Shown here: one piece after another, positions 1 to 64,000 of the stretch | How the letters are laid out: the number at the start of each line of letters is the position of its first letter | Numbering within the stretch: the first letter of the stretch is position 1 | Origin: an uncultured bacterium | Lineage (GTDB): Bacteria; Bacillota_I; Bacilli_A; RFN20; CAG-826 | Assembly (NCBI GenBank): GCA_949290395.1 | Contig: CASERQ010000001.1 | Coordinates: forward strand, 1 to 64,000 | Length of the DNA: 64,000 nt | Direction: 5' to 3' | Notes under the pieces: generated by a model | Database searches by the model: none | Seen by the model: only the letters and a program-made list of their open reading frames with translations | What the model was told of the DNA's origin: nothing | Position numbers and translations under genes: made by a program

Positions 1-98
1 TCAGGTTTAAGTAAACCTTTTTTATCCCAATTGCGAAGTGTAGTTGTAGTCACACCTAAAATTCTTGCTGCTTCGCTTATATTGACTAATTTTCCCAT
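1..98 (-). CDS. MerR/IS607-type HTH protein, N-terminus only (runs off left edge)
   Basis: Reading leftward from an ATG at 98, the first ~32 residues form a MerR-like DNA-binding helix-turn-helix (start MGKLVNISEAARILGV, then TLRNWDKKGLLKP). This motif opens both MerR-family regulators and the serine resolvases of IS607-type elements; the wording resembles the resolvases, but the deciding C-terminus lies outside the window. There is no Shine-Dalgarno. A perfect TATAAT lies five bases before the ATG (104-109), so the mRNA may be leaderless. It sits beside a 5'-truncated acetyltransferase gene, which fits a mobile element end. Confidence 0.6.
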   Translation of the reverse strand, partial: MGKLVNISEAARILGVTTTTLRNWDKKGLLKP

Positions 99-165
99 AA
101 TTTATTATAACACATTTATTATAAATTTTATAGAATTATTTATAAGTTTTTTTAATTTTGATTGA

Positions 166-735
166 TCAGCAAATAACCCTAATTCTTATCGATTTGGTAT
201 TTGTTTAAAAGAAAACAATAATTTAATTGGAGCGATTGATATCTGCAGATGGTCAGACACTACTCCTGAAATTGGTTACGTTTTAAGCAAAAAATATTGG
301 AATAGTGGATACATGAGCGAATCACTTAATGCATTCTTGAACTATATGATTTCTCAAGGGTATAAGAGAATAAACATCAACGCCGATATATTAAACATCG
401 GAAGTAATATAGTTATAGCAAAAAATGGATTTAAATTTAAAGAGCAAGAGGAAAAAATCTTAGAAAGCAAGGATCGTAGATGTATCCTAAATAAATATTC
501 CTATTCTGTAAGTGAAACTCCCTCAAAACTTTTTAAGAAAGAAATTGATTACGAACTTAACAAAACTAAATTAAATTCGTCGTTAAAAATAGAACCAAAC
601 TCCTTTAAAGAAGCAAATATCAAAGACTTCGTTTTACTCATAAATAAGGAAATTAAGTTATTAACATTTGTAAAAGAAATCACAGAAAATACTTTAATTT
701 TGCAAGCAATTTCAATGATAATCATGGAGGAATAA
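166..735 (+). pseudogene. GNAT (RimJ/RimL-like) acetyltransferase lacking its N-terminus
   Basis: A reading frame opens right after a TGA at 163-165 and continues to 735, but its first ATG is at 313, in the middle of the GNAT fold. Translation of 166-312 gives clear GNAT sequence (FGICLKENNNLIGAID, then EIGYVLSKKYW with the following GY), so homology continues upstream of any start codon. The first ~50-60 residues of a normal family member (first strand and helices) are absent. After the GNAT core there is a ~70-residue tail I do not recognise. The last codons carry the GGAGG used by the next gene. I infer a broken gene; the ATG at 313 would give only half an enzyme. Confidence 0.65.
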
Positions 736-739
736 TTTT

Positions 740-1210
740 ATGACCAAAGAAGAAGTTATTAAAAGATTTAATATGCTACCTCACCCAGAGGGCGGCTATT
801 TTGCAGAAACTTTTAAATCTGACGTAATGTTTAATAAAGACCAAACACTTTATTCTTCCATTCTCTTTTTGTTAGGTAAAAATGATATTTCTCATTTACA
901 TGTTTTAGAAGAAGATGAGCTTTGGTATTACCAAGGTGGCGATGATTGCATTGTTCTTGAAATAAATCAAAACTATAAAATTAAAGAAATTATACTTGGA
1001 ATAAATTCAAAAGACAGCGTCCCTCAATACCTTGTAAAAAAGGGTATGATTTTTGGCTCTAAATGTGGTGGAGAACACTTTACATTAGTTGGCTGCATGG
1101 TCGCTCCTTCTTTCACTTATGATCATTTTAAGCTTTTAAAAAGAAACGATCTTGAAGGAAAAATGGGTGAAAAAGATTTAGATAAATACAACGATTTTTT
1201 CATTAGATAA
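740..1210 (+). CDS. Cupin family protein, DUF985 (Cupin_5) type
   Basis: A 156-residue single-domain cupin. It shows the DUF985 opening motif HPEGGYFAETF near residues 15-25 and the cupin metal/ligand segment HLHVLEEDELWYYQGG near 52-67. Members are small beta-barrel proteins, some proposed to be sugar epimerase-like, but no reaction is firmly assigned. The start is set by GGAGG at 726-730, which lies inside the end of the truncated acetyltransferase gene, so the two would be translated in series. Length is normal. Confidence 0.85.
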   Translation: MTKEEVIKRFNMLPHPEGGYFAETFKSDVMFNKDQTLYSSILFLLGKNDISHLHVLEEDELWYYQGGDDCIVLEINQNYKIKEIILGINSKDSVPQYLVKKGMIFGSKCGGEHFTLVGCMVAPSFTYDHFKLLKRNDLEGKMGEKDLDKYNDFFIR

Positions 1211-1261
1211 ACTCTTAATTTAATGAAAAATACGCGCTAAACCATTATAATTATCATAGTT

Positions 1262-2059
1262 ATGAAAATTTACATTGATTATTTAAATTGCAAAAACAAA
1301 TCAGCTTTATCTATGGCTATAAAGGTTTTTGCTTCAAGAAACCCAGAAATTGAGATTGTTTTATTAAGAGGAAAAAACGAAAGCACTCCTTTTGAAGAAA
1401 ATTATTCTAATTTTTCTTTTATTGAAGATCCTCAAGAATTCTTTAAAGGTGAATATGTATTTAGTTTTGTTAAACCATCAAATTTAGAAGGTTTCATTGC
1501 TCTTAATACCATTAAAAACTTGAAAGGTGAGAAAATTTATCTTACTGATACAAACGACTCTTCTTATACGCTAGAAGAAAAATACGACATAATTACAAAG
1601 ATTTTTCCTTTAAGTAAAAAGAAAAAATATGCTTTACTAACAAGTCAAACTCATAATGAAGAGCAATTCACAAAGTTTGAAGAAAATCACAAAAAAGATA
1701 AAGATTTTTATGGAATTATCTCTCCAAAAGATATCTCAAGCCAACCATTATCACTACTTTTAACATCACCCTTGGTAGCAAATATCTTTATAGAAACATT
1801 ATTTGCTACAACAAATTTCTTCAACGAAGTATATAAAGAAGAAAAAAGAAAAGAATCTGTATTTAAGAAAATGTTCAATAATTTTGGTGGCTCAAAAGAA
1901 AATATAGCAGATGCTAACTCACTCGTTGAAGATAGTATCTACTATATTGATGACAAACAAATTATCTATTTTACAAAAGCTGATCAAGATTATTTAAATT
2001 ATTTAAACGCAATTAATGCGCTTTTACTTGTTTTTGAAAGTCACAAAAATTTAAACTAA
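1262..2059 (+). CDS. Divergent PlsX-like protein, function unknown
   Basis: A 265-residue soluble protein. Its start (MKIYIDYLNCKNKSALSMAI) and the segment NPEIEIVLLRG recall the opening of PlsX, the phosphate:acyl-ACP acyltransferase. A later stretch (FYGIISPKDISSQP followed by SPLVANIFIETLFA) can be laid on PlsX's IGNIEGRDI and GFVGN segments. Glycine-rich catalytic motifs are poorly kept and the protein is ~60 residues short, so it may be a non-catalytic paralogue. That relationship is inference. A TATAAT at 1246-1251 sits ten bases before the ATG with no Shine-Dalgarno, suggesting a near-leaderless mRNA. Confidence 0.6.
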   Translation: MKIYIDYLNCKNKSALSMAIKVFASRNPEIEIVLLRGKNESTPFEENYSNFSFIEDPQEFFKGEYVFSFVKPSNLEGFIALNTIKNLKGEKIYLTDTNDSSYTLEEKYDIITKIFPLSKKKKYALLTSQTHNEEQFTKFEENHKKDKDFYGIISPKDISSQPLSLLLTSPLVANIFIETLFATTNFFNEVYKEEKRKESVFKKMFNNFGGSKENIADANSLVEDSIYYIDDKQIIYFTKADQDYLNYLNAINALLLVFESHKNLN

Positions 2060-2367
2060 TAAGTAAAAGTAAAAACATCAAAATAAACAAGTAAAACTGC
2101 AGCTACGATTTGAATTATTGTTAAAACAATTCCACTTATTAAATATAAGTAATGATTATCAAACATATCTTCGTCTCTTATTTCTTTAAAAACGTAAGAA
2201 AATAATAAAACAGGTCCACCAAAAAAGATTCCACAAGCAGCAATTTCATATTTATTAAACCTTTTTGCTTCTGGATCTCTGAGGTTTTTAACGTGTCTTA
2301 CCATAACCATATAGTTAACAATAAAGCCAAAGACTATAATCAAAACTAAAACGTAAAAAGGCAACAT
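2056..2367 (-). CDS. Small membrane protein, unknown function
   Basis: A 103-residue protein with three predicted membrane segments: roughly residues 2-20, 45-63 and 75-98. A basic loop (VRHVKNLRDPEAKRFNKYE) lies between the first two. No family recognised. I chose the ATG at 2367 because a GGAG lies six bases upstream; a longer frame from a TTG would place this GGAG inside the gene. Its 3' end overlaps the 3' end of the convergent PlsX-like gene by four bases. The mgl terminator lies just upstream. Confidence 0.65.
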   Translation of the reverse strand: MLPFYVLVLIIVFGFIVNYMVMVRHVKNLRDPEAKRFNKYEIAACGIFFGGPVLLFSYVFKEIRDEDMFDNHYLYLISGIVLTIIQIVAAVLLVYFDVFTFTY

Positions 2368-2387
2368 ATTTTTCTCCAATAGTTATA

Positions 2388-2417
2388 AAAAGGAGATGTT
2401 TAACATCTCCTTTTAAT
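2388..2417 (-). terminator. Rho-independent terminator of the mgl operon
   Basis: The arms AAAAGGAGATGTT and AACATCTCCTTTT form a long hairpin 20 bases downstream of the mglC stop. On the minus strand it is followed by a short T-rich run. Confidence 0.8.
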
Positions 2418-2435
2418 TTTAGCAAATTTTTAAGA

Positions 2436-4094
2436 TTATTTCTTTTTGAGATATTTAAGGGAGTCAAGACAGACAGCAGCCATAATAATGAGTCCCTTGA
2501 AGATGAATGTAATATTAGTATCAACGCCAATGTTAGCTAAACAATAAGTCATACCAGAGAAGATAATTGTACCAACAACAGCTCCGCTAATTTTACCAAT
2601 ACCACCAGAGAAAGAAATACCACCGACAACACAAGCCGCAATAGCATCAAGTTCGGTACCAAAACCTGTGTTAGGGTTATTGGAGCTACCTGCAGCAGCT
2701 GTGAAGAATCCACCAAATCCATAGAGGACACCAGCCATAATAAAGACAAACATTGTTGTCCAGAAGACTGAGATACCACTAACGGAAGCAGCTTCAGCGT
2801 TTCCACCTACTGCATACATATTTTTACCGAATTTTGTTTTGTTCCAAATGAACCAAACTATTGCGATTGCGATAATTGCAAAGATAATTAAGTTTACGTT
2901 ACTATCTCCTCTGATTGAGTTCTTAAGGTCACGGTTCATATCAAATCCAGGATAAGAACCAAACATCATCATGAATAAACCATAAGAGACAAGTTGAGTT
3001 GATAATGTAGTAATGAATGGATGCATTTTGAATTTTGCACTGAAGAAGCCAGCAATTGATGTAAAGATAACACAGACAAGAACACTAGCGAAGATACCAA
3101 GAGCAATTTTACCACCAACACTGAAACCAGTAGGGTCAATAGTAATTCCAAATAAAGCATCATTTACGATAAGGTCGCCACAGAAGATTGCGGCAAGTGT
3201 TGCACCTACACCAGTTAAACGACCAATGGATAAGTCGGTACCAGCTAAGAGAATTAATCCAGCAACACCCAAGGAATAGAATACCTTGTATGAAGATTGT
3301 CCTAAAATACCAAGTATGGAATTCCAAGTAATAAGGGAGCCTTCACTAACAATAATGAAGATAATGAAGATAATTAAGATAACGATATAAAGACCATTTT
3401 TAAGTAAGAAATTCTTTGTATCGAAATTATAAACATAACTTCTTCCTTTATATTCGAAGAACTCATCTATTGAATGATGGTTATTACGACATTTTGATTG
3501 GAAAGTATATTTTTCTAAGTAAGCATCGTATCTTCTATCTTTTGCTTTAGAAATTGTATCTACTTTCTTATTTTTTACATTTTCCTTTTTGGATTGGAAG
3601 ACAATTTTAGCATCCTTTAAATCACGTTTATAATCTTCAGGACTAAGTTCGCCTTTTCTAGCTTTAATATTTGCAACTTTTTCTTTGTATTCTGCAGTGA
3701 TTTCAGCTAAATCTTGGCGATATTCTTCTTTTGCTGCGAGCATTATTTGCTTTTCAGTTTCACAAACTTGAGCATAATATTCTTTCCATTCAGCAGCGTA
3801 TTCTTTAATAGCCTTTGTATAAATTTCTTTTACTTGTTCTTTATTTTCATTTTTGATTTTAACGGCTTCAGCTTTTAATGCTTTGTTCTTTTCAAATAAA
3901 GCTTGCTTGTCCTCTTTAGCCATTTGCTTATTTAAACGTGCATCTTTATTTTCGTCAGCCAAAGCTATGATTTTGTTTTCGCCGTCTTTTCTGAGTTTTT
4001 CTAATTCATCAAGATATTTATTGTAAACTTCATTTTTCTTTAATGGGCTTACAATTGATGAACTATCAACTCTTATAGTTGCGTTTTCGCTCAT
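2436..4094 (-). CDS. mglC: Galactose/methylgalactoside ABC permease with long helical N-terminal extension
   Basis: A 552-residue membrane protein. Residues from ~230 on match a normal MglC/RbsC-type permease (BPD_transp_2 family; about 330 residues), including GLILLAGTDLSIGRLTG and a C-terminal AACVVGGISFSGGIGKI segment. It would form the membrane channel with MglA. The first ~225 residues are extra: soluble, very rich in Lys, Glu and Ala, with heptad-like helical stretches (about 20-145 and 150-195), ending at the first membrane helix near residue 234. The whole is one frame with a good ribosome site (TAGGAG) before the ATG. The gene follows mglA by 14 bases. The permease call is secure; the role of the extension is unknown. 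Confidence 0.93.
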   Translation of the reverse strand: MSENATIRVDSSSIVSPLKKNEVYNKYLDELEKLRKDGENKIIALADENKDARLNKQMAKEDKQALFEKNKALKAEAVKIKNENKEQVKEIYTKAIKEYAAEWKEYYAQVCETEKQIMLAAKEEYRQDLAEITAEYKEKVANIKARKGELSPEDYKRDLKDAKIVFQSKKENVKNKKVDTISKAKDRRYDAYLEKYTFQSKCRNNHHSIDEFFEYKGRSYVYNFDTKNFLLKNGLYIVILIIFIIFIIVSEGSLITWNSILGILGQSSYKVFYSLGVAGLILLAGTDLSIGRLTGVGATLAAIFCGDLIVNDALFGITIDPTGFSVGGKIALGIFASVLVCVIFTSIAGFFSAKFKMHPFITTLSTQLVSYGLFMMMFGSYPGFDMNRDLKNSIRGDSNVNLIIFAIIAIAIVWFIWNKTKFGKNMYAVGGNAEAASVSGISVFWTTMFVFIMAGVLYGFGGFFTAAAGSSNNPNTGFGTELDAIAACVVGGISFSGGIGKISGAVVGTIIFSGMTYCLANIGVDTNITFIFKGLIIMAAVCLDSLKYLKKK

Positions 4095-4108
4095 ACTTTT
4101 CTCCTACC

Positions 4109-5605
4109 TTATAAATATTTTGCACAAAGATTTAACAATTCTTGCTGATTTGTTTCTTTTGTGTTTACAACACCTGCACAACGATAGTTGGACATAACAA
4201 CAATTCTATCTGTAACACCTAAAATTTCAGGCATTTCAGAAGAAACCATGATAATACTCTTACCTTCGCTAGCAAGTTTAATCATCAATTCATAGATTTG
4301 ATATTTGGCCATAATATCAATACCACGAGTTGGTTCATCCATTAAGAATACATCTGGATTTCTTTCTAGCCATTTACCAACAATGACCTTTTGTTGGTTA
4401 CCACCAGATAAAGAGGTGATATTGTCGTCGACGTTATTACATTTTGTATGCATTTGTTCGACTTCATAATTAGCGGCTTTTCTCATAAGAGTATTTGAAA
4501 GAATTCCAAATTTCTTATACTTATCTAAGTTTGTAATGCAGGTATTAAAGACAAGATCGCCTTTACCGAACATACCGTTTAGTTTTCTTTCTTCGGTAAC
4601 CATTGCGAAGTTGTAATCCATAGCTTGTTTTGTGCTTTCAAAACGAATTCTTGAACCTTTGTAAATTATTTCGCCTTCAGACATCTTTCTTGCACCAAAT
4701 AATGTTTCTAAGAGTTCACTTCTTCCGGCACCAACAAGGCCATAAATACCTAAAATTTCACCTTTACGTAGATCAAATGTTACATCTTTAAGGTGAGGAG
4801 CATATCTTGTAGATAATCCTTTTACACTTAAAATTACATCTCCAGGAATATTTGTCATCTTAGGGAATCTACTTTCAAGGCTTCTACCAACCATTGCATG
4901 AACGACTTCATCAAGGTTTGTGTCTTTAATAGCTTTATCTAAAGTAACTTCACCATCTCTTAAAACAGTAATATCATCACATAATTCAAAGATTTCATCC
5001 ATTTTATGAGAGATAAAGACAATTCCAATTCCAGTTTTGATTAAATCTTTTAAAATTTTAAATAATTGTTTAACTTCTCTTTCCGATAAAGAAGATGTTG
5101 GTTCGTCCAAAATAATAATTTTAGCATCGTAAGAAACGGCTTTTGCGATTTCAACCATTTGTCTTTGAGAAACCGACATTGTTCTCATTAAAGTTTTTGG
5201 ATCGACATTCATGTTTAATCTTGCGAAAAGTTTTTTACATCTTGAATTCATCTCTGCTTCATCAATGATTCCAAAACGTGTTCTATAACGCCCTAAAAAC
5301 ATGTTATCTGAAACTGTTCTTTCAAGACATTGATTGAGTTCTTGGTGAACCATAGCAACGCCATTTTCTAAAGCTTGTTTTGGTCCATGAAATTCAATCT
5401 TTTCACCATTAAGTTTAATAGTTCCAGAATCTCTTGAATAAATACCAAATAAGCACTTCATCATGGTTGACTTACCGGCACCGTTTTCACCCATAAGCCC
5501 CATAATAGTTCCAGGTCTAACATGTAAATGAATGTTTTTCAAAACTCTATTTTTTCCAAATGATTTTGACATGTCGTCAATTTCTAATAGATATTTTTCA
5601 CTCAT
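4109..5605 (-). CDS. mglA: Galactose/methylgalactoside ABC importer ATPase
   Basis: A 498-residue tandem ATPase of the sugar importer type. The first domain has Walker A GENGAGKST (39-47), the signature-like SVSQRQMVEIAKA (~145) and Walker B ILDEPTSSL. The second has the usual degenerate P-loop GLVGAGRSE and the signature LSGGNQQKV. Length and domain order are normal for MglA/RbsA. It lies between the binding protein and permease genes, with AAGGAAG before its ATG, and should power uptake of galactose-like sugars from the inner face of the membrane. RbsA-type sugars are an alternative, but the binding-protein residues favour galactose or glucose. Confidence 0.95.
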   Translation of the reverse strand: MSEKYLLEIDDMSKSFGKNRVLKNIHLHVRPGTIMGLMGENGAGKSTMMKCLFGIYSRDSGTIKLNGEKIEFHGPKQALENGVAMVHQELNQCLERTVSDNMFLGRYRTRFGIIDEAEMNSRCKKLFARLNMNVDPKTLMRTMSVSQRQMVEIAKAVSYDAKIIILDEPTSSLSEREVKQLFKILKDLIKTGIGIVFISHKMDEIFELCDDITVLRDGEVTLDKAIKDTNLDEVVHAMVGRSLESRFPKMTNIPGDVILSVKGLSTRYAPHLKDVTFDLRKGEILGIYGLVGAGRSELLETLFGARKMSEGEIIYKGSRIRFESTKQAMDYNFAMVTEERKLNGMFGKGDLVFNTCITNLDKYKKFGILSNTLMRKAANYEVEQMHTKCNNVDDNITSLSGGNQQKVIVGKWLERNPDVFLMDEPTRGIDIMAKYQIYELMIKLASEGKSIIMVSSEMPEILGVTDRIVVMSNYRCAGVVNTKETNQQELLNLCAKYL

Positions 5606-5675
5606 TTTTGCTTCCTTTTCTATAAAATAGCGAGCTTCTTTTACGAAGCCCGCTATGAATTTAACGTCTTAATAA

Positions 5676-6983
5676 TTATTTAACTAATTCGTCAATGTGT
5701 GCTTCGAGATAGTCAACAATCATTTCACCTTGGAGTTGTCCACCTTGGTTAGCGTCAAATCCAACGTAGTAAATATTTGTAAATCTCTTATCTTTCATAA
5801 CATCAGCATCAACTGAACCATCAGCTTTTGTGCCTTGTCTGTTCCAGAAGATAACTGGGACATTTGTAGGAGCGGCTTCAGTAGCGCCTGTCTTTGTAGC
5901 GATAATATCAAGATATTCAGCAGCACTAGTTGTTTTAACCATGTTGATACAATATGCGTCAAAATCATTAGCTGCTGCTCTTAATTTATCTGTAACTTGT
6001 TTTTCATCGTTACCATCACCAGCAGTTGAGTCATCTAATGTAATATTCATCATTGGAGCATATGCACGGAATAATGGCTTCATGGAGCTGTTTAAGAATG
6101 TATCACTTGCACTATAGTAGTTTAAGAAGACTTTAATATTGTCGCCACCAGTATATGATTTAATTGGTTCTAATTGTTCTGTAACAGGAATGGCTTTTCC
6201 AGCTTCATCTACATAATCGTCAATATTAGAAGAATCAACTTTTGCGTTGTTAACTAAGAAAGCTTTTGTTTCTTCGTTGTATGCAAATTCTTTTTCAACA
6301 TAACCATAATTGTTGGCGTTAGCTTCACCAAAACCTTTTGTATAAACGTCTTTACCAGTCAATCCATCAGCAGCATTACGAGCGACCATTAAGATACCTG
6401 CAGCTTGAGCTGGAGCGTTTTGATTAATGGTACCCATAATAAGACCTTGTTTAATCTTGACTAATGTAGTTTCGTTAGAGTCATAACCGAAGATTGGCAT
6501 GCCATCTTCCCAGTTTGTAGCAGATGTTGCGCCTTCTGCCATACCATCATTATTAGAAACAAAGAAATTAATACCTTGTTCTTCAACAACTTCGCCATCA
6601 GCTGTTTGCCATTTGTCACTTGCGTGTTTGCTTAACCAAGCTTCAGTGGTTTGTGTAGCTGTTGCAGCATCCCATGTAGCACCACCGGTAGCTTTTTGTT
6701 CTGCGTGTTCAACTTCGTTAATTCTATATGTTTTTCCGTTGATTTCTAATTCACCTTGAACTGGAGTTTCCATGTTAGGGTTGGTCATCTTTGTACCTCT
6801 TGTTCCTAAAGCATCACGGATACCAGCTGTACGTGCAGCACTATCATTATGGTCGATTTGTCCGATTAAAAGAGCATAGTTAATATCAACGCCTTTTTCA
6901 TAATCTGGATCGCCACCGCCACAAGATGTAGCAACTATTGATAAAAGTGCTAAAGCAGTAAATGGAATTAATCTTTTTTTCAT
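5676..6983 (-). CDS. mglB: Circularly permuted galactose/glucose-binding lipoprotein
   Basis: A 435-residue exported lipoprotein: signal peptide with lipobox VATSC (Cys21). The mature part matches MglB/GGBP in two blocks in swapped order. Residues ~25-257 match the second half of E. coli MglB (HND at 45-47, Arg51, Trp104, NND at 144-146, FGYD ending at Asp168). Residues ~281-435 match the first half (SDTF, Asp294 and Phe296; VPVIFWN, Asn381; YYVGFD). All these correspond to known sugar contacts. The new N-terminus falls at the Ca2+-binding loop, and a linker of about 23 residues (258-280) joins the old ends. It should deliver galactose or glucose to MglAC. AGGAGG precedes the ATG. The family call is secure; the permutation is read from motif order. 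Confidence 0.93.
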   Translation of the reverse strand: MKKRLIPFTALALLSIVATSCGGGDPDYEKGVDINYALLIGQIDHNDSAARTAGIRDALGTRGTKMTNPNMETPVQGELEINGKTYRINEVEHAEQKATGGATWDAATATQTTEAWLSKHASDKWQTADGEVVEEQGINFFVSNNDGMAEGATSATNWEDGMPIFGYDSNETTLVKIKQGLIMGTINQNAPAQAAGILMVARNAADGLTGKDVYTKGFGEANANNYGYVEKEFAYNEETKAFLVNNAKVDSSNIDDYVDEAGKAIPVTEQLEPIKSYTGGDNIKVFLNYYSASDTFLNSSMKPLFRAYAPMMNITLDDSTAGDGNDEKQVTDKLRAAANDFDAYCINMVKTTSAAEYLDIIATKTGATEAAPTNVPVIFWNRQGTKADGSVDADVMKDKRFTNIYYVGFDANQGGQLQGEMIVDYLEAHIDELVK

Positions 6984-7063
6984 ATTATTATTTTTTTCCT
7001 CCTATTTAATTCCGAAAATAAGATACTCACCTACGAGTTATCCTACCTTGATTAAGATTTTAA

Positions 7064-7077
7064 TGAAAGCGCTTACA
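7064..7077. promoter_or_regulatory. cre site (CcpA operator) upstream of mglB
   Basis: TGAAAGCGCTTACA matches the cre consensus TGWNANCGNTNWCA at every position. It lies 81-94 bases upstream of the mglB ATG and overlaps a TTGTAA that could serve as a -35. This suggests catabolite repression of the mgl operon if the host has CcpA. Confidence 0.75.
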
Positions 7078-7227
7078 ATTTTTAATAGAAAAATCTCTAA
7101 CAAAAATGTAAATTTCTCTAAAATTCGCTAATTATCAATAAATATTCTCAATGACAACAAATGCACCACATAAAAATAATTATCTATTAAAACAAAATTA
7201 ATTTTATTAAATGCACTTAATTTTAAC

Positions 7228-7256
7228 TTGTCTAAGAAAGACGCTTTCTCTATTAT
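7228..7256 (+). promoter_or_regulatory. Promoter of hpt
   Basis: TTGTCT (7228-7233) and TATTAT (7251-7256) are separated by 17 bases, placing transcription start shortly before the ribosome site at ~7270. Confidence 0.6.
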
Positions 7257-7281
7257 CTTTATATATTATAGGAGAGTTCTT

Positions 7282-7845
7282 ATGAGTCCAGAAATTATCT
7301 TAAACAAAGAAGAAATTGATGAAGTCATTACTGAAGTAGCAAACAAATTAAACAATTTTTATAAAGACAGCGATAGAATCCCTGTTTTAATTGGCGTATT
7401 AAAAGGTGCATTGCCTTTTATGATGGATTTAATCAAAAAACTTACCTTTGATCTTGAAATGGATTTTATACAAGTAACAAGTTATAGCGGCACTTCTTCA
7501 ACAGGCGTAATCCATCTTAAAAAAGATATTACAACTAATATCAAAGACAGAGATGTAATTATTGTTGAAGATATTGTTGATACAGGACTCACTTTAAATT
7601 ATTTAAAACAATATATTCAATTAAACTACTCTCCACGTGATATCAAAATCTGTTGTTTTGTAGATAAAAAACCACTTAGAAAAGTTCAACTTGAACCAGA
7701 CATTGTTGGCGTCACAATGACCCAAGCAAAATTCCTAGTTGGTTATGGATTTGACTATAACGAAATTGGAAGAAACATTGACTACGTTTTTGTTCCAACT
7801 AAAAAGCAGCTAGAAGAATGGGATAGAAAGCTTAAAAACAACTAA
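7282..7845 (+). CDS. hpt: Hypoxanthine phosphoribosyltransferase
   Basis: A 187-residue purine salvage enzyme that makes IMP/GMP from hypoxanthine or guanine and PRPP. The PRPP-binding motif IIVEDIVDTGLTL and the base-binding end (VGYGFDYNEIGRN) are present, and length is normal. The upstream in-frame ATG at 7228 falls inside the promoter. I chose 7282 because AGGAGAG lies directly before it and the protein then starts MSPEIILNKEEID. It shares a bidirectional terminator with the converging gal operon. Confidence 0.95.
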   Translation: MSPEIILNKEEIDEVITEVANKLNNFYKDSDRIPVLIGVLKGALPFMMDLIKKLTFDLEMDFIQVTSYSGTSSTGVIHLKKDITTNIKDRDVIIVEDIVDTGLTLNYLKQYIQLNYSPRDIKICCFVDKKPLRKVQLEPDIVGVTMTQAKFLVGYGFDYNEIGRNIDYVFVPTKKQLEEWDRKLKNN

Positions 7846-7870
7846 AATCCCTGCAGAACTCAAATTAAAT

Positions 7871-7901
7871 TTAAAAGGTTGTGTCTCCACAACCTTTTTA
7901 C
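7871..7901. terminator. Bidirectional terminator between hpt and galK
   Basis: AAAAGGTTGTG and CACAACCTTTTT form an 11-bp stem with a four-base loop and T/A runs on both sides. It can end hpt on the plus strand and galMTK on the minus strand. Confidence 0.88.
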
Positions 7902-9065
7902 TTATAACTTTTTAAAGTTTACAGCGTGATTTGAAATACTAACTTTAAAGTACCTTTTTGGATCATAATGCTCTTTAAGATACTTATCAAATTCGTCTAC
8001 AAAATCATTTTTAATAAACGCAAGAACTGTTCCTTTGAATCCACCACCATGAATTCTTATAGCGCCATGCTCTTTAATAAATTCACTTACATCATCAATA
8101 ATATTTTGTGGAGAATCTTTATATTCACCTTCAACAAATGTATTTTTAATGTTGTTAGCGCTTGTATTTTGGCTTGCTCTAATTGCATCTAAAAATTCTT
8201 CTAAATTATTATCTTCAATAGCTTTTTTAGCGTGTCTTACATTTTCATTTTCGATAAAGAAATGCTTTGCCATTTTTTTAGTGCCTTCATCTATATTAAG
8301 AGCATCAATCTTATCAAAGATATTTTCGTCATTAACATCTCTTAAAAACTTCTTGTCTTCAAGTAAACCGGCAACTTTATACATATTTGCAGGAATTGCA
8401 GCATAAAGTGGAGTTAAATTAGCATGATCTCCGGCTGATTTAATAAGATAAAGAGTTAAAGGAAGGTTAAATGGTAAAGTTGTAATTTCTGGATTTGAAA
8501 TATTTTTAAAATCAATAAAGTTAAAACTATCAAAAGACGTTCCAACTTGATCAAGAAGTCCACTTGGTTTTCCAAAATAGTTATTTTCACTGAATTGACC
8601 GGTTTTAGCTATAACTAGTTCAGGAATTTTTCCATCATTATATAAATAAGAAACAATATAGCCAAAAAGTGATTCAATAGCTGCGCTAGAAGAAACACCA
8701 CTTCCATCAGGAATTTCGCTATTTATATATGCATCAAATCCACCAATTTTATAGCCTTGCTCTTTTAACTTAAAAAGAATTCCCTTAGCTAAAAGTAATG
8801 TTTTATTAGGTTCTTTTGGATTAAAAGCAATATCATCAACGTTAAATTCGAAGAAAGAATAACCTTTTGATTTGATTCTAACTTTTGTTGAGTTTGGATT
8901 AATATAAGCTCTAATTCTTAAAGAGCAATTAGCAACTAAACAAAGTCCATGATTGTGGTCTGTGTGGTTTCCACAGATTTCAAATCTACCACCTGTGTCA
9001 ATATAAAAATGTGGTTCTACTTTAAAAATTCTTAAAAATTCACTTTTCATTTCTTCAAGTACCAT
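7902..9065 (-). CDS. galK: Galactokinase
   Basis: A 387-residue GHMP kinase that makes galactose-1-phosphate. The galactokinase signature appears as GRFEICGNHTDHNHG (26-40). The usual GEHTDY Glu is Asn here, as I recall for clostridial-type galactokinases (GGNHTDH). The ATP loop GSGVSSSAA and the C-terminal HGGGFKGTVLAF are intact. It is last in galM-galT-galK, and its ATG overlaps the galT stop by one base (TAATG). The ribosome site GGAGG lies in the end of galT, so translation is coupled. Confidence 0.95.
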   Translation of the reverse strand: MVLEEMKSEFLRIFKVEPHFYIDTGGRFEICGNHTDHNHGLCLVANCSLRIRAYINPNSTKVRIKSKGYSFFEFNVDDIAFNPKEPNKTLLLAKGILFKLKEQGYKIGGFDAYINSEIPDGSGVSSSAAIESLFGYIVSYLYNDGKIPELVIAKTGQFSENNYFGKPSGLLDQVGTSFDSFNFIDFKNISNPEITTLPFNLPLTLYLIKSAGDHANLTPLYAAIPANMYKVAGLLEDKKFLRDVNDENIFDKIDALNIDEGTKKMAKHFFIENENVRHAKKAIEDNNLEEFLDAIRASQNTSANNIKNTFVEGEYKDSPQNIIDDVSEFIKEHGAIRIHGGGFKGTVLAFIKNDFVDEFDKYLKEHYDPKRYFKVSISNHAVNFKKL

Positions 9066-10582
9066 TATAATTTTAAACCTCCAATAAATTTATCAAATCC
9101 TTCATTACCAACTTTTGTATCTTTAAATACAGCGGTATTTTCTAAGATATGTTTACAGGTATCTTCAATATATTCATTAATCTTTTTATCAATTGTTTCT
9201 TTTGAATATCCATCTCTTAAAACCTCAATCATAGGTAAAAAGTCTGCTAAATCAGGATATTTTTCTAAAATTTGATAATTATTAAATCCTAAAGATAAGA
9301 CATCTTTGATTTCGTTTTCTTGTCTAACAAGACGTGCAGGGAGGATAAATAATCCCATTGCTTCAATAATTCCAATGCCTTCCTTTTTGATGTGGTGATA
9401 TTCAGGGTGAGCATGGAAAATTCCATCAGGATATTTTTCGTTACATCTATTATTTCTTAAAATTAAATAAAGATTATATTCATCGTTAATCTTTCTGATA
9501 GATGGTGTGATTGTATTGTGTTTTCCAGTTTTATCACTAGAAACAATTTCGTTTTCTAAATCGTTAAATTCTCTCCAAGCATTTGAAATCTTAGTAGCCA
9601 CTTCTACTAATTCTTTTTTATTCTTACTCTTTAATAAAATAACTGAGTTATACCAATCAAGCTTATAAAGCTTTACATCTTTATAATTTTCTAACTTATA
9701 TCCTTTTTTAGTTTCAGCTTCCATAACAGGAAGAATGTGTTCGCCACCTTGGAAATGCTCATGATTTAAAATTGATCCGCCAACTATCGGGAGGTCAGCA
9801 TTACTTCCAATAAAGAAACTTGGATATTCATCAACAAAATCAGCAAGTTTATTAAATGTTGATTCATTAATTATCATGTTTGAATGTTTCGAAGAGAAAC
9901 AAATACAGTGTTTGTAATAATATCCATATGGAGAATATTGTAAGTACCATAAATCTCCATCAAGCATTACAGGGACAAAGCGAATGTTTTCTCTTGCAGG
10001 ATGTTTTGCGTTTCCATAAAAGCCAATATTTTCAAGGCAAAGCAAACATTTTGGATATTTAACCTCGCTATTTGCAGGTTTTTCTAAAAGTTTTGCGATA
10101 TCCTTATTGTTCTTTTCAGGTTTAGAAAGGTTGATGCTAATCTCAATATTTTTGCTTTTGTAATCAGTTTTCCAGACGATATTTTTATCAACCATTGTCT
10201 TTTGGAAATAGTAATTTTTAATACCTAAGTTATAAAGATAATCTAAAGCCTTTGCGCTATCTAACTTTTTTATTTCTTCAAATTTTTTAACAACTTGAGA
10301 TGGAGATGGTGTAACAAGTCCAAGAATTAAAGTTGCTTTAAGTTCAGCACTTTTATCATTAAAGTTTTTCTCTTTGATAAGATAGTTTTTAATTTCATTA
10401 AAGAAAAAATCAGGAACTTCCATTTTCTCGAGTGCTTCATGAGTAAAATAAGATTTTTCAGAAGGATAATCGAGCTCAAGTTCACCAAGAACTAAATTTT
10501 TAGCATACACCTCATCAAGTCCTTCTAGTCCAAGATGAATTGAAGCATATTCAATTAAACTATTAATAACATCTCTAATCAT
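9065..10582 (-). CDS. galT: UDP-glucose:hexose-1-phosphate uridylyltransferase (type 2 GalT)
   Basis: A 505-residue enzyme of the Firmicute class of GalT, longer than the ~350-residue E. coli type. It exchanges UMP between UDP-glucose and galactose-1-phosphate. Recognisable segments are the class N-terminus, GGSILNHEHFQGGEHILPV in the middle and IFHAHPEYHHIKKEGIG in the C-terminal part. It is the middle gene of the gal operon, starting one base after the galM stop. No galE, needed to regenerate UDP-glucose, is seen in this window. Confidence 0.93.
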   Translation of the reverse strand: MIRDVINSLIEYASIHLGLEGLDEVYAKNLVLGELELDYPSEKSYFTHEALEKMEVPDFFFNEIKNYLIKEKNFNDKSAELKATLILGLVTPSPSQVVKKFEEIKKLDSAKALDYLYNLGIKNYYFQKTMVDKNIVWKTDYKSKNIEISINLSKPEKNNKDIAKLLEKPANSEVKYPKCLLCLENIGFYGNAKHPARENIRFVPVMLDGDLWYLQYSPYGYYYKHCICFSSKHSNMIINESTFNKLADFVDEYPSFFIGSNADLPIVGGSILNHEHFQGGEHILPVMEAETKKGYKLENYKDVKLYKLDWYNSVILLKSKNKKELVEVATKISNAWREFNDLENEIVSSDKTGKHNTITPSIRKINDEYNLYLILRNNRCNEKYPDGIFHAHPEYHHIKKEGIGIIEAMGLFILPARLVRQENEIKDVLSLGFNNYQILEKYPDLADFLPMIEVLRDGYSKETIDKKINEYIEDTCKHILENTAVFKDTKVGNEGFDKFIGGLKL

Positions 10583-10583
10583 A

Positions 10584-11573
10584 TTATTTACTCTCCTTGA
10601 ACTTATATTCTATATAGTGACGATATTTCTCGCCTTTTTTAAGAACTAATGAGTTTCTATCAAATAAGAAAAGTTGTGGTTCTAAAGCAATACCTCTTCT
10701 CTTTTTATAATCATCTCTATTTTTAAATTTAAGTGGAGACATTGTGTTATCAACATAAATATTCATTGCTGGATAATCAGTTAAAATATTTAAAGCAACT
10801 TCAGCATTTTTTAAAGTAACTTTCCCTAATTTATCATCAAAAAGGAATGTATCATCGATTGTTCCTTTAAAATCATGTTTTTCAATCTTATCTAAACGTG
10901 GGTTAAGTTTAGCTGCTTTTCTAAAATCTAATATTTCTGGAATATCTTTTACTCCATCAATAAGTAAACTTGCATCTGTTGTTGCAACTTTATCGCAGTT
11001 CATTTTTAAATAATGATTTGAAACATCAAGTGAATTAGCTAAATTAAAATACATATGATTTGATAATCCAACAAAAGTAGCTTCACTTGGAGTCGTTGCT
11101 TTTTGAATTAACTTAAATGAATCTCTGGTTTTTGAAAACTCGTAAGTAATAGCAATTCTTGCTTTTCCAGGGAATCCGTTTTCATCTTTTCTTGTTGTAT
11201 AACTAAAAGTTACAGCAAGCTTTTTAGCGCTATCTTTTACGCTTGTTGCCCAGTTTTTAAAAGAAATTGAGTCAAGTGCTCCGCCATGTAAAGCATAATC
11301 AAAGTTTTTCTCTTGTTTAAGATGATATTCTTCACCAAAAAGAATTCCATCTTTTTTAAGTCTTCCTGCGACAACACCTAAAGTTTTTCCATAAAATGCA
11401 CTCGAGTGCATATAATCACTAAAATCTTCAAGCTCAAGAATTTGTGGTTTTTCTTTAAAATAAATAGAATAAACTCCAGCTCCAAAGCTGCTTAAAGTCA
11501 CTTTTAAATTAAGCTCATTATCAACATGAACAAGCTTAACTCCGTTCTCTAACGTCTCAACATTATATTTCAT
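10584..11573 (-). CDS. galM: Aldose 1-epimerase (mutarotase)
   Basis: A 329-residue galactose mutarotase-like protein that interconverts beta- and alpha-galactose for GalK. Family landmarks are YGKTLGVVAGRLKKDG, YALHGG (substrate His), GLSNHMYFNLA, DDTFLF and the C-terminal IALEPQ (catalytic Glu). It is the first gene of galMTK, with CGGAGG before the ATG and an extended -10 promoter about 26-34 bases upstream of the start codon. Length is normal. Confidence 0.93.
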   Translation of the reverse strand: MKYNVETLENGVKLVHVDNELNLKVTLSSFGAGVYSIYFKEKPQILELEDFSDYMHSSAFYGKTLGVVAGRLKKDGILFGEEYHLKQEKNFDYALHGGALDSISFKNWATSVKDSAKKLAVTFSYTTRKDENGFPGKARIAITYEFSKTRDSFKLIQKATTPSEATFVGLSNHMYFNLANSLDVSNHYLKMNCDKVATTDASLLIDGVKDIPEILDFRKAAKLNPRLDKIEKHDFKGTIDDTFLFDDKLGKVTLKNAEVALNILTDYPAMNIYVDNTMSPLKFKNRDDYKKRRGIALEPQLFLFDRNSLVLKKGEKYRHYIEYKFKESK

Positions 11574-11598
11574 AGAGAAATCCTCCGATATCTTCTAA

Positions 11599-11607
11599 AT
11601 TATAGCA
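11599..11607 (-). promoter_or_regulatory. Extended -10 promoter of galMTK
   Basis: Read on the minus strand, TGCTATAAT is an extended -10 element ending 26 bases before the galM ATG. No convincing -35 is visible, which is usual for TGn promoters. Confidence 0.65.
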
Positions 11608-11629
11608 TTTTGAAAGTTGAGTAATCATC

Positions 11630-11651
11630 ATTAAAAACCTATGGTTTTAAT
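11630..11651. promoter_or_regulatory. Inverted repeat upstream of the gal promoter, possible operator
   Basis: ATTAAAAACC and GGTTTTAAT face each other across three bases, 23-44 bases upstream of the extended -10 of galM. The position suits a regulator site; no regulator gene is adjacent. It could also be a weak hairpin. Confidence 0.4.
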
Positions 11652-11760
11652 GTAAAAAAATATAGATTTTGCTTAATAAAAAGGTAAATAAATAATTAAT
11701 TTTAATCAGTAAGACGGCTAAAAGAATTGCAAATTTTTTTGCTGGTTCTTAAGAAAAAGG

Positions 11761-11819
11761 CCAGTTAACGTTACCATTTTTGCATTTTTTTCATTTTCGG
11801 TAACGTTAACGGCCGATTT
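11761..11819 (-). terminator. Terminator of guaA operon built from two operator-like palindromes
   Basis: On the minus strand, GGCCGTTAACGTTACC pairs with GGTAACGTTAACTGGCC across a ~23-base loop and is followed by TTTTTCTT, 13 bases after the guaA stop. That is a terminator. Each arm is also itself close to the palindrome GTTAACGTTAAC with a central CG, as in LacI-family operators, so a second role is possible. Confidence 0.6.
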
Positions 11820-11831
11820 TGTAATATTTAT

Positions 11832-13361
11832 TTATTCAAACTCAATAGTTGAAGGTGGTTTACTTGTAACATCGTAAACTACTTTATTAACATAAGGAAC
11901 TTCGTTTACAATTCTTGAACTTATCTTAAATAATACATCGTAAGGAATTGGATAAGCTTTTGCAGTCATGCCATCAATTGAATCAACTGCTCTAATTGCT
12001 ATTGTATATAAATAAGTTCTGTTATCACCCATTACGCCAACTGTTTTGGTATTTAATAAAACAGTAAAATATTGCCAAATTTTCTTATTAAGTTTTGCTT
12101 TTTTGACCTCTTCTTGAAGAATTGCGTCTGATTTTCTAACAATCATAAGTTTCTTCTTAGTTACATTCCCAATGATTCTTATTGATAAACCAGGTCCTGG
12201 AAAAGGTTGACGAGATACAAAAGATTCATCTAAACCAAGTTTTCTGCCAAGTTCTCTAACTTCATCTTTATAAAGTTCATTAAGAGGCTCAAGAAGTTTA
12301 AAACCAAGCTCTTTTGGAAGACCACCAACATTGTGATGTGATTTAATTACTTTAGAGTTTCCGCCTTTTCCACTTTCAACAACATCAGTATATAAAGTTC
12401 CTTGAGCTAAAATTGTTATATCATTAAATTTTTCGGCTTCTTTTTTAAATACATCGATAAATGTTTTTCCAATTATTTTTCTTTTTTTCTCAGGAGATTT
12501 TACACCTTTCAATAAACTTAAAAATTCTTTACTCGCATCTTTATAATAGACTTTGATATTAAATTTATTTTTAAAGTTTTCAAGAACTAGGTTTTCTTCA
12601 TTTTCTCTTAACAAACCATGATTTATAAAAAGAGGGTAAAGTTGATCTCCGATTGCTTTATGAATTAAAAGTGCACAAACAGAAGAATCTACGCCACCAC
12701 TTATTCCCAATAAAACCTTCTCTTTTCCAACAAAGTTTTTAATCTCTTTTACTTTTTCTTCAATCCAATTATCTATGCTCCAACTTTTAAAAACCCTGCA
12801 AATCTCAAATAAAAAATTAGAAAGCATAGTTTTTCCTTCAATTGTATCATTAACTTCAGGATGAAATTGAAGAGCATAAATATTTCTTTCTTTATCTTCC
12901 ATTGCAGCATATTCAGTTAACTTAGATGACGCAATTTTAGCAAATCCTTCTGGAATTTTTGTAACTGTATCAGAGTGCGACATAAAAACATTGCTTGTTA
13001 CTTTTACACCTTTAAAAAGCACTGAACTTGTATCAAAGTTTACTTCAGTGTCCCCATATTCTTTGATCTTATTTTCATCAACATGACCACCAAAATAATG
13101 AGCAAGAGCTTGCATGCCATAACAAATTCCTAAAATAGGAACATTAAAATCAAAAATTTCAGGATTTATTTTAGGTGAATTTTCATCATTAATAGAGTTT
13201 GGCCCGCCCGATAAAATTATTCCTTTAATTTCCCTCTTGTCTAGTGTTTTTAAATCTACTTTATTATCAAATAAAAAAGCATAGACTCCAAGGTCACGAA
13301 CTCTTCTAACAATAAGTTCGTTATATTGTGAGCCAAAATCAATTACTAAAATTTTATCCAT
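11832..13361 (-). CDS. guaA: GMP synthase (glutamine-hydrolysing)
   Basis: A 509-residue enzyme that turns XMP into GMP with glutamine and ATP. The N-terminal glutaminase has Cys80 in GICYGMQ and His167/Glu169 in QFHPEV. The ATP pyrophosphatase has the P-loop SGGVDSS (221-227). The C-terminal dimerisation domain ends with the family's PPSTIEFE. It is the last gene of the thioesterase-psuG-psuK-guaA run and starts three bases after the psuK stop. The ribosome site is weak, so it is probably translated by coupling. Confidence 0.96.
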   Translation of the reverse strand: MDKILVIDFGSQYNELIVRRVRDLGVYAFLFDNKVDLKTLDKREIKGIILSGGPNSINDENSPKINPEIFDFNVPILGICYGMQALAHYFGGHVDENKIKEYGDTEVNFDTSSVLFKGVKVTSNVFMSHSDTVTKIPEGFAKIASSKLTEYAAMEDKERNIYALQFHPEVNDTIEGKTMLSNFLFEICRVFKSWSIDNWIEEKVKEIKNFVGKEKVLLGISGGVDSSVCALLIHKAIGDQLYPLFINHGLLRENEENLVLENFKNKFNIKVYYKDASKEFLSLLKGVKSPEKKRKIIGKTFIDVFKKEAEKFNDITILAQGTLYTDVVESGKGGNSKVIKSHHNVGGLPKELGFKLLEPLNELYKDEVRELGRKLGLDESFVSRQPFPGPGLSIRIIGNVTKKKLMIVRKSDAILQEEVKKAKLNKKIWQYFTVLLNTKTVGVMGDNRTYLYTIAIRAVDSIDGMTAKAYPIPYDVLFKISSRIVNEVPYVNKVVYDVTSKPPSTIEFE

Positions 13362-13364
13362 AAA

Positions 13365-14252
13365 TTAATGTTTAAATCTTTCAATTTCTTTGGTGGTTGC
13401 CCCCTTACTCATGAGAGTAAGTCTAGAAAGTTCATTTCCAAAAGCTACTGCTTCTTTTAAACTCTTTCCTCTTAAGAAATAATCGATAACGCCGCTTGTA
13501 AGTGCGTCTCCACAACCTGTTGTATTTACAAAATCTTTAACTTCATTAACTTTTACAAGGTCAACTCTACGATAATTTTCTCCAAAATAAACATCATGAG
13601 CACCATGAGAAACAACAACGTTTTTAACTCCGCGTGCTAGAAGTCCACTTACTAGATCTTTTTCCATTAAATCTATACCCATTAACATTCTTGCTTCATG
13701 AATATTACATTTAATTAAAAATAGTCTTTCTAAATAATCTTTAAACTTTAAAACTTTACTTGGTGAAATTGCTTCAACTATAAATTTCTTTGTTGGATAA
13801 GTCTTAAAAAGATAATCTATCGTTTCATTTGATACGTTTGCATCCATGATTACATATTCGTGACTTTTAATAAGTTCATCATGTTTCTTTAAAAATTCTA
13901 CATTTAAATCACGAATTATACGATTATCACAAACTGCATCAACCATATCATGATTTGAATCATTAATTGCTAAATAACTTCCACTAGGATATTCCGTAAC
14001 TGGTGTAATAACGTTAATTCCAAGTTCAACGAGTTCTTTTCTCATTTCTCTTCCATTAGCGTCATCTCCAATTGCAGTTATAAAATCTATATTGTTACCT
14101 AAACGAGCAAGATTTTCTGCAATATTTCTCATTACGCCGCCAAAAGAAATACTAATTTCGCCAATATTTGAAACGCGTCTTTGTAGTTTATCTCTACTTG
14201 TTGCAATGTAATCTACATTGCTCCCACCAATTAACAAATATGTTTTATCCAT
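13365..14252 (-). CDS. psuK: PfkB-family kinase, probable pseudouridine kinase
   Basis: A 295-residue ribokinase-like kinase. The N-terminal GGVMRNIAENLARLG and the C-terminal anion-hole motif NTTGCGDALTSG (catalytic Asp) are intact. It follows psuG directly, and PsuG acts on pseudouridine 5'-phosphate, the product of pseudouridine kinase; this pairing gives the assignment. No pseudouridine transporter gene is adjacent. Confidence 0.85.
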   Translation of the reverse strand: MDKTYLLIGGSNVDYIATSRDKLQRRVSNIGEISISFGGVMRNIAENLARLGNNIDFITAIGDDANGREMRKELVELGINVITPVTEYPSGSYLAINDSNHDMVDAVCDNRIIRDLNVEFLKKHDELIKSHEYVIMDANVSNETIDYLFKTYPTKKFIVEAISPSKVLKFKDYLERLFLIKCNIHEARMLMGIDLMEKDLVSGLLARGVKNVVVSHGAHDVYFGENYRRVDLVKVNEVKDFVNTTGCGDALTSGVIDYFLRGKSLKEAVAFGNELSRLTLMSKGATTKEIERFKH

Positions 14253-14269
14253 CGTGGCTTCTCCCTTAT

Positions 14270-15172
14270 TTATTTTAATTTAGCATATTCTGAAGCAATT
14301 AAGGTTCCAAGTTTTGCGTTATTTAAGATAAGTTTAATATTTGCTTCTAAGCTCTTTCCTTTAGTAAGCTCAACAATTTTAGCAAGTAAATATGGGGTTT
14401 CATCTTTTCCATGGATTCCATCTTTTTCCATCTCAAGAAGAGCTTTATCAATCTCAGCATTAATATAAGAAGGATCCATTGAATATTCTTCAGGAATTGG
14501 GTTTGTAATTAAAACGCCACCATCAAGTTTATATTCCCTTTTGCTTTTAACAATTTTTGCAATATCTAAAGGGGTTTTAGCGTTGTAATCAACTTTTAAA
14601 TCACTAGTTCTTGTAAAGAATGCAGGTAAATTATCAGTGTTATAGCCAATTACAGGAACGCCTTTTGTTTCAAGATATTCCATTGTCAAGTGAAGATCGA
14701 GGATCGCTTTAGGCCCTGCACAAATTACTGAAACATTAGTTTTTCCAAGTTCATCAAGATCAGCACTAATATCAAAAGTTTCTTGAGCTTTTCTATGAAC
14801 GCCACCAATACCTCCAGTTACAAAAAATTCAATTCCAGCTCTTTCTGCAAGAATCATTGTTGCACTTACTGTTGTTGCGCCCCACTTTTTCTCTGCGCAG
14901 ATTATTGGCAAATCTCGACGAGATACTTTTTCAATACCTTTAGTCTTTCCAAAAAGCTCAATTTCTTCGTGACTCATTCCAATAATTGGTTCACCTTCAA
15001 TTATTCCAATAGTTGCAGGTACGCCACCATTATCTTCAATAACTTTTTCAACAGCTAAAGCGCATTCAACGTTTTTTGGATATGGCATGCCATGTGAAAT
15101 AATTGTTGTTTCAAGAGCAATTACTGGCTTGCCTTCTTCTAATGCTTTTTTAACTCTTTCACTAATTTTCAT
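14270..15172 (-). CDS. psuG: Pseudouridine-5'-phosphate glycosidase
   Basis: A 300-residue enzyme that splits pseudouridine 5'-phosphate into uracil and ribose 5-phosphate. Clear family segments: PVIALETTIISHGMPYP near the start, RRDLPIICAEKKWGATTVSATM (metal and phosphate region), FVTGGIGGVHR and VICAGPKAILDL. Length is normal. Its start overlaps the end of the upstream thioesterase gene by 11 bases, so they are co-transcribed. With psuK it recycles modified uridine from RNA turnover. Confidence 0.95.
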   Translation of the reverse strand: MKISERVKKALEEGKPVIALETTIISHGMPYPKNVECALAVEKVIEDNGGVPATIGIIEGEPIIGMSHEEIELFGKTKGIEKVSRRDLPIICAEKKWGATTVSATMILAERAGIEFFVTGGIGGVHRKAQETFDISADLDELGKTNVSVICAGPKAILDLHLTMEYLETKGVPVIGYNTDNLPAFFTRTSDLKVDYNAKTPLDIAKIVKSKREYKLDGGVLITNPIPEEYSMDPSYINAEIDKALLEMEKDGIHGKDETPYLLAKIVELTKGKSLEANIKLILNNAKLGTLIASEYAKLK

Positions 15173-15884
15173 AATCTTTATTCTCCTTGCATTCCATGTA
15201 GAATCTTAATTCATCATCTTTATAACCATAAAGGTAACGATTTGCATCTTCCTCTAATTTATATAAAGATATATCTTCATCTAAGAAACATTGTTTTATA
15301 TATTCGATTTGCATGGTTTTTATTGGATTTAAAGGTTTATAGACATCTAAATAAAAGTCAGAATAATGAGTATTATTTAAGTGACCATTATGGTCAATCA
15401 TAGAATAAACAACTTCAACATCTTTTACTTTTTGAAGTTCATCTTTTTTACGAGCAGGAAGTTTTGAAATTCTTCTTTTAAAGAATCCATCTTTATCTGT
15501 TAGGTGATCGAAAAAGTGAGGAGATTCAAGTTTATAATCTTTTATATTTATAACCATCCATGTTGATCTTAAGGCGGCAAATAATTCACCATTATGATAA
15601 AACTCAGTATCTCTATTAAATTCGACAAAACGAGGTTTTAGAGGATAAGTTACTGCTTCAATCTCAAAAAAATTTTTAGGAGTTTTATAGATTTCAATAT
15701 AATTTCTAACAACTACCCAAATTAAATTTTGATCTAGCATTGTTTGAAATCCGCATCCAAGTTCTTCAGCATGTTTCCCAGCAATTTCTTGAGCAATATC
15801 TAAAAGCGAAGATACACGGATTGTGTCGTTTTTATCAAACATATTAGTTGTTATTTGATACTTCTTTTTAAATTTTGTTTCCAT
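15162..15884 (-). CDS. Acyl-ACP thioesterase (FatA/B-like)
   Basis: A 240-residue double hot-dog thioesterase that would release free fatty acids from acyl carrier protein. The family opening (KKYQITTNMFDKNDTIRV), the LIWVVVRNYIEI strand and the second hot-dog motif YSMIDHNGHLNNTHYSDF (Asn and His catalytic region) are visible. It heads the psuG-psuK-guaA run, an odd partner for nucleoside salvage. The TGCTATAAT extended -10 (15893-15901) is only eight bases from the ATG and there is no Shine-Dalgarno, so a leaderless mRNA is likely. Confidence 0.88.
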   Translation of the reverse strand: METKFKKKYQITTNMFDKNDTIRVSSLLDIAQEIAGKHAEELGCGFQTMLDQNLIWVVVRNYIEIYKTPKNFFEIEAVTYPLKPRFVEFNRDTEFYHNGELFAALRSTWMVINIKDYKLESPHFFDHLTDKDGFFKRRISKLPARKKDELQKVKDVEVVYSMIDHNGHLNNTHYSDFYLDVYKPLNPIKTMQIEYIKQCFLDEDISLYKLEEDANRYLYGYKDDELRFYMECKENKDYEN

Positions 15885-15892
15885 ATGTGTTA

Positions 15893-15901
15893 ATTATAGC
15901 A
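15893..15901 (-). promoter_or_regulatory. Extended -10 promoter abutting the thioesterase start codon
   Basis: TGCTATAAT read on the minus strand, eight bases before the ATG at 15884. Transcription would start at or within two bases of the start codon. Confidence 0.6.
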
Positions 15902-16003
15902 AAAAGAAATACGAGATTAAGAAGTGATTGAGAGTTTATATGTTTAATAATTAAAAAGTAGAAAATATTTACAATTAATTTACATTTGCTTTCACTTTTT
16001 TTG

Positions 16004-16032
16004 TTGAAACTCATCATTTTGAAACTTACAAT
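16004..16032 (+). promoter_or_regulatory. Promoter of the UMF1-type transporter gene
   Basis: TTGAAA (16004-16009) and TACAAT (16027-16032) with a 17-base spacer, 29 bases before the ATG. Confidence 0.5.
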
Positions 16033-16061
16033 TTTAAAGAAGGTATAAAGGAGTTAGAACA

Positions 16062-17471
16062 ATGAAAAAGAAAAAGCTAACTAAAAAAGAGCTATGCTGG
16101 ATCCTTTATGACGTCGGAAATAGCGCCTTTACAATGGTCTCAGTTTCTCTTTTTGCTTTATTTTTTACTAACTTAACAAATGCAGCAAACATTACTTCTA
16201 CTGATTCAGATGCTTTCTGGTCTTATGCTGCTAGTATCGTTACGTTAATTGCAGTCCTTATTGGACCATTAATTGGTACTTTAAGCGATTACAAAGGCTT
16301 TAAAAAACCAATGTTCCTGATTTTTACAATCCTTGCAGTGTTTGGATGTATCGCTTTAGGTATCCCAATGCATTTTGTTGCTTGGCTTGTTGTCTTTGTC
16401 ATTTGTAAAGTTTGCTATAATGGCGCTCTTATGATTTACGATTCGATGCTTGTTGATACAACAACGCCAGAAAGAACCGACAAAATCTCTTCATATGGTT
16501 ATGCTTTTGGTTACATCGGTAGTCTTGTTCCTTTTTTAATAGGAATTTGTATTTGTGCATTTGGTTTTACTAGCTATGAAGCTCATTCTCCTACAGGTGA
16601 ACTTTTGACAGGAATGGATGCATCCTTAGCTTGTCCTTGGGGATATTTAATCTGTTTTATTATTAATGGATTATGGTGGATTGCTTTTACAATTCCTCTA
16701 TTTAAAACCTATAAGCAAAATTACTTTATTGAAAGATCAAATACTGAAACAAGCAAACGAAAAGCTGTTATAAAAAGTGTTGGCGATTCTTATAAAAGAA
16801 TTTGGGATATCTTTAAATACGCGAAAAAACACGCAGGAATCCTTTTATTTTTAATTGCTTTCTTCTTATATATTGATGGCGTTTATTCAATTATCGAACT
16901 TGCAATCAAAGTTGCGGGTGGTTTTGGTGTTGGTCAAATTGACTCTTTAATCGCTCTTGTTGCTGTTCAAGTTATTGCTTGTCCTTGTGCAATTTTAATC
17001 TCAATGCTTGCTAAGAAATTTGGTAACGACAAGATGATATTCGTTTGTATCCTTGGCTACTTATTCATCACAATCTTTGCAGTATTTATTTCGAATAACT
17101 GGATGTTCTGGATTTTAGCTGTTGCAGTTGGTATGTTCCAAGGAGGTATTCAATCTTTATCAAGAAGCTACTTCTCTCAAATTATTCCAAAGAATCAATC
17201 TGGAGAATTGTTCTCTTTATTTGATGCCTTTGGAAAAGGCGCAAGCTTTATTGGAACACTTCTTTTCGGTATCATCTCTCAATCCACAGGATCTTCAAAC
17301 TTAGGAATTATTCCTCTTGCTTGTCTTGTTTTCTTGGGTGGCGTTGTATTTATCTTTGCTGTTATCACAAACCGCAAAAACAAACATCTCATTGATGAAG
17401 AAAACGAAAGAATTGACTCTGAATTAAATATTACTTCTGAGACTTTTGAAGATTCAGTTATTAGTGAATAA
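16062..17471 (+). CDS. MFS transporter, UMF1 (Atg22-like) family
   Basis: A 469-residue membrane protein with about 12 hydrophobic segments. The opening CWILYDVGNSAFTMVSV matches the family hallmark YDxANSA, and the SRSYFSQIIPKNQSGELFSLFDAFGKGASFIG segment near residue 365 is typical. Yeast Atg22 exports amino acids from the vacuole; bacterial substrates are unknown. A strong AAAGGAG precedes the ATG. It is a single gene with its own promoter and terminator. Confidence 0.88.
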   Translation: MKKKKLTKKELCWILYDVGNSAFTMVSVSLFALFFTNLTNAANITSTDSDAFWSYAASIVTLIAVLIGPLIGTLSDYKGFKKPMFLIFTILAVFGCIALGIPMHFVAWLVVFVICKVCYNGALMIYDSMLVDTTTPERTDKISSYGYAFGYIGSLVPFLIGICICAFGFTSYEAHSPTGELLTGMDASLACPWGYLICFIINGLWWIAFTIPLFKTYKQNYFIERSNTETSKRKAVIKSVGDSYKRIWDIFKYAKKHAGILLFLIAFFLYIDGVYSIIELAIKVAGGFGVGQIDSLIALVAVQVIACPCAILISMLAKKFGNDKMIFVCILGYLFITIFAVFISNNWMFWILAVAVGMFQGGIQSLSRSYFSQIIPKNQSGELFSLFDAFGKGASFIGTLLFGIISQSTGSSNLGIIPLACLVFLGGVVFIFAVITNRKNKHLIDEENERIDSELNITSETFEDSVISE

Positions 17472-17496
17472 GAAAGATTATTAATGAAATTATTGA

Positions 17497-17528
17497 AAAG
17501 AGCTGCAAAACGCAGCTCTTTTTTTATT
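17497..17528. terminator. Bidirectional terminator between UMF1 gene and phospholipase-like gene
   Basis: AAGAGCTGC and GCAGCTCTT form a strong stem with a small loop. T7 follows on the plus strand, and T4 after the stem on the minus strand. It touches the last codons of the minus-strand gene. Confidence 0.9.
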
Positions 17529-18459
17529 TCTTTTTAAATATTAAGTCAAAGTATTTCATCTCTTTTCCTATTTCTACTCCATCGTGATTTACTTTTCCAA
17601 TAAATTCATCAATAGGTTCATAGGACAAATCATTATAAAATACATCATCTATGATTTGTAAAATATGAGCAAGATCAATATAGGCTTTATCCATCAAGTC
17701 AAAGAAAGAATCATCTCCTACTACTTCGTTTGTTATAAAGTTATTCCATTCTTTATTATTAAGATTTAAGTAATCAATGGATTTATCAATCTTTTTATAT
17801 TTAGGGTGAGACATTGCGTTAATGACGCTAGTTTTAAGAAAATGGGAGAAAATGAATTTTCTAAATCCAAAAAGCTTTGAATTAATGCATCTATTTACAG
17901 TTAACATTGTATGAACGCATTTAAAGAATGTTTTTTCGTCAAGACCATCATCTTTTTTATAGTGTTTTGCAAGTTCATACATCATTGAAGAAATTAATTT
18001 AAGTTCATTATTATCAACAACTAAAATTTCTTTAAAGCTTGGATAGTCTTCGTAGTGGTTTTCAACAAAAACATCGATATAAGTTTCAAGAAGAGAATGA
18101 TAAAAAGAATAAATTGTGCCTTTTAAAGGAAAGCCTGTTTTATAAAAAACATAAGGGTGGCAAGTTCTATCTAAAACATAATGAGACATTAAGCCCTTAG
18201 TAAAAGATAAAAGTATTTCTTGCGCTTCTTTATCTTCTTGTTCCTTAACGTAATCAAGTAAAAAAGTAAATGTTTCATATGGATCAATTTCATGAAGAAA
18301 AGTTCCAAACGCTCTTACCTTTTTAATGTTTTTCTTAAATGGTGTTGTATATCCATAATAAAAGTATGGATCCGGTCCTTGCGAACCTAGATAGAATATT
18401 TTTTTATGTGTAGGGAAATTCTGCTTTGAGAATTCGTAATGTGTTGTCAGACTCGGCAT
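17524..18459 (-). CDS. Zinc-dependent phospholipase C family protein
   Basis: A 311-residue protein resembling PF00882. Visible: His7 in SLTTHYEFS, the GSQGPDPYFYYG segment (~26-37), the helix GLMSHYVLDRTCHPYVFY (~110-127) and HSLLETYIDVFVE (~138-150). These supply the His/Asp/Glu zinc ligands of the fold. No signal peptide is seen, so it is probably cytoplasmic, unlike secreted clostridial alpha-toxin. TATAAT lies eight bases before the ATG with no Shine-Dalgarno, another leaderless candidate. Substrate unknown. Confidence 0.8.
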   Translation of the reverse strand: MPSLTTHYEFSKQNFPTHKKIFYLGSQGPDPYFYYGYTTPFKKNIKKVRAFGTFLHEIDPYETFTFLLDYVKEQEDKEAQEILLSFTKGLMSHYVLDRTCHPYVFYKTGFPLKGTIYSFYHSLLETYIDVFVENHYEDYPSFKEILVVDNNELKLISSMMYELAKHYKKDDGLDEKTFFKCVHTMLTVNRCINSKLFGFRKFIFSHFLKTSVINAMSHPKYKKIDKSIDYLNLNNKEWNNFITNEVVGDDSFFDLMDKAYIDLAHILQIIDDVFYNDLSYEPIDEFIGKVNHDGVEIGKEMKYFDLIFKKK

Positions 18460-18467
18460 ATATAGAT

Positions 18468-18473
18468 ATTATA
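18468..18473 (-). promoter_or_regulatory. -10 box abutting the phospholipase-like start codon
   Basis: A perfect TATAAT on the minus strand, eight bases before the ATG at 18459. Confidence 0.5.
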
Positions 18474-18612
18474 AAGCAATATTTGAAAATTTCATTCTTA
18501 AATTATGAAAATAATTGATCTAACTACTACTTTTTAGTGTATGTTTTTGCTATTTTCGTCATGTTTAACTTGTGGAATTTTTCGCGCTTTGATATTATAA
18601 TTTAGCACACAT

Positions 18613-18703
18613 GGAGAAGTACCCAAGTGGCTGAAGGGGACGGTTTGCTAAACCGTTAGTAGGGGTAACCCTAGCGTGAGTTCAAATCTCATCTTCTCCG
18701 CCA
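18613..18703 (+). tRNA. tRNA-Ser (anticodon GCT)
   Basis: A 91-base class II tRNA. The acceptor arms GGAGAAG and CTTCTCC pair. The anticodon loop TTGCTAA lies between ACGGT and ACCGT with anticodon GCT at 18647-18649. A long variable arm (TAGGGGTAACCCTA region) and the T-loop GTTCAAATC are present, and the CCA end is encoded. It reads AGC/AGU codons. Confidence 0.97.
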
Positions 18704-18716
18704 GAAATTTAAAACT

Positions 18717-18748
18717 ATGCGATTCCGTTGAAGATCGCATTTTTTTAT
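18717..18748 (+). terminator. Terminator of tRNA-Ser
   Basis: ATGCGAT and ATCGCAT form a 7-bp stem around a ten-base loop and are followed by T7, 13 bases after the tRNA. Confidence 0.85.
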
Positions 18749-18841
18749 ACTTTTTTTCAAATAGTTTTTATACCAAAAAAATTTCTAAACTTGCTAAAAA
18801 ATTTTTTAAGAATTTTTATAATTGTATATGTTGTATATAGT

Positions 18842-18849
18842 GAAAGGAG
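18842..18849 (+). promoter_or_regulatory. Orphan ribosome binding site-like motif (AAAGGAGG)
   Basis: A perfect AAAGGAGG stands in the 180-base gap after the tRNA terminator. It is preceded by TATAATTG and two GTATAT(a/g) repeats, but within 5-12 bases downstream there is no ATG, GTG or TTG. The frames close almost at once and the hydA terminator follows. It could mark a decayed small gene or a structured RNA. Nothing else is visible in this gap. Confidence 0.3.
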
Positions 18850-18896
18850 GTAAAACTATCTAATAAATATTCAAGATTTGCATTCTTTTTAGTTAA

Positions 18897-18927
18897 AAAG
18901 TCGTAAGTTTTATGCTTACGACTTCTA
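18897..18927 (-). terminator. Terminator of the hydrogenase operon
   Basis: AAGTCGTAAG and CTTACGACTT form a 10-bp perfect stem with a seven-base loop just past the hydA stop. On the minus strand it is followed by TTTTTAACT. Confidence 0.88.
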
Positions 18928-18929
18928 AC

Positions 18930-20711
18930 TTATTCTTCTGATAAATCTGGATATTTTTCTCTCTTACTATTGTAGCTTGTATGAAGCAACTTATGAGCTT
19001 TTGGCGATCCGTATTCTCCAAGATATTCTTTATAAAGAGTTATAATATCAGGATTTAAATGGCTTCTTCTGATCTTCTTGTTCTTGTCGATATCGTAAAG
19101 AACTTGGGCTCTCTTTTGAATGTATGTATCTTGGATGTTATCATCTTCATTTGGTAAGAATAATGGGAAAACATATGGTTGACCGCCGCCATTAATACAT
19201 CCACCAGGACAGCCCATAACTTCAACAAAATCATATTTACATTCACCATTTTTAATTTGTTCTAGTATTATTTTTGCGTTTTTCATGCCTGAACAAATTG
19301 CAAAATTATAGGTAACACCATTAATCTTTAATGTGGCTTCTTTTATACCTTCAAATCCTCTACATGGGGTGAAATCAATTGGTTCTAACTCTTGGTTAGT
19401 TAAGATATGGTAAGCTGTTCTAATTGCTGCTTCCATAACGCCGCCTGTAACACCAAATATAGCGCCAGCTCCAGTATATTCGCCGATTAAATCATCATCA
19501 AATTCTTCATCAGGAAGTTTCTTCCACATGATACCAGCTCTCTTTATAAGTTCAGCAAGTTCTCTAGTAGTTAAAACAACATCTACATCTTTAATACCAT
19601 CGACACTATTTGCTGGTCTTTCTTTTTCATACTTTTTAGCTGTACATGGCATTATAGAAACAACACAAATTTGGCTTCTATCAATATTATGTTTTTCTGC
19701 ATAATAGGATTTGATGATGGCGCCCATCATTTCGTGTGGGGATTTACAGCTTGATAAATGTTCAAGTAATTCTGGGTAATAATATTCAATATAGTTAACC
19801 CAACCAGGTGAACACGAAGTAATCATTGGCCCTGGTCTATGTGAAATAATTCTTTGAACAAATTCATTTGCTTCTTCTGTAATAGTGAGATCGGCTGCAA
19901 AGTTAGTATCAAAAACTCTATAGAAACCTAATCTATGAAGAGCCGCAATCATCTTTCCAGTACAATTAGTTCCAATTGGTTCACCAAATTCCTCACCAAT
20001 TGCAGCTCTAACAGCAGGTGCCGTTTGAACAATAACATATTTTCCTTCATTAAAGGCTTTATCTAATTTTTCAATTTCACTATGTTCCATCAATGCGCCA
20101 GTTGGGCAAACAAGTGTACATTGACCACATTGAATACAAGGAACGTTGTTGAAGCTTCTATTTTCACTTGGACCAACAATTGTGTTAAATCCTCTCTTTT
20201 CGAAGCCCAAAATTCCTATACCTTGAGCATTTTTACATGCTTCAACACATCTTCCACATAAGATACATTTTGACGTGTCCCTAATAAGTGATGGTGAAAT
20301 TTCATCATAAGTTGATTTTGTTTTTTCACCAACATATTGTTCTGGTCTTGCGCCAACTCTTCTTGCAACTTCAAGAAGTTCACATTGACCATTTTTTCTA
20401 CATGCTTGACAGTTATAATAATGGTTAGAAAGTAAAAGTTCAACTGAAGTTCTTCTAGCAATAACCGCTTTTGGATCAACAATAGAAATTCTAATACCTT
20501 CTCTAATAGGATAAGCACAACTTGGAACAAGTCTTCTTTCGCCTTCAACTTTAACAAGACAAACTCTACAGCTTGCTACTGAACATTCGCCTTTTTTCCA
20601 TGTACATAAATTTGGAATGTTATATCCACATATTTTTGCTGCTTCAAGGATTGTTAACCCTTCTTCAACAACATATGGTTTACCTTCAATAAAAATTTGT
20701 ATTTTAGCCAT
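18930..20711 (-). CDS. hydA: [FeFe] hydrogenase catalytic subunit
   Basis: A 593-residue enzyme that makes or oxidises H2. In order: an N-terminal [2Fe-2S] ferredoxin domain (CSVASCRVC), a His/Cys cluster (HYYNCQACRKNGQC), two [4Fe-4S] clusters (CILCGRCVEAC and CIQCGQCTLVCP), then the H-cluster domain with TSCSPGWVNYIE, MPCTAKKYE and EVMGCPGGCINGGG, and a small-subunit-like C-terminus. All cluster ligands look intact. This is the architecture of the multimeric, electron-bifurcating type (HydABC/HndABCD). It is last in hydC-hydB-hydA. The HydEFG maturases are not in this window. Confidence 0.96.
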   Translation of the reverse strand: MAKIQIFIEGKPYVVEEGLTILEAAKICGYNIPNLCTWKKGECSVASCRVCLVKVEGERRLVPSCAYPIREGIRISIVDPKAVIARRTSVELLLSNHYYNCQACRKNGQCELLEVARRVGARPEQYVGEKTKSTYDEISPSLIRDTSKCILCGRCVEACKNAQGIGILGFEKRGFNTIVGPSENRSFNNVPCIQCGQCTLVCPTGALMEHSEIEKLDKAFNEGKYVIVQTAPAVRAAIGEEFGEPIGTNCTGKMIAALHRLGFYRVFDTNFAADLTITEEANEFVQRIISHRPGPMITSCSPGWVNYIEYYYPELLEHLSSCKSPHEMMGAIIKSYYAEKHNIDRSQICVVSIMPCTAKKYEKERPANSVDGIKDVDVVLTTRELAELIKRAGIMWKKLPDEEFDDDLIGEYTGAGAIFGVTGGVMEAAIRTAYHILTNQELEPIDFTPCRGFEGIKEATLKINGVTYNFAICSGMKNAKIILEQIKNGECKYDFVEVMGCPGGCINGGGQPYVFPLFLPNEDDNIQDTYIQKRAQVLYDIDKNKKIRRSHLNPDIITLYKEYLGEYGSPKAHKLLHTSYNSKREKYPDLSEE

Positions 20712-20724
20712 AGTCTTCTACCAC

Positions 20725-22629
20725 CTATTTCTTATAGATTGCTCCAAATTTACATGCAGAAATACAGGTTCCACATTTAATACATTTATTAAGATCAATC
20801 TTAAATACTTCTTTACCAACGACTCCATCAATTGCGTTAACTGGACAATTTCTCGCGCAAAGTGAACATTTTTTACATTTATTTGCATCAATATAGAATT
20901 CAATTAATGACTTACAAACTCCAGCATCACACTTCTTATCTCTAACATGTCTTACATAAACATCTTTAAATTTGTTTAAAGTAGATAAAACTGGGTTTGG
21001 TGCAGTTTGACCTAAACCACAGAGCGAACCAACTTGAATAGATTCACTTAATGTTTGAAGCTTATCAAGATCTTCCATTGTTGCTTTTCCATCAGTAACT
21101 TTGGTTAAAATCTCAAGTAAACGTTTTGTGCCAATTCTACATTGCGAACATTTACCACAGCTTTCATCACAAATAAACTCAAGATAGAATTTAGCGACGT
21201 CAACCATACAGTTATCTTCGTCCATAACAATTGCGCCACCAGATCCCATCATACTTCCTTTTTCAATTAAGGATTCGTATTCAATTGGAGTATCTAATTC
21301 ACTAATCGTTAAACAACCACCTGATGGTCCGCCAGTTTGGATAGCTTGGAATCTCTTATCATTTGGAATTCCACCACCAATATCGTAAACAAGTTCACGA
21401 ATTGTTGTACCCATAGGGACTTCAACAAGTCCAACGTTTTTAACTTTACCACCAAGAGCAAAAACTTTTGTTCCTTTACTTCTTTCGGTACCAATTTTTG
21501 CGTATTCTTTAGCACCAACTCTCATAATATAAGGAACATTAGCTAAAGTTTCGACGTTATTAATAATTGTTGGTTTGTCCCATAAACCTTTTACAGCAGG
21601 GAATGGAGGTCTTGTTCTAGGCATACCTCTTTTACCTTCAATAGAATTAAGTAAAGCAGTTTCTTCGCCACAGACAAAAGCTCCGGCTCCTAATCTAATG
21701 TGAACTCTAAAATTAAATCCGCTTCCTAAAATGTTGTCGCCTAAAAGACCGATTTCTTCTAACTCTTTAATAGCGGTTCTTAATCTATTAACTGCGATAG
21801 GATACTCAGCTCTTACATAGAAATAACCATTTTGAGCACCAATTGCATAACCTGCAATCATCATACCTTCAATAACTGCAACTGGATTTCCTTCAAGAAT
21901 GGAACGATCCATAAATGCACCTGGGTCACCTTCGTCACCATTACAAACAACATATTTTGTTTCGTTTTGGCTATCGTAAGCAAATTTCCATTTTCTACCT
22001 GTTGGGAAACCTGCTCCTCCTCTTCCTCTTAAACCAGAATCTAAAATTTCTTTAATGACTTCTTCTCTAGGCATGCTAAGAGCTTTGATAAGACCTTTGA
22101 AAGCATCATAACCTAAAGCTTCATCAACAATTTCTGGGTTAATAGTTCCACAACCATGTAAAGCAATTCTAAGTTGTTTTTTGTAGAAATTAATATCGTC
22201 TTGCCTTGTAACCTTTTTACCAGTTGAAGGTTCAACATATAAAAGTTCTTCAACAATTTTTCCGCCGATAATATCTTGTTCAATAATTTTTTCACAATCT
22301 GTTGGTTTTACAGCGTGATACAAAGTATCTTCTGGGTAAATTTTTACAAATGGACCTTGTGAACAAAAACCAAAGCAACCAACAACGTTGCAGGTAACTT
22401 TATCTTCTAAATGTTTTTCTTTAATAAGTTGATTAAAGTTATCAATTATCTTTTGAGAGTCAGAGGATAAACATCCAGTTCCACCACAAACAACAATATG
22501 TCTTTTGCCGTCTTGGCCATTAAATTTCTTAGTTACACAATCGCTACATCTAGAAATTCTATTTTGTAAATCTTCTAATGTTTTGATTTTTTCTGTGACT
22601 TTTGCGGAGTTTCTAACTTGTTTTGGCAT
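20725..22629 (-). CDS. hydB: Hydrogenase flavoprotein subunit (NuoF-like)
   Basis: A 634-residue NAD(P)H-oxidising, FMN-carrying subunit. In order: a thioredoxin-like [2Fe-2S] domain (VCGGTGC and VVGCFGFC, ~48-110), the NADH/FMN Rossmann-like domain with GRGGAGFPTGRKW and GDEGDPGAFMDR, an SLBB domain, the NuoF [4Fe-4S] motif CGKCSQCRIGTKR, and a C-terminal two-cluster ferredoxin (CKKCSLCARNCP and CIKCGTCISAC). It links NADH and ferredoxin to HydA. It lies three bases after hydC, with 13 bases to hydA. Confidence 0.95.
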   Translation of the reverse strand: MPKQVRNSAKVTEKIKTLEDLQNRISRCSDCVTKKFNGQDGKRHIVVCGGTGCLSSDSQKIIDNFNQLIKEKHLEDKVTCNVVGCFGFCSQGPFVKIYPEDTLYHAVKPTDCEKIIEQDIIGGKIVEELLYVEPSTGKKVTRQDDINFYKKQLRIALHGCGTINPEIVDEALGYDAFKGLIKALSMPREEVIKEILDSGLRGRGGAGFPTGRKWKFAYDSQNETKYVVCNGDEGDPGAFMDRSILEGNPVAVIEGMMIAGYAIGAQNGYFYVRAEYPIAVNRLRTAIKELEEIGLLGDNILGSGFNFRVHIRLGAGAFVCGEETALLNSIEGKRGMPRTRPPFPAVKGLWDKPTIINNVETLANVPYIMRVGAKEYAKIGTERSKGTKVFALGGKVKNVGLVEVPMGTTIRELVYDIGGGIPNDKRFQAIQTGGPSGGCLTISELDTPIEYESLIEKGSMMGSGGAIVMDEDNCMVDVAKFYLEFICDESCGKCSQCRIGTKRLLEILTKVTDGKATMEDLDKLQTLSESIQVGSLCGLGQTAPNPVLSTLNKFKDVYVRHVRDKKCDAGVCKSLIEFYIDANKCKKCSLCARNCPVNAIDGVVGKEVFKIDLNKCIKCGTCISACKFGAIYKK

Positions 22630-22631
22630 AA

Positions 22632-23114
22632 TTATTCCATCTCCTTATTTCTATATTCAGCGATAATATTTGGAACATCACTTAATTTAACTTTAGGATA
22701 AACTTTACCATTAATAGAAATTGCAGGAGCTATACCACAAGCACCAATGCAACGTAAACCATCAAGAGTAAACAAGCCGTCTTCAGTTGTTTGGCCTGGT
22801 CTGATCTTTAATAATTCACCAAATTTATCTAAAACGTTTTGACCACCTTTAACATAACAAGCAGTACCAATACAAACTCCAATTACGTATCTGCCTTTTG
22901 GAGTTAAACTAAAAAAGGAATAAAAAGTAACAACACCATAAATGTCACTTACTGGAATTCCTAATTCCCCACTTATAACCTCTTGAACTTCTAATGGAAT
23001 ATATCCATATTCTTTTTGGACATCACTTAAAACCAACATTAGTGGGCTAGGTTCATCTTTATATCTAGCACAAATTGATTTAATCATATCCACTGCAACT
23101 TTTTGTAGTTTCAT
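22632..23114 (-). CDS. hydC: Hydrogenase NuoE-like [2Fe-2S] subunit
   Basis: A 160-residue thioredoxin-fold protein of the 24-kDa NuoE family. Four cysteines bind one [2Fe-2S] cluster: two in CIGTACYVKGG and two in RCIGACGIAP. Length is normal. It is the first gene of the hydrogenase operon, with AGGGAG before the ATG and a promoter 36-64 bases upstream that carries a cre-like box. Confidence 0.94.
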   Translation of the reverse strand: MKLQKVAVDMIKSICARYKDEPSPLMLVLSDVQKEYGYIPLEVQEVISGELGIPVSDIYGVVTFYSFFSLTPKGRYVIGVCIGTACYVKGGQNVLDKFGELLKIRPGQTTEDGLFTLDGLRCIGACGIAPAISINGKVYPKVKLSDVPNIIAEYRNKEME

Positions 23115-23149
23115 AGAATGATTCTCCCTATCAAAAATAATCTTTAATA

Positions 23150-23178
23150 ATTTTAAAACCTTTTGGAATCGCTTACAA
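23150..23178 (-). promoter_or_regulatory. Promoter of hydCBA with overlapping cre-like box
   Basis: On the minus strand TTGTAA (23173-23178) and TAAAAT (23150-23155) are spaced by exactly 17 bases. The box TGGAATCGCTTACA at 23164-23177 differs from the cre consensus at one position and covers the -35 and part of the spacer, which would suit repression by CcpA. Confidence 0.65.
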
Positions 23179-23259
23179 TATAAAAAGGGCGAAGCGATTA
23201 ATTTTTAGTGAGTAGAAAATTTAAAAAATTAAAGATTTTTCTGCTAAATTGTGGCTATC

Positions 23260-23676
23260 ATGGTGTTATTTAAAGGAAAAAAAGAAATATTAGACAAATG
23301 CAAAATTAAGATTACCTCATTTCTTTTTGCAAATTTTGTATTTGCTCTCGCTAATCTTATTATCTCTGATATAAATTACACTTTGGAAAATCCTTTTTCT
23401 CCCAGCTTTCTTGCTGGTTTATGTGTTGTAGCATTCTTAAATTTTCCATTTTTTATCAATTTCCTAATATATATGAATAACTCTTTTAAAGATTTACTAA
23501 TGAGTTTATTAAATGGAGGAACTATTCTTCTACTATTTATAACCACTTATTTTGTTGGTCTTACGCACACAAATGTTGTTCTTATGTCTTGTTTGTTTAT
23601 ATTAATTTATATTTTCTTCATTATTTTATTCATACAAAATTGCTACCAAAACATTGACCCATTTAAAAAAGGTTAG
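23260..23676 (+). CDS. Four-helix membrane protein, unknown function
   Basis: A 138-residue protein with four strongly hydrophobic segments (about 21-40, 52-75, 85-104, 107-130). A basic start (VLFKGKKEILDKCKIK) and basic end (PFKKG) suggest both termini face inside. No family recognised. No Shine-Dalgarno is visible. The extended -10-like TGCTAAATT (23242-23250) ends nine bases before this ATG; a GTG three codons upstream is an alternative start. Its last codons overlap the stem of the feo terminator. Confidence 0.55.
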   Translation: MVLFKGKKEILDKCKIKITSFLFANFVFALANLIISDINYTLENPFSPSFLAGLCVVAFLNFPFFINFLIYMNNSFKDLLMSLLNGGTILLLFITTYFVGLTHTNVVLMSCLFILIYIFFIILFIQNCYQNIDPFKKG

Positions 23677-23693
23677 ATCCAAAGACCTAACCT
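23667..23693 (-). terminator. Terminator of the feo operon
   Basis: GGTTAG and CTAACC form a stem around a ten-base loop and are followed by TTTTTT on the minus strand. It overlaps the end of the convergent membrane protein gene. Confidence 0.75.
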
Positions 23694-23713
23694 AATTGAA
23701 TGTCGGATAAAAT

Positions 23714-23944
23714 TTATTTTTCTTCCTTTTTTCCGTATTTTTTGTGATAATCCTTAACTAGTTTTTTGCTATCAGTGCTTCCACAACTACAATCTGTAAT
23801 TCTTTTGCCTCTTATCTTTTTAGAAACAAAGTAAGCAGTTAAAGCAATTACAATTAAAACAAGAACAACAATAATAACTATGTCTGCTGTTGTAATAGCA
23901 TTAGTGTTTTCGCTTAAAACATTTAATTTTTGAATCATAATCAT
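23714..23944 (-). CDS. FeoB-associated Cys-rich membrane protein
   Basis: A 76-residue protein with one membrane helix (about 22-43), a basic KKIRGKR stop-transfer and a short Cys pair in TDCSCGSTDS, ending in a Lys-rich tail. This is the plan of the small Cys-rich proteins often encoded after feoB (PF12669-like), thought to help FeoB. Its ATG overlaps the feoB TGA stop (ATGA), so translation is coupled. Confidence 0.75.
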   Translation of the reverse strand: MIMIQKLNVLSENTNAITTADIVIIVVLVLIVIALTAYFVSKKIRGKRITDCSCGSTDSKKLVKDYHKKYGKKEEK

Positions 23945-26340
23945 TGTCCCTCATTTTCTAATAGTTTTTGTTTTCTATTCCACAAAACTAATAAGACAAT
24001 TGCAACTATAATTAAAGGAAGAATAATAGCAAGTGTCCAAACGAATTCGCCAACAAGATAGATAATAGTTGAAACAATATAGGAAGTTACTATCCAGAAA
24101 AGTAATGTTGTAGCAAACTTTCCTTTTGGTAATTCTCCTTTTGCAGTACCAACAGCAGCAAAGCAAGGTATTGTTAACATATTGAAAGCAATAAATGATA
24201 TTACGCCAGCGCAACTAATACCTGTTGATTGAATCATAAGTTCAGCTGCAGCAAGTCCTTCAACTGTTTCTGCGCCTGCACTAAATATAGGATTTAAGAC
24301 AAGAGCTAAAGTTCCAAGAGTTGAAATAACGTTTTCTTTTGCAACAAGTCCATTTAATGCCGCAACTGCAAATACCCATCCATACTCACCTAAAGTTGAA
24401 CCAAAGCCAAGAGGAGTAAATAATGGTTCAATAAATTGACCTAAGCTTGCAAGTATTGTGTTTTGAATTAGTCCAATTTGAGCAGGATCTCCGCTCTCAA
24501 TATCAACAAATTGCCAACCCCATGTAAAGTGAGACGTGAACCAAATAATAATTGTTGATAATAAAATAATTGTGAAAGCTTTTTTAACAAAGTGTTTTGT
24601 TTTATCCCAAAGATGAATCATTAATGATTTAAATTGAGGTAAATGATAGGCAGGGAGTTCCATGATAAATGGTGGAACTTTTCCTCTTAAAGTTGTTGAT
24701 CTCATTACTATAACAGTAATTAATGCAACTACCATACCCAAGACATACATGCCATAGACTATAACATCAGCGTAATTAAAGTCGACAGCTTTACCAAAAA
24801 CATTAATAATTCCATAAGCAAAAACAGTTAAAATTGGTGCTTTTGCTCCACAAGAGAAGAAAGGAATAACTCTTATAGTTGAGATTCTTTCTTTATCATC
24901 AGCAAGAGTTCTTGTATTAATCATTGCTGGAACTGAGCAACCAAAGCCCATAATCATAGGCATAAACGCTCTTCCACTTAGACCAAATTTTCTAAAGATT
25001 CTATCAAGAATGAATGCGACTCTTGCCATGTATCCGCTGTCTTCTAAAATTGCGAAGAATAAGAATAAAACAAGAATTTGAGGCAAGAAGCCTAAAACAG
25101 CAAATAATCCCCCAAGAATACCATCACAAACAAGACCTACCGACCACGCAGAGGCGCCAGCCATCACAAGACCATCACTTATTAATGAAGTTATCCAACC
25201 AGTAAACGCATTTAAAACGTTCATCAAGATAACGCCAGGAGAATTTATGCCTCCATTTGCAAACATACCAACAATGAATTCTGGACCATCCGCAAAGCTA
25301 ACTAAATCCACAGCACCAGCAGCATTTAAATAGAATAAATCCTCGCTGAAAGTTAAATGGAATATCACAAATAAGATAACCAAGAAGATTGGAATTCCTG
25401 CCCATTTATTTGTAAGCACTTTATCTATTTTGTCAGAAATAGTTAATTTTGCTTCATTTTGTATGGTTTCTGCAGACTTTTTCTTTCTAAAGAAGAATTT
25501 TTTGCCTTCCGCTTTCTTAATTTTAGCTTCTTCCTTTGCCTTTCTTCTTTCTTGTTCTTTTTCATCAACAACTATTACATTATGGAAGTTATCAGTGATA
25601 TATCTATATCTTGAATCAGCAATTAAAGCTTCGAAATCATCACCGAAAACATCATCTTTAAATGTGCGTTTGAATGCTTCAACCATGTGAACAAGATTTG
25701 GATGTGAATTAGTTTCAAGTTCGTCTAATTCAACAAGTTTAACAGCATGGAATAAAGGATTGTCAACTTTTGCGCCCTCAAAAGCAATTCTACAATCATT
25801 AATTAAATGAAGAAGGTTCTTGTTTTCAATTACTGTTTTTCCGTTTCTGCCTTTTTTAGAAACTTCATAAGCGACTTTCATTAAAGAGTCAATGTTGTCT
25901 TCTTTTAAAGCAGAAATTTCTATAACAGGAACACCTAATTCATTTTCTAATTTATCTAACAAAACCTTTTCTTTATTTTTAAGTAAAAGGTCCATCATAT
26001 TTAAAGCAACTACAATAGGAACATCAATTTCTAATAATTGTGTTGTTAAATACAAGTTTCTCTCTAAATTAGTTGCATCGATGATGTTAATTACACAATC
26101 AGGTTTTTCATCAAGAATGTAATTTCTTGATATAACTTCTTCTGGAGTATATGGAGATAAAGAATAAATTCCAGGAAGGTCTACAATTTGTATTTGTTCT
26201 TCGAGTTTTTTATAAGTTCCTTCTCTTTTATCAACAGTAACACCAGGCCAGTTTCCAACATAAGCTGTAGAACCAGTTAAATTATTAAAAAGCGTGGTTT
26301 TACCACAGTTTGGGTTTCCAGCTAAAGCAAAACGTTTCAT
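23941..26340 (-). CDS. feoB: Ferrous iron transporter B
   Basis: A 799-residue membrane GTPase for Fe2+ uptake. The N-terminal G domain has G1 GNPNCGKTT (8-16), G3 DLPGIYSL, and G4 NMMD. A helical domain follows, with a Lys/Glu-rich stretch at ~270-305. The membrane part carries Cys-containing gate motifs (GFGCSVPA and FFSCGAKAP). It follows feoA by one base, and ends in TGA, showing that TGA is a stop codon in this genome. Confidence 0.96.
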   Translation of the reverse strand: MKRFALAGNPNCGKTTLFNNLTGSTAYVGNWPGVTVDKREGTYKKLEEQIQIVDLPGIYSLSPYTPEEVISRNYILDEKPDCVINIIDATNLERNLYLTTQLLEIDVPIVVALNMMDLLLKNKEKVLLDKLENELGVPVIEISALKEDNIDSLMKVAYEVSKKGRNGKTVIENKNLLHLINDCRIAFEGAKVDNPLFHAVKLVELDELETNSHPNLVHMVEAFKRTFKDDVFGDDFEALIADSRYRYITDNFHNVIVVDEKEQERRKAKEEAKIKKAEGKKFFFRKKKSAETIQNEAKLTISDKIDKVLTNKWAGIPIFLVILFVIFHLTFSEDLFYLNAAGAVDLVSFADGPEFIVGMFANGGINSPGVILMNVLNAFTGWITSLISDGLVMAGASAWSVGLVCDGILGGLFAVLGFLPQILVLFLFFAILEDSGYMARVAFILDRIFRKFGLSGRAFMPMIMGFGCSVPAMINTRTLADDKERISTIRVIPFFSCGAKAPILTVFAYGIINVFGKAVDFNYADVIVYGMYVLGMVVALITVIVMRSTTLRGKVPPFIMELPAYHLPQFKSLMIHLWDKTKHFVKKAFTIILLSTIIIWFTSHFTWGWQFVDIESGDPAQIGLIQNTILASLGQFIEPLFTPLGFGSTLGEYGWVFAVAALNGLVAKENVISTLGTLALVLNPIFSAGAETVEGLAAAELMIQSTGISCAGVISFIAFNMLTIPCFAAVGTAKGELPKGKFATTLLFWIVTSYIVSTIIYLVGEFVWTLAIILPLIIVAIVLLVLWNRKQKLLENEGQ

Positions 26341-26341
26341 A

Positions 26342-26578
26342 TTATTTTGTTTCCGTTTCTACGACTACTAAGTCCGCTTCGTCTTTTCTTAAAGTTAATT
26401 CATAACCACGTATCGTTATTTCGAGTGGATCACCAAGTGGTGCTCTTTTTCTAAGAAAAACCATTGCACCAGGGGTTACACCCATATCAAATAGTCTTCT
26501 TCTTACCCTTCCTTCGCCTTCTACTTTTATAACTCGGCCAGTCTCACCGATTTCAAAGGCACTAAGTTTCTTTTGCAT
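26342..26578 (-). CDS. feoA: FeoA-like iron transport accessory protein (second copy)
   Basis: A 78-residue SH3-like FeoA protein (GETGRVIKVEGEGRVRRRLFDMGVTPG and PLGDPLEITIRGYELTLR), directly upstream of feoB. FeoA proteins bind the FeoB G domain and support transport. The preceding gene is another FeoA-like protein 20 bases upstream. The ribosome site is weak. Confidence 0.92.
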   Translation of the reverse strand: MQKKLSAFEIGETGRVIKVEGEGRVRRRLFDMGVTPGAMVFLRKRAPLGDPLEITIRGYELTLRKDEADLVVVETETK

Positions 26579-26598
26579 AAAATTTTACCTGCCTTTCC

Positions 26599-26811
26599 TT
26601 ATGCAACAAAGATTTTCATAGCAATATTATGATCCAGGGCCAGCCTTCCGTTCTTAACAAGCAAAATAACACTTCCGCCTTCACTAGAAAGAACTTGAAG
26701 CTTGCTGCCAATTGTTATTCCAAGATTTTCGAGATGTTTCTTTGTAGATGGGTCTAAAAGAATTTTAACAACTTGTAAATCAACGTTATGTGGAGCAATA
26801 AATATTGGCAT
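26599..26811 (-). CDS. FeoA-like protein (first copy)
   Basis: A 70-residue FeoA-domain protein, more divergent than its neighbour (LGITIGSKLQVLSSEGGSVILLVKNGRLALDHNIAMKI). It opens the feo operon, with AGGAGG before the ATG and a strong promoter upstream. Two FeoA units before FeoB is a common Firmicute arrangement. Confidence 0.88.
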   Translation of the reverse strand: MPIFIAPHNVDLQVVKILLDPSTKKHLENLGITIGSKLQVLSSEGGSVILLVKNGRLALDHNIAMKIFVA

Positions 26812-26832
26812 AAAAACCTCCTAAAAATTGAG

Positions 26833-26846
26833 AGTTAAATATAACT
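26833..26846. promoter_or_regulatory. Palindrome in the feo leader, possible metal-regulator site
   Basis: AGTTA and TAACT face each other over four bases between the -10 and the ribosome site of the first feoA. The position would allow iron repression by a DtxR/MntR- or Fur-type protein, but the match to known boxes is partial. Confidence 0.3.
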
Positions 26847-26859
26847 AACTTCCACAAAA

Positions 26860-26887
26860 ATTATACTCCTTTGTTATACGCTGTCAA
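26860..26887 (-). promoter_or_regulatory. Promoter of the feo operon
   Basis: On the minus strand TTGACA (26882-26887) and TATAAT (26860-26865), both perfect, with a 16-base spacer. Confidence 0.8.
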
Positions 26888-27007
26888 ATAAATACGATAA
26901 TTTTTCTGTGTATATTATATTTAAAAAGAAAATTAACCAAATTTAGTAATTTATAACTGAAAAATTACATTTAAAAATTTTTTATAATCTAATCTTCCTT
27001 CTTAGAA

Positions 27008-28186
27008 TTACATAATATAGTTTTGGTCAAAGTTGATTACAAGATTGTAGTCTTTATTATGTCGCTTAATATTTTCGTTAATTTTATTAGTTATTTCTTT
27101 TTCATCAACTTTGCCTTCAATTGGAAGTACAACATCAAATATAATATTAGAGTGAGTATCTCCTTTTACGATTCGTAGATCATGAAAACTTAAATTTTTA
27201 TCAATGTTTTGCAAGGTTTTTGAAATAATTGAGGAAATAATAGGTAATTCAGAGTTTCTTGTATCAACTGGATCCATATGAATTGTTAAAAGAATCTTAT
27301 ATTTATCGGAAATATCTTTTTCGATATTATCTATAAGATCATGAGACATAAATGTATCTTTATATCCGTCTACTTCTACATGACAAGAAACAAATGTTTT
27401 TGTAGGCCCATAAGAGTGAACCATTAAATCATGAATTCCCAATACTCCATCATAATTCTTTATATCTTTTGCGATATTTTTAACAAGTTCAAAGTTTGGC
27501 TTTTCGCCAATTAATGGTGATGTTGTCTCTTTGACCATCTTTAATCCGCTAAAAATAATAAAGAAAGCTATCAAAATAGAAATCAAACTATCTAACCACC
27601 ACAAATCAACAAAATAAAATTGAATTATAGAGGAAACTAAAACGACTGTCGTAGAAATTGCGTCGTTAAATGAATCTTGCATATTAGCGCTTAAAGAAAC
27701 GGAATTAATAGTTTTCCCAATACTTCTATATATAAGTCCTAAGACAATTTTCAATATTATTGAAGCAGCAAGAACAATAAAAGAGTAATAAGCAAAACTT
27801 GCATTGCTTGTTCCGCTTATTAAATTAAGAATTGAATTGTAGATTAAGACAACACCAATAATGATGATAATCATCGATGTTATAAGACCACTTATATATT
27901 CAATACGCTCATGACCATAAGGGTGATCTTTATCGGCCTTTTTGCCTGATAATTTAAACCCAACTAAACTTACAATGCTACTTCCAAAATCAGTCATGTT
28001 ATTTAATGCATCCGAGATTACAGAACTAGATGCAGTAAAAACACCAACTAAAAGTTTTCCAATAAAAAGTAAAGCATTAAAAACTATACCTATACATGAA
28101 GCTAAAATTCCATGTTTTTCTCTAACGGTTTCGTTAGTTACATCATCGTAATTTTTTATAAAAAGTTTTCTTAAAAACTTAATCAT
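27008..28186 (-). CDS. Cation diffusion facilitator (metal efflux)
   Basis: A 392-residue CDF family exporter for Zn2+, Fe2+ or Mn2+. Six membrane helices with metal-site motifs SDALNNMTDFGSS (helix 2), HPYGHERIEY and NMQDSFNDA (helix 5), then a cytoplasmic domain (GIHDLMVHSYGP, FVSCHVEVDG) and an additional C-terminal ~90 residues found in the longer Firmicute type. Single gene. TATAAA lies eight bases before the ATG and no Shine-Dalgarno is seen, so the mRNA may be leaderless. Proximity to feo hints at iron balance but does not prove it. Confidence 0.9.
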   Translation of the reverse strand: MIKFLRKLFIKNYDDVTNETVREKHGILASCIGIVFNALLFIGKLLVGVFTASSSVISDALNNMTDFGSSIVSLVGFKLSGKKADKDHPYGHERIEYISGLITSMIIIIIGVVLIYNSILNLISGTSNASFAYYSFIVLAASIILKIVLGLIYRSIGKTINSVSLSANMQDSFNDAISTTVVLVSSIIQFYFVDLWWLDSLISILIAFFIIFSGLKMVKETTSPLIGEKPNFELVKNIAKDIKNYDGVLGIHDLMVHSYGPTKTFVSCHVEVDGYKDTFMSHDLIDNIEKDISDKYKILLTIHMDPVDTRNSELPIISSIISKTLQNIDKNLSFHDLRIVKGDTHSNIIFDVVLPIEGKVDEKEITNKINENIKRHNKDYNLVINFDQNYIM

Positions 28187-28221
28187 AAAGAAATTTTATA
28201 ATTTTTATTAATTTTTAAAAA

Positions 28222-29112
28222 CTAATCTATTCTTTCTTTTCCAACAAAGAATAGAGCGACCGTACCAGGACCGGTGTGTGATCCAATTGTTGTTCCTATA
28301 TCAAAAATTTCAACCTTACCTTTTAAATTAGGAAACTTTTCTTCTACTTTATCTTTAACCGCTTTTGCATCTTCGTAAACTGCACTATGTGAGATGTAAC
28401 AATAATTGTTATAATCGAGTCCGTTTTCAGCATTTTCTGCCATTTTTTCAACAATTCTATTGATTGCCTTTTTCTTACCAATGATTTTTTCTCGAGGAAT
28501 AAGTTTTCCTTCATTGCTTACATTTAAAAGAGGGCAAATATGTAACATATTTCCAACAAAGCCACTTGTTCTTGAAACTCTTCCGCCTCTAACTAAATAA
28601 GTTAAATCACTTGTGAAAAACCAATGATTAACTCTTAATTTAAAAGATTCAGCAAGATCTTTTGCTTCTTCTAGACTCTTACCCTCATCTCTAATGTCAG
28701 CCACTTTATCAACAAGCAAACCATAGCCACTACTAGCCGCTAAAGAATCAATAACATAAATTTTTGCATCAGGGTATTTTTCGCTTATCATCTCAACTGC
28801 GATACGCGCACTATTGATGGTTCCACTTATTCCGCTTGATAAAGTTAGATGAAGGATTTCTTTACTGCCACTATTAATAATATTTTCGAAATAAACAAAA
28901 TAGTCTTGAGCATTAAGTTGACTTGTCTTTGTAAGTGCTCCTCCTTTCATCTTGTTATAAAACTCATTAATAGGGAGAGACTCTCCAAAATCATCTTTAT
29001 GCTCAATTCCGTCTATAAAATAATGGAAGCATAAATAACTAATATTTCTTTTTTGATAATGATCAATATTTAAATCGCTGGTAGAACAACAACTCAAAGT
29101 AAATGTAGCCAT
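28222..29112 (-). CDS. DegV family fatty-acid-binding protein
   Basis: A 296-residue two-domain DegV protein. DegV/FakB proteins hold a fatty acid for phosphorylation by FakA. Visible: GGALTKTSQLNAQDY, TLSSGISGTINSA, and VRGGRVSRTSG. The start segment is unusual (ATFTLSCCSTSDL in place of the normal DSTCDL), though the same acidic-rich beta strand position is kept. An AAAGGAG supports the ATG at 29112. TATAAT lies ~30 bases upstream. A second DegV paralogue is at 45.8-46.7 kb. Confidence 0.9.
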   Translation of the reverse strand: MATFTLSCCSTSDLNIDHYQKRNISYLCFHYFIDGIEHKDDFGESLPINEFYNKMKGGALTKTSQLNAQDYFVYFENIINSGSKEILHLTLSSGISGTINSARIAVEMISEKYPDAKIYVIDSLAASSGYGLLVDKVADIRDEGKSLEEAKDLAESFKLRVNHWFFTSDLTYLVRGGRVSRTSGFVGNMLHICPLLNVSNEGKLIPREKIIGKKKAINRIVEKMAENAENGLDYNNYCYISHSAVYEDAKAVKDKVEEKFPNLKGKVEIFDIGTTIGSHTGPGTVALFFVGKERID

Positions 29113-29242
29113 CAAATATAGCTCCTTTCAGACAAGTAAGAATTATAATATAAAAAGCTTAAAAATTAAATTTAAATAATTAGTGTTTTTTTTAGTTAAC
29201 CTTTTAAATCGGTATTTACAGAAAAACCACGCAAAACCTCAC

Positions 29243-31822
29243 TTATTCTACTGATTTTAATGCTTCAGCCATTTTAATTCTGTTGATTTTTGGGAAGAAC
29301 AATACACAAACAAGAATAACAAATCCGGCAGCTAAAAGAAGTGTATAAACATAGCTGGTCCGATTTATTGTCATTCCAAATGTTAAACCAATAGATGAGA
29401 TTCCATCCATTATATATTGATGTAAAAATACGCCTACACCAATTCCTATTGCAACTCCTAAAACAGACATAAAGAATATTTCTCTAAAAATATAAAGAAG
29501 TGATTCATATCGATAATATCCATTAACACGAAGTGTTGCTATTTCTTTAACTCTTTCGCTGACCATAATGTCGGTTAAATTATAAATAACTACCGCAATT
29601 AAAGCCCCACTAAGTAAAACAATAATTGCCACAAGCGTGTCTAAGTTATTTAACACATTTTCGTAAACCAATTTAGTATTACTACTACTTATAATGCTAG
29701 TAATATTAGCGTTATCAATCATTGTATCAATGTAGTTACTAAGATCTTCATCGCTCATGTCTGTATTAACGATATAAGAATTTCTAGTTAAAGTAGGGAA
29801 GTAATTTTTCATAATTTCTTCTCCACAATAAACATAGTTATTGATATAGTTTTCAGTTATACCAGTGACTCTTATTTGGACTAAATTCGAACCTAAGTCA
29901 TCAAGTCCAATTACTACGTTGTTACCTTCTTTTATTCCGAATTCATCAGCAATTTGTTTCGTAATAATAAGACTGTTTGAATCAAAAGCAGTCGAATCAG
30001 TTAAACCAACATAATCTGGTAAATTGTTAGTAGCAACTAAAGCAATATCAATATTCTCGCTGCTTCCATAAACTGTTCCATCATAATAATAAGCTTGTGT
30101 ACTCATCCCAACATCGAAAGGATTTTCGCCTTCCATTCCTTCGGGTGTAAGTTTGGCTACAAAATCATATTTGATAATATCAACAAATTGTCCTTCATTA
30201 ATTACGCTTAGGGAATCTTTCAAACCAAAGCTTGTTAAGAGTAAGCCAGTACAGCCTCCAATTCCAATAAGCATCATGATTAAGTTTTTCTTAAACCTAA
30301 ATACATTTCGTAGCATTGATTTTGTATTAAATTTCAATCTCTTCCAAATAAAAGGCATTCTTTCTAGCCAAATTTTCTTTCCTGGTAAAGGGGCTTTGCC
30401 AATTAAAAGACTCGAAACATTATCTCTAAGTGCGTTAAAAGAAATGATTGTTATTGTTCCTATGATTAAAGCAATCATAAGTAAAGTATATAAGGCAATT
30501 GTCAAAGGATCGCCTACATAAACCATAGGTCCTAAATTATATAAAGTCCCATATATTGCACAAATTATCGTTGGTAAGACAAAGAGTCCAAAAATAATAG
30601 CAACAATTGAACCTACAACCGTAGATAAAATCCCATAAATCAGATACTTGGTATAAATCATTCCTTTGCTATAGCCTAATGATTTTAAAGTCCCCATCTG
30701 ACTTCTATCTTTATTAATAATTCTCGTAACGCTAGTTATTGAAACAAGCAAAGCGATTCCAAAAAAGAAAACAGGGAAGACGTTACTAATAGCATCAACC
30801 TTTCCAGAATCTTGTTCAAACATATATGCGCCTTGATTTTCTTCTCTTGTTAATACATACCAAGTTGAATTAACGTTACCAAATTGTTCTTGGTAAGCCT
30901 CTTCGATTTGATTTGCAACTAATTGATCAAACTCTGGTGTTTCAATAAATTGGTCTAATAAATTTAATAAATTATTTTTAAGGTCTTCGCTAATATCTGC
31001 ATTATTAATTTGCTCTTCAAAGTTCTGACGAATTTGTTCTCTAGCAGCATCTGTCATTAACGCTTTAATTTCTTCTTGTCGTTTTTCAATAAAAGGCGCG
31101 CTAATCTCCTGTATTTCATCAACTTTTCTATCTATATAATCTTTATATTCATCAGAAAACGAATTAAAGTTTCTAGCTCCAGAGTATCTTATTTTTATAA
31201 TAGTTGTGTCTTTTTCTTCATATAAACTCGAATCAAAATATAAAACCGCATCTAATACGCCACTACCAATAGTAGTAACATCCCCATTTTTAGAAACATA
31301 AAACGGATCTTCAACAAGACCTGTAATAGTAAAGGTTTCTTCACTTCCATCATCATTTGTTAGCACAACCTGTGTGCCGATTTCTTTACTTACTTCTGCG
31401 GAAGAATTGTATAAAATAGCAACTTCATTAGGCTCATCTGGGAATTCGCCCTCTCTCAAGGTCAATTTATCTATCGAATTATCATTAAAAGATCTATAGG
31501 TAAGTCTTGTTTCACATTTTTTTCCGCCGATTTCAGTAAACTCATCCATTTGGTAGTAGCCTTCTATTTGACTAACACCCGTAAGTTCGTTTCTAAGATC
31601 ATCCACATCACTTGAAGAAAAACCAATTGTGGATTGAATATAGATATCCATGAAATTTGTATCATTATAATAAGCATTCATGGACGCTCTTAAATCAGGA
31701 GATGTGCTTTTAAGTCCAACCAAAAACCCTAGGCCCAAAACAACGATAACAAAAATCGATATAAGTCTAGAAATATCGTGCTTAATAGATGAAAAAACGT
31801 ATCTTAAAAAGGTTTTTTTCAT
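29243..31822 (-). CDS. ABC exporter permease, FtsX/MacB type
   Basis: An 859-residue permease with two FtsX units. There is one N-terminal helix (~18-37), a large outside domain of about 300 residues including a helical, Glu/Gln-rich part (~225-315), three helices (~345-480), a fourth near 515-540 before a second outside domain, and three C-terminal helices (~730-850). The start is the ATG at 31822 that overlaps the stop of the ATPase gene (TAATG), with GAGGAG upstream. Together they resemble peptide or lipid exporters of the MacB/LolD class. Confidence 0.88.
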   Translation of the reverse strand: MKKTFLRYVFSSIKHDISRLISIFVIVVLGLGFLVGLKSTSPDLRASMNAYYNDTNFMDIYIQSTIGFSSSDVDDLRNELTGVSQIEGYYQMDEFTEIGGKKCETRLTYRSFNDNSIDKLTLREGEFPDEPNEVAILYNSSAEVSKEIGTQVVLTNDDGSEETFTITGLVEDPFYVSKNGDVTTIGSGVLDAVLYFDSSLYEEKDTTIIKIRYSGARNFNSFSDEYKDYIDRKVDEIQEISAPFIEKRQEEIKALMTDAAREQIRQNFEEQINNADISEDLKNNLLNLLDQFIETPEFDQLVANQIEEAYQEQFGNVNSTWYVLTREENQGAYMFEQDSGKVDAISNVFPVFFFGIALLVSITSVTRIINKDRSQMGTLKSLGYSKGMIYTKYLIYGILSTVVGSIVAIIFGLFVLPTIICAIYGTLYNLGPMVYVGDPLTIALYTLLMIALIIGTITIISFNALRDNVSSLLIGKAPLPGKKIWLERMPFIWKRLKFNTKSMLRNVFRFKKNLIMMLIGIGGCTGLLLTSFGLKDSLSVINEGQFVDIIKYDFVAKLTPEGMEGENPFDVGMSTQAYYYDGTVYGSSENIDIALVATNNLPDYVGLTDSTAFDSNSLIITKQIADEFGIKEGNNVVIGLDDLGSNLVQIRVTGITENYINNYVYCGEEIMKNYFPTLTRNSYIVNTDMSDEDLSNYIDTMIDNANITSIISSSNTKLVYENVLNNLDTLVAIIVLLSGALIAVVIYNLTDIMVSERVKEIATLRVNGYYRYESLLYIFREIFFMSVLGVAIGIGVGVFLHQYIMDGISSIGLTFGMTINRTSYVYTLLLAAGFVILVCVLFFPKINRIKMAEALKSVE

Positions 31823-32526
31823 TACCACTCAATCTCCTCAATTGGTAAAGGATTTTCATTAAATTCTTCAGCAACAATAGTTCCGTTTTTGATATGTAGA
31901 ACGTGGTCTGCCATTTGGGTTAAAGCAGAGTTATGAGTAACGACTATAACTGTTTTGTTTCTTTTTTTACAAAGGTCATATAAAACTTTAAGAACTTTCT
32001 TACCAGTTTCGTAATCCAAAGCGCCAGTAGGCTCATCGCATAACAAAAGTTTTGGGTTTTTAGCAAAGGCTCTAGCTATAGAAACTCTTTGTTGTTCTCC
32101 ACCCGATAATTGACTAGGAAAATTCTTCATTCTGGTATCTAAACCAACAGCTTTCAGGGCTTCTTTTGAATCTAATGGATTTTGACAAATTTCACTAGCA
32201 ATCTCAACGTTATCAAGAGCAGTTAAATTAGGCATTAAGTTATAAAATTGGAAAACAAAGCCGATGGAGTTTCTTCTAAAAAGAGTTAATTGCTTTTCGT
32301 TATATTTGGAAATGTCTTCATTATCAACGATGATTTCACCACTTGTAACCGAATCCATTCCACCGAGTAAATTCAAAAGAGTAGTCTTGCCACTACCACT
32401 AGGTCCAACAATAATACAAAACTCATTTTGTTTAATATTAAAGGATAGATTATCGTTTGCTTTTATTACTGTATCACCTACGTGAAACTCTTTACTTACA
32501 TTCTTAAACTGTAATAAATACTCCAT
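31822..32526 (-). CDS. ABC exporter ATPase, MacB/LolD type
   Basis: A 234-residue ATPase: Walker [10 protein letters not shown] (~42-50), signature LSGGEQQR, Walker [12 protein letters not shown] and the H-loop VTHN. It is the first gene of a two-gene exporter operon with the permease. A TetR-type regulator is transcribed away from it across a 110-base gap that holds an imperfect palindrome, so drug- or lipid-inducible control is plausible. Confidence 0.93.
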
Positions 32527-32564
32527 TTTTATGCCCTCATTATTAATACAATTTTAATCGACAC

Positions 32565-32579
32565 TTGTTGACTTAACAA
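32565..32579. promoter_or_regulatory. Imperfect palindrome between ABC exporter and TetR gene, possible operator
   Basis: TTGTTGACTTAACAA has six of seven base pairs matching about a central base. It sits in the divergent gap and contains a TTGACT -35-like element. Confidence 0.4.
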
Positions 32580-32636
32580 ACCACATTTTTTTATTTTTAC
32601 TTTTAAATCAACAGATACTAAAATATTGTTGTATTT

Positions 32637-33230
32637 ATGGCAACGAGCAAGCAATCAAACAACAATTTCTTCGATTTTTATGAAGAACCTGGCACTAAAA
32701 AAGAAAATAGAAAAATCACGCAAACTAAGCAGTCTTTAGCTATTGCTCTTTTACAACTTCTTACTACAAAGGATATCAACTCAATCGATGTTTCTGAGCT
32801 TTGTAAACTCGCAAAAATTAATAGAACTACATTTTATAAACATTACTCGAATATAAACGATGTATTAGACGAATTAATCACTGATTTCTTTACTAGAATC
32901 AAATATTTTTTCACCAAAAATATTCATGCAGAAAATACTACGGCAAAAGTTGTTATTCTTCTTCAATTTCTTAAAAAGAACAGGACTTTTATTGAAGTTG
33001 TTATGAATAATAATTTTCATGATGTAATTATTAATAAACTTTATGAACTTGATTTTGTAACAAGTCTGCTTAATAAAAATTTACAATACCGTAAAAGCAT
33101 TTACGTAAAAGAAGATTATTATACCGGCTTTATAATTTCGGGATGGTATGCCGTTATTAGAAAGCGGATTATCGAAAGATGCGATTTAGACGAAAACACC
33201 TTGGCTCGTCTTCTAACTAGTATTTATTAG
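32637..33230 (+). CDS. TetR/AcrR family regulator
   Basis: A 197-residue regulator. Residues ~27-75 form a TetR HTH (SVSELC-like DVSELCKLAKINRTTFYKHYSN). A TetR_C_33-like all-helical domain follows. It is divergent from the ABC exporter and probably controls it and itself through the palindrome at 32565. No Shine-Dalgarno is visible before the ATG. The ~160 bases after it (33231-33389) hold no gene or clear hairpin that I can see. Confidence 0.87.
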   Translation: MATSKQSNNNFFDFYEEPGTKKENRKITQTKQSLAIALLQLLTTKDINSIDVSELCKLAKINRTTFYKHYSNINDVLDELITDFFTRIKYFFTKNIHAENTTAKVVILLQFLKKNRTFIEVVMNNNFHDVIINKLYELDFVTSLLNKNLQYRKSIYVKEDYYTGFIISGWYAVIRKRIIERCDLDENTLARLLTSIY

Positions 33231-33389
33231 TGATTTTTTAAATAATAAGTCGGCAATTAAAGTTTTTGCTTTTTAATAAAAGATTTTTGTAGTCATTACA
33301 GCTTTTATTAAATACTAATCGCCCCGTCTGAAATTTATTCATCCTGATATTTAAGCATAAAAAACCTTAAAAGCTCATATATGCAAAAA

Positions 33390-34349
33390 TTAGATTTTAA
33401 ACACTACATTTCTTTTAACTTTGTTTATAAATTTGATGACATCTTGAACTGAATTATATCCACCAAGTGCTCCTTCTTTAGAGCAAGTTAAAGCTCCGCA
33501 AGCCGAAGCAAATTCCATGATTTTAATGTAATAAAAATCATCTACTTCAGTTAAATTTTCTGACTCAATAATTTTTGATAAAAATCCACTATAAAAACTG
33601 TCCCCTGCTCCGACTGTATCTTTAACTTTTACCTTAAATGTATTTTGGAAATATTCCTTATTATTTAAATACATGCTAGCTCCTTTATTACCCTTAGTAA
33701 TAAGTAAAACTTTAATGTTAAGTTCTTTAAAAAGGTCAAAGGGATTTTTGCCTGTAAAGAAATAATCAAACTCTTCTTCAGACATTTTTAAATAGTCAGC
33801 ATTTTCTAAAAAATATTTATAACGTTCTTTTATAACTTCTTTGCTATCAAAAATATCTTTTCTTAAATTTACATCGAAAGAAACACTTAAACCATTTGCT
33901 TTGGCTCCTTCGACATATTTCTTTAAGATTTCAATACTCTTTTCATCAGACAAAAACAAACTGCCAAGATGTAAAATGCTATAATCTTTAAGGCTCAATT
34001 TATTAAGCAATTCTAAATTATAATCGAGTTCTGCAGAGTTTTTTCTAATAAATGAGTATTTTCTTTCCTTGTTTTCTTCGATATTCAAGGCTATTGTTGT
34101 GTTTTTGTTTTCAATTTTTCTAACTAAATTTCCAATACGTTTATTACTTTCTGTCTTTTTTAATATATAGTCTCCAAAATAGTCGTTTCCAACTTGCGCA
34201 CTAAAATCAACATCAACTCCTAAAGATGCAAGATTCCGTGCTACATTAAAAGGCGCTCCGCCAACAGAAAATACAAAGTTGTTTCCTTTACCTTGGATTA
34301 AATCTATTAAAACTTCTCCTACGACAAGAACCTTTTTCTTTTGACTCAT
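33390..34349 (-). CDS. Fructokinase-like PfkB family sugar kinase
   Basis: A 319-residue ribokinase-fold kinase. The sugar-side motif is GGAPFNVARNLASLG (~30-44) and the ATP/anion-hole motif is DTVGAGDSFYSG (~247-258), with catalytic Asp. The GGAPFN form is typical of fructokinases. It is a single gene, divergent from a TetR regulator. No transporter is adjacent, so the substrate is uncertain. Confidence 0.87.
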   Translation of the reverse strand: MSQKKKVLVVGEVLIDLIQGKGNNFVFSVGGAPFNVARNLASLGVDVDFSAQVGNDYFGDYILKKTESNKRIGNLVRKIENKNTTIALNIEENKERKYSFIRKNSAELDYNLELLNKLSLKDYSILHLGSLFLSDEKSIEILKKYVEGAKANGLSVSFDVNLRKDIFDSKEVIKERYKYFLENADYLKMSEEEFDYFFTGKNPFDLFKELNIKVLLITKGNKGASMYLNNKEYFQNTFKVKVKDTVGAGDSFYSGFLSKIIESENLTEVDDFYYIKIMEFASACGALTCSKEGALGGYNSVQDVIKFINKVKRNVVFKI

Positions 34350-34417
34350 TTTTATACCTCACATAAATTCTAATATAAAGAATTAATACTAACAAAAATT
34401 TTATAAATAAATATAAT

Positions 34418-34432
34418 TGACAACTTGTCAAT
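34418..34432. promoter_or_regulatory. Perfect palindromic operator between fructokinase and TetR genes
   Basis: TTGACAACTTGTCAA is a perfect 7-1-7 palindrome in the 116-base divergent gap. Each half contains a TTGACA -35 element, one facing each gene, so a bound TetR dimer would block both promoters. Confidence 0.65.
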
Positions 34433-34465
34433 CAATATTAAAATATACTTGAGGAATTAAAAATT

Positions 34466-35101
34466 ATGTTTATAAGAGCAAGAAACGAAGAACAATTTAA
34501 AGAAAGAAGAAAAGAAATTATAGAAGCAACAGAAAAGCTCTATAAAACTTTTACTTTTAGACAAATTAATTTCACAAAGATTTCACAAGAAACAAATATA
34601 GCAAGATCTACTATTTATAATTACTACCTAAACAAAGAAGAAATTTTCTTAGATATTATCGAACTTAAATTTCTAGATATGGTAAATAGTATCGATGGTG
34701 AACTTGGAAGTATAAAAATACCTAGTAAAGATTTCTTAAATAAAATGTCTAGTATTTTACTTACTCATTATGATCTCCTTGTTCTTATTGGTCTTTATAT
34801 TGAACAAATCGAATATGTTTGTTCACAAGAAAAGTTAAACGAATTCAAAATTCACTTAAAACCTTTTGTTTCTTCTTGTTTTAATTTCTTAAGTGTTCAA
34901 TTCCCTCAAGCAAGTCAAGAAGAGAAAAAATTCTTATATCTTGAATTTATTGCTTTCTTACATGGTGTAGTTTCAGCCTGTTCTCCTATAGAAAAACAAA
35001 AGGTTGCCATGCAAAAAGCCGGAACTTACTTCGAAATCGACAAAAAAGAGTTTATAGACTTTGCATTAACTTCAATCTTTAAAAAGTATTTTACTGATTA
35101 G
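34466..35101 (+). CDS. TetR/AcrR family regulator
   Basis: A 211-residue regulator with an N-terminal TetR HTH (FTKISQETNIARSTIYNYYLNKEEIFLDII, ~38-67) and a helical ligand domain. GAGG lies before the ATG. It faces away from the sugar kinase gene and probably binds the palindrome at 34418. Its 3' end overlaps the convergent DUF2130 gene by 11 bases. Confidence 0.88.
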   Translation: MFIRARNEEQFKERRKEIIEATEKLYKTFTFRQINFTKISQETNIARSTIYNYYLNKEEIFLDIIELKFLDMVNSIDGELGSIKIPSKDFLNKMSSILLTHYDLLVLIGLYIEQIEYVCSQEKLNEFKIHLKPFVSSCFNFLSVQFPQASQEEKKFLYLEFIAFLHGVVSACSPIEKQKVAMQKAGTYFEIDKKEFIDFALTSIFKKYFTD

Positions 35102-36461
35102 CTTTTTCAAGCTTTCTATAAGCTTTCTCCGTATTAATAGAGAACTTATTAAGTTTTTCTTCTATATTTTCTATATAAGATTTCTTAATTTTACCTATTA
35201 AGCCTTCGATGTTTTCACTGGCTTTTTTAATAGAATTATTTTGACTTGAAAGATCATCAATCTCTTTTTTAAGAGCACCTAATGGTTTGTCTAAATAAGT
35301 ATTTTTTAAGTCCTCAAAACTATTTTCAAACTCTTCTTGAGATTTAAACATTAAACGTTCTTTTTCTTTTTCTAAAGTGAGTCTTGCAAAAGAGACATTC
35401 AAAGAAACAAGCATATTTAAGAATGTAAGAAGATAACTTGGTCTAATAACATACATATCTTTATATTCGTTAACTTTAAAAATTGGTATATCGTTAATTT
35501 TATTCATTTCAAGTTCAGAAACTAAAATTGCGTATTTACAGTTTTTCTTAATTCTATTCTTATCGAGTTGAGCGTAATAATCTTTATTAGATTTTTTGTT
35601 TACACTATCTAAACTTTCACCTTTCATGTCTAAGCAGACAGAAGTTAAGAGTTCATCATCTTTTTTCTCTTCACTAGCGTAAACTTTAAAAATGAAATCA
35701 GCTTTACTTCCTTTGTTTTCATCTTCATTCTTTACTACTAAATTATCTTTATACCATGTACAGTTTAAGAAACCATTTTGCATTGCATTAACAACTTCTG
35801 TATCGCACCACTTCTCTAAATCTTCACCTATTTGTTTAACATTAAGCAATGACTTATTTCTCTCAAGTTGATCGATTGTTTGCTTTAAAGTAGTTCTTTC
35901 TTTATCGAACTCTTTTTCTAATTCGTTTTTCGTTTTATAAGTTTCAATCTCTAAATCTTTCTTATAACTAGAGCTTAAAATCTCATAAGCTTTTTCCTTA
36001 GCTTCGAGTTTGTCAGCAAGTTCTTTATTGTTTTTTTCGTAAATTTCTTTGCTATTTTCAAGTTTTTTATCAAATTCTTCTTTAATTTCTTTTTCGATTT
36101 CGAGTTCTTTAATCTTTATTTTTTCCTCAAAGCTCTTGTTTATATTATCAATTTGATTTTTAAGCGAATCATTATCTTTTTCTAATTTGCGGATTGATTC
36201 TTCATAGGTTTCTTTTAACTCATTTTCTTTTTTAAGAGATTCGTTTTTAAATTCAAGCTTGGCGTTTGCTAAAGCTTCACGGACTTTATTTTCAATTTTT
36301 TGACTAATCGCTTTATCTTTTTCTTCATTTATTAAATCGTTAATATAACCAACGTCAACTGTCAAAGCAGAACTTAAATCAATAAAATCTCCGGCTTCGG
36401 CGTTTTCTAAAAGTTTTAAAGTTGTTTTATTAATTATCGCAACTTTGATTTCTTTACCCAT
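35091..36461 (-). CDS. DUF2130 coiled-coil protein
   Basis: A 456-residue protein. Residues ~60-210 are a long charged coiled coil. Residues ~215-375 form the DUF2130 domain (SKADFIFKVYA, CLDMKGES, KDYYAQLDKNRIKKNCKYAILVSELE). A shorter helical tail follows. The domain has a nuclease-like look (acidic/Lys motif) in some descriptions, but no activity is established. AGGAG precedes the ATG. Adjacent to rlmD on the same strand, 16 bases apart. Confidence 0.85.
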   Translation of the reverse strand: MGKEIKVAIINKTTLKLLENAEAGDFIDLSSALTVDVGYINDLINEEKDKAISQKIENKVREALANAKLEFKNESLKKENELKETYEESIRKLEKDNDSLKNQIDNINKSFEEKIKIKELEIEKEIKEEFDKKLENSKEIYEKNNKELADKLEAKEKAYEILSSSYKKDLEIETYKTKNELEKEFDKERTTLKQTIDQLERNKSLLNVKQIGEDLEKWCDTEVVNAMQNGFLNCTWYKDNLVVKNEDENKGSKADFIFKVYASEEKKDDELLTSVCLDMKGESLDSVNKKSNKDYYAQLDKNRIKKNCKYAILVSELEMNKINDIPIFKVNEYKDMYVIRPSYLLTFLNMLVSLNVSFARLTLEKEKERLMFKSQEEFENSFEDLKNTYLDKPLGALKKEIDDLSSQNNSIKKASENIEGLIGKIKKSYIENIEEKLNKFSINTEKAYRKLEKANQ

Positions 36462-36477
36462 TAAGTTCTCCTTTCTA

Positions 36478-37809
36478 TTATCTTCTTTCTAATAAAGCAA
36501 CTGTTTCTACATGAAATGTTCTTGGAAACATATCAACAAAATCTACTGATTTAACTTGATAGTAATCAGATAAAATTTTAATATCGCGACTGAATGTACC
36601 AACGTCGCAAGAAATATAAACGACCTTTTTAACTTTACTTTTAATGAGTGAATCAATAAATTTTTGATCTAACCCTTTTCTAGGTGGATCAACAAAAACA
36701 CAATCAAGTTTCTTATCTATGATATATTCACTTGCGTCTTTACATAAGAATTCTGCGTTTTTTATATTATTTATTTTTGCATTTTCTTTAGCGTCAATAA
36801 TGGCTTCTTTAACTATTTCAACGCCATGAACTTCTTTAACTTCTTTACTAGCAATTAACCCAATAGTTCCAATCCCACAATAAGCATCAAGCACTACATC
36901 ATCTTTTGAAAGGTTAGCTTTTTTAATTGCTAAAGAATATAAAACTTCACATTGGTCATGGTTTACTTGATAAAATGACTTGCTACTAATTTTGAATTTA
37001 ACTCCAAGTAATTCGTCATAAATATAGCCTTTTCCATAAGCAACTTCTTCCTTATTTCCTAAAATGACATTAGTTTTGCGAGGGTTTTCATTGAAAACTA
37101 CAGTTGAAACACTTGGATTTTGTTTAATAAACTCTTTAACGAAGTTTCTTTTTGAAGGAAATCTTAAAGAGGTTACAATGAAAACAACCATCACTTCCTT
37201 GCTTACTTTTCCAACTCTAATAAGTACGTGTCTTATTAAACCTTTTTGTGTGTCTTCGTTATAAGCATTAATCTTAAAAGAAAGCATTAAGTCTTTTATT
37301 GACTTAAGGATATCAACGTGGACTTCATCTTCAATCACACACTCCTTAATTGGTACAATTTCATGGCTCTTAAACTTATAGAAACCATAAACTAAACGAT
37401 TTTGTTTATCATAACCAAAGGGAATTTGGATTTTATTTCTATAATAATATGGTTCTTCCATTCCATAGATATTAGCGCCTTTAATTTCATATTTGGCAAT
37501 TGACTTTATAGTATTGATAGCTACTTTTTTCTTGTATTCTAATTCTTTCTTATAGTCTAAATTTTGAAAACAACATCCTCCACAAGAAGTAGCACAAGGA
37601 CATTTTGGATTAATCCTAAATTCAGAGAACTTTAAGATTTTAGAAATTTTAGCAACATCAAAATCTTTCTTTCGATATAAAACTTTTACTTCAGCCTCTT
37701 CTCCAATCAAAAGAGAAGGAACAAAATAAGTCCTTCCTTTAGCATCTTTTGCTAATCCTTGTCCGTCGAAGGTAAAGTCGACACACTTAACTTTAACAAT
37801 ATTTTCCAT
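36478..37809 (-). CDS. 23S rRNA (uracil-C5) methyltransferase, RlmD/RlmCD-like
   Basis: A 443-residue RNA m5U methyltransferase. An N-terminal TRAM domain (residues 1-60) is followed by an iron-sulfur Cys cluster (CPCATSCGGCC, ~70-80), the SAM motif LDAYCGIGTIGL, FVDPPRKGLD and the catalytic Cys in VVYISCDVGTFSRD, ending FPRTFHVETVALL. The usual SCNP is SCDV here. Target could be U747 and/or U1939. No Shine-Dalgarno; TATAAT at 37820-37825 is ten bases before the ATG. Confidence 0.92.
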   Translation of the reverse strand: MENIVKVKCVDFTFDGQGLAKDAKGRTYFVPSLLIGEEAEVKVLYRKKDFDVAKISKILKFSEFRINPKCPCATSCGGCCFQNLDYKKELEYKKKVAINTIKSIAKYEIKGANIYGMEEPYYYRNKIQIPFGYDKQNRLVYGFYKFKSHEIVPIKECVIEDEVHVDILKSIKDLMLSFKINAYNEDTQKGLIRHVLIRVGKVSKEVMVVFIVTSLRFPSKRNFVKEFIKQNPSVSTVVFNENPRKTNVILGNKEEVAYGKGYIYDELLGVKFKISSKSFYQVNHDQCEVLYSLAIKKANLSKDDVVLDAYCGIGTIGLIASKEVKEVHGVEIVKEAIIDAKENAKINNIKNAEFLCKDASEYIIDKKLDCVFVDPPRKGLDQKFIDSLIKSKVKKVVYISCDVGTFSRDIKILSDYYQVKSVDFVDMFPRTFHVETVALLERR

Positions 37810-37828
37810 TTGCTTGTTAATTATATAA

Positions 37829-37856
37829 AAAATCAGGTTAGAGCAAAACCTGATTA
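37829..37856 (-). terminator. Terminator overlapping the stop codon of the 101-residue protein gene
   Basis: AATCAGGTT and AACCTGATT form a 9-bp perfect stem with a seven-base loop, then TTTTTTA on the minus strand. The first arm encodes the last codons of the gene at 37838-38143. Confidence 0.8.
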
Positions 37857-38143
37857 ATCAATTTTTCTTCACCAATTAAAGAAATAAACTTTTGAGAACT
37901 CATTTCTTCTTTTTCATAGATTAGTTTTGTTACAACTAAGAATCCATTATTAACTTTAATTATTAGATTGTAGTTGAATAAGGACTGAATTCCACCATTA
38001 GGTAGATATTGTAAGGTAATTGGTCCTACATAACGATCAAACTCTAAAAATTCGATACGGTCATCATTAAAATAACAGTATCTAATACTTTTATCTTCGA
38101 AATCAAAATCAATATCAAAGTTTATTCTTTTTGCTTCTTCCAT
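37838..38143 (-). CDS. Small protein of unknown function
   Basis: A 101-residue soluble, acidic protein, probably beta-rich (alternating strands such as DDRIEFLEFDRYVGPITLQYLP and YNLIIKVNNGFLVVTKLIYE). No signal peptide, membrane helix or family recognised. No Shine-Dalgarno is seen; TAAATT-type -10 sequence lies a few bases before the ATG. It ends inside its own terminator. Confidence 0.55.
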   Translation of the reverse strand: MEEAKRINFDIDFDFEDKSIRYCYFNDDRIEFLEFDRYVGPITLQYLPNGGIQSLFNYNLIIKVNNGFLVVTKLIYEKEEMSSQKFISLIGEEKLINQVLL

Positions 38144-38264
38144 ATCTATAATTTATTTTAAAACAAAACTAAAAAGTGAAAAGATTTTTTTATAAATTTT
38201 TTATTAGCAATTGTTGTAATAGTGAAGGCGTTATTTTCTTCCTCATCTTTCGCCTCAAAAGAAA

Positions 38265-38380
38265 ACCCACCCCGAGAGCAATAAGAGTGGGCTAAATTAG
38301 TAGCCAGAAAGGAGGTATATAATAAAAACAACTACTAATTTAAGAAATAAAATTATAAGTTTTATTTCGTATATACCTTA
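38265..38380. ncRNA. Structured RNA candidate with orphan, sequestered ribosome site
   Basis: This 320-base gap (38144-38463) has no ORF of note but dense structure. CCCACCCC...GAGTGGG (38267-38290) reads as a terminator on the minus strand (GGGTGGGTTTTC). AAATTAGTAG (38294-38303) pairs with CTACTAATTT (38332-38341). AGGTATATA (38313-38321), which includes half of a perfect AAAGGAGG, pairs with TATATACCT (38370-38378). GAAATAAAA (38344-38352) pairs with TTTTATTTC (38360-38368). The second and first pairings cross, so they form a pseudoknot or exclude each other. No ATG/GTG/TTG follows the ribosome site at a usable distance. It could be a regulatory RNA or a decayed type I toxin-antitoxin locus. 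Confidence 0.45.
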
Positions 38381-38463
38381 ATGTTAAACCATTTTTCTTT
38401 TTTTACAAGAAAATAAAGTTAACTAAGGTTTTGGTTTCTAGTGTTTAAAAACTAGAAATTTTG

Positions 38464-39834
38464 CTAAAAAATACCTAGGAAAATTTCAGTTATAAATCTT
38501 TTAAACGAACTGTAAGGTGGATATTTTACTTTTAATTCTCTTTTAGATTGAACCAAAATACTTTTTTGATGAGTAAAAGTTTCTATTCCAAATTTACCAT
38601 GATAGTGTCCAGTTCCACTAGCACCTACTCCACCAAAAGGAAAACCATCGATGGTAAAATGCATAATCGTATTATTGACACATCCGCCACCAAAACTTAA
38701 ACTTGTCATCACTCTATCTGCTTTTTTCTTATCTTTACCAAAATAATAAAGAGCAAGAGATTTATCTTTTGTTTTTAAGAGTTTTATAACGTCATTTAAA
38801 TTGTCAAATTCCACAATAGGAAGTACTGGTCCAAAGATTTCTTCTTGCATTACTTTTTCATCAAAAGTACTTTCTAGAAGTATAGGACTAATTAGTTTTC
38901 CAAACTTAAAATATTTGTTTAACACCTTATCTACGTTTATATAAGAAGAGATTCTTTCCGCTTGTTTTTCGTTAATTAAAAAAGGAAATTTATCAGAAAT
39001 TTGACCTTTTTTAATATAAAATTTTTCAATCCGTTTTATACACTCTTTAACAAATTTTTCTTTTATTTTTTTGTTAACTAAAACGTAGTCTGGGGCGATA
39101 CAAGTTTGCCCGGCATTGAGAAATTTTCCCCAAACAATTCTTTTGGCAGCCAATTTAATGTTTGCGTCTTCCTCTACTATAGCAGGAGATTTTCCACCAA
39201 GTTCAAGAGTAACAGGAGTTAGAAATTTGCTGGCTTTTTCCATTACTAATTTTCCTACATTCTTTGATCCAGTGAAAAATATGTGATCGTATTGAACATC
39301 AAACAAAGAATCAGTTTCATTTCGATCTTGATAAACTGTACTAAGAACTTCTTTAGGAACAACCTCGATAATTTTCTCAATAACTTTATTAACGTTAGGA
39401 GTATTGTTTGATAATTTTAACAGTACACAATTTCCAGAAAATAAAGCGGAAATTGCCGGGATTAATGATAAATTTAAGGGGTAATTCCAAGGAGAAACAA
39501 CTAAAACGACACCATATGGTTCTTTAAGTATGTAGCCTCTTGATCCGTAATTTATAAATCCTGTCTTTACTTTCTTTGGAGCGAGATAATACCATCCCTT
39601 TTTAATTAAAAAATTGCATTCATTAATTACTTGACCAAGTTCTGTAGAAGCGACCTCATAAGCTGATTTATTAAAATCAGCCTTAAAGGCATTATAAAAA
39701 TCTCTTTTGTAGGCAATTAAATTTCTTTTAATCGCTTTTACCCATTTTAGTCTTTCTTCAAAGTTTTTTGTCTTCCCAGACAAAAAATAATTTCTTTTAG
39801 CTGCGACTATTTTATTAATTAAAGATATTTCCAT
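38464..39834 (-). CDS. Aldehyde dehydrogenase (class 3 type)
   Basis: A 456-residue NAD(P)-linked aldehyde dehydrogenase. The catalytic Glu211 lies in ELGGKSP and Cys245 in NAGQTCIAPD. The end (GGVGASGTGHYHGKFGIETFTHQKS and a hydrophobic tail) is typical of class 3, fatty-aldehyde type enzymes, and the last helix may touch the membrane. Its ATG overlaps the metG stop by one base, so it is co-translated with metG. Confidence 0.93.
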   Translation of the reverse strand: MEISLINKIVAAKRNYFLSGKTKNFEERLKWVKAIKRNLIAYKRDFYNAFKADFNKSAYEVASTELGQVINECNFLIKKGWYYLAPKKVKTGFINYGSRGYILKEPYGVVLVVSPWNYPLNLSLIPAISALFSGNCVLLKLSNNTPNVNKVIEKIIEVVPKEVLSTVYQDRNETDSLFDVQYDHIFFTGSKNVGKLVMEKASKFLTPVTLELGGKSPAIVEEDANIKLAAKRIVWGKFLNAGQTCIAPDYVLVNKKIKEKFVKECIKRIEKFYIKKGQISDKFPFLINEKQAERISSYINVDKVLNKYFKFGKLISPILLESTFDEKVMQEEIFGPVLPIVEFDNLNDVIKLLKTKDKSLALYYFGKDKKKADRVMTSLSFGGGCVNNTIMHFTIDGFPFGGVGASGTGHYHGKFGIETFTHQKSILVQSKRELKVKYPPYSSFKRFITEIFLGIF

Positions 39835-41426
39835 TATTTATTATTGCCCATTAATCCTTTAACGTATTCAACTTCTTTTGCAACATCTAATCTTGGGAAT
39901 AATATTTCTGTTTTATTCACTTTATGATTATTCAGAACATTGAAATTTTTAAGATTGTCGTAATCATATTCTTCTTTTGTCAAACCTAATGCATTAAAAA
40001 TAATTGGTGATTTTTCTACTAAAACTGGTTCTAACAATTTGGTGCCTACAAAAATGACATAAGCAAGATGACTCATGACACTTTCTAAATTCTTTTTCTT
40101 AGTTTCATCTTTAGCTAATGTCCAAGGTGCAGTTTCCTCAATATATTTATTAGCTCTTCCAAGAAGGTTCATTACATCAATGAAAGCTTCTGTAATGTGT
40201 AAGTCATCAAGTTTATTTTCGTATTGAAAAATCGTTTCTAAAACCATATCTTCAATTTCTTTATCTTGTGGATTAACTCCTTTTTCAAAATTAGGAACAA
40301 CTCCATCAAAATATTTTTGAATCATCGAAATGGTTCTGCTAACTAAATTACCAATATTATTAGCTAAATCAACATTTACTCTATCTACAAATTGTTCAGG
40401 GGTGAATTGTCCGTCTTGTCCAAAAACAACTTCTCTTACAAGGTAATATCTAATTGCATCAACACCATATCTTTCAATAAGTGGGTATGGTGAAACAACG
40501 TTCCCTTTTGACTTAGACATTTTGCCATCTTTCATCATTAAAAGTCCGTGGACAAAGACTCTATCTGGTAATCTAAGGCCTAAAGCTTTTAAAAATTCAG
40601 GCCAATAAATTGTGTGAAAACGAGTAATATCTGCGCCAATCACGTGTATAATTTCACTTTCTTCACTCTTCCAGAATTTTTGATAGAGTTCGTCGTGATC
40701 TGCTCCGTATCCTAATGCGCTTAAATAGTTGCATAAGGCGTCAAGCCAAACATATGCTACGTGTTTATTGTTTTCTCTAATTTGGACACCCCATGAAAAA
40801 GATGTTCTACTTACACACAAATCATCTAAACCAGGTTTGATAAAAGTATTAAGCATTTCATTTTTTCTGTTAATAGGAGTAATAACTTTATCATTATCGT
40901 ACCACTTTAAAAGTTCAGGAAGATACTTTTGAGTTTTAAAGAAATAACTTTCTTCAGTGGCTTTCTCTACTGGTCTTCCACAATCAGGACATAAATGATT
41001 TTCACCAACTTGAGTTTCGGTCCAGAAAGATTCACAAGGTGTGCAGTACCAGCCTTCATATTTTCCAAGATATATATCATCATTTTCTAACATCTTAGAA
41101 AAAATATTTTGAACTGTTGTTATATGTCTTTCTTGAGTTGTACGAATAAAATCATCATTGGAAATTTTCATTGCACTCCAAAGTTTAGTAAAAACATTTG
41201 TAATGTTATCAACATATTCTTGTGGGGTAAGTCCTGCTTTTTCAGCATTTTTTTCAATTTTTAATCCGTGTTCATCGGTACCAGTTAAAAAATAACACTC
41301 AAAGTGTCTCATTCTTTTATATCTAGCAAATACATCGCATAATGTTGTGCAATAAGCGTGTCCGATATGAGGGTTCCCGCTTGGATAATAAATTGGAGTT
41401 GTAATGTAAAATCTCTTTTTAAGCAT
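39834..41426 (-). CDS. metG: Methionyl-tRNA synthetase
   Basis: A 530-residue class I synthetase. It has the HIGH motif (NPHIGHAY, ~18-25), a zinc finger with Cys pairs CTPC and CPDC (~127-145) and KMSKSKGN (~300). It lacks the C-terminal tRNA-binding (EMAP-like) domain of the longer forms, which is normal for many small-genome Firmicutes. AAGGAG precedes the ATG but lies within a folded leader (41431-41509). No T-box is present. Confidence 0.97.
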   Translation of the reverse strand: MLKKRFYITTPIYYPSGNPHIGHAYCTTLCDVFARYKRMRHFECYFLTGTDEHGLKIEKNAEKAGLTPQEYVDNITNVFTKLWSAMKISNDDFIRTTQERHITTVQNIFSKMLENDDIYLGKYEGWYCTPCESFWTETQVGENHLCPDCGRPVEKATEESYFFKTQKYLPELLKWYDNDKVITPINRKNEMLNTFIKPGLDDLCVSRTSFSWGVQIRENNKHVAYVWLDALCNYLSALGYGADHDELYQKFWKSEESEIIHVIGADITRFHTIYWPEFLKALGLRLPDRVFVHGLLMMKDGKMSKSKGNVVSPYPLIERYGVDAIRYYLVREVVFGQDGQFTPEQFVDRVNVDLANNIGNLVSRTISMIQKYFDGVVPNFEKGVNPQDKEIEDMVLETIFQYENKLDDLHITEAFIDVMNLLGRANKYIEETAPWTLAKDETKKKNLESVMSHLAYVIFVGTKLLEPVLVEKSPIIFNALGLTKEEYDYDNLKNFNVLNNHKVNKTEILFPRLDVAKEVEYVKGLMGNNK

Positions 41427-41430
41427 AAAA

Positions 41431-41509
41431 AATCTCCTTAGCCATAATATTTTAAACTAATATTATTTTTTTATCATCTATTCTAAATGATAAAAAAGCC
41501 AAGGAGATT
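41431..41509 (-). promoter_or_regulatory. metG leader: three-way junction RNA that buries the ribosome site
   Basis: On the minus strand, P1 pairs AATCTCCTTGGC (41509-41498) with GCTAAGGAGATT (41442-41431), 12 bp with one G-U, and contains the AAGGAG of metG. Inside lie P2, an 11-bp stem (41497-41487 with 41477-41467), and P3, a 7-bp stem (41465-41459 with 41451-41445). Only three bases are left unpaired at the junction. This is a riboswitch-like layout. A possible extended -10 (TGCTATTAA, ~41508-41515) would start a transcript lacking part of the 5' arm of P1. Confidence 0.55.
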
Positions 41510-41521
41510 AATAGCAAACAA

Positions 41522-41546
41522 AAAGAAAACCTTGCAATCGCAAGGC
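41522..41546 (-). terminator. Terminator of rpmE
   Basis: CCTTGC and GCAAGG form a stem with a four-base loop, followed on the minus strand by TTTTCTTTTT. Confidence 0.8.
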
Positions 41547-41554
41547 TCTTTAAC

Positions 41555-41761
41555 TTACTTTGTTCTGTTGTATTTTTTATTAAATCTATCAACTCTACCA
41601 TCTGCTTGAGTAAATCTTTGTTTACCTGTGTAGAATGGGTGACAATTTGAACAAGTATCAACTCTGATTTCGTCTAATGTTGATTCTGTTTCGAATGTGT
41701 TACCACAAGAGATACATGTAACTTTACATGTGTGATAGTTTGGATGAATTCCGTCTTTCAT
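41555..41761 (-). CDS. rpmE: 50S ribosomal protein L31 (zinc type)
   Basis: A 68-residue L31. It keeps the two zinc Cys pairs (CKVTCISC and CSNC) and [10 protein letters not shown], so it is the C+ form. AAGGAG precedes the ATG. A hairpin lies directly upstream and a terminator directly downstream, so it is a single-gene unit. Confidence 0.96.
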
Positions 41762-41778
41762 AAATATACTCCTTCCGC

Positions 41779-41800
41779 CTTAAGATTCGTGCGATCTTAA
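41779..41800 (-). promoter_or_regulatory. Hairpin in the rpmE leader, possible ribosomal protein leader
   Basis: TTAAGAT and ATCTTAA form a 7-bp stem with the loop cgcacga (minus strand), ending about 13 bases before the ribosome site. L31 leaders are known in several phyla; membership in that class here is inference. Confidence 0.35.
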
Positions 41801-41876
41801 AGAAAGCTTCTTGATTAATTTCAAGCAAGTTATTCTACCAATTTAAATCTTGTAAAGTAAAGGATTTTTTGTTTGC

Positions 41877-42911
41877 TTAATGTTTATTGGGATACTTTCT
41901 ATAAATTCTATAATAGTAATCTTCCCATAACTTTTTAACGTGTTCTTCGCTATAGAAATTTTTGATTTCGACACTATATTGTCTTACTTCTTCTTTAAAG
42001 TTTTCATCGTCTTTTAATTTTCTTATAAGTGATGAAAACTCTTCGTTATCTTTTCCAACAAGATACCTTGACAAGAATATATCTTTATATAAATCTAAAT
42101 CTCTTACAAGGAATGGCTTTTCTACATTAATGCATTCTAACAAAGTCATTGGGAATAATTCTTGATAGGAAGGCAAGAAAAGCATATCGCACATATTAAA
42201 TATTTCATTCATTCTTGCTCTAGGAATAATTCCTAAAAATTTCATATTAGCTGGTGGATTATCCATTACCGCTTTAATTTCGTTATATCCAGATGTAATT
42301 TTTCCAAATGAGAAGCCACCTGCCCACACAAAATAGATATCAGGATTTTTCTTTGCAACTTCAACAAAATCTAAAATTCCTTTTCTTGTTTGTGTTTGCC
42401 CAACACCAAGAACAATAAATTTATCTTTTGGAATTTTAAATTCATCTTTTATTGAATCAATTTTTACGTTGTTTAATAAATGCCATTTTTCACTGCTTAC
42501 AAAGTTTGGTATATAAGTAATTTTATCTTTAGGAATGCCAATCTTTTCTAAATCTTTAATGTAATAAGGGTTAACAACTATAACTTCATCAGCTTTTTTA
42601 TAAAACTTTAAAACATACCAAGAATAAGGTCCAAACATCCAACCTGGCATTTTTAAACTACCATCATTTTTATCAGGAATAAAATGAACATAAGCTACAT
42701 TAATTTTCTTTTTCTTGAATTTAAAAAAGAAATTTGGATTTACCGTATGAAAATGATTGATGTCATATTTTTTTGGATTTCTTCCGTTAATTGATATTAC
42801 TAAAGAGTCGATTTTTTTAACAAGATCTACCTGTTCGAAAAAGTTTGCGCCAACTCCTTGCCCTTCAATTTTAAGTCCGCCAGCATACATATTTACTTTT
42901 AATTTTTTCAT
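41877..42911 (-). CDS. Glycosyltransferase family 4 protein, possibly glycolipid synthase
   Basis: A 344-residue GT-B enzyme. The N-terminal GGLKIEGQGVGANFFEQVDLV is like that of membrane glycolipid transferases (A. laidlawii DGS/CpoA group, from memory). The C-terminal half has the nucleotide-sugar site: VGQTQTRKGILDFVEVA, MCDMLFLPSYQELFPMTLLEC (the E-x7-E region). Probable role: adding a second sugar to glycosyl-diacylglycerol at the membrane. The GT4 family is fairly sure; the substrate is inference. Confidence 0.82.
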   Translation of the reverse strand: MKKLKVNMYAGGLKIEGQGVGANFFEQVDLVKKIDSLVISINGRNPKKYDINHFHTVNPNFFFKFKKKKINVAYVHFIPDKNDGSLKMPGWMFGPYSWYVLKFYKKADEVIVVNPYYIKDLEKIGIPKDKITYIPNFVSSEKWHLLNNVKIDSIKDEFKIPKDKFIVLGVGQTQTRKGILDFVEVAKKNPDIYFVWAGGFSFGKITSGYNEIKAVMDNPPANMKFLGIIPRARMNEIFNMCDMLFLPSYQELFPMTLLECINVEKPFLVRDLDLYKDIFLSRYLVGKDNEEFSSLIRKLKDDENFKEEVRQYSVEIKNFYSEEHVKKLWEDYYYRIYRKYPNKH

Positions 42912-43024
42912 ATCCCAATTCCTGCCTTTATTGAATTAAGTATTTAATTACTTTAAATAGTTTATCAATTTTTTTGCTATTTTTTACATCTATATTAAAA
43001 TATTTCCATTGGAGGTTAAAAATA

Positions 43025-44431
43025 ATGCTTAATAAAAGTTTAGCACTAGAAGTAATCAACGTTGCTTCTTCAACTGGGGCTGATTTTGTTGAAATATTTA
43101 ACGAAGAAACTGAACGCCGCGTATACTCCCTTGAAGGGCTTAATGTTGATGCTACTTCTATAACAAATACTAGTGGAATTGGTTTAAGACTTCTCAAAGG
43201 TACAAGAAGTGTTTATGGTTCAACTAGTGATAAATCAAGAAAAAGTTTGATTAACTTAGCTAAGACATTATCAAAATCATTTGAAGGAGAAAGAGAACTT
43301 CCTGAGCTAAATGGTTTTGATAACATTAAAGTTAAAAAAATCCACTCTAAAAGTGCACCAATCTCAACTGTAAACTCTGCAGAAATCGTATCTTTATTGA
43401 AAAAAACAGCAAATATTGTTTTATCTTACGATAAGAGAATTGTTCGTGTAATCACTTCCTTTTTATTAACAATAAATAGAGTTGAAATATTTAATTCTAA
43501 TGGAAAACATTGGGTAGACAACAAAGAGTATGGAAGACTTGCTCTTCAATCTATTGCTAGTGAAAACGGAAAAATTGAAACTCGTTTTGATGGTCCTGGT
43601 TCACAAGGTGGATGGGAGTATTTTACCAAAACAATCAATCTAGAAGAAATCGCAAAAAATAATGCTAAAAAAGTTATCTTAATGCTTGGTGCTAAAGAAT
43701 GTCCAAGTGGCAAATTCCCTGTTATTATCGGAAACGGGTGGGGAGGCGTTATTTTCCATGAAGCTTGTGGTCACCAATTAGAAGCATCTTCTGTAGCAAA
43801 AGGTTTAAGTGTCTTCTCAAACATGAAAGGACAACAAATTGCTAATACCTGTGTTAGCGCATATGATGATGGTTCTATTCCTAATGAATGGGGTTCCAAC
43901 AATTTAGATGATGAAGGAAACATTCCACAAAAGAACGAATTGATAAAAGATGGCATTTTGACAGGCTATTTAATTGATTCCTTTAACGGAAGGAGAATGA
44001 ATGAACCTGGAAATGGTGCATGTAGAAGACAATCATATAAATACGAACCAACTTCAAGAATGAGTAACACATACATTGCTCCAGGAAAATTTACTGAAGA
44101 CGAAATAATTAAAGCTACAAAGCTTGGATTATATGCTGTTTCATTTAATGGTGGCTCAGTTGATCCTTCAACGGGTGATTTTAATTTTGGATGTTCGGAA
44201 GCTTATATTATTAAAGACGGCAAAATCCTTGAGCCAGTTAGAGGAGCTACTCTTGTTGGCAACGCTAGAGAAATTTTAAAACACATTGATATGGTTGGTA
44301 ATAATCTAGCTTTTGGTCAAGGAATGTGTGGCGCTTCAAGCGGTTCAATTCCAGTAAACGTTGGTCAACCAACTATTCGTATCGATGAAATTGTTGTTGG
44401 TGGAAGAGGAGGTTCCATAAATGATTTTTAA
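43025..44431 (+). CDS. tldD: TldD-like metalloprotease subunit
   Basis: A 468-residue TldD family protein, with the metal-binding HEACGH at 245-250 and the TldD C-terminal segment (GGSVDPSTGDFNFGCSEAY). TldD pairs with TldE to form a zinc protease that trims unfolded peptides and modified peptide precursors. I start it at 43025, just after GGAGG, rather than at an upstream ATG (42974) that has no ribosome site. tldE overlaps it by 11 bases. No peptide precursor or modification enzyme is adjacent. Confidence 0.93.
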   Translation: MLNKSLALEVINVASSTGADFVEIFNEETERRVYSLEGLNVDATSITNTSGIGLRLLKGTRSVYGSTSDKSRKSLINLAKTLSKSFEGERELPELNGFDNIKVKKIHSKSAPISTVNSAEIVSLLKKTANIVLSYDKRIVRVITSFLLTINRVEIFNSNGKHWVDNKEYGRLALQSIASENGKIETRFDGPGSQGGWEYFTKTINLEEIAKNNAKKVILMLGAKECPSGKFPVIIGNGWGGVIFHEACGHQLEASSVAKGLSVFSNMKGQQIANTCVSAYDDGSIPNEWGSNNLDDEGNIPQKNELIKDGILTGYLIDSFNGRRMNEPGNGACRRQSYKYEPTSRMSNTYIAPGKFTEDEIIKATKLGLYAVSFNGGSVDPSTGDFNFGCSEAYIIKDGKILEPVRGATLVGNAREILKHIDMVGNNLAFGQGMCGASSGSIPVNVGQPTIRIDEIVVGGRGGSINDF

Positions 44432-45740
44432 TAAGTTTTTTAACATTGCTAAAGAAAACGGAATCAACGAAAGCGAAATTTCAATAAATAAAAGCACTTC
44501 TTTTTCCTTTTCTTTATTTAAAAAAGAATTAGTTTCTTACACTGTCGATTCTTCTAGAAAAATTTCTGCTAGAGGTATTTTTAATGGAAAAATTGGCTTT
44601 GGTTCTACCGAGGATGATAGCCCAAAAACAAGCGAGTTTTTAATTAACGCTATAAAGGAAACCGCTTCTTTAAGTGAATCACAAGACGAACCAATAATTT
44701 TTAAAGGCGCTGATAAATATAAGAAGAAAAATGTTTATTCAAAAAAGTTAGCAGAACGGCAAACAGAAGATAAAATTAAACTTTGCCGAGCTATCGAAGA
44801 AAAACTTACTGCTGCTGATCCACGTGTTTCTGATGTGCAAGTCGAATACCAAGATATCGAGTCAGAAAAAACTTTTGCAAACTCATATGGTTTGGTTCTT
44901 AAAGAAAAAGGAAACTATTTTATTATCGTTGCCTCAGTTGTTATTAAAGATGGCGACGAGATTAAGTCGAACTTAGATATTTTTTTAGAAACAGATCCAG
45001 AAAAGTTTAATATTGATGAATTCTGCGATGGTATTGTCAAAAAAGGTTTAGAAAAATTAGGTGGTGAATCCATTAAAGCTGGTAAATATAAAGCTGTTTT
45101 AGAAAGAGGCTGTGTCTCATCACTTCTTTCAGCACTCATTTCTAATCTTTCTAGCGAAGAAGTTCAAAAGCATTCTTCCAAATTTGAAGGACGATTAAAT
45201 CAAAAAGTTTTGAGTCCAAAAATTACTGTTTGCGAAAAACCAAATCTTAAGAACGTTTTCTTCTCTTATTTCGATGACGAAGGCGTTCCAACAAAAGATA
45301 AAGTTTTATTTGACCATGGTGTATTAAAAACTTACTTCTATAATTTAGTTACTGCTAAAAAAGATGGTGTCGAATCTACCGGAAATGCTTCAAGAAGCGG
45401 AAGCAAAATGGGAATTAGCTTTGCAAATATTGTGCTCAAACCTGGGAAACTTTCTGAAGGCGAACTCTTTGAAAAAATTGGTAACGGAATTTATGTAACC
45501 GATATACAAGGACTACATGCAGGTTTAAACTCAACTAGCGGAGATTTCTCATTACAAGCTGAAGGATTCCATATTGTTAATGGTAAAAAAGATAAAGCTT
45601 TAACTTTGTTCACTCTAAGTGGCAATTTATTTGAACTATTCAATAACGTTATTGCTGTAGGCAATAACTCTAAACTATTAATCTCATCCTTCAACGTACC
45701 TTCTGTTGCGTTTAAAAACTTAAAAGTTTCAGCAGAATAG
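44421..45740 (+). CDS. tldE: TldE/PmbA-like protease subunit
   Basis: A 439-residue partner of TldD. It has the same fold (RKISARGIFNGKIGFGST near the start; TDIQGLHAGLNSTSGDFSLQAEGF near the end) but no HExxxH, as expected for the non-catalytic half. It overlaps tldD by 11 bases and ends in a strong terminator. Confidence 0.93.
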   Translation: MIFNKFFNIAKENGINESEISINKSTSFSFSLFKKELVSYTVDSSRKISARGIFNGKIGFGSTEDDSPKTSEFLINAIKETASLSESQDEPIIFKGADKYKKKNVYSKKLAERQTEDKIKLCRAIEEKLTAADPRVSDVQVEYQDIESEKTFANSYGLVLKEKGNYFIIVASVVIKDGDEIKSNLDIFLETDPEKFNIDEFCDGIVKKGLEKLGGESIKAGKYKAVLERGCVSSLLSALISNLSSEEVQKHSSKFEGRLNQKVLSPKITVCEKPNLKNVFFSYFDDEGVPTKDKVLFDHGVLKTYFYNLVTAKKDGVESTGNASRSGSKMGISFANIVLKPGKLSEGELFEKIGNGIYVTDIQGLHAGLNSTSGDFSLQAEGFHIVNGKKDKALTLFTLSGNLFELFNNVIAVGNNSKLLISSFNVPSVAFKNLKVSAE

Positions 45741-45764
45741 TGCAGTTTTGCAGGTTTATTAATT

Positions 45765-45792
45765 AAAAAGAACGGTTGCCCGTTCTTTTTTT
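45765..45792. terminator. Bidirectional terminator between tldE and degV
   Basis: AAAGAACGG and CCGTTCTTT form a 9-bp stem around a four-base loop, with T7 on the plus strand and T5 on the minus strand. It reaches the stop codon of the DegV gene. Confidence 0.88.
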
Positions 45793-46660
45793 ATATCTTC
45801 TTTTCTTTAAGTATATATAAGATTCCAATTGTCTTTGGTCCACAATGAGCACTTATAACGCATCCGGCTATTGTATGGATAATTTTATTTCTATCAATAT
45901 ATTTTGACAATTCTTCAATAATATATTCATCTTCGCCATCCATGTGTCCGCTGTCAGTAACAAAGACTCTAGTTGTATCCATGTTTGGTAAATCATCAAC
46001 AAACTCTTGAATTTGTGCATTTACTGCTTTTCTATAGCCACGTGGTGTCTTGTAAACAGTTAATTTTCCATCAATAACTTTTGCAATTGGGTGTAAGTTT
46101 AAAGCGTGAGCAAATAACTTTGTCATTCCACTACATCTTCCGCCCTTATGTAAATAATCTAAGCGATCTATACAAAATTTAGCACTAACTAAAGGTACAA
46201 GCTCGCGTATTTTTCTAGCAATTTCATGAATACCCATGCCTTCATTTCTAAAATCAACCATCTTACAAACTAAAAGTCCGGTTCCGGTTGATAAATTTTG
46301 TGAATCAACAACTTCAATGCGGCCCTCAGGAAACTCTTGAGAAGCTAAAACTGCATTTTGATAGCTCGAAGACAATCCGCTTCCGATACCTGTATAAATG
46401 ATGTCGTAGCCTTCATCAATAAAAGGCTTAAAAAATTCAATAAGTTGATTAATGTTAGCCGCACCAGTTTTTGGCGTGTCTCCAACTTCTTCAACTTTTT
46501 TATAAAGCGATTCAGCGTTTAAATTAACACCATCTAAATAATCATTCTCATCCCCTTTAAAAGAGACATGCAAAGGTAAAATTTTAATATTATTTTCTTT
46601 TAAATATTCTTTGTCTAAATCACAAGTCGAATCAGCAAGTATTGCCACTTTGTTTGCCAT
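45791..46660 (-). CDS. DegV family fatty-acid-binding protein
   Basis: A 289-residue DegV protein with the normal opening VAILADSTCDLDKEY, the lipid-site motif TGAANINQ, TGIGSGLSSSYQNA and HKGGRCSG. It likely binds a fatty acid as a FakB-type carrier. I chose the ATG at 46660 because GGAGG lies eight bases upstream. A longer frame begins within that site. It is the second DegV paralogue of the window and closer to the family norm than the one at 28.2 kb. Confidence 0.92.
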   Translation of the reverse strand: MANKVAILADSTCDLDKEYLKENNIKILPLHVSFKGDENDYLDGVNLNAESLYKKVEEVGDTPKTGAANINQLIEFFKPFIDEGYDIIYTGIGSGLSSSYQNAVLASQEFPEGRIEVVDSQNLSTGTGLLVCKMVDFRNEGMGIHEIARKIRELVPLVSAKFCIDRLDYLHKGGRCSGMTKLFAHALNLHPIAKVIDGKLTVYKTPRGYRKAVNAQIQEFVDDLPNMDTTRVFVTDSGHMDGEDEYIIEELSKYIDRNKIIHTIAGCVISAHCGPKTIGILYILKEKKI

Positions 46661-46823
46661 TTTGACGTCCTCCAATAGTATTTATATTTTATCAATAATA
46701 ACGTATTTTAACATTACAATTTTTGACCAAGCAGTCATTTTTAAATTCGTTTTTATGGCACTTGATATTTTTTCTTTAAGTATCGAAAAAATTATATTAA
46801 ACTTTTGAACAAAGGAGTTTTAT

Positions 46824-47510
46824 ATGAAAAAGAAAAGAGAATTCAAACTCTGGAACGAATTTAAAGCTTTTATTTCCAGAGGAAACGTAGTCGATATGGC
46901 TGTTGGTGTTGTTATCGGCGGTGCTTTTAGCGCTATTGTTAATGCTTTAGTTAACATCTTATTAAGTGTATGTACTTGGGCTGTTCCAGGCGGCTTAAAA
47001 GGACTTGTAACTGTATTATTACCAACAAATTCATCCCAAACTGGTATTAATCCAGACATTGGTCTTGGTCAACAATTTGCTGCTAGTGACTTACAAGATT
47101 TAGCTTCCGCATATACAAATTCATTATATGCATCTAGCGGCACTGAAATTAGCGGTGAATTAGTCCAACAAATGAAGACAGAAATTTTATCAAAATATAC
47201 ACTCTATGGTTCAACATATGTATATAATGGAGCTGCTACAATTGATTGGGGCACATTCATTAATGCTATTATTTCTTTCTTAATTATCGCTTTAACTTTA
47301 TTTATAATTTTAAAAGTTTACACAACTCTTCAAAAGAAAAGAAAAGAATTACAAGCCAAAGCAATTGAAGAATATTACGAAAAACATCCAGAAGAAAGAC
47401 CAGCACCTGTTGTCGAAGAAAAACCAATTCCACAACCTACAGAACTTGAAGTTCTTCTTGAAATTAAAGATTTGTTGAAAGATAAAAAAGAAAATCCAGA
47501 AACAAAATAA
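46824..47510 (+). CDS. mscL: Large-conductance mechanosensitive channel with enlarged outer loop
   Basis: A 228-residue MscL; usual length is 120-150. Residues 1-50 are a standard amphipathic N-helix and first membrane helix (NEFKAFISRGNVVDMAVGVVIGGAF, ~11-35). Residues 144-168 are the second helix, and PTELEVLLEIKDLLK (205-219) is the normal C-terminal bundle helix. The outer loop (51-143) is about 90 residues, some three times normal, rich in Ser, Thr, Gln, Tyr. A Pro/Glu linker lengthens the C-terminus. AAAGGAG precedes the ATG. Confidence 0.93.
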   Translation: MKKKREFKLWNEFKAFISRGNVVDMAVGVVIGGAFSAIVNALVNILLSVCTWAVPGGLKGLVTVLLPTNSSQTGINPDIGLGQQFAASDLQDLASAYTNSLYASSGTEISGELVQQMKTEILSKYTLYGSTYVYNGAATIDWGTFINAIISFLIIALTLFIILKVYTTLQKKRKELQAKAIEEYYEKHPEERPAPVVEEKPIPQPTELEVLLEIKDLLKDKKENPETK

Positions 47511-47517
47511 AAAAACA

Positions 47518-47547
47518 CTCTAGGCAACTTACCTAGAGCTTTTTTTA
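47518..47547 (+). terminator. Terminator of mscL
   Basis: CTCTAGG and CCTAGAG form a 7-bp stem with a seven-base loop followed by T7. Confidence 0.88.
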
Positions 47548-47572
47548 TTTACTCGTTTTCTTTATTTGGTTC

Positions 47573-48829
47573 TTATTTTGTTTCGTTTTTTTCTTCGCTT
47601 GATTTTAGTTTGCTTAGTTTATAATTAATTAACTCTTTATAGCAATCTAGTTCGGTTTTGTTGTAACAAACATCTTTCAAGCTTTCATCATCAACTAGCG
47701 ATGGCTCCGCATCGATTAATTTCTTAGTAATCTTTACAGCTAAAGTCATTTCTCTTTCAATTTCGCCATTTGATAAATGATCATAAAATTTCTTTAAACG
47801 GTTAAGTGCGTATTTAACTTCGCTTTTACTTTTTTCGTCTAAACCAATATATAAGGCATAAACTTTAATAGCGTCGATTGTTTTACATCTTTTTACGATG
47901 TCTTTAGTTTCTTCATCTAATTCTTTATAAAGTTTTGTACCGGCCTCATTTCCTTCGGTTAAATAAACGCAAACAATTTTATTAAGAATTAATTCTCTCT
48001 TGGTGTTTGTAGTAACTTTTTCTGTTTTTAAAAGGCACGACTCGATAATCTTTAAAGCTTCTTCAAACTTATCTTCTTTCATGAGCATTTGAGCTGTAAA
48101 AAGATTAACACGGGCTGTGAAATCAGTAATTTCCTCAAAAACCTTGTAGCTAAATTCTTTATTGCCTTTAAATTCATTTGCTTGAATTTTTAATTGTTCA
48201 TTAAAAGCTTCAATGTTTATTTTGTTCTTTAAAGAAACTAATCTATAACCATCATTAAGAGTGTCAAGTTTAGCTGGGAAATAATCATAAAGTGCCATAC
48301 ATCCAGCAATAGTCGTAGAAACAATTAACCCATACTTAAAGACTTGAATTGGTGCAAAGTAACCATTACTGTCTTCTGGAGCAAGAGCGATTAAGAAATA
48401 CATTACTAAACCTTCTATTAAGAATAAAATAAGAGGCGTTAACAAGAAGAAAATTGGATTATTTTTCTCTTTTGCAGGTTCAATAATTGTTTCACCTGTT
48501 AAACCATTAAATCCTTTAAATCTAAATTTTAATTGGCCTTTTGTGTCGCTTTCTTTAAATTCTTTATAAAAATTGAATCCTAAAATATTTGTAGAAAGGA
48601 TTTTATAACCACCTATTTTGGCTCCAAGGATATGTCCTAATTCCATTAACAAAACATTTAAAATAACGCCAATTATTAATGCAACAATTATGAATCCGAT
48701 ATTTTGCCCTGTTTCTCTTCCTAAGAGGCCACTCTGCATTGCTGGTTGGATAACTAAAAAACCAACAAGCAAAACAATGCCTGCCATCAACAAGTATAAA
48801 ATATCACTAATTAAGTCTTCTTTTCTCAT
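47573..48829 (-). CDS. Degenerate M50-like membrane protein with helical repeat C-terminus
   Basis: A 418-residue protein. Membrane helices lie at about 8-30, 44-62, 120-145 and 160-180. The segment LLMELGHILGAKIGGY (~60-75) resembles the HExxH motif of site-2 proteases, but the first His is Met. A later DYFPAKLDTLNDGYRL recalls the second M50 motif (LDG). From ~200 on there are soluble helices resembling TPR repeats. I infer a protease-fold protein without protease activity. GGAGG supports the ATG at 48829. Downstream of TetR and the P-type ATPase on the same strand. Confidence 0.65.
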   Translation of the reverse strand: MRKEDLISDILYLLMAGIVLLVGFLVIQPAMQSGLLGRETGQNIGFIIVALIIGVILNVLLMELGHILGAKIGGYKILSTNILGFNFYKEFKESDTKGQLKFRFKGFNGLTGETIIEPAKEKNNPIFFLLTPLILFLIEGLVMYFLIALAPEDSNGYFAPIQVFKYGLIVSTTIAGCMALYDYFPAKLDTLNDGYRLVSLKNKINIEAFNEQLKIQANEFKGNKEFSYKVFEEITDFTARVNLFTAQMLMKEDKFEEALKIIESCLLKTEKVTTNTKRELILNKIVCVYLTEGNEAGTKLYKELDEETKDIVKRCKTIDAIKVYALYIGLDEKSKSEVKYALNRLKKFYDHLSNGEIEREMTLAVKITKKLIDAEPSLVDDESLKDVCYNKTELDCYKELINYKLSKLKSSEEKNETK

Positions 48830-48917
48830 ATTGACCTCCATTGCTTATCCAGCAAACGTGCGATAATCCGGAGTTGAGAGAAAAACTCAAATAACTTTCT
48901 AAATAACAAAGTTAATT

Positions 48918-49454
48918 TTATATGTTATTTAAGTATCCTTCAACAATTGATTTAATTACACCACCATTTAAGAATGCTTCTACTTTAATTTTAACGTCTT
49001 CTTTCCCATAACTGTCGTTTTTAAAATAGTTTAACATTAGGTTAGAAGCACCAAAACTTAAAAACATGCAAACGTCAATTCTAGCATCTACCGTAAGTTT
49101 TCTTTCGCTGCTTAAATATTTTAAAATAACTTTATAAAAATATGCATAAGTATACTCTTCTAAAATGTCTTTAGCTGAGGAACGCAAAAGTTCTTTATAA
49201 AAAACTTCATTATTATAATAAGCGTTTAATAAAACATCAATTGACTCATTAAGTGTCGCGTCTTCTTTTGCTTCAATCTTGTGATCAAGAATAATATCAG
49301 ATACAAGATCATAAATATTTTTATAATGATAATAAAATGCTTGTCTTGTGATCTTTAATTCGCTTGATAAAAGTTGAACGTCTATCTCATCAATATTTCT
49401 TGTTTCTAACAATTCTATAAACTTATCTTTTATTACTTTTTCAACATTTTTCAT
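48918..49454 (-). CDS. TetR family regulator
   Basis: A 178-residue regulator with a TetR HTH (IDVQLLSSELKITRQAFYYHYKNIYDLV, ~22-49) and a helical ligand domain. Its ATG overlaps the stop of the P-type ATPase gene by one base (TAATG), so it is co-translated with the ATPase and probably controls this cluster. Confidence 0.87.
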   Translation of the reverse strand: MKNVEKVIKDKFIELLETRNIDEIDVQLLSSELKITRQAFYYHYKNIYDLVSDIILDHKIEAKEDATLNESIDVLLNAYYNNEVFYKELLRSSAKDILEEYTYAYFYKVILKYLSSERKLTVDARIDVCMFLSFGASNLMLNYFKNDSYGKEDVKIKVEAFLNGGVIKSIVEGYLNNI

Positions 49455-51889
49455 TATTTTACAATCTCTTTCTTTGTTGTCTTAACCTTTATTAAGTATT
49501 TAATAATCCAAATTATTATAAAAATAATAAGGGTTATTGAAATCAATATTCCGAATAAAGCGCCTTGCATACTATTTAAAATTCTTGGTATGCCTCCCTC
49601 AAGTACAAGCCAATTAATACTATAAATGGACATTACAAAAATAACCGCAATTAAAATAATTGATAGCAATAAAACTAACCCTCTATATAAATTGAATGGG
49701 AAACAAACTTCAATAAGAACAAAAAGTGCAGCAAAAGAAATATAGTAAGTTGCTATTGTTCTTAAAGAATCTAAGGTCATTGAAGTATCTATTGAGTTTG
49801 TAAAATACATTACTATATAAAAAACAGCGACCGTTAAAGACATTACTACTCCTGGTGGAATAGCTTTCGCTAATATGTTCTTTATAAAGTTGCCTTTTAT
49901 TCTTTCTGAATTTGGTTCTAAAGCTAATAAGAAACTTGCGATTCCAATTGAACAAAGTTCCCAAGCGTAGAAAGAACCTGGTGCAAAAGGCCAAACAATT
50001 CCTGCAGTTACGCCAAAAATTAAGAAGAAGGTGTTCAAAATCATCGAGAATGAAGTTTTTACTAAAAATAAAGAGCAAGTTCTTTGTAAATTGTTAATTA
50101 CTCTTCTTCCTTGGCTTACAATGTTTGGAAGACCCGAGAAATTGTTGTCTATAAGAATTAAACTGGCTAAGTCCTTCGCGGCGTTTGCGCCATTTGCGAC
50201 TGATATTGAAACATCAGCCGCTTTAAAAGCCAAAATATCATTTACACCATCACCAAACATTGCAACTGTATGGCCGTTTTTTCTTAAAGCTTCAACTATG
50301 ACTTTCTTTTGCTCTGGAGATACTCTTCCATAAACATCATAATTTTCGACATTTTCTTGAACAAAATCATCACTCTTGTCTGTTAAAGAAATAGATTTAT
50401 CAGCGCCGTCCAACTTAACTTTTAATGCGATGTTTTTGACAGTTAATTCGTTATCACCGCTCAAAACTTTTATTTTTACATCATTTTGTCTAAACCAATT
50501 TAAAATTTCTTCTGCATCTTTTTTGATCTCATCTTCAATAAAAATAATTCCAATATACTTAAGATCATCAGGAATGTTTTCGTTTACTATCTCTTTATTT
50601 GAGTGAGCAATCATTAAAATACGCTCACCTTGTTTTGAATATTCGTTGATTTGATTTTTCAAAATATCACTATCATTAGTAACTTTGATAAAACCATAGG
50701 CACCAATAATAATAGTTCCAATTCCTTCAAAAGTTGCTCCAGAATATTTATAGCTTGAATCAAAATGAATTATGTTTTTTTCTTTATATTTAGAATCATT
50801 ACCGAAGTAATTTTTTAAAGCTACTGCAGTTGTATTATAATCATTAACCGCTCTATTAATGTTTCCAACCAATAAATGTATTTCGTTTTTATTGAATGGC
50901 GAATCTGATAAAACATTTAAATCTCTTACAAACATATTTCCCGTTGTAATTGTTCCTGTTTTATCAATACATAAAACATCTGTTCTCGCCAACATATCAA
51001 GCGAATACATATCATGAACAAGAACGTTTTTCTTTGATAAAACAATAACGCCACAAACTAAGGTTGTAGAGAATAATAAATACATGCCTGACGGAATCAT
51101 TGAAATCAAGGCGCCACATATTGGAGCAATGATATCAACGCCAATCATTTCATAATTTACATTGCCCGCAATTACGTTGTCATTTGTAAAACAGACAACT
51201 AGTATTTGTAGTATGCCTAAAACGCTAACAATAATAGTTAAATATTTAAAAATCTTTGTGATTTGCGTAAATAATTTTGATTTTGGAGCTTTAAATTGTT
51301 TCGATTTAAGACTTAATTGGTTGATGTAATTTTCTTCTCCAACCTTTTCAATAAGAACATAAACTTCGCCGCTTGTAATATAAGTTCCACTTAACAAATT
51401 GTCATCAACGCCTTTTTTAACTTTATCGCTTTCACCAGTCAAAAGCGATTCATTAACATAACAACTTCCTTTTAAAACTTTTGAGTCACAAGGAATGACG
51501 TCACTACTTCTTAAAATTACAATGTCTCCTGCTACAAGTTCATCATCGAAAAGCAAAACTTCTTTGGAATCTCTTATTACAGAATATTTAGATTTGTTAA
51601 GAATTGATAATTTATCGACAATTATTTTGGCTCTTATATCTTGAATAAGACCTAAAATAAGGTTTGCAAGAACAACAACCATAAAAACCATGTTGGACCA
51701 TTGGTTAAATATGGCAAGAATAACCGCGATAGAGATTAAAACTAAGTTAAAAAAGGTAAATAAATTTTTACAAATTATGCCTAAATATGTTGCGCTTTTT
51801 TTACTCTTAATTTTATTAATTCTACCTTCTTCGGTTAACTTAGAAACCCCTTCACTACTAAGTCCCGTTTTAAAATAATCTGGTAACAT
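49454..51889 (-). CDS. P-type cation ATPase
   Basis: An 811-residue P-type ATPase. It has the actuator motif LTGES (150-154), the phosphorylation motif DKTGTIT (Asp309), MFGDGVNDI and about ten membrane helices. The helix-4 motif is IPSGM instead of the PEGL of Ca2+ pumps, so the ion is uncertain (CtpE-like, perhaps Ca2+, Mn2+ or Mg2+). I chose the ATG at 51889 because GGAGGGGG lies right before it. It is 20 bases after an ABC exporter gene and overlaps the TetR gene. Confidence 0.9.
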   Translation of the reverse strand: MLPDYFKTGLSSEGVSKLTEEGRINKIKSKKSATYLGIICKNLFTFFNLVLISIAVILAIFNQWSNMVFMVVVLANLILGLIQDIRAKIIVDKLSILNKSKYSVIRDSKEVLLFDDELVAGDIVILRSSDVIPCDSKVLKGSCYVNESLLTGESDKVKKGVDDNLLSGTYITSGEVYVLIEKVGEENYINQLSLKSKQFKAPKSKLFTQITKIFKYLTIIVSVLGILQILVVCFTNDNVIAGNVNYEMIGVDIIAPICGALISMIPSGMYLLFSTTLVCGVIVLSKKNVLVHDMYSLDMLARTDVLCIDKTGTITTGNMFVRDLNVLSDSPFNKNEIHLLVGNINRAVNDYNTTAVALKNYFGNDSKYKEKNIIHFDSSYKYSGATFEGIGTIIIGAYGFIKVTNDSDILKNQINEYSKQGERILMIAHSNKEIVNENIPDDLKYIGIIFIEDEIKKDAEEILNWFRQNDVKIKVLSGDNELTVKNIALKVKLDGADKSISLTDKSDDFVQENVENYDVYGRVSPEQKKVIVEALRKNGHTVAMFGDGVNDILAFKAADVSISVANGANAAKDLASLILIDNNFSGLPNIVSQGRRVINNLQRTCSLFLVKTSFSMILNTFFLIFGVTAGIVWPFAPGSFYAWELCSIGIASFLLALEPNSERIKGNFIKNILAKAIPPGVVMSLTVAVFYIVMYFTNSIDTSMTLDSLRTIATYYISFAALFVLIEVCFPFNLYRGLVLLLSIILIAVIFVMSIYSINWLVLEGGIPRILNSMQGALFGILISITLIIFIIIWIIKYLIKVKTTKKEIVK

Positions 51890-51909
51890 TAAATCCCCCT
51901 CCAATAAAG

Positions 51910-54720
51910 TTATTCGCTTCTTAAAGCTGTAACCGGATCTTTCTTTGCGGCGGCTCTTGAAGGCAAGAGACTGCTAACAAAAGTAAGTGCAACCGATATT
52001 GCTATTAAAATTATAACCGAAGTCCACGACAAAGATGCAATGTTTCCTACTCCATAATCTGGATAAATTGCATTTAAGATTGCGTTTATTGGAAAACAGA
52101 TAACATAAGCAGCTAAACAACCAAACCCACCACTAAACAAGCCTATAACAACACACTCTGCTTCAAAAAGTCTTCCAACGTCCTTTTTACGTGCGCCTAA
52201 AGCTCTTAAAATACCAATTTCTTTTGTTCTTTCAATAACACTAACATAAGTTATGATTCCTGTCATAACACAACTAACAACAAGAGAAATTGAAGCAAAA
52301 ACAATTAAAACTATAGATAAAATATCAATAAGCTGGCTAAGTGAACTGGTTAAAGTTCCAACCATGTCTGTGTAGTGAACTTGTTCGCTAACATTAGATG
52401 CTTTGTAAGGATCTTCGCCTGAAGAATCAATTTCATTAAATTCATCAAGTTTCTCTAATAACAAAGTTTTGTTAGATAAACTTGTAGGAAAAATAATGAG
52501 ACTTTGGATATTCGCATAAGAATTAACAAAAGCCAGCAAAGATACAACTCTAGGATAAACCTCTTCGTAATTTCCACTCATTAAATAAGTAATAATGTCT
52601 TCAAAAGCGCTGCCAAGCCCTTCCATACCTTTAGCTTTAAGTTCTTCACTGACTAAGTCTGCACCAAGCATGTTTGCCCACGATAAATAGTCATTGATTG
52701 TATACGGATTTCCTTGTGAATCAGTCGATAACCCTGTAAAAATCGAGTAAAAATTAAAATATTTACTAAAAAGTTCGTTTATTGCGGCAACAGATGATTG
52801 GCTTTCGCTACCACTTCCTCCGCCCATTAATGCCCCGATTTCAGATACAAAATCTAAAGCAGTGTAAGCATCGTTCCATGAAATATTATTTTTAATATTT
52901 TCGTAAATGTTTGATTTTTGGTTTTCGTCAACAAGATAAGTTTGAAGTGAATTTTGATACGCTAAACCTGCTGACATGGAAGCCATCATCGATCCTTCTT
53001 TGGGTCTTAAAATACCACTAATTTTGACTTCTATACCTTTATTTTTGTCGTTATAAATTTCATTTAAATCGTTTCTTGTGTAATTATAAATAGTTTTCCC
53101 GTTTATATCAGTGTGGTTTTCAGTATAAAAATCTTCGTTAGTAAAAACTTTATAGGTTTTGCCGATAATATCATCGAAAGTTATTGGATTAGCTTGAGCA
53201 TCATCATTAGTTACATTATCGTCTTTCGGATAAAAGCCAAGCTCTTTAGAAACTTCTAAAGGAAGTTGGTTCCTCGAATCAACAACCAAAACCATTTCGG
53301 TCATGTCGTTAGGATCAGGATAATCTCCAGCAATTACGTCATACGCTTCTGTAATATACTCTTCTTCTCCATAAAGAACATGGAAATAATTTGTTGGAAG
53401 TCCGGTTAGAGAAAAAAGGGCATTTGATACAGATGAAAAAGTTCCATTTTGAACAATGTATGGTTCGAGTGTTGCTGGGTCGGTTGCTGTTAAATTAAAA
53501 GCATATTCATCGCCATAATTAACAACATAATCATTTATATAATCTGTTTCTTCTTTTAAATAATCAACATAGTTAATATATTTGGCACTTATATTGTTAT
53601 ATGTAATTTCTTGTTTGCTCATGTTGCTTTGATATGGGTAAACAAGTTCTTCATCACTATATTGTGGGTTTTGATCATAATTTTCATTAATTTCATAAGT
53701 TACTGTGTAAGAAGAAACAGTAACTGGCATTTGTGAAGCCGTTTCTGCTTCCATATTGCTTATATAAAGCGTAAAGCCATTATTAACAGCTAAAACTAAA
53801 GCAACACCTATAATGCCAAAAGACCCAGCAACACTTGTCATTACAGTTCTTCCTTTTTTGGTTAAAAGGTTTCTTAACGACAAATTAAGTGCTGTGAAAA
53901 AGCTCATTGAACTTAATTTTTCTTTTTTTCTAGTTTTCTTAGCTTTTTTATCTTTTTCATTGATTATTTTAAGTTCTTTGATTTCGCTATCTTTTTTGAC
54001 TTGAATTAATAAATTTTCTTCTTTTTTAGAAGCTTCAATTTGCTCTTTGCTCCAAGAATCACTCTCAACTTCACCATCTTTAAATTTGATAATTCTGTCT
54101 GAGTATGAATAAGCGAGTTCTTGGTTATGAGTAACCATGATAACAAGTCTGTTTTTGGAGATTTCTTTTAAAATATCCATTACTTGGACTGATGTTGTAG
54201 AGTCTAAAGCTCCGGTTGGCTCATCAGCCAAAATTATTTCGGGATTATTAATGATTGCTCTTGCAATAGCGACTCTTTGCATTTGACCACCGCTAAGTTG
54301 GTTAGGTTTTTTGTTAAACGCCTTTTCTAGTCCAACAATTTTTAATGCTTCTTTCGCTTTTTTGATTTTTTCTTTTCTTTTAACGCCGTTTAACGTTAAA
54401 GACATGGCTACGTTTTCAACAATAGTAAGTTGCGGGATTAAGTTATATGATTGGAAAACAAAGCCTATTCTTTTGTTTCTATAGTTATCCCGTGCTTTGT
54501 CATTATATTGTTTGGTTGATTGGCCTTCGATAATAAGGTCGCCACTAGTATAATGATCAAGTCCGCCAATAATATTTAAAGTGGTGGTTTTACCACAACC
54601 TGAAGGCCCTAAAATTGAACAAAATTGTTGCTTAGGAAAATAAAGGTTAATACCTTTTAATGCTCTAAATGCTTCTTTATCAACATAATAATCTTTAACA
54701 ATTTCTTTAAGTTCGAGCAT
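51910..54720 (-). CDS. ABC exporter, ATPase and FtsX-type permease fused
   Basis: A 936-residue fusion. Residues 1-225 are a MacB-like ATPase (Walker [31 protein letters not shown]). Residues 225-280 are a Lys/Glu-rich linker. A first membrane helix (~292-315) leads to a ~450-residue outside domain. Three C-terminal helices follow (~795-930), with VIERTKEIGILRALGARKKDV. It resembles MacB and is a likely exporter of peptides or lipids at the cell surface. First gene of the ABC-ATPase-TetR cluster; its ribosome site (GGGGG) is atypical. Confidence 0.9.
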   Translation of the reverse strand: MLELKEIVKDYYVDKEAFRALKGINLYFPKQQFCSILGPSGCGKTTTLNIIGGLDHYTSGDLIIEGQSTKQYNDKARDNYRNKRIGFVFQSYNLIPQLTIVENVAMSLTLNGVKRKEKIKKAKEALKIVGLEKAFNKKPNQLSGGQMQRVAIARAIINNPEIILADEPTGALDSTTSVQVMDILKEISKNRLVIMVTHNQELAYSYSDRIIKFKDGEVESDSWSKEQIEASKKEENLLIQVKKDSEIKELKIINEKDKKAKKTRKKEKLSSMSFFTALNLSLRNLLTKKGRTVMTSVAGSFGIIGVALVLAVNNGFTLYISNMEAETASQMPVTVSSYTVTYEINENYDQNPQYSDEELVYPYQSNMSKQEITYNNISAKYINYVDYLKEETDYINDYVVNYGDEYAFNLTATDPATLEPYIVQNGTFSSVSNALFSLTGLPTNYFHVLYGEEEYITEAYDVIAGDYPDPNDMTEMVLVVDSRNQLPLEVSKELGFYPKDDNVTNDDAQANPITFDDIIGKTYKVFTNEDFYTENHTDINGKTIYNYTRNDLNEIYNDKNKGIEVKISGILRPKEGSMMASMSAGLAYQNSLQTYLVDENQKSNIYENIKNNISWNDAYTALDFVSEIGALMGGGSGSESQSSVAAINELFSKYFNFYSIFTGLSTDSQGNPYTINDYLSWANMLGADLVSEELKAKGMEGLGSAFEDIITYLMSGNYEEVYPRVVSLLAFVNSYANIQSLIIFPTSLSNKTLLLEKLDEFNEIDSSGEDPYKASNVSEQVHYTDMVGTLTSSLSQLIDILSIVLIVFASISLVVSCVMTGIITYVSVIERTKEIGILRALGARKKDVGRLFEAECVVIGLFSGGFGCLAAYVICFPINAILNAIYPDYGVGNIASLSWTSVIILIAISVALTFVSSLLPSRAAAKKDPVTALRSE

Positions 54721-54900
54721 ACAACCCCCGTTTCACAACATTAAAATTTTAAAACAAAAACAACCTTTTATAAAGATTTTCACAATGTAAAATTTTTGTA
54801 AAAATCGCTTACTATTAATACACGCAAAAATCTGTTTTTGTTTGAATAATTTTGAAATTATTTTAGAAAATTTTGCTAACTCAAATTTAATGGTGGAAAA

Positions 54901-55359
54901 TTATCTATTATTACGCTGTTTTTCAAAAAAACTCTGCAAAAGTTCTTTATAATTCCGGTTATCTGAAATTTTAAAGACTGTTAAATTTGTATTAAATGCC
55001 TTTGTTAAATCTATTTTCGAACCGCAAGCACCCATTTCTTTTTCATCCAAAATAAAAACAACGCGAGAGATGCGAGATTGGATGATTGCGCTCATACACA
55101 TTGGGCAAGGTTCGAGTGTGACATATAAAGTGGTGTCATTTAAACGCCAACTTTTTCTTTTTTTACTAGCCTTTCTTAAAACGTTAATTTCAGCGTGACT
55201 TGTAACATCAAAACTTTTTTCTTTTTTATTAAAGGATTTAGCAATAATTTCATGATTTGCGTTATCAACCAAAACCGCCCCAATCGGAACTTCGTTTTTA
55301 TTAAACGCTTTCTTTGCTTCTATCAAAGCTATTTCCATAAATTTATTATCTAATTCCAT
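54901..55359 (-). CDS. tadA: tRNA-specific adenosine deaminase
   Basis: A 152-residue zinc deaminase that makes inosine at the wobble position of tRNA-Arg(ACG). It has the HAE motif (His55, Glu57) and PCPMC (Cys85, Cys88). Length is normal. No Shine-Dalgarno; a TGGTTAAAT-type extended -10 lies six bases before the ATG. It sits beside the SRP RNA gene, as in many Firmicutes. Confidence 0.94.
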   Translation of the reverse strand: MELDNKFMEIALIEAKKAFNKNEVPIGAVLVDNANHEIIAKSFNKKEKSFDVTSHAEINVLRKASKKRKSWRLNDTTLYVTLEPCPMCMSAIIQSRISRVVFILDEKEMGACGSKIDLTKAFNTNLTVFKISDNRNYKELLQSFFEKQRNNR

Positions 55360-55395
55360 AAAACTATTTAACCATATTGATAAAACTAAGCAAAA

Positions 55396-55480
55396 TAAAA
55401 ACCGTTACACAGACAATCAATAGTCTTAAGGCTGCTATATTTCTATCCTGACCTGGTTCGAGAAGATTGCTCGTAACGGC
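55396..55480 (-). ncRNA. ffs: Signal recognition particle RNA, small (4.5S) type
   Basis: About 85 bases. The ends GCCGTTAC and GTAACGGT pair. The conserved Ffh-binding domain reads GGTCAGG, a short stem closed by a GAAA tetraloop, then AGCAGCC. A TATAAT lies six bases before the 5' end and a T-rich run follows the 3' end. Location between serS and tadA is typical. Confidence 0.92.
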
Positions 55481-55486
55481 TTAATT

Positions 55487-55492
55487 ATTATA
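55487..55492 (-). promoter_or_regulatory. -10 box of the SRP RNA gene
   Basis: A perfect TATAAT on the minus strand, six bases before the first base of the SRP RNA and ten bases after the serS stop. Its -35 would lie inside the end of serS. Confidence 0.65.
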
Positions 55493-55502
55493 TATGATTT
55501 AA

Positions 55503-56783
55503 TTATTTTTTAATAGGTTTAATTACTTCAATTCCGCCCATATATGGTCTTAATACTTCAGGAACAATAACGCTTCCATCTTCTTGTTGATATTGTTCTA
55601 AAAGTGCTGGGAAGATTCTGGAAGTAGCAAGACCGCTTCCGTTTAAAGTATGCATATAATGGAGCTTTCCATCTTCTCCACGATACCTCATCATGCCTCT
55701 TCTTGCTTGATAACTTCTTGCGTTCGATACAGAAGAGACTTCTTTATAAATTCCAATTGAAGGTAAGTAAACTTCAATATCATAAGTTCTTGCCATTGAG
55801 TGCGAACAATCAGCTGCAGCAAGTTTTGAAACTCTATAATGCAAGCCAAGTTTCTCAACAAGTGATTTTGCTTTTGCTAATAATTCTTCAAAAGCTCTAT
55901 CTGAATCATCTTCTTTTGTATATTCAAACATTTCAACTTTGTTAAATTGGAAACCTCTAATCATTCCTCTTTCTTCAGTTCTATAAGACCCTGCTTCTTT
56001 TCTATAGCAAGGAGTATAAGCAAAGAATTTTTTAGGAAGATCTTTACCATCTAAAATTTCATTACGGTAATAATTAACTAAAGCAGTTTCGGCGGTCGGA
56101 AGTAAAAACTTAGGTGGCTCGCTACCTTTTAATTCGAATACATCACCTTCAAATTTAGGGAATTGTCCAGCTGTAAATCCACTTTCATAATTTAAAATGT
56201 GTGGTGGAAGCATGAATTCGAAGCCGTCTTTAATGTGTTCATTAATAAAGAAATTTAATAAAGCCCATTCAAGTCTAGCGCCTAAATTTGTATAAAACCA
56301 AGTTCCGTGTCCACTAACTTTTGCAGCTCTTTCATAGTCAATAAGGCCTAAAGATTCAGCAAGTTCAACGTGGTTTTTAACCTTAAAACCAAATTCTGGC
56401 TTATCTTTATAATAATAGATAGGTTTATTGTTTTCTTTAGCGCCTTCTAATAAATCTTCATCGGGAAGATTTGGAAGAGCATATAAAACTTCGTTAATTT
56501 TTGCTTCAAGTTCTTTTAATTTATCTTCGTTTTCTTTGTTTTCAGCAGCCAAGCTTTTAACTTTAGCAAAAATTGCGTTTACATCACCACCCTCTTTTTT
56601 AACTTGAGGGACAGATTTAGAAAGTTTATTTTGTTCAGCTTTATTATCTTCGGTTCTTTTTTGAAGTTTTCTTTTTTCTTCAACATTTTTCACAAGAGCA
56701 TCGATATCAGCTTCATACATTTTTCTTCTTAAAAGCTCTTTGACATGCTCTTTGTTTTCAACAATATAATTAATATCTATCAT
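55503..56783 (-). CDS. serS: Seryl-tRNA synthetase
   Basis: A 426-residue class II synthetase. It has an N-terminal coiled-coil arm (~25-105) that reads the long variable arm of tRNA-Ser, motif 2 YRTEERGMIRGFQFNKVE, and motif 3 LNGSGLATSRIFPALLEQYQ. GGAG lies before the ATG. It follows a glycosyltransferase gene by two bases. Confidence 0.96.
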   Translation of the reverse strand: MIDINYIVENKEHVKELLRRKMYEADIDALVKNVEEKRKLQKRTEDNKAEQNKLSKSVPQVKKEGGDVNAIFAKVKSLAAENKENEDKLKELEAKINEVLYALPNLPDEDLLEGAKENNKPIYYYKDKPEFGFKVKNHVELAESLGLIDYERAAKVSGHGTWFYTNLGARLEWALLNFFINEHIKDGFEFMLPPHILNYESGFTAGQFPKFEGDVFELKGSEPPKFLLPTAETALVNYYRNEILDGKDLPKKFFAYTPCYRKEAGSYRTEERGMIRGFQFNKVEMFEYTKEDDSDRAFEELLAKAKSLVEKLGLHYRVSKLAAADCSHSMARTYDIEVYLPSIGIYKEVSSVSNARSYQARRGMMRYRGEDGKLHYMHTLNGSGLATSRIFPALLEQYQQEDGSVIVPEVLRPYMGGIEVIKPIKK

Positions 56784-56785
56784 AA

Positions 56786-57808
56786 CTATTCTCCAAAATA
56801 TTTGTTATAAATTTCAATAAATCTTTTCCCACTTTTTTTAATATCGTGTTCTTTCATAAACTCTTTTTGGTTCTCCTTTAAAGAAGGGGTTTTACTGACT
56901 AAAAAGTTATTAAATTCGTTTATAAAAGTATCGAAATCATTATAGACATACGAGTTTTCTTTATCAATTAATATGTCGCTAAAAGCGCTGTCTTTTAAAG
57001 CAAAAACTGGGGTTTGTGTTGTATATGCTTCAAGAAGATTTATGCATGCTGATAAAGTGGTATTAAAGAGGCAAAACGCCTTTGCGTTATAGACTAAAGA
57101 AGTATAAATATCATCACTTAAAATTCCAGAAACATAGATGTTTTGAGCTGTTCTTTTAAAATATTTGTTAACAGCTTTTGCCTCACGTTTCCTGAAGTTA
57201 GGAATGATAACTATGATCTTTAAATTTGAATAAATCTTTGCAAATTCGATCACTCTTTTTGCTGCATCTTCATCTTTGTTATCTAAAATTGTATAGATGT
57301 ATTCAGAATTTTCTTCAAAATGAAAATAAATATAAACAAGCTTTAAAAACTCTGTGCCTTTTAATTCAAATTTCGTTTTTCTAACGGGCGGAAGCAAAGT
57401 TTCGATGTTTGTTTTAACGCCGTTTTTCATCAACGTTTCTTTAGCTTCTTCGCTCGGAACAAAAAGTAGATTGTATCCGTTAAGTGTTTTAATATCGCCT
57501 TCTTTTATGCTAAGAGTTTTGTTTTTGGTTAAATTAAAAAGCTTAAAATCACTTTCAAATTCTGAATAAAATGCAAACCCTATTTTCTTAACAGTCTTCT
57601 TCTTAAAATAATTAAACTTATTAAGATCGTTAAAATTTAGATAACAAACCGTCTTGATTCTTTCATCAATTGGGTTAGTTAAATATCTATATTCATTCAA
57701 TTCCAAAGATGATTTGATGTTCTTTCTTAGATTACTCGAACAAAAATTATCTACATCATTTTTGATGTTATCATAGAAATAAATATCTAAAATATTAGGG
57801 TTTTGCAT
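56786..57808 (-). CDS. GT-B glycosyltransferase-like protein
   Basis: A 340-residue protein that resembles family 4 glycosyltransferases in its C-terminal half (IYVSGILSDDIYTSLVYNAKAFCLFNTTLSACINLLEAYTTQTPVFAL). There the acceptor/donor Glu region is present but degenerate. The N-terminal half is divergent. No membrane helix. Set between gyrA and serS in the same direction. Activity and substrate are unknown. Confidence 0.65.
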   Translation of the reverse strand: MQNPNILDIYFYDNIKNDVDNFCSSNLRKNIKSSLELNEYRYLTNPIDERIKTVCYLNFNDLNKFNYFKKKTVKKIGFAFYSEFESDFKLFNLTKNKTLSIKEGDIKTLNGYNLLFVPSEEAKETLMKNGVKTNIETLLPPVRKTKFELKGTEFLKLVYIYFHFEENSEYIYTILDNKDEDAAKRVIEFAKIYSNLKIIVIIPNFRKREAKAVNKYFKRTAQNIYVSGILSDDIYTSLVYNAKAFCLFNTTLSACINLLEAYTTQTPVFALKDSAFSDILIDKENSYVYNDFDTFINEFNNFLVSKTPSLKENQKEFMKEHDIKKSGKRFIEIYNKYFGE

Positions 57809-57831
57809 GGTTTTTCATTTAATAATAAGGT

Positions 57832-60432
57832 TTATTCGGTTTTTGTTTCTTCTTTGACTTCAGCGTTTTCTTCTGATTTTACATTTTCTTCATTACTTTC
57901 TTCGTGAGGTAAAATTGTAAAGCTTGAAACACTTTCTCCTTCTTTTAAGTTAATGATTTTGACACCAGAAGAGTTTCTTCCACAAATTCTAACTTGTGAA
58001 ATTGGAGATCTAATAACTTGACCATTGTTTGTAATAACGAGATAATCTTCATCTCCGTTAATAACTTTCATACCAACAAGGTTTCCGGTTTTCTCGGTTA
58101 TCTTAATTGTGATAACGCCGCCTGCGCCTCTATTAGTAAGACGATAATCTTCAATATCAGATAATTTTCCTAAACCTTTTTCACTTAAAGCAAAGACAAG
58201 TTTTCCAGTTTGATTTGTTGATAAACCAATGATCTTATCTTCATCGCGAAGTTTCATGCCTCTTACACCGGAAGCAGTTCTACCCATCGCTCTGACGTCT
58301 GTTTCATCAAACATACAGAGTTTCCCATCGCTGCTTGCTAATAAAATTTTAGCGTTGCCATCAGTTACTCTAACATCTAGTAAATTATCACCTTCTTTGA
58401 ATGAAATTGCGTTTTTACCATTGCAATTGATTCTCTTGAATTCCATTAAATCAACTCTCTTAACAATGCCTTTTTCTGTAGCAAAGAAAAGATAGTGGTT
58501 TTCATATTCATTAGCGCTAATTAAAGCAACAACCTTTTCTTCTTTATCTAAGTTTAAAAGATTAATTACAGGTATACCTTTTCCGGTTCTTCCAAATTCA
58601 GGAATTTCGTGTCCCCTTTTTCTATAAACTCTTCCTAAATTTGTAAAGAATAAGACATCAGTATGAGTATTTGAAGTTAAAACATTCATAACTTCGTCGT
58701 CATCATAAACACTCATTCCTTTAACGCCCATTCCGCCTCTATTTTGAAGTTTAAATTCTGATGTAGACATTCTCTTGATGTAACCTTTGTTAGTTAAGGT
58801 AATAACAATGTCTTCTTCCGGAATTAAATCTTCGTCATCAATTGAAGAAATAGCTGTGGAGATTTGCGTCCTTCTTTCATCACCGAATTTATCTTTAATT
58901 TTTTCGAGTTCTTCGATAACAACTTCCAACATATGTTCTCTTGATTCAAGAATATAGTTATATCTTTCGATATTAGCAGCAAGCGTATCGAATTCTTCGT
59001 GAAGCTTTTGTGTTTCAAGACCTGTTAAACGACCAATAGTCATCGCAACAACAGCTTTTGCTTGAACTTCTGTGAATCCATATCTTTCCATAAGTCTTTC
59101 TGTTAAGACAGTTTGGTTTGGTGAAGAAGTAGCAAGATCAATGAATTCATCTCTGCTTTCTTTACCGCCAGGTTGTCTAACATCTAAAAGATCATGGACT
59201 TTAATTAAAGCTTCTATAATGTGTTGTCTGGCTTCGTCTTTTTCTTTTAAGAATTTAGTTCTTCTTTCAATAATTTCAACTTGGAAATCGATATATTGAT
59301 TAATTAAATCTTTTAAGCCTAAAACTCTTGGGACACCATTTACAATACATAAGTTGATGACGCCATAACTAATTTCAAGTTGAGTATTTTTAAATAATTG
59401 ATTCAAGATAACTTGAGGAACAACATCTCTTCTTGTTTCGATCTCAACTCTAACATCAGTTTTAGAGAAATCTTTAATAGAAGTGATACCATCAATAACT
59501 TTTTCTCTAGCAAGTTCACCAATCTTTGCAACAAGAGTAGATTTATTAACTTGGTAAGGAATTTCGCTAATAATAATTTTTGCTTTTCCGTTTGGGTTTT
59601 CAACAATTTCAGTTTTTGCTCTTAACCTAAAAGTTCCTCTTCCTGTTTGGTAGGCATCTCTGATGCCTCCTAAGCCATAAATAATTCCGCCTGTTGGGAA
59701 ATCAGGAGCCTTGATATACTTCATAATTTCTTCAACAGTACAATCAGGATTTTCAGCAACAAATTTAATTCCTTCACATACTTCTTTTAAGTTATGTGGT
59801 GGCATTTTTGTTGCCATACCAACAGCGATACCATCACTTCCATTAACAAGTAAGTTAGGGAAGCGTGCTGGTAAAACACTTGGTTCCTCTAAACTACCAT
59901 CGTAGTTTGGTACAAAGTCGACTGTATTAAAATTGATATCTTTAACTGTTTCTAAAGATATTTTAGACATTCTTGCTTCGGTGTAACGAGGAGCAGCAGC
60001 TTCATCACCATCCATTGAGCCGAAGTTACCATGACCACTGACTAGTGGGTATCTCATTGAGAATGGTTGAGCAAGTCTAACAAGAGTTTGGTAGATTGCA
60101 GAATCACCATGAGGGTGATATTTACCCATAACATCACCAACAATTTTTGCTGATTTAACGAATGGTTTATCAGGAGTATAACCTGCTTCAATCATTCCAA
60201 AAATAACTCTTCTATGAACAGGCTTTAAACCATCTCTAACATCCGGTAAAGCACGAGCGACAATAACACTCATTGCGTAATCAAGAAAAGAATCTTGAAC
60301 TTGTGTAACGATTTCTGTGTTTGTTAAAGAAGGCACAATGCCTGCTTCTAAAGCAGCGTTTTCTTCGTTTATTGTTTCATTTTCGTTTTCGTTTTCGCCG
60401 TCAATTTGTGGCTTTTTTTCTTCAAAATCCAT
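57832..60432 (-). CDS. gyrA: DNA gyrase subunit A
   Basis: An 866-residue topoisomerase II breakage-reunion subunit. The catalytic Tyr150 lies in AAAPRYTEAR. The QRDR is HPHGDSAIYQTL (106-117): the Ser is kept, but the position of E. coli Asp87 (Glu in many Firmicutes) is Gln115. The C-terminal beta-pinwheel carries a GyrA-box-like QNRGGMG. About 35 extra acidic/Asn-rich residues precede the core and a ~30-residue acidic tail ends it. Part of yaaA-recF-gyrB-gyrA. Confidence 0.97.
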   Translation of the reverse strand: MDFEEKKPQIDGENENENETINEENAALEAGIVPSLTNTEIVTQVQDSFLDYAMSVIVARALPDVRDGLKPVHRRVIFGMIEAGYTPDKPFVKSAKIVGDVMGKYHPHGDSAIYQTLVRLAQPFSMRYPLVSGHGNFGSMDGDEAAAPRYTEARMSKISLETVKDINFNTVDFVPNYDGSLEEPSVLPARFPNLLVNGSDGIAVGMATKMPPHNLKEVCEGIKFVAENPDCTVEEIMKYIKAPDFPTGGIIYGLGGIRDAYQTGRGTFRLRAKTEIVENPNGKAKIIISEIPYQVNKSTLVAKIGELAREKVIDGITSIKDFSKTDVRVEIETRRDVVPQVILNQLFKNTQLEISYGVINLCIVNGVPRVLGLKDLINQYIDFQVEIIERRTKFLKEKDEARQHIIEALIKVHDLLDVRQPGGKESRDEFIDLATSSPNQTVLTERLMERYGFTEVQAKAVVAMTIGRLTGLETQKLHEEFDTLAANIERYNYILESREHMLEVVIEELEKIKDKFGDERRTQISTAISSIDDEDLIPEEDIVITLTNKGYIKRMSTSEFKLQNRGGMGVKGMSVYDDDEVMNVLTSNTHTDVLFFTNLGRVYRKRGHEIPEFGRTGKGIPVINLLNLDKEEKVVALISANEYENHYLFFATEKGIVKRVDLMEFKRINCNGKNAISFKEGDNLLDVRVTDGNAKILLASSDGKLCMFDETDVRAMGRTASGVRGMKLRDEDKIIGLSTNQTGKLVFALSEKGLGKLSDIEDYRLTNRGAGGVITIKITEKTGNLVGMKVINGDEDYLVITNNGQVIRSPISQVRICGRNSSGVKIINLKEGESVSSFTILPHEESNEENVKSEENAEVKEETKTE

Positions 60433-60451
60433 GCAAATCCCTCACTTTTTC

Positions 60452-62569
60452 TTAAATATCAAGATTCTTAACGAACTTAGCGTTTTGTTCGATGAAGGTC
60501 GAACGTGGCTCGACATCTTCACCCATTAAGTCGTTAAATACTTGGTCAGCAGCAATTGCATCATCAACCGTGACTCTAAGCATTTTTCTGACCTTTGGAT
60601 CCATTGTTGTTTCTTCAAGTTGAGATGGATCCATTTCACCAAGACCTTTATATCTTTGGTATGGATAACCAGGTTTTAAAGCTAATTCTTTTCTGATGAC
60701 GTTAAGTTGTTCGTCGTTATATGCGTAATAAGCTTTTCCTTTATATTCAACCTTATAAAGTGGTGGTTGAGCTATATAAACACAACCGTGTTCGATTAAA
60801 GGTTTCATAAATCTATGGAAGAATGTTAAAAGCAAAATTCTAATGTGAGAACCATCAACATCAGCATCGGTCATAATAACGATTTTATGATATCTGATTT
60901 TTGTGATATCAAATTCTTCGCCATAACCAGCGCCAATAGCGCTAATCATATTTCCAATTTCGGCATTTTCAAAAATTCTATGAGCTTGTGCTTTTTGAAC
61001 ATTTAAAATTTTACCTCTTAAAGGCATGATTGCTTGAGTACGAGGATCTCTACCTTGCTTTGCGCTACCACCTGCAGAATTACCCTCAACAATAAATAAT
61101 TCACATTCTTCAGGGTTGTTTGAACTACAATCTGCTAATTTACCAGGAAGTGTTGTGATTTCAAGAACATCTTTTCTTCTCATGTTTTCTTTTGCAGCAC
61201 GAGCAGCAAGACGTCCATCATAAGCACTCTTAACTTTCTTTGTTATAACAAGAGCGATGTCTTTGTTTTCTAACATAAATCTTTGGAATTGATCTCCAAA
61301 GACTGTATTTACAATCTTTTTAACTTCAAGGTTTCCTAATTTACCTTTAGTTTGTCCTTCATATTGTGGGTTTGGGTGTTTGACCGAAATAATTGCTGTT
61401 AAACCTTCTAAACAGTCTTCGAGAGTGATTCTTTCTTTATCACTATCTTTAAGAATTTTATTGTCACGTGCATAGTTGTTAATAACTCTTACAAGAGCTA
61501 AGTTAAATCCATCAACGTGCATACCACCATTTCCGGTAGAAACGTTATTACAGAAAGAATAAACGTTGTGAGTATATCCTTTTGTATATTGAAGTGCTAT
61601 TTCGACGTAAATTGTTTCTTTGTTTCCGTTATCATCAAAGATTTGAGCACCTTCAGAATAGAAAACTCCAGGGAATAATCCTTCGGCGTTTCTATTAACA
61701 TATTGAACGTATTCTTTAATTCCGCCTTCAAAATGGAATTTATCTTCAAGAATTGGATCCATTCTTAAATCGCGAAGCACGATTGTAACTCCTTTATTTA
61801 AGAAAGCCATTTGTCTTAATCTGTTTTTGATGGTTTCGTAAGAGTAAACGGTTGTTTCTTTAAAGATTGTAGGATCTGGTTTAAAGGTAACTTTTGTTCC
61901 GTGCTCTTCTAAACTACAATCTCCAACTCTTTTTAATGGTTCAACTGAGTGTCCGCCGTTTTCAAATCTAATAAAGTAGACTCCGCCATCTTTTTTAACT
62001 TCGACTTCAAGCCATTCAGATAATGCGTTAACAACAGAAGCACCAACACCGTGTAAACCTCCGGAAACTTTATAAACGCTTCCTTGTCCAAATTTACCGC
62101 CAGCGTGTAAAACAGTGTAAACAGTTTCTACGCCACTTAATTTTGTTTTTCCAACAACGTCGACCGGAATTCCTCTACCATTATCAATAACGGTAATTGT
62201 GTTGTCTGGATTGATGTCAACTCTAATGGTGTCGCAGAAACCAGCAAGTGCTTCATCGATTCCGTTGTCAACAATTTCCCAAACTAAATGATGTAAACCT
62301 GTCGAAGAAGTAGAACCAATGTACATACCTGGTCTTTTCCTAACGGCTTCAAGACCCTCTAAAACTTGGATAGCATTGCTATCGTATTTTTCATCACCTT
62401 TTTCAAGAGCTCTCTCATCGTTAATATCAATAATTTCTGAAGAAATTTTAGAATCTAGATTTTCTTCTTGGACGTCAAACCCTTCGTTGACGTCAATTTT
62501 TTCGTTTTCTAAATTTTCAGTTTCTTCAGCCTTTGTCTCTTTAATTTGCTCTTTGTTTTCTTCTGGCAT
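60452..62569 (-). CDS. gyrB: DNA gyrase subunit B with acidic N-terminal extension
   Basis: A 705-residue ATPase subunit. The core starts near residue 61 (YDSNAIQVLEGLEAVRKRPGMYIG), with EIVDNGIDEA, GRGIPVD, GGLHGVG and the TOPRIM segment EGNSAGGSAKQGRD, DADVDGSHI. The first ~60 residues are extra and very acidic. GGAGGAG precedes the ATG, which supports the long form. It starts two bases after recF. Confidence 0.97.
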   Translation of the reverse strand: MPEENKEQIKETKAEETENLENEKIDVNEGFDVQEENLDSKISSEIIDINDERALEKGDEKYDSNAIQVLEGLEAVRKRPGMYIGSTSSTGLHHLVWEIVDNGIDEALAGFCDTIRVDINPDNTITVIDNGRGIPVDVVGKTKLSGVETVYTVLHAGGKFGQGSVYKVSGGLHGVGASVVNALSEWLEVEVKKDGGVYFIRFENGGHSVEPLKRVGDCSLEEHGTKVTFKPDPTIFKETTVYSYETIKNRLRQMAFLNKGVTIVLRDLRMDPILEDKFHFEGGIKEYVQYVNRNAEGLFPGVFYSEGAQIFDDNGNKETIYVEIALQYTKGYTHNVYSFCNNVSTGNGGMHVDGFNLALVRVINNYARDNKILKDSDKERITLEDCLEGLTAIISVKHPNPQYEGQTKGKLGNLEVKKIVNTVFGDQFQRFMLENKDIALVITKKVKSAYDGRLAARAAKENMRRKDVLEITTLPGKLADCSSNNPEECELFIVEGNSAGGSAKQGRDPRTQAIMPLRGKILNVQKAQAHRIFENAEIGNMISAIGAGYGEEFDITKIRYHKIVIMTDADVDGSHIRILLLTFFHRFMKPLIEHGCVYIAQPPLYKVEYKGKAYYAYNDEQLNVIRKELALKPGYPYQRYKGLGEMDPSQLEETTMDPKVRKMLRVTVDDAIAADQVFNDLMGEDVEPRSTFIEQNAKFVKNLDI

Positions 62570-62570
62570 C

Positions 62571-63632
62571 TTACTCCTCCTTTAAAACTTTGTTATCTAG
62601 AAAGTAATATTTTCCGTGAAAATATTGGCTTTTTGCAGTGTTTGTAATAAAAACTTGGTTAAAATCAGCTAAATAATTAAGTAAATTTTCTTCATGTTTT
62701 TCATCTAGTTCACTTAATACATCGTCAAGCACAATGATTGGTTTTGAATCACCAGCAAGAAAATATAAAGACAGCACAAGAGAAAGAACGCTCATTCTGT
62801 TCTCACCTTGTGATCCGTAGAGACTTACATTTTTTGAATCAATATAGATTTCAAAATCGTCTTTATGAATTCCGATAAGTGTTTGCTTTCTTTTGTACTC
62901 TTCCTCTTCGATATCCTTGAATTTATTTGCAATCACTCTCTCATCATCTTGCTCATTAATAAAACTTAAATATTTGATTTCGACATTATTGTCTTTTAAC
63001 GAAATGTTTTTATAAACCTCAGATAAGTTTTCGTTAATCTTTTTAATAAATTTATTTCTAAATTTAAACGCAAGTAAATTAAGTTCAATAAGTTTCCTAG
63101 TTAAAATCTCAATTAAAGTTTTATTAATGTTATAGGATTTAAAAGCGTCATTTCTTTCTTTCAAAATCTTTTGGTAATCCGAAATAACTTTTAGATAATT
63201 TGCGGAATATTTTGAGATGTAGATATCAAGAAATTTTCTTCTTTCCTTTGGCGCATCTTTTAATAGATTTGTGTTTTTAGGAATAAAACTTATTACGTTT
63301 ATAAACTTATTAAGTTCGCTTATCTTTGTGACTTTTCTATTATTGAGAAGAACCTTTTTTCTGTTTTTATCAAAAGATATTTCGATGTTTCTTTTAACGT
63401 TTTCTTCATCAATTTGAGCAAAAATCCTTGCAAAACCTTGGTCTTTTTTAATTAAACTATCAATTTCGCTTGTTCTAAACGATCTTGTTAACGATAAAAA
63501 ATATATCGCTTCAAGAATGTTTGTTTTACCACTCGCATTCTCTCCGTAGATATAATTAATTCCTTCGTTAAATGAAGCAGTTATTTTTTCGTAGTTTCGA
63601 AAATTACTTAATTCAAGTTTACGTATTATCAT
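62571..63632 (-). CDS. recF: DNA repair protein RecF
   Basis: A 353-residue SMC-like ATPase that loads RecA at gaps. Walker A is GENASGKTN (30-38), the signature is SQGENR and Walker B is PIIVLDDVLSELDE. It overlaps yaaA by four bases (ATGA) and lies in the conserved dnaN-yaaA-recF-gyrB order. Confidence 0.96.
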   Translation of the reverse strand: MIIRKLELSNFRNYEKITASFNEGINYIYGENASGKTNILEAIYFLSLTRSFRTSEIDSLIKKDQGFARIFAQIDEENVKRNIEISFDKNRKKVLLNNRKVTKISELNKFINVISFIPKNTNLLKDAPKERRKFLDIYISKYSANYLKVISDYQKILKERNDAFKSYNINKTLIEILTRKLIELNLLAFKFRNKFIKKINENLSEVYKNISLKDNNVEIKYLSFINEQDDERVIANKFKDIEEEEYKRKQTLIGIHKDDFEIYIDSKNVSLYGSQGENRMSVLSLVLSLYFLAGDSKPIIVLDDVLSELDEKHEENLLNYLADFNQVFITNTAKSQYFHGKYYFLDNKVLKEE

Positions 63633-63850
63633 TTGCTGATTTCAAAGAACAATGAGTTTTCGATAACAATTTGATCGCCTTCTCTTAGTTTTTTACCTCT
63701 CTTTGAACAAAGTTCGCCGTTTACAAAAATCTTGTGCTCAGCAATGTAGCCTTTTACTTCGCCTCCATTGCTAATAACATCTGCAAACTTAAGTAATTGT
63801 CCAAGAGTAATAAACTCGCTTGAGATTTTGATTTTCTTAAATTTTGTCAT
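63629..63850 (-). CDS. yaaA: S4-domain RNA-binding protein YaaA
   Basis: A 73-residue S4-like protein (ITLGQLLKFADVISNGGEVKGYI, VNGELCSKRGKKLREGDQI), always found between dnaN and recF. AAAGGAG precedes the ATG. A TATAAT at 63868-63873 on the minus strand probably gives it its own promoter, since a terminator separates it from dnaN. Confidence 0.93.
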   Translation of the reverse strand: MTKFKKIKISSEFITLGQLLKFADVISNGGEVKGYIAEHKIFVNGELCSKRGKKLREGDQIVIENSLFFEISK

Positions 63851-63903
63851 TTTAAAACTCCTTTAATATTATATATTAAAGGACCTTGTTTTTAAAGAAA
63901 AAA

Positions 63904-63925
63904 GACTACCCGTGTATAGGTAGTC
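63904..63925 (-). terminator. Terminator of dnaN
   Basis: GACTACC and GGTAGTC form a 7-bp stem with an eight-base loop, then TTTTTTCTTT on the minus strand, 22 bases past the dnaN stop. Confidence 0.85.
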
Positions 63926-63946
63926 ATAATTTTCGTTTTTGTTCTT

Positions 63947-64000
63947 CTAATACGTTCTTACAGGGGTTATTAAGTGAACCGCTGTAGGGTTGTTTTTGTC
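63947..64000 (-). CDS. dnaN: DNA polymerase III beta clamp, C-terminal end (runs off right edge)
   Basis: Seventeen codons and a TAG stop on the minus strand, ending HLITPVRTY. That is the near-universal C-terminus of the sliding clamp (LPVRTY). The position upstream of yaaA-recF-gyrB confirms it. The rest lies beyond the window. Confidence 0.9.
   Translation of the reverse strand, partial: DKNNPTAVHLITPVRTY

Follow-up and report, generated by a model that had tools for sequence, protein, structure and literature searches.

The glucose importer Tp0684-0686 of Treponema pallidum offers a described counterpart to the locus reported here. Its MglB, Tp0684 (TpMglB-2, 'Cluster Bc'), has the segment order N2-C-N1, known from the crystal structure of Brautigam and colleagues (PMC4990184; PDB 5jx2). 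The portions of that paper that deal with the tp0686 permease place its homologues in similar treponemes and in Gram-positives, and mention no extension on the permease (PMC4990184). A permuted MglB is already known, then, from T. pallidum; for an extension on MglC, we found no description in the open-access literature, and an earlier account may exist elsewhere. Here, we examine the MglBAC operon in a 64,000-nucleotide stretch of DNA from an uncultured bacterium, the whole of which we call the window. The permease of this operon begins with a long N-terminal extension, hereafter the arm, that appears to be a standard, once-acquired feature of one branch of these importers.

Gene organization and translation of the arm

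The three genes lie in the order mglB, mglA, mglC, all on the minus strand. The 435-aa MglB (5676-6983) has a lipoprotein-like start, is circularly permuted in the order C-N1-N2 and matches PDB 5jx2 with an E value of 1.9e-59. After 70 nt comes mglA (4109-5605), which encodes a 498-aa tandem ABC ATPase without an insert, and after a further 14 nt comes mglC (2436-4094), which from its ATG encodes a permease of 552 aa. Near the operon is a galactokinase gene (7902-9065, minus strand), with a plus-strand hypoxanthine phosphoribosyltransferase gene (7228-7845) in between. The core of the permease, residues 229-552 (2439-3410, minus strand), matches Pfam BPD_transp_2 (PF02653, E 2e-29) over residues 260-540, with 103 bits against a gathering cut-off of 26.8, and the NCBIfam MglC model spans residues 225-552. 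The MglC equivalog, NF007014, is the top match of its library but at 259 bits falls below its cut-off of 386, and given this score the protein is best termed MglC-like. Residues 1-222 match nothing in Pfam or NCBIfam. The arm, residues 1-228 (3411-4094, minus strand), consists of 17.5% K, 12.3% E and 9.6% A, with 50 K/R residues against 43 D/E. An earlier note on this DNA had proposed a one-frame fusion of a charged N-terminus of about 225 residues to a full permease, and a 228-residue Lys/Glu/Ala-rich part followed by a normal MglC core is indeed what we find, on a strand that the note had left unstated.

Such a reading would collapse if the arm were an annotation artefact and translation truly began inside the frame, for which the earlier note had pointed to the vicinity of residue 225. 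There is no candidate start codon there. After those at residues 1, 45, 58 and 118, the next start-type codon is at 275, so that an internal start could not yield a plain permease, and a good ribosome-binding site, AGGAG (4101-4105, minus strand), is positioned 6 nt (4095-4100) upstream of the first ATG. Additionally, six close genome pairs give the extension a dN/dS of 0.056-0.129, which exceeds that of the core by a factor of about two to three but is far below 1 and points to purifying selection. Together with homologous extensions in about 100 genomes, these features argue that the arm is translated. Nothing was found in favor of an internal start, which we reject as having a negligible probability.

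Distribution and evolution of the arm

The extension is not peculiar to the window genome, and the search for it in other genomes that the earlier note had suggested returned homologues across several phyla. A long N-terminus (ORFs of 545-807 aa) is present on each of the 25 near-complete MglC genes that were taken from the window genome and its relatives; in one of them (L028) it is a different, non-homologous arm that the profile missed. This profile, built from 15 extensions, matches 82 of 87 further extensions at E<1e-28, and a reversed-sequence control gave nothing below E 6. The best matches among named genomes are in Treponema, Lachnospiraceae, Oscillospiraceae, Erysipelotrichaceae, Lactobacillaceae, Peptoniphilaceae and Lancefieldella. 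In 273 genomes, no strong match was found outside MglC that would represent the arm as a separate gene. Extension length ranges from about 213 to 482 residues across homologues. In 77 aligned proteins, L34, G38, A77 and F224 never vary, and R35, K53, N84, Y125, K174, K185, A191, L202, R203 and Y220 are nearly invariant; L34 and G38 bound an L-R-x-[DEN]-G motif (residues 34-38; 3981-3995, minus strand). The window arm has no Pfam match to a known family, other members show scattered weak coiled-coil matches, and no relative of solved structure was found by sequence.

Within the order to which the window genome belongs, every frame-complete MglC is at least 546 aa long, a count that includes a second, ~290-residue arm type without detected homology. 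One family contains both MglC forms: its 18 top-scoring core matches (>425 bits) lie in frames of 553-569 aa, and the remaining core matches (<=333 bits) in frames of about 330-383 aa, with two exceptions, a long fused frame and a match that is cut off. On a tree of MglC cores, which has long end branches and a root that is not fixed, the extension needs a single change; the 75 arm-bearing rows form one branch with support of 100/100. The window MglC belongs with them, having both a homologous LRxDG arm and a core inside the supported clade. On this tree, the arm was gained once and then kept, and it is standard for one branch of MglBAC importers across several phyla. The window permease is part of this widely shared galactose/glucose importer branch, whose binding proteins resemble Tp0684.

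Long N-termini have also arisen independently on other MglC branches of the same class, where they are charged and of ~290 residues (L214-L217, L237) or hydrophobic (L206, 7991-9841), in every case beside a canonical MglB. No homology was found between the arms of L214-L217 and L237 and that of the window (hhalign probability 18%, 11 columns). The MglC arm of L058 is similar in length to this ~290-residue type. In a relative, a MalF-type permease (L246, 2164-4062) has a charged N-terminus of ~290 residues that gives a near-full-length but weak match to the MglC arm profile (E 1.7e-5). Furthermore, several ABC importer ATPases of the window genome contain long charged inserts in the ATPase domain, mostly between the Q-loop and the signature (L301, 4316-8164; L300, 1814-3259 and 12649-14547; L303, 1800-3518; L302, 3567-4565), and in one of these proteins, 1283 aa long, OppD and OppF are fused.

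Could the arm be only charged helical padding of a kind that this lineage tends to attach to its ABC importers, with hardly any dedicated function? The K/E-rich inserts in several importer ATPases of the window genome and the other charged arms on MglC or MalF-like permeases of its relatives favor this explanation. However, the arm extends well beyond the lineage, to Treponema, Clostridia and Lactobacillales, some of its residues never vary and one fold is predicted for it; we regard padding as improbable.

Association with permuted MglB

In order to compare MglB forms, each protein was cut into N1, N2 and C segments and the segment order was read per operon, the canonical order being N1-N2-C. 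Arm-bearing operons comprise 69 with N2-C-N1, 19 with C-N1-N2, 4 with C-N2 in which N1 was undetected, 2 ended by contig edges and 4 with canonical MglB (L042, L043, L045, L052), so that permuted MglB outnumbers canonical by at least 92 to 4; because similarity to the window was part of how the loci were retrieved, these and the following operon counts are not rates. A further arm-bearing operon, L055, has a third circular permutation of MglB (1629-2837), cut inside the C lobe; over N2-C' this MglB shares 73% identity with a Tp0684-type relative. MglB is canonical in 14/14 operons with a short MglC and in 8/8 operons with other types of long N-terminus. L187 was listed as short, yet its reading frame encodes the arm ahead of the first ATG. 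In a separate, partly overlapping sample of one family, the arm accompanies permuted MglB in 10/10 operons and short MglC accompanies canonical MglB in 10/10. The co-occurrence that the earlier note had asked about is borne out.

This association is strong and is real as shared ancestry: arm and MglB form supply only one independent pair on the core tree and reflect one evolutionary event. With a single gain, no causal tie is demonstrated. In the canonical operons L042, L043 and L045 and their permuted sister L048, the same MglB halves (43-49% identity) occur in swapped order, so the order of MglB changes while the arm stays. In the pair L042 (6625-7791) and L048 (7751-8905), the oppositely ordered halves are 47-49% identical; this difference would be a recent permutation or a return. 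Elsewhere, in L327 (1860-4664), a 935-aa frame with canonical MglB segments reaches mglC and is apparently an MglB-MglA fusion.

The earlier note had gone further and suggested that the whole transporter has been rebuilt. The part of this that stands is that arm and permuted MglB together mark one rebuilt MglBAC branch. A mechanical tie that makes arm and permuted MglB one rebuilt machine draws on the operon counts and on the clean division within one family, but it faces the single independent gain, four operons that keep the arm with canonical MglB, the different permutation of L055, and the expectation that arm and MglB lie on opposite sides of the membrane, and we consider it very unlikely.

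Predicted structure of the arm

AlphaFold2 was run on the whole MglC with 77 sequences (pLDDT 89.7, pTM 0.76) and on the extension alone with 56 sequences (pLDDT 95.4, pTM 0.84). Both runs give helices at residues 23-35, 39-54, 60-145 and 152-202, an elbow at about 209-222 and TM1 at 226-249. On the minus strand, the short helices of the base bundle (residues 17-20, 23-35 and 39-54) correspond to 3933-4046, the 86-residue helix (60-145) to 3660-3917, the 51-residue helix (152-202) to 3489-3641 and the elbow helix (209-222), which precedes TM1, to 3429-3470; Y220, Y222 and F224 are conserved. The arm is thus confidently predicted as a rigid helical fold. From the helix lengths and the turn, the two long helices probably pair as a hairpin, with 152-202 against 95-145. 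The covarying pairs 144-155, 136-162, 28-189 and 50-201, a few picks from a weak covariation signal, fit such a hairpin with the short helices packed on its second long helix. The turn is the length-variable spot, with insertions after residue 149 and an occupancy of 0.28 at 146-151, and the best conserved parts are the loop and elbow that adjoin TM1.

No hydrophobic stretch or signal peptide precedes TM1, and these features agree with the helical, soluble and presumably cytoplasmic extension that the earlier note had envisaged. Permeases of the RbsC type have their N-terminus inside the cell, and this topology, together with a K-rich arm without signal peptide, suggests by analogy that the arm is on the cytoplasmic side. 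For helical folds of the PDB, Foldseek gave no match to the arm at E<0.001, and VIA-align gave Z of at most 9.3, which is usual for long helices; structural comparison has in this way yielded no relative that hints at function. Hits to XPR1 SPX and F-BAR are not significant and belong with these generic long-helix matches.

Possible roles of the arm

A rigid arm fixed to TM1 and presumably cytoplasmic would suit docking or regulation, and we give an even chance to its being a rigid docking or regulatory domain joined to TM1 through the elbow. In addition to the single gain, with the arm kept in all 75 rows, this reading draws on the arm's conservation across phyla, some residues being invariant, on purifying selection, on a confident fold with covarying pairs and a variable hairpin turn, on the confinement of strong profile matches to MglC, and on a sequence before TM1 that is free of hydrophobic stretches and signal peptide. 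We envision that a domain of about 220 residues was added to the N-terminus of MglC at the root of the Tp0684-like MglBAC branch. It would fold as a set of short helices, which bear the LRxDG turn, followed by a long antiparallel hairpin, and would be joined to TM1 through the elbow helix. Two such arms per MglC dimer would hang rigidly in the cytoplasm, each with its base anchored on the elbow and on the transporter's cytoplasmic face, and the variable tip may contact a partner or steady the complex. That the arm is a scaffold or regulator near MglA, as the earlier note had it, is a guess.

The main rival is that the arm is chiefly structural, clamping MglC to MglA and aiding assembly or coupling without an outside partner. 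The arm is always fused to TM1 and the elbow, its best conserved parts adjoin TM1 and its predicted fold is rigid, all of which a clamp would explain. However, covariation of the arm with MglA or the core amounts to 0.15-0.22 of what is expected among the top 200-400 pairs, below background in a test of low power (effective 37 sequences), and MglA has no insert. At this depth docking on the transporter itself is unsupported, and we consider a clamp somewhat unlikely.

Another alternative makes the arm a receiver for PTS-type control, that is, inducer exclusion by HPr-Ser-P or EIIA. Some arm carriers, the Lactobacillaceae for example, are known to possess a PTS. However, the window genome keeps its arm and, at 96% completeness, gave no match to HPr (PF00381) or EIIA-Glc (PF00358), with controls detected. 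A PTS receiver as the general function of the arm is rejected on this absence, unless the genes are in the missing few percent, and we regard it as extremely unlikely. Returning to a docking or regulatory domain, we propose more tentatively, and at somewhat less than an even chance, that the arm is a new dedicated domain of this kind by which spirochaetes, many gut Firmicutes and some Actinobacteria control or position the importer without the PTS.

Comparison with known systems

Tp0684-type importers are widespread in gut bacteria and treponemes, and their permease bears a conserved, probably cytoplasmic domain without a named family. The arm is a ready target for asking whether the cell gates or positions its ABC sugar import from within, and the clade is a natural set in which three MglB permutations and the canonical order can be set against one permease type. 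Compared with E. coli-type MglC (PRK09478, PF02653), the window permease shares the mglB-mglA-mglC operon and a core (residues 225-552) that aligns over almost the full length, but that model has 336 positions and lacks the arm, and the window protein scores below the equivalog cut-off. The charged ~290-residue MglC arms share a K/E-rich and presumably helical N-terminus with the window arm, but accompany canonical MglB and lie on a separate branch of the core tree. Finally, the window MglB resembles that of T. pallidum in being both homologous to it and permuted, the two general traits of the TpMglB-2 type ('Cluster Bc'), whereas the specific order differs, N2-C-N1 in Tp0684 and C-N1-N2 in the window.

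What the first reader, a model, noticed from the sequence alone, without database searches (positions are those of the whole stretch)
5676..6983. MglB galactose-binding protein is circularly permuted
Seen: motif blocks of E. coli MglB occur in swapped order. The block holding H152/D154/R158, W183, N211 and D236 comes first (here H45, D47, R51, W104, N145, D168). The block holding D14/F16 and N91 comes last (D294, F296, N381). Nearly all known sugar contacts are kept. The cut lies at the Ca2+-binding loop, so the lipid anchor (Cys21) is joined almost directly to that loop, and a ~23-residue linker joins the old ends. Loop residues aligned with D134, N136, D138, Q140, Q142 read D, E, G, D, N, so metal binding may be altered. 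Inference: tethering at the hinge side of the second lobe changes how the clamshell presents to MglC. I know of no described natural permuted member, but could not search.
Basis: partly seen in the sequence, partly recalled or inferred. Interest (0 to 1): 0.95.

Follow-up and report, generated by a model that had tools for sequence, protein, structure and literature searches.

The report
Sugar-binding protein with shuffled segment order
The sugar-catching protein of this gut bacterium's galactose/glucose importer is a rearranged version of the normal one, with front and back halves swapped; one such rearranged relative was already known from the syphilis spirochaete, but this one is cut at a different place, and its close relatives show that the same gene has been rotated again and again in one group of bacteria while staying in the same operon.

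Summary
The minus-strand gene 5676-6983 (435 aa, lipoprotein, first gene of mglB-mglA-mglC) carries the two halves of E. coli MglB in swapped order, with all ten sugar contacts in place (N256 as Gln, as in the Treponema protein). Calling it unprecedented is wrong: Treponema pallidum Tp0684 (PDB 5JX2; "Type Ic", 2016) is a natural circularly permuted MglB and the closest solved relative (E 2e-59). But the window protein is cut elsewhere. With E. coli written C-D-A-B, Tp0684 is D-A-B-C and the window A-B-C-D, cut in the Ca2+ loop, which is lost. Among relatives in the same operon slot I found five orders: CDAB, ABCD, DABC, B''CDAB' and A''BCDA'. The last two are one genome each; the last is sister to an ordinary CDAB protein of its genus. 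One DABC protein lies inside the ABCD group on an independent MglA+MglC tree (AU p 0.0003) and carries an ABCD-type scar instead of the Ca2+ loop that 84 of 85 DABC proteins have. At least five rotations are needed. Most likely these are working glucose/galactose binding proteins whose lipid-anchored end has moved, probably through tandem copies. New variant of a known kind; binding and rotation mechanism untested.

The parts
5676..6983 (-). mglB, circularly permuted glucose/galactose-binding lipoprotein, 435 aa, block order A-B-C-D
6921..6983 (-). signal peptide and lipobox (VATSC, Cys21)
   Evidence: sequence; the same kind of lipobox starts every rotated relative
6879..6905 (-). remnant of the Ca2+-binding loop at the new N-terminus (DYEKGVDIN, residues 27-35), EF-like motif lost
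6651..6884 (-). block A (residues 34-111): contacts H45, D47, R51, W104 (E. coli H152, D154, R158, W183)
6213..6572 (-). block B (residues 138-257): contacts N145, D168, Q188 (E. coli N211, D236, N256)
6135..6212 (-). linker joining the old C- and N-termini (residues 258-283)
5907..6134 (-). block C (residues 284-359), Pfam Peripla_BP_7: contacts D294, F296 (E. coli D14, F16)
5706..5864 (-). block D (residues 374-426): contact N381 (E. coli N91); first in Tp0684, last here
4109..5605 (-). mglA, ATPase of the same importer
   Evidence: NCBIfam PRK10982 E 6e-199; next gene in all 49 operons checked
2436..4094 (-). mglC, permease with an N-terminal extension of about 220 aa
   Evidence: NCBIfam PRK09478 E 7e-77 over residues 225-552
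7064..7077 (.). palindromic cre-like operator TGAAAGCGCTTACA upstream of mglB (CcpA/LacI-type; inferred)
   Evidence: 4 matches in the window against 2 expected, so weak by itself

Best explanation
This is the substrate-binding lipoprotein of a glucose/galactose ABC importer (MglBAC) whose gene has been circularly permuted. It belongs to the clade that also holds the known permuted Tp0684, but is opened at a different point: canonical C-D-A-B, Tp0684 D-A-B-C, window A-B-C-D. The chain should fold into the usual two-lobed clamshell with the sugar site intact; the lipid-anchored end now leads into the strand behind the former Ca2+ loop, and that metal site is gone. In this clade the old ends are fused, so the opening point can move: the same operon gene has been re-opened several times (C|D, D|A, inside A, inside B), each time behind an intact lipobox. 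Shown: order, intact ORF, operon slot, retained contacts, predicted fold, repeated independent changes. Inferred: sugar import; rotation by tandem duplication, head-to-tail fusion and trimming; selection that only needs a lipobox followed by a foldable circle.
For: Sequence: (both halves match MglB/Tp0684 in swapped order). Structure. Five block orders among relatives. Same operon slot mglB-mglA-mglC in 49 of 49 operons covering all five orders. Contacts. Independent changes: MglB tree (6 changes needed); MglA+MglC tree (7 changes). All DABC as one clade rejected (p 4e-54; p 1e-78). L033 (DABC) inside the window's ABCD group: AU p 2.6e-4 for keeping it out, and its D-A junction scores 9.2 bits as an ABCD N-terminal segment against -19.4 as a DABC Ca2+ loop. 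L037 (A''BCDA') is sister to canonical L041 of its genus, 100/98 and 100/99 support. Tandem copies of ABCD mglB in G183, G008, G039, G078, G091 show that the raw material for rotation exists.
Against: No direct intermediate was found: no fused double gene, no relic copy in the long B-C inserts, no vestige behind L036. B''CDAB' and A''BCDA' are one genome each. Two gene trees disagree on whether ABCD arose once: MglB rejects it (p 0.0095), MglA+C does not (p 0.41). On the MglB tree, placing L033 outside the window's ABCD group is not rejected (p 0.32), nor is placing L036 outside DABC (p 0.29). Sugar binding is not measured.
Confidence: 0.86

Rival explanations
1. It is simply another Type Ic protein like Tp0684, with the same single ancient permutation, and the apparent difference is an alignment artefact.
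For: Tp0684 is the best match by far, and A, B, C align colinearly with it.
Against: Block D (N91 contact) aligns to Tp0684 residues 22-74 but lies at window residues 375-428, after C. HMM mapping gives DABC for all 70 spirochaetal mglB proteins kept and ABCD for the window and 32 relatives. Tp0684 has N91 at N19 and D14 at N311 (PMC4990184 Table 2).
Confidence: 0.03
2. The different orders arose by moving or recombining segments between paralogous binding proteins (the canonical CDAB gene often next to it) rather than by rotating one gene.
For: A canonical CDAB paralogue lies next to or near the permuted gene in several operons. Brautigam et al. considered that block C may have come from another gene. 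Block D of ABCD proteins scores 7-11 bits better with that paralogue.
Against: Blocks A-B and C score better with the MglB proper than with the paralogue in c1, DABC, L036 and L037. L033's junction scar is explained by its own group's two ends meeting.
Confidence: 0.15
3. The permutation is adaptive: moving the lipid anchor changes how the clamshell is presented to MglC or eases export of a tethered protein.
For: All permuted members read here carry a lipobox. The 2016 paper suggested tethering strain as a reason.
Against: Canonical lipoproteins of the same operon type (L041) persist, and anchors land at four different places, which fits tolerance as well as selection. Not testable here.
Confidence: 0.2
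4. Assembly or binning artefact.
For: Relatives are MAGs; two orders are singletons.
Against: About 25 genomes share the ABCD order; intact ORFs with lipobox and stop in the same operon slot; several named MAGs from different sources.
Confidence: 0.02

Closest known systems
Treponema pallidum Tp0684 / TpMglB-2 (PDB 5JX2, 6BGC, 6BGD), 'Type Ic / Cluster Bc' (PMC4990184)
   Same: Homologous (E 2e-59), old N- and C-termini joined, same Peripla_BP_7 block, same sugar contacts except D14 (Asn in Tp, Asp here), lipoprotein, importer operon with a related permease.
   Different: Opened between C and D (DABC) with an EF-like Ca2+ loop retained; the window is opened at the D-A junction inside that loop (ABCD) and has lost it.
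E. coli / Salmonella MglB (GGBP, PDB 2FVY, 1GCA, 3GBP), canonical Type I
   Same: Same two-lobed fold, all sugar-contact positions, same operon partners MglA and MglC.
   Different: C-D-A-B order, Ca2+ site present, no lipid anchor in E. coli, E. coli MglC lacks the 220-aa extension.
Engineered circularly permuted binding proteins and biosensors
   Same: Show that the clamshell tolerates new ends (general knowledge, not tested).
   Different: Man-made; here the changes are natural and repeated.

Membership tests
MglB / GGBP family (Type I sugar-binding proteins) | Sequence homology over both lobes | tested here: met
   NCBIfam PRK15395 E 4e-20 but 72 bits against a cut-off of 420
MglB / GGBP family (Type I sugar-binding proteins) | Sugar-contact residues D14, F16, N91, H152, D154, R158, W183, N211, D236, N256 | tested here: met
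   all ten positions filled, N256 as Gln as in Tp0684
MglB / GGBP family (Type I sugar-binding proteins) | Canonical order C-D-A-B | tested here: not met
   A-B-C-D
MglB / GGBP family (Type I sugar-binding proteins) | Ca2+ loop DxNxDGxxQ plus E205 | tested here: not met
   DYEKGVDIN and N139
MglB / GGBP family (Type I sugar-binding proteins) | Operon with mglA and mglC | tested here: met
Type Ic (TpMglB-2-like) | Old ends joined, circularly permuted | tested here: met
Type Ic (TpMglB-2-like) | TpMglB-2 topology: chain starts at the strand with N91, C block last (D-A-B-C) | tested here: not met
   D block is last in the window protein
Type Ic (TpMglB-2-like) | Fourth inter-lobe crossover and extended segment | tested here: inconclusive
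   B-C linker present and model overlays Tp0684 at 2.2 A over 304 residues; crossovers were not measured on coordinates
Type Ic (TpMglB-2-like) | Peripla_BP_7 (PF18610) | tested here: met
   residues 284-354, E 3e-17
Type Ic (TpMglB-2-like) | Binds D-glucose and closes on binding | not testable with these tools
   needs ITC or sedimentation as in PMC4990184

The most novel reading that the evidence does not exclude
The mglB gene is a natural case of serial circular permutation: in one order of small-genome gut Bacilli an orthologous operon gene has been opened at four points in at least five events, including a rotation of an already rotated gene that left a readable scar, so the place where the lipid anchor meets the clamshell drifts while transport function is kept.
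Probability: 0.7. Interest if true: 0.75.

Novelty: new variant of a known kind. Interest (0 to 1): 0.62.

Why it matters
Natural circular permutations are usually single, ancient events seen between distant families (general knowledge). Here one operon gene shows five orders among close relatives, with a canonical sister in the same genus in one case and a scarred re-rotation in another, so the steps of permutation can be studied directly. It also gives natural tests of whether the tether point and the Ca2+ site of binding proteins matter, and warns that order-dependent homology tools and topology classes ('Type Ic') split one orthologous family.

Tried and rejected
Relic copies of blocks in the 100-200 aa inserts of the long g9 proteins: none; the inserts are loop expansions. 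Vestige of duplicated sequence behind the stop of L036: none. Origin of block C from the neighbouring canonical paralogue: not supported; block D leans that way in ABCD proteins, weakly and unexplained. The 380-aa relatives first seemed to lack the first strand of block A; on reading they hold it with GNPEAEDR for GHPDAEAR, so they are ABCD with two changed contacts. One apparent EF-like loop in ABCD (L006) is a false regex match. Sequential fold matches to ordinary Type I proteins (Z about 15, model 33-430 against RBP 1-257, about 12% identity) could be mistaken for a normal strand order; I read them as a swap of the two pseudo-symmetric lobes, since sequence homology places the parts the other way round (inference). 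Papers on natural permuted binding proteins: apart from the Tp0684 paper none found in the library; subscription journals are mostly not held.

Full report
What is there. The gene lies on the minus strand, 6983-5676, 435 aa, with signal peptide and lipobox (Cys21), followed by mglA (4109-5605) and mglC (2436-4094); galK, galT and an aldose epimerase lie on its other side.

Is it permuted? Yes. Each half was searched alone: residues 263-435 match GGBP residues about 10-129 and the N-terminal half matches 173-280. I call the blocks of E. coli MglB C (D14, F16), D (N91), A (H152, D154, R158, W183) and B (N211, D236, N256); E. coli reads C-D-A-B, the window A-B-C-D. The AlphaFold2 model is confident (pLDDT 88.4, pTM 0.86); the best fold matches are the three Tp0684 entries.

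Is it new? A permuted MglB is known: Tp0684 of Treponema pallidum, 2016, with homologues in treponemes and Gram-positives and the proposed name Type Ic (PMC4990184). It starts with block D (N91 is N19) and ends with C (D14 is N311). In the window D is last. Among the spirochaetal mglB genes mapped, every one is D-A-B-C. So the window has the same closed circle, opened elsewhere.

How many orders? Whole-genome searches of the window's family, order and class and one scan of genome contigs gave relatives whose ORFs I mapped with block HMMs. Distinct complete proteins: 85 DABC, 33 ABCD (two of them with block A hit twice), 22 CDAB, one B''CDAB' (L036, cut between the D236 and N256 contacts) and one A''BCDA' (L037, cut between the R158 and W183 contacts). 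The permuted proteins read in full begin with a lipobox-type signal peptide, and in 49 of 49 operons checked the protein sits directly before mglA. MglA is about 57-76% identical to the window's across these orders. The rotation therefore most likely happened in place.

How often? On the MglB tree of rotated sequences six changes of order are needed, on the MglA+MglC tree seven; starred branches force at least two changes each for ABCD, DABC and CDAB. The better cases: (i) L037 is sister to canonical L041 of its genus in both trees, so it arose from a canonical gene on its own. (ii) L036 groups with DABC proteins in both trees and keeps the DRDGDG loop, although its exclusion from DABC is not rejected on the MglB tree (p 0.29). 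(iii) L033 is DABC but lies inside the window's ABCD group on the MglA+MglC tree (AU p 2.6e-4 against keeping it out). Its D-A junction reads YLAAQEEANTDWWQHAIEDGKLTY: an ABCD-like tail followed by the W..A..DG segment that in ABCD proteins follows the lipobox. It is the only one of 85 DABC proteins without the EF-like loop. (iv) Beyond these the ABCD and the main DABC orders each need an opening. That makes at least five events. Whether ABCD arose once or twice is open: the MglB data reject one clade (p 0.0095), MglA+C do not (p 0.41), and the shared W..A..DG segment of both ABCD groups favours one origin.

How it most likely works. Shown: contacts kept, confident clamshell-type model, operon with ATPase and permease. 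Inferred: it captures galactose/glucose and hands it to MglC. The Ca2+ site is lost in the window protein and most of the ABCD group, kept in L038 and L040, whose opening lies just before the loop. PMC4990184 reports that no function beyond stabilisation is posited for that site in E. coli and that metal does not affect sugar binding, so its loss need not harm uptake. Rotation route: tandem copies exist, and tail-to-head fusion of such copies with loss of the inner signal peptide would give exactly L033's junction; no fused intermediate was found.

Verdict. Observation confirmed, claim of no precedent wrong, and the wider finding, serial rotation of one operon gene, is the interesting part. 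Weak points: two orders rest on single MAGs, binding is untested, and the literature check covers open-access papers only.

Noticed in passing
2436-4094 (window) and MglC of the other operons: MglC carries an N-terminal, probably coiled-coil, charged extension of about 220 aa before the permease core; it is present in all Bacilli and spirochaetal operons checked, whatever the order of MglB, and absent from E. coli MglC (336 aa).
   Followed up: partly
L004, L010, L021, L031, L034, L036 and several spirochaete loci: A second, canonical CDAB sugar-binding lipoprotein of about 345 aa lies next to the permuted mglB, or behind mglC in spirochaetes; in families f16, f19 and f28 two canonical copies stand in tandem. 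The window lacks it.
   Followed up: partly
G008, G039, G078, G091, G183 (L016, L017, L018, L015, L007): Two tandem ABCD mglB genes, often overlapping by a few bases, some enlarged to about 500-615 aa by loop insertions between blocks B and C.
   Followed up: partly
L019-L025, L039 and L038/L040: A second ABCD group has N and E in place of the sugar contacts H152 and D154 (GNPEAEDR), which suggests another sugar specificity.
   Followed up: no
7064-7077, 23164-23177: Perfect matches to a cre-like palindrome (TGWAARCGNTTNCA), one about 80 bases before mglB; a similar sequence is seen before mglB of L036.
   Followed up: no
block D of ABCD proteins (loci): Block D scores 7-11 bits better with the neighbouring CDAB paralogue than with MglB proper, unlike blocks A-B; possible gene conversion, unexplained.
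   Followed up: no

Follow-up and report, generated by a model that had tools for sequence, protein, structure and literature searches.

In bacteriophage T4, the longer early transcripts of genes e, soc, 49 and I-TevI hide the Shine-Dalgarno sequence (SD), and transcripts from a promoter located in the 5' strand leave it unhidden (PMC3014915; PMC2988022). In the case of gene e, the tested repression is about 100-fold (PMC3014915; PMC2988022). We describe a leader with a similar layout before metG, the methionyl-tRNA synthetase (MetRS) gene of an uncultured bacterium of the CAG-826 lineage. As in T4, the SD lies in a helix (at metG, a predicted one) that would form only on longer transcripts from upstream, and a promoter inside the region coding for the 5' strand (at metG, a putative one) would give transcripts unable to form it. 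The T4 leaders serve late phage genes and their repression was tested, whereas metG is a bacterial housekeeping gene considered here from its sequence only, with a sigma-70-like promoter, a three-way junction and a single species to its record. Furthermore, structures of the T4 type are predicted in related phages too (PMC3014915), a trait that does not strictly define the type, whereas the metG fold was absent from all relatives searched. The metG leader also resembles T-box leaders (RF00230) in its place ahead of an aminoacyl-tRNA synthetase gene of a low-GC Firmicute but, unlike them, has no T-box match.

A predicted three-way junction covers the metG SD

The window analysed is a stretch of 64,000 nucleotides from an assembly of 1.37 Mb in 21 contigs. 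On its minus strand, rpmE is followed by an intrinsic terminator, the SD-hiding element and metG, in that order (Table 1). The metG-strand RNA of positions 41509-41431 is predicted to fold into a three-way junction of -28.9 kcal/mol (ViennaRNA minimum free energy, MFE); shuffled sequences averaged -10.3 kcal/mol (z -6.56), and none of the 200 folded as stably. When a 181-nt stretch was folded, the junction was kept in the MFE structure and in the centroid, and the predicted pairing probability of the SD was 1.00 in a 115-nt context. The fold reported in the earlier note is thus present and statistically unusual, and the ribosome site does lie inside P1; the stems, described there as 12, 11 and 7 bp with three unpaired junction bases, measure instead 13, 13 and 8 bp with one.

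Table 1. Features of the rpmE-metG region, in window coordinates.
Feature	Position	Strand	Description and basis
metG, methionyl-tRNA synthetase	39834..41426	-	530 aa, ATG start; NCBIfam NF008900 E 1.4e-223, TIGR00398 E 4e-162
P1 3' arm	41431..41443	-	Pairs with P1 5' arm (13 bp, 41509-41497 with 41443-41431); includes SD AAGGAG (41439-41434); probable transcription start near 41442, from the -10 spacing; MFE
P3 hairpin	41444..41466	-	8 bp (41466-41459 with 41451-41444), 7-nt loop; holds -10 element; MFE fold prediction and alignment
Putative metG -10, TAAAAT	41449..41454	-	Inside P3; pattern scan, near-relative alignment, TAWAWT enrichment
Single unpaired junction base	41467		MFE
P2 hairpin	41468..41496	-	13 bp (41496-41484 with 41480-41468), 3-nt loop GAA; MFE fold prediction; unconserved among relatives
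Weak -35 of putative metG promoter, ATGATA	41477-41472	-	17-bp spacer to TAAAAT; pattern scan
P1 5' arm, anti-SD, AATCTCCTTGGCT	41497..41509	-	MFE and centroid structure
rpmE intrinsic terminator	41526..41549	-	10 pairs, 4 GC, T-rich tail
rpmE, ribosomal protein L31	41555..41761	-	NCBIfam NF000612 E 2.7e-31; upstream of metG, co-directional

Searches against Rfam 15 matched only tRNA and SRP RNA above the gathering score in the window. A permissive search over the metG leader returned matches far below gathering, none of them to a T-box or riboswitch. T-box and SAM-type riboswitches were rejected on these grounds, in agreement with the earlier view that the leader is not a T-box; elsewhere in this genome RF00230 matched five times, twice above the gathering score. 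We also rejected tRNA mimicry, as no hairpin loop carries CAU (by eye). No paper on a metG/rpmE leader was among the literature searched.

The 3' arm of P1 ends in GGAGATT and is followed by TTTT, so that polymerase reading through from rpmE might stop at the U-run before the AUG, the element acting as a back-up terminator. The folding energy and the frequent occurrence of terminator-like hairpins adjoining the metG start in relatives are consistent with such a role. Intrinsic terminators, however, have a tight loop rather than a branched 53-nt interior, and the terminator scan did not call the element. We therefore consider a termination function very unlikely.

A probable metG promoter lies within the element

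We aligned the last 67 nt before metG from the genome under study and eight near relatives. The sole invariant upstream block was TAAANTAT, 20-26 nt before the ATG; P2 and the 5' arm of P1, unlike this block, were unconserved. In the window the block reads TAAAATAT (41454-41447) and falls within P3, in its loop and 3' arm. Sequences matching TAWAWT and ending 20-29 nt before start codons numbered 60 in 383 genes, versus approximately 30 per 10 nt further upstream. Expectation maximization of a bipartite promoter over 176 upstream regions gave an AT-rich, weakly discriminating model, and for this reason we relied on the near-relative alignment. Judging from the spacing to the -10, the main metG transcript should start near 41442, about 7 nt past it. 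A conserved -10 in P3 implies that this transcript would lack the 5' arm of P1, P2 and P3, leaving the SD free of the junction.

An alternative promoter in P2 (TTTTTA-17-TGATAAAAA) scored better and would start transcription about 20 nt earlier, still downstream of the 5' arm of P1. In RNA folded from 41461, a weak alternative structure takes up the SD in part (pairing 0.88). The TAAANTAT block is missing from certain relatives: among the more distant ones, some have other -10-like sequences in its place, and some leave no room for a promoter between the rpmE terminator and metG. A promoter had been proposed inside the 5' arm of P1, where it would shorten the transcript and weaken the hiding of the SD. 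The candidates fall in P2 and P3 instead, and from there the hiding would be lost altogether. The associated proposal, that read-through and local transcripts are translated differently, nonetheless stands as the best-supported functional reading, and the embedded promoter is the most useful point of that observation.

The stretch is best explained as an imperfect palindrome, peculiar to this species, that spans metG's own promoter. We assign a probability of roughly 0.5 to the reading that it may serve as a passive, species-specific insulator around that promoter. RNA polymerase would start metG near 41442. The resulting leader, GCUAAGGAGAUUUUUU-AUG, would be about 16 nt long; lacking the 5' arm of P1, it could not form the junction, and its SD would be free of that structure. 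The complete 79-nt element would be present only in RNA reading through the rpmE terminator; there it would fold and mask the SD, and such RNA would yield little MetRS. The element would then be no sensor, simply a barrier between the transcription of rpmE and that of metG. In line with this model, the predicted read-through RNA (146 nt) folded at -32.5 kcal/mol with an SD pairing of 1.00, and the 73-nt RNA beginning at the presumed start reached only -5.5 kcal/mol, with weak contacts of the SD to the coding region (0.62). Within this reading, the promoter is on firmer ground than the insulation.

A bolder version holds that metG output is set by the choice of transcript: read-through RNA from rpmE would be made but silenced by the junction, and MetRS would come only from local transcription. 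We regard this version as unlikely; if true, it would place a device like that of the T4 late genes in a bacterial housekeeping operon. If the insulator reading is true, a gene can be uncoupled from its neighbor's read-through by simple means known from T4, here on a chromosome. If false, the locus warns against taking striking folds from single genomes for riboswitches. What looks like a regulatory leader can turn out to surround a promoter, and an SD-hiding fold counts only when both of its arms are transcribed.

The fold is confined to one genome among those searched

The genome under study contains a single copy of the 86-base element. No full-length DNA match was found in 25 other genomes of the genus, only partial matches of 20-55 bases that were mostly AT-rich. 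This distribution led us to reject a mobile repeat. A covariance model likewise found no match across the order (146 other genomes), although its reach is limited: having been built from the window sequence, it effectively represents one sequence. When the 85 nt before metG were folded in the nearest relatives (86-83% MetG identity), none had an SD-hiding junction (z +0.8 to -1.2; SD pairing 0.11-0.43). In relatives with low z values, the fold was mostly the rpmE terminator, as judged by reading the sequences. As no relative searched has the structure, there is no basis for demonstrating selection on it. A search for metG in viral contigs gave no match. A 16-base match to the metG leader in genome G024 (locus L118, about 1500-1640) is probably due to chance. 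On the opposite strand there, a short ORF of hydrophobic character, with a strong hairpin after it (by eye), resembles the toxin gene of a type I toxin-antitoxin system.

These results bear on the suggestion that the leader is a riboswitch or thermosensor. As a cis-regulatory sensor of this kind, or one bound by a protein, it would control metG translation on the main transcript, and the predicted full pairing of the SD in long RNA, together with AU-rich P2 and P3 helices that could melt, would suit that role. The promoter evidence, however, places the transcription start inside the element, and the Rfam searches, even the permissive one, brought no match near the gathering score. Loops and junction also lack conserved sequence. 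Moreover, the covariation called for in support had nothing to act on, since the structure was in no relative searched; the outcome (no compensatory changes) speaks against a riboswitch or thermosensor, which is unlikely. For a sensor in general, we judge the prospect remote.

The restriction to one genome also suits a palindrome without RNA function. Chance, or mutational processes generating inverted repeats in AT-rich intergenic DNA, would have produced it, and initiation of metG transcription within it would explain why it is tolerated. Several genome-wide comparisons point the same way. Among 176 genes with an SD (a sample that includes the window), complementarity between SD and upstream DNA was not in excess over swapped controls; thus, insulation is not a general habit in this genome, and we rejected a class of SD/anti-SD leaders. 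The pattern CTCCTT-N40-70-AAGGAG occurs in 3 places in the genome versus 2 for the reversed control, and strong inverted repeats are also present in the leaders of other genes. Against a functionless palindrome stands the strength of the fold (z -6.6 to -8.2). The 82-nt metG leader has a z of -8.2; in a sample of 333 other leaders, drawn from 400 kb of this genome with the window itself excluded, the lowest z was -7.0. Pairing of the metG SD with its own upstream DNA (-19.7 kcal/mol) was the best among the 176 genes and was equalled by only 2 of 15660 swapped pairs. These statistics cover about a third of the genome. Three helices around one spare junction base likewise exceed a single chance repeat. 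We hold a functionless palindrome to be a serious possibility, if short of an even one. The finding is modest and species-specific.

Other leaders in the genome and its relatives

In the leader of a lipoprotein gene (G000:C2:70193-70263, L114) the SD can pair with an upstream CTCCTTA, and a promoter-like pair (TTGACA-18-TAAAAT) sits between the arms (leader at C2:70263), a layout as at metG. The ppdK leader (ending at G000:C1:77328) also hides the SD and has a promoter-like sequence between its arms. Its near relatives (L151-L155) keep the -10, as TGATATAAT in three of the five, and have a small hairpin of the AACAACTGCC type right after it. They retain this promoter and part of the small hairpin, not the long P1; in the genome under study the hairpin is lengthened by a long helix that covers the SD.

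The gene order rpmE-metG is kept in most relatives and a terminator-like hairpin recurs in the gap in many. Many order-level relatives have a gap of no more than about 35-45 nt, occupied by such a hairpin and its U-run. The short-gap loci (L054, L057-L060, L063, L064, L067-L071 and L088) lack a clear SD before metG, which may depend there on read-through, on a promoter inside rpmE or on SD-less starts. Just before rpmE in the window (41769-41802, minus strand), the L31-Firmicutes ribosomal protein leader model RF03156 matched below threshold (25.2 bits, gathering score 33.3; E 0.004 over 521 bases). This stretch is probably a divergent L31 autoregulatory leader.
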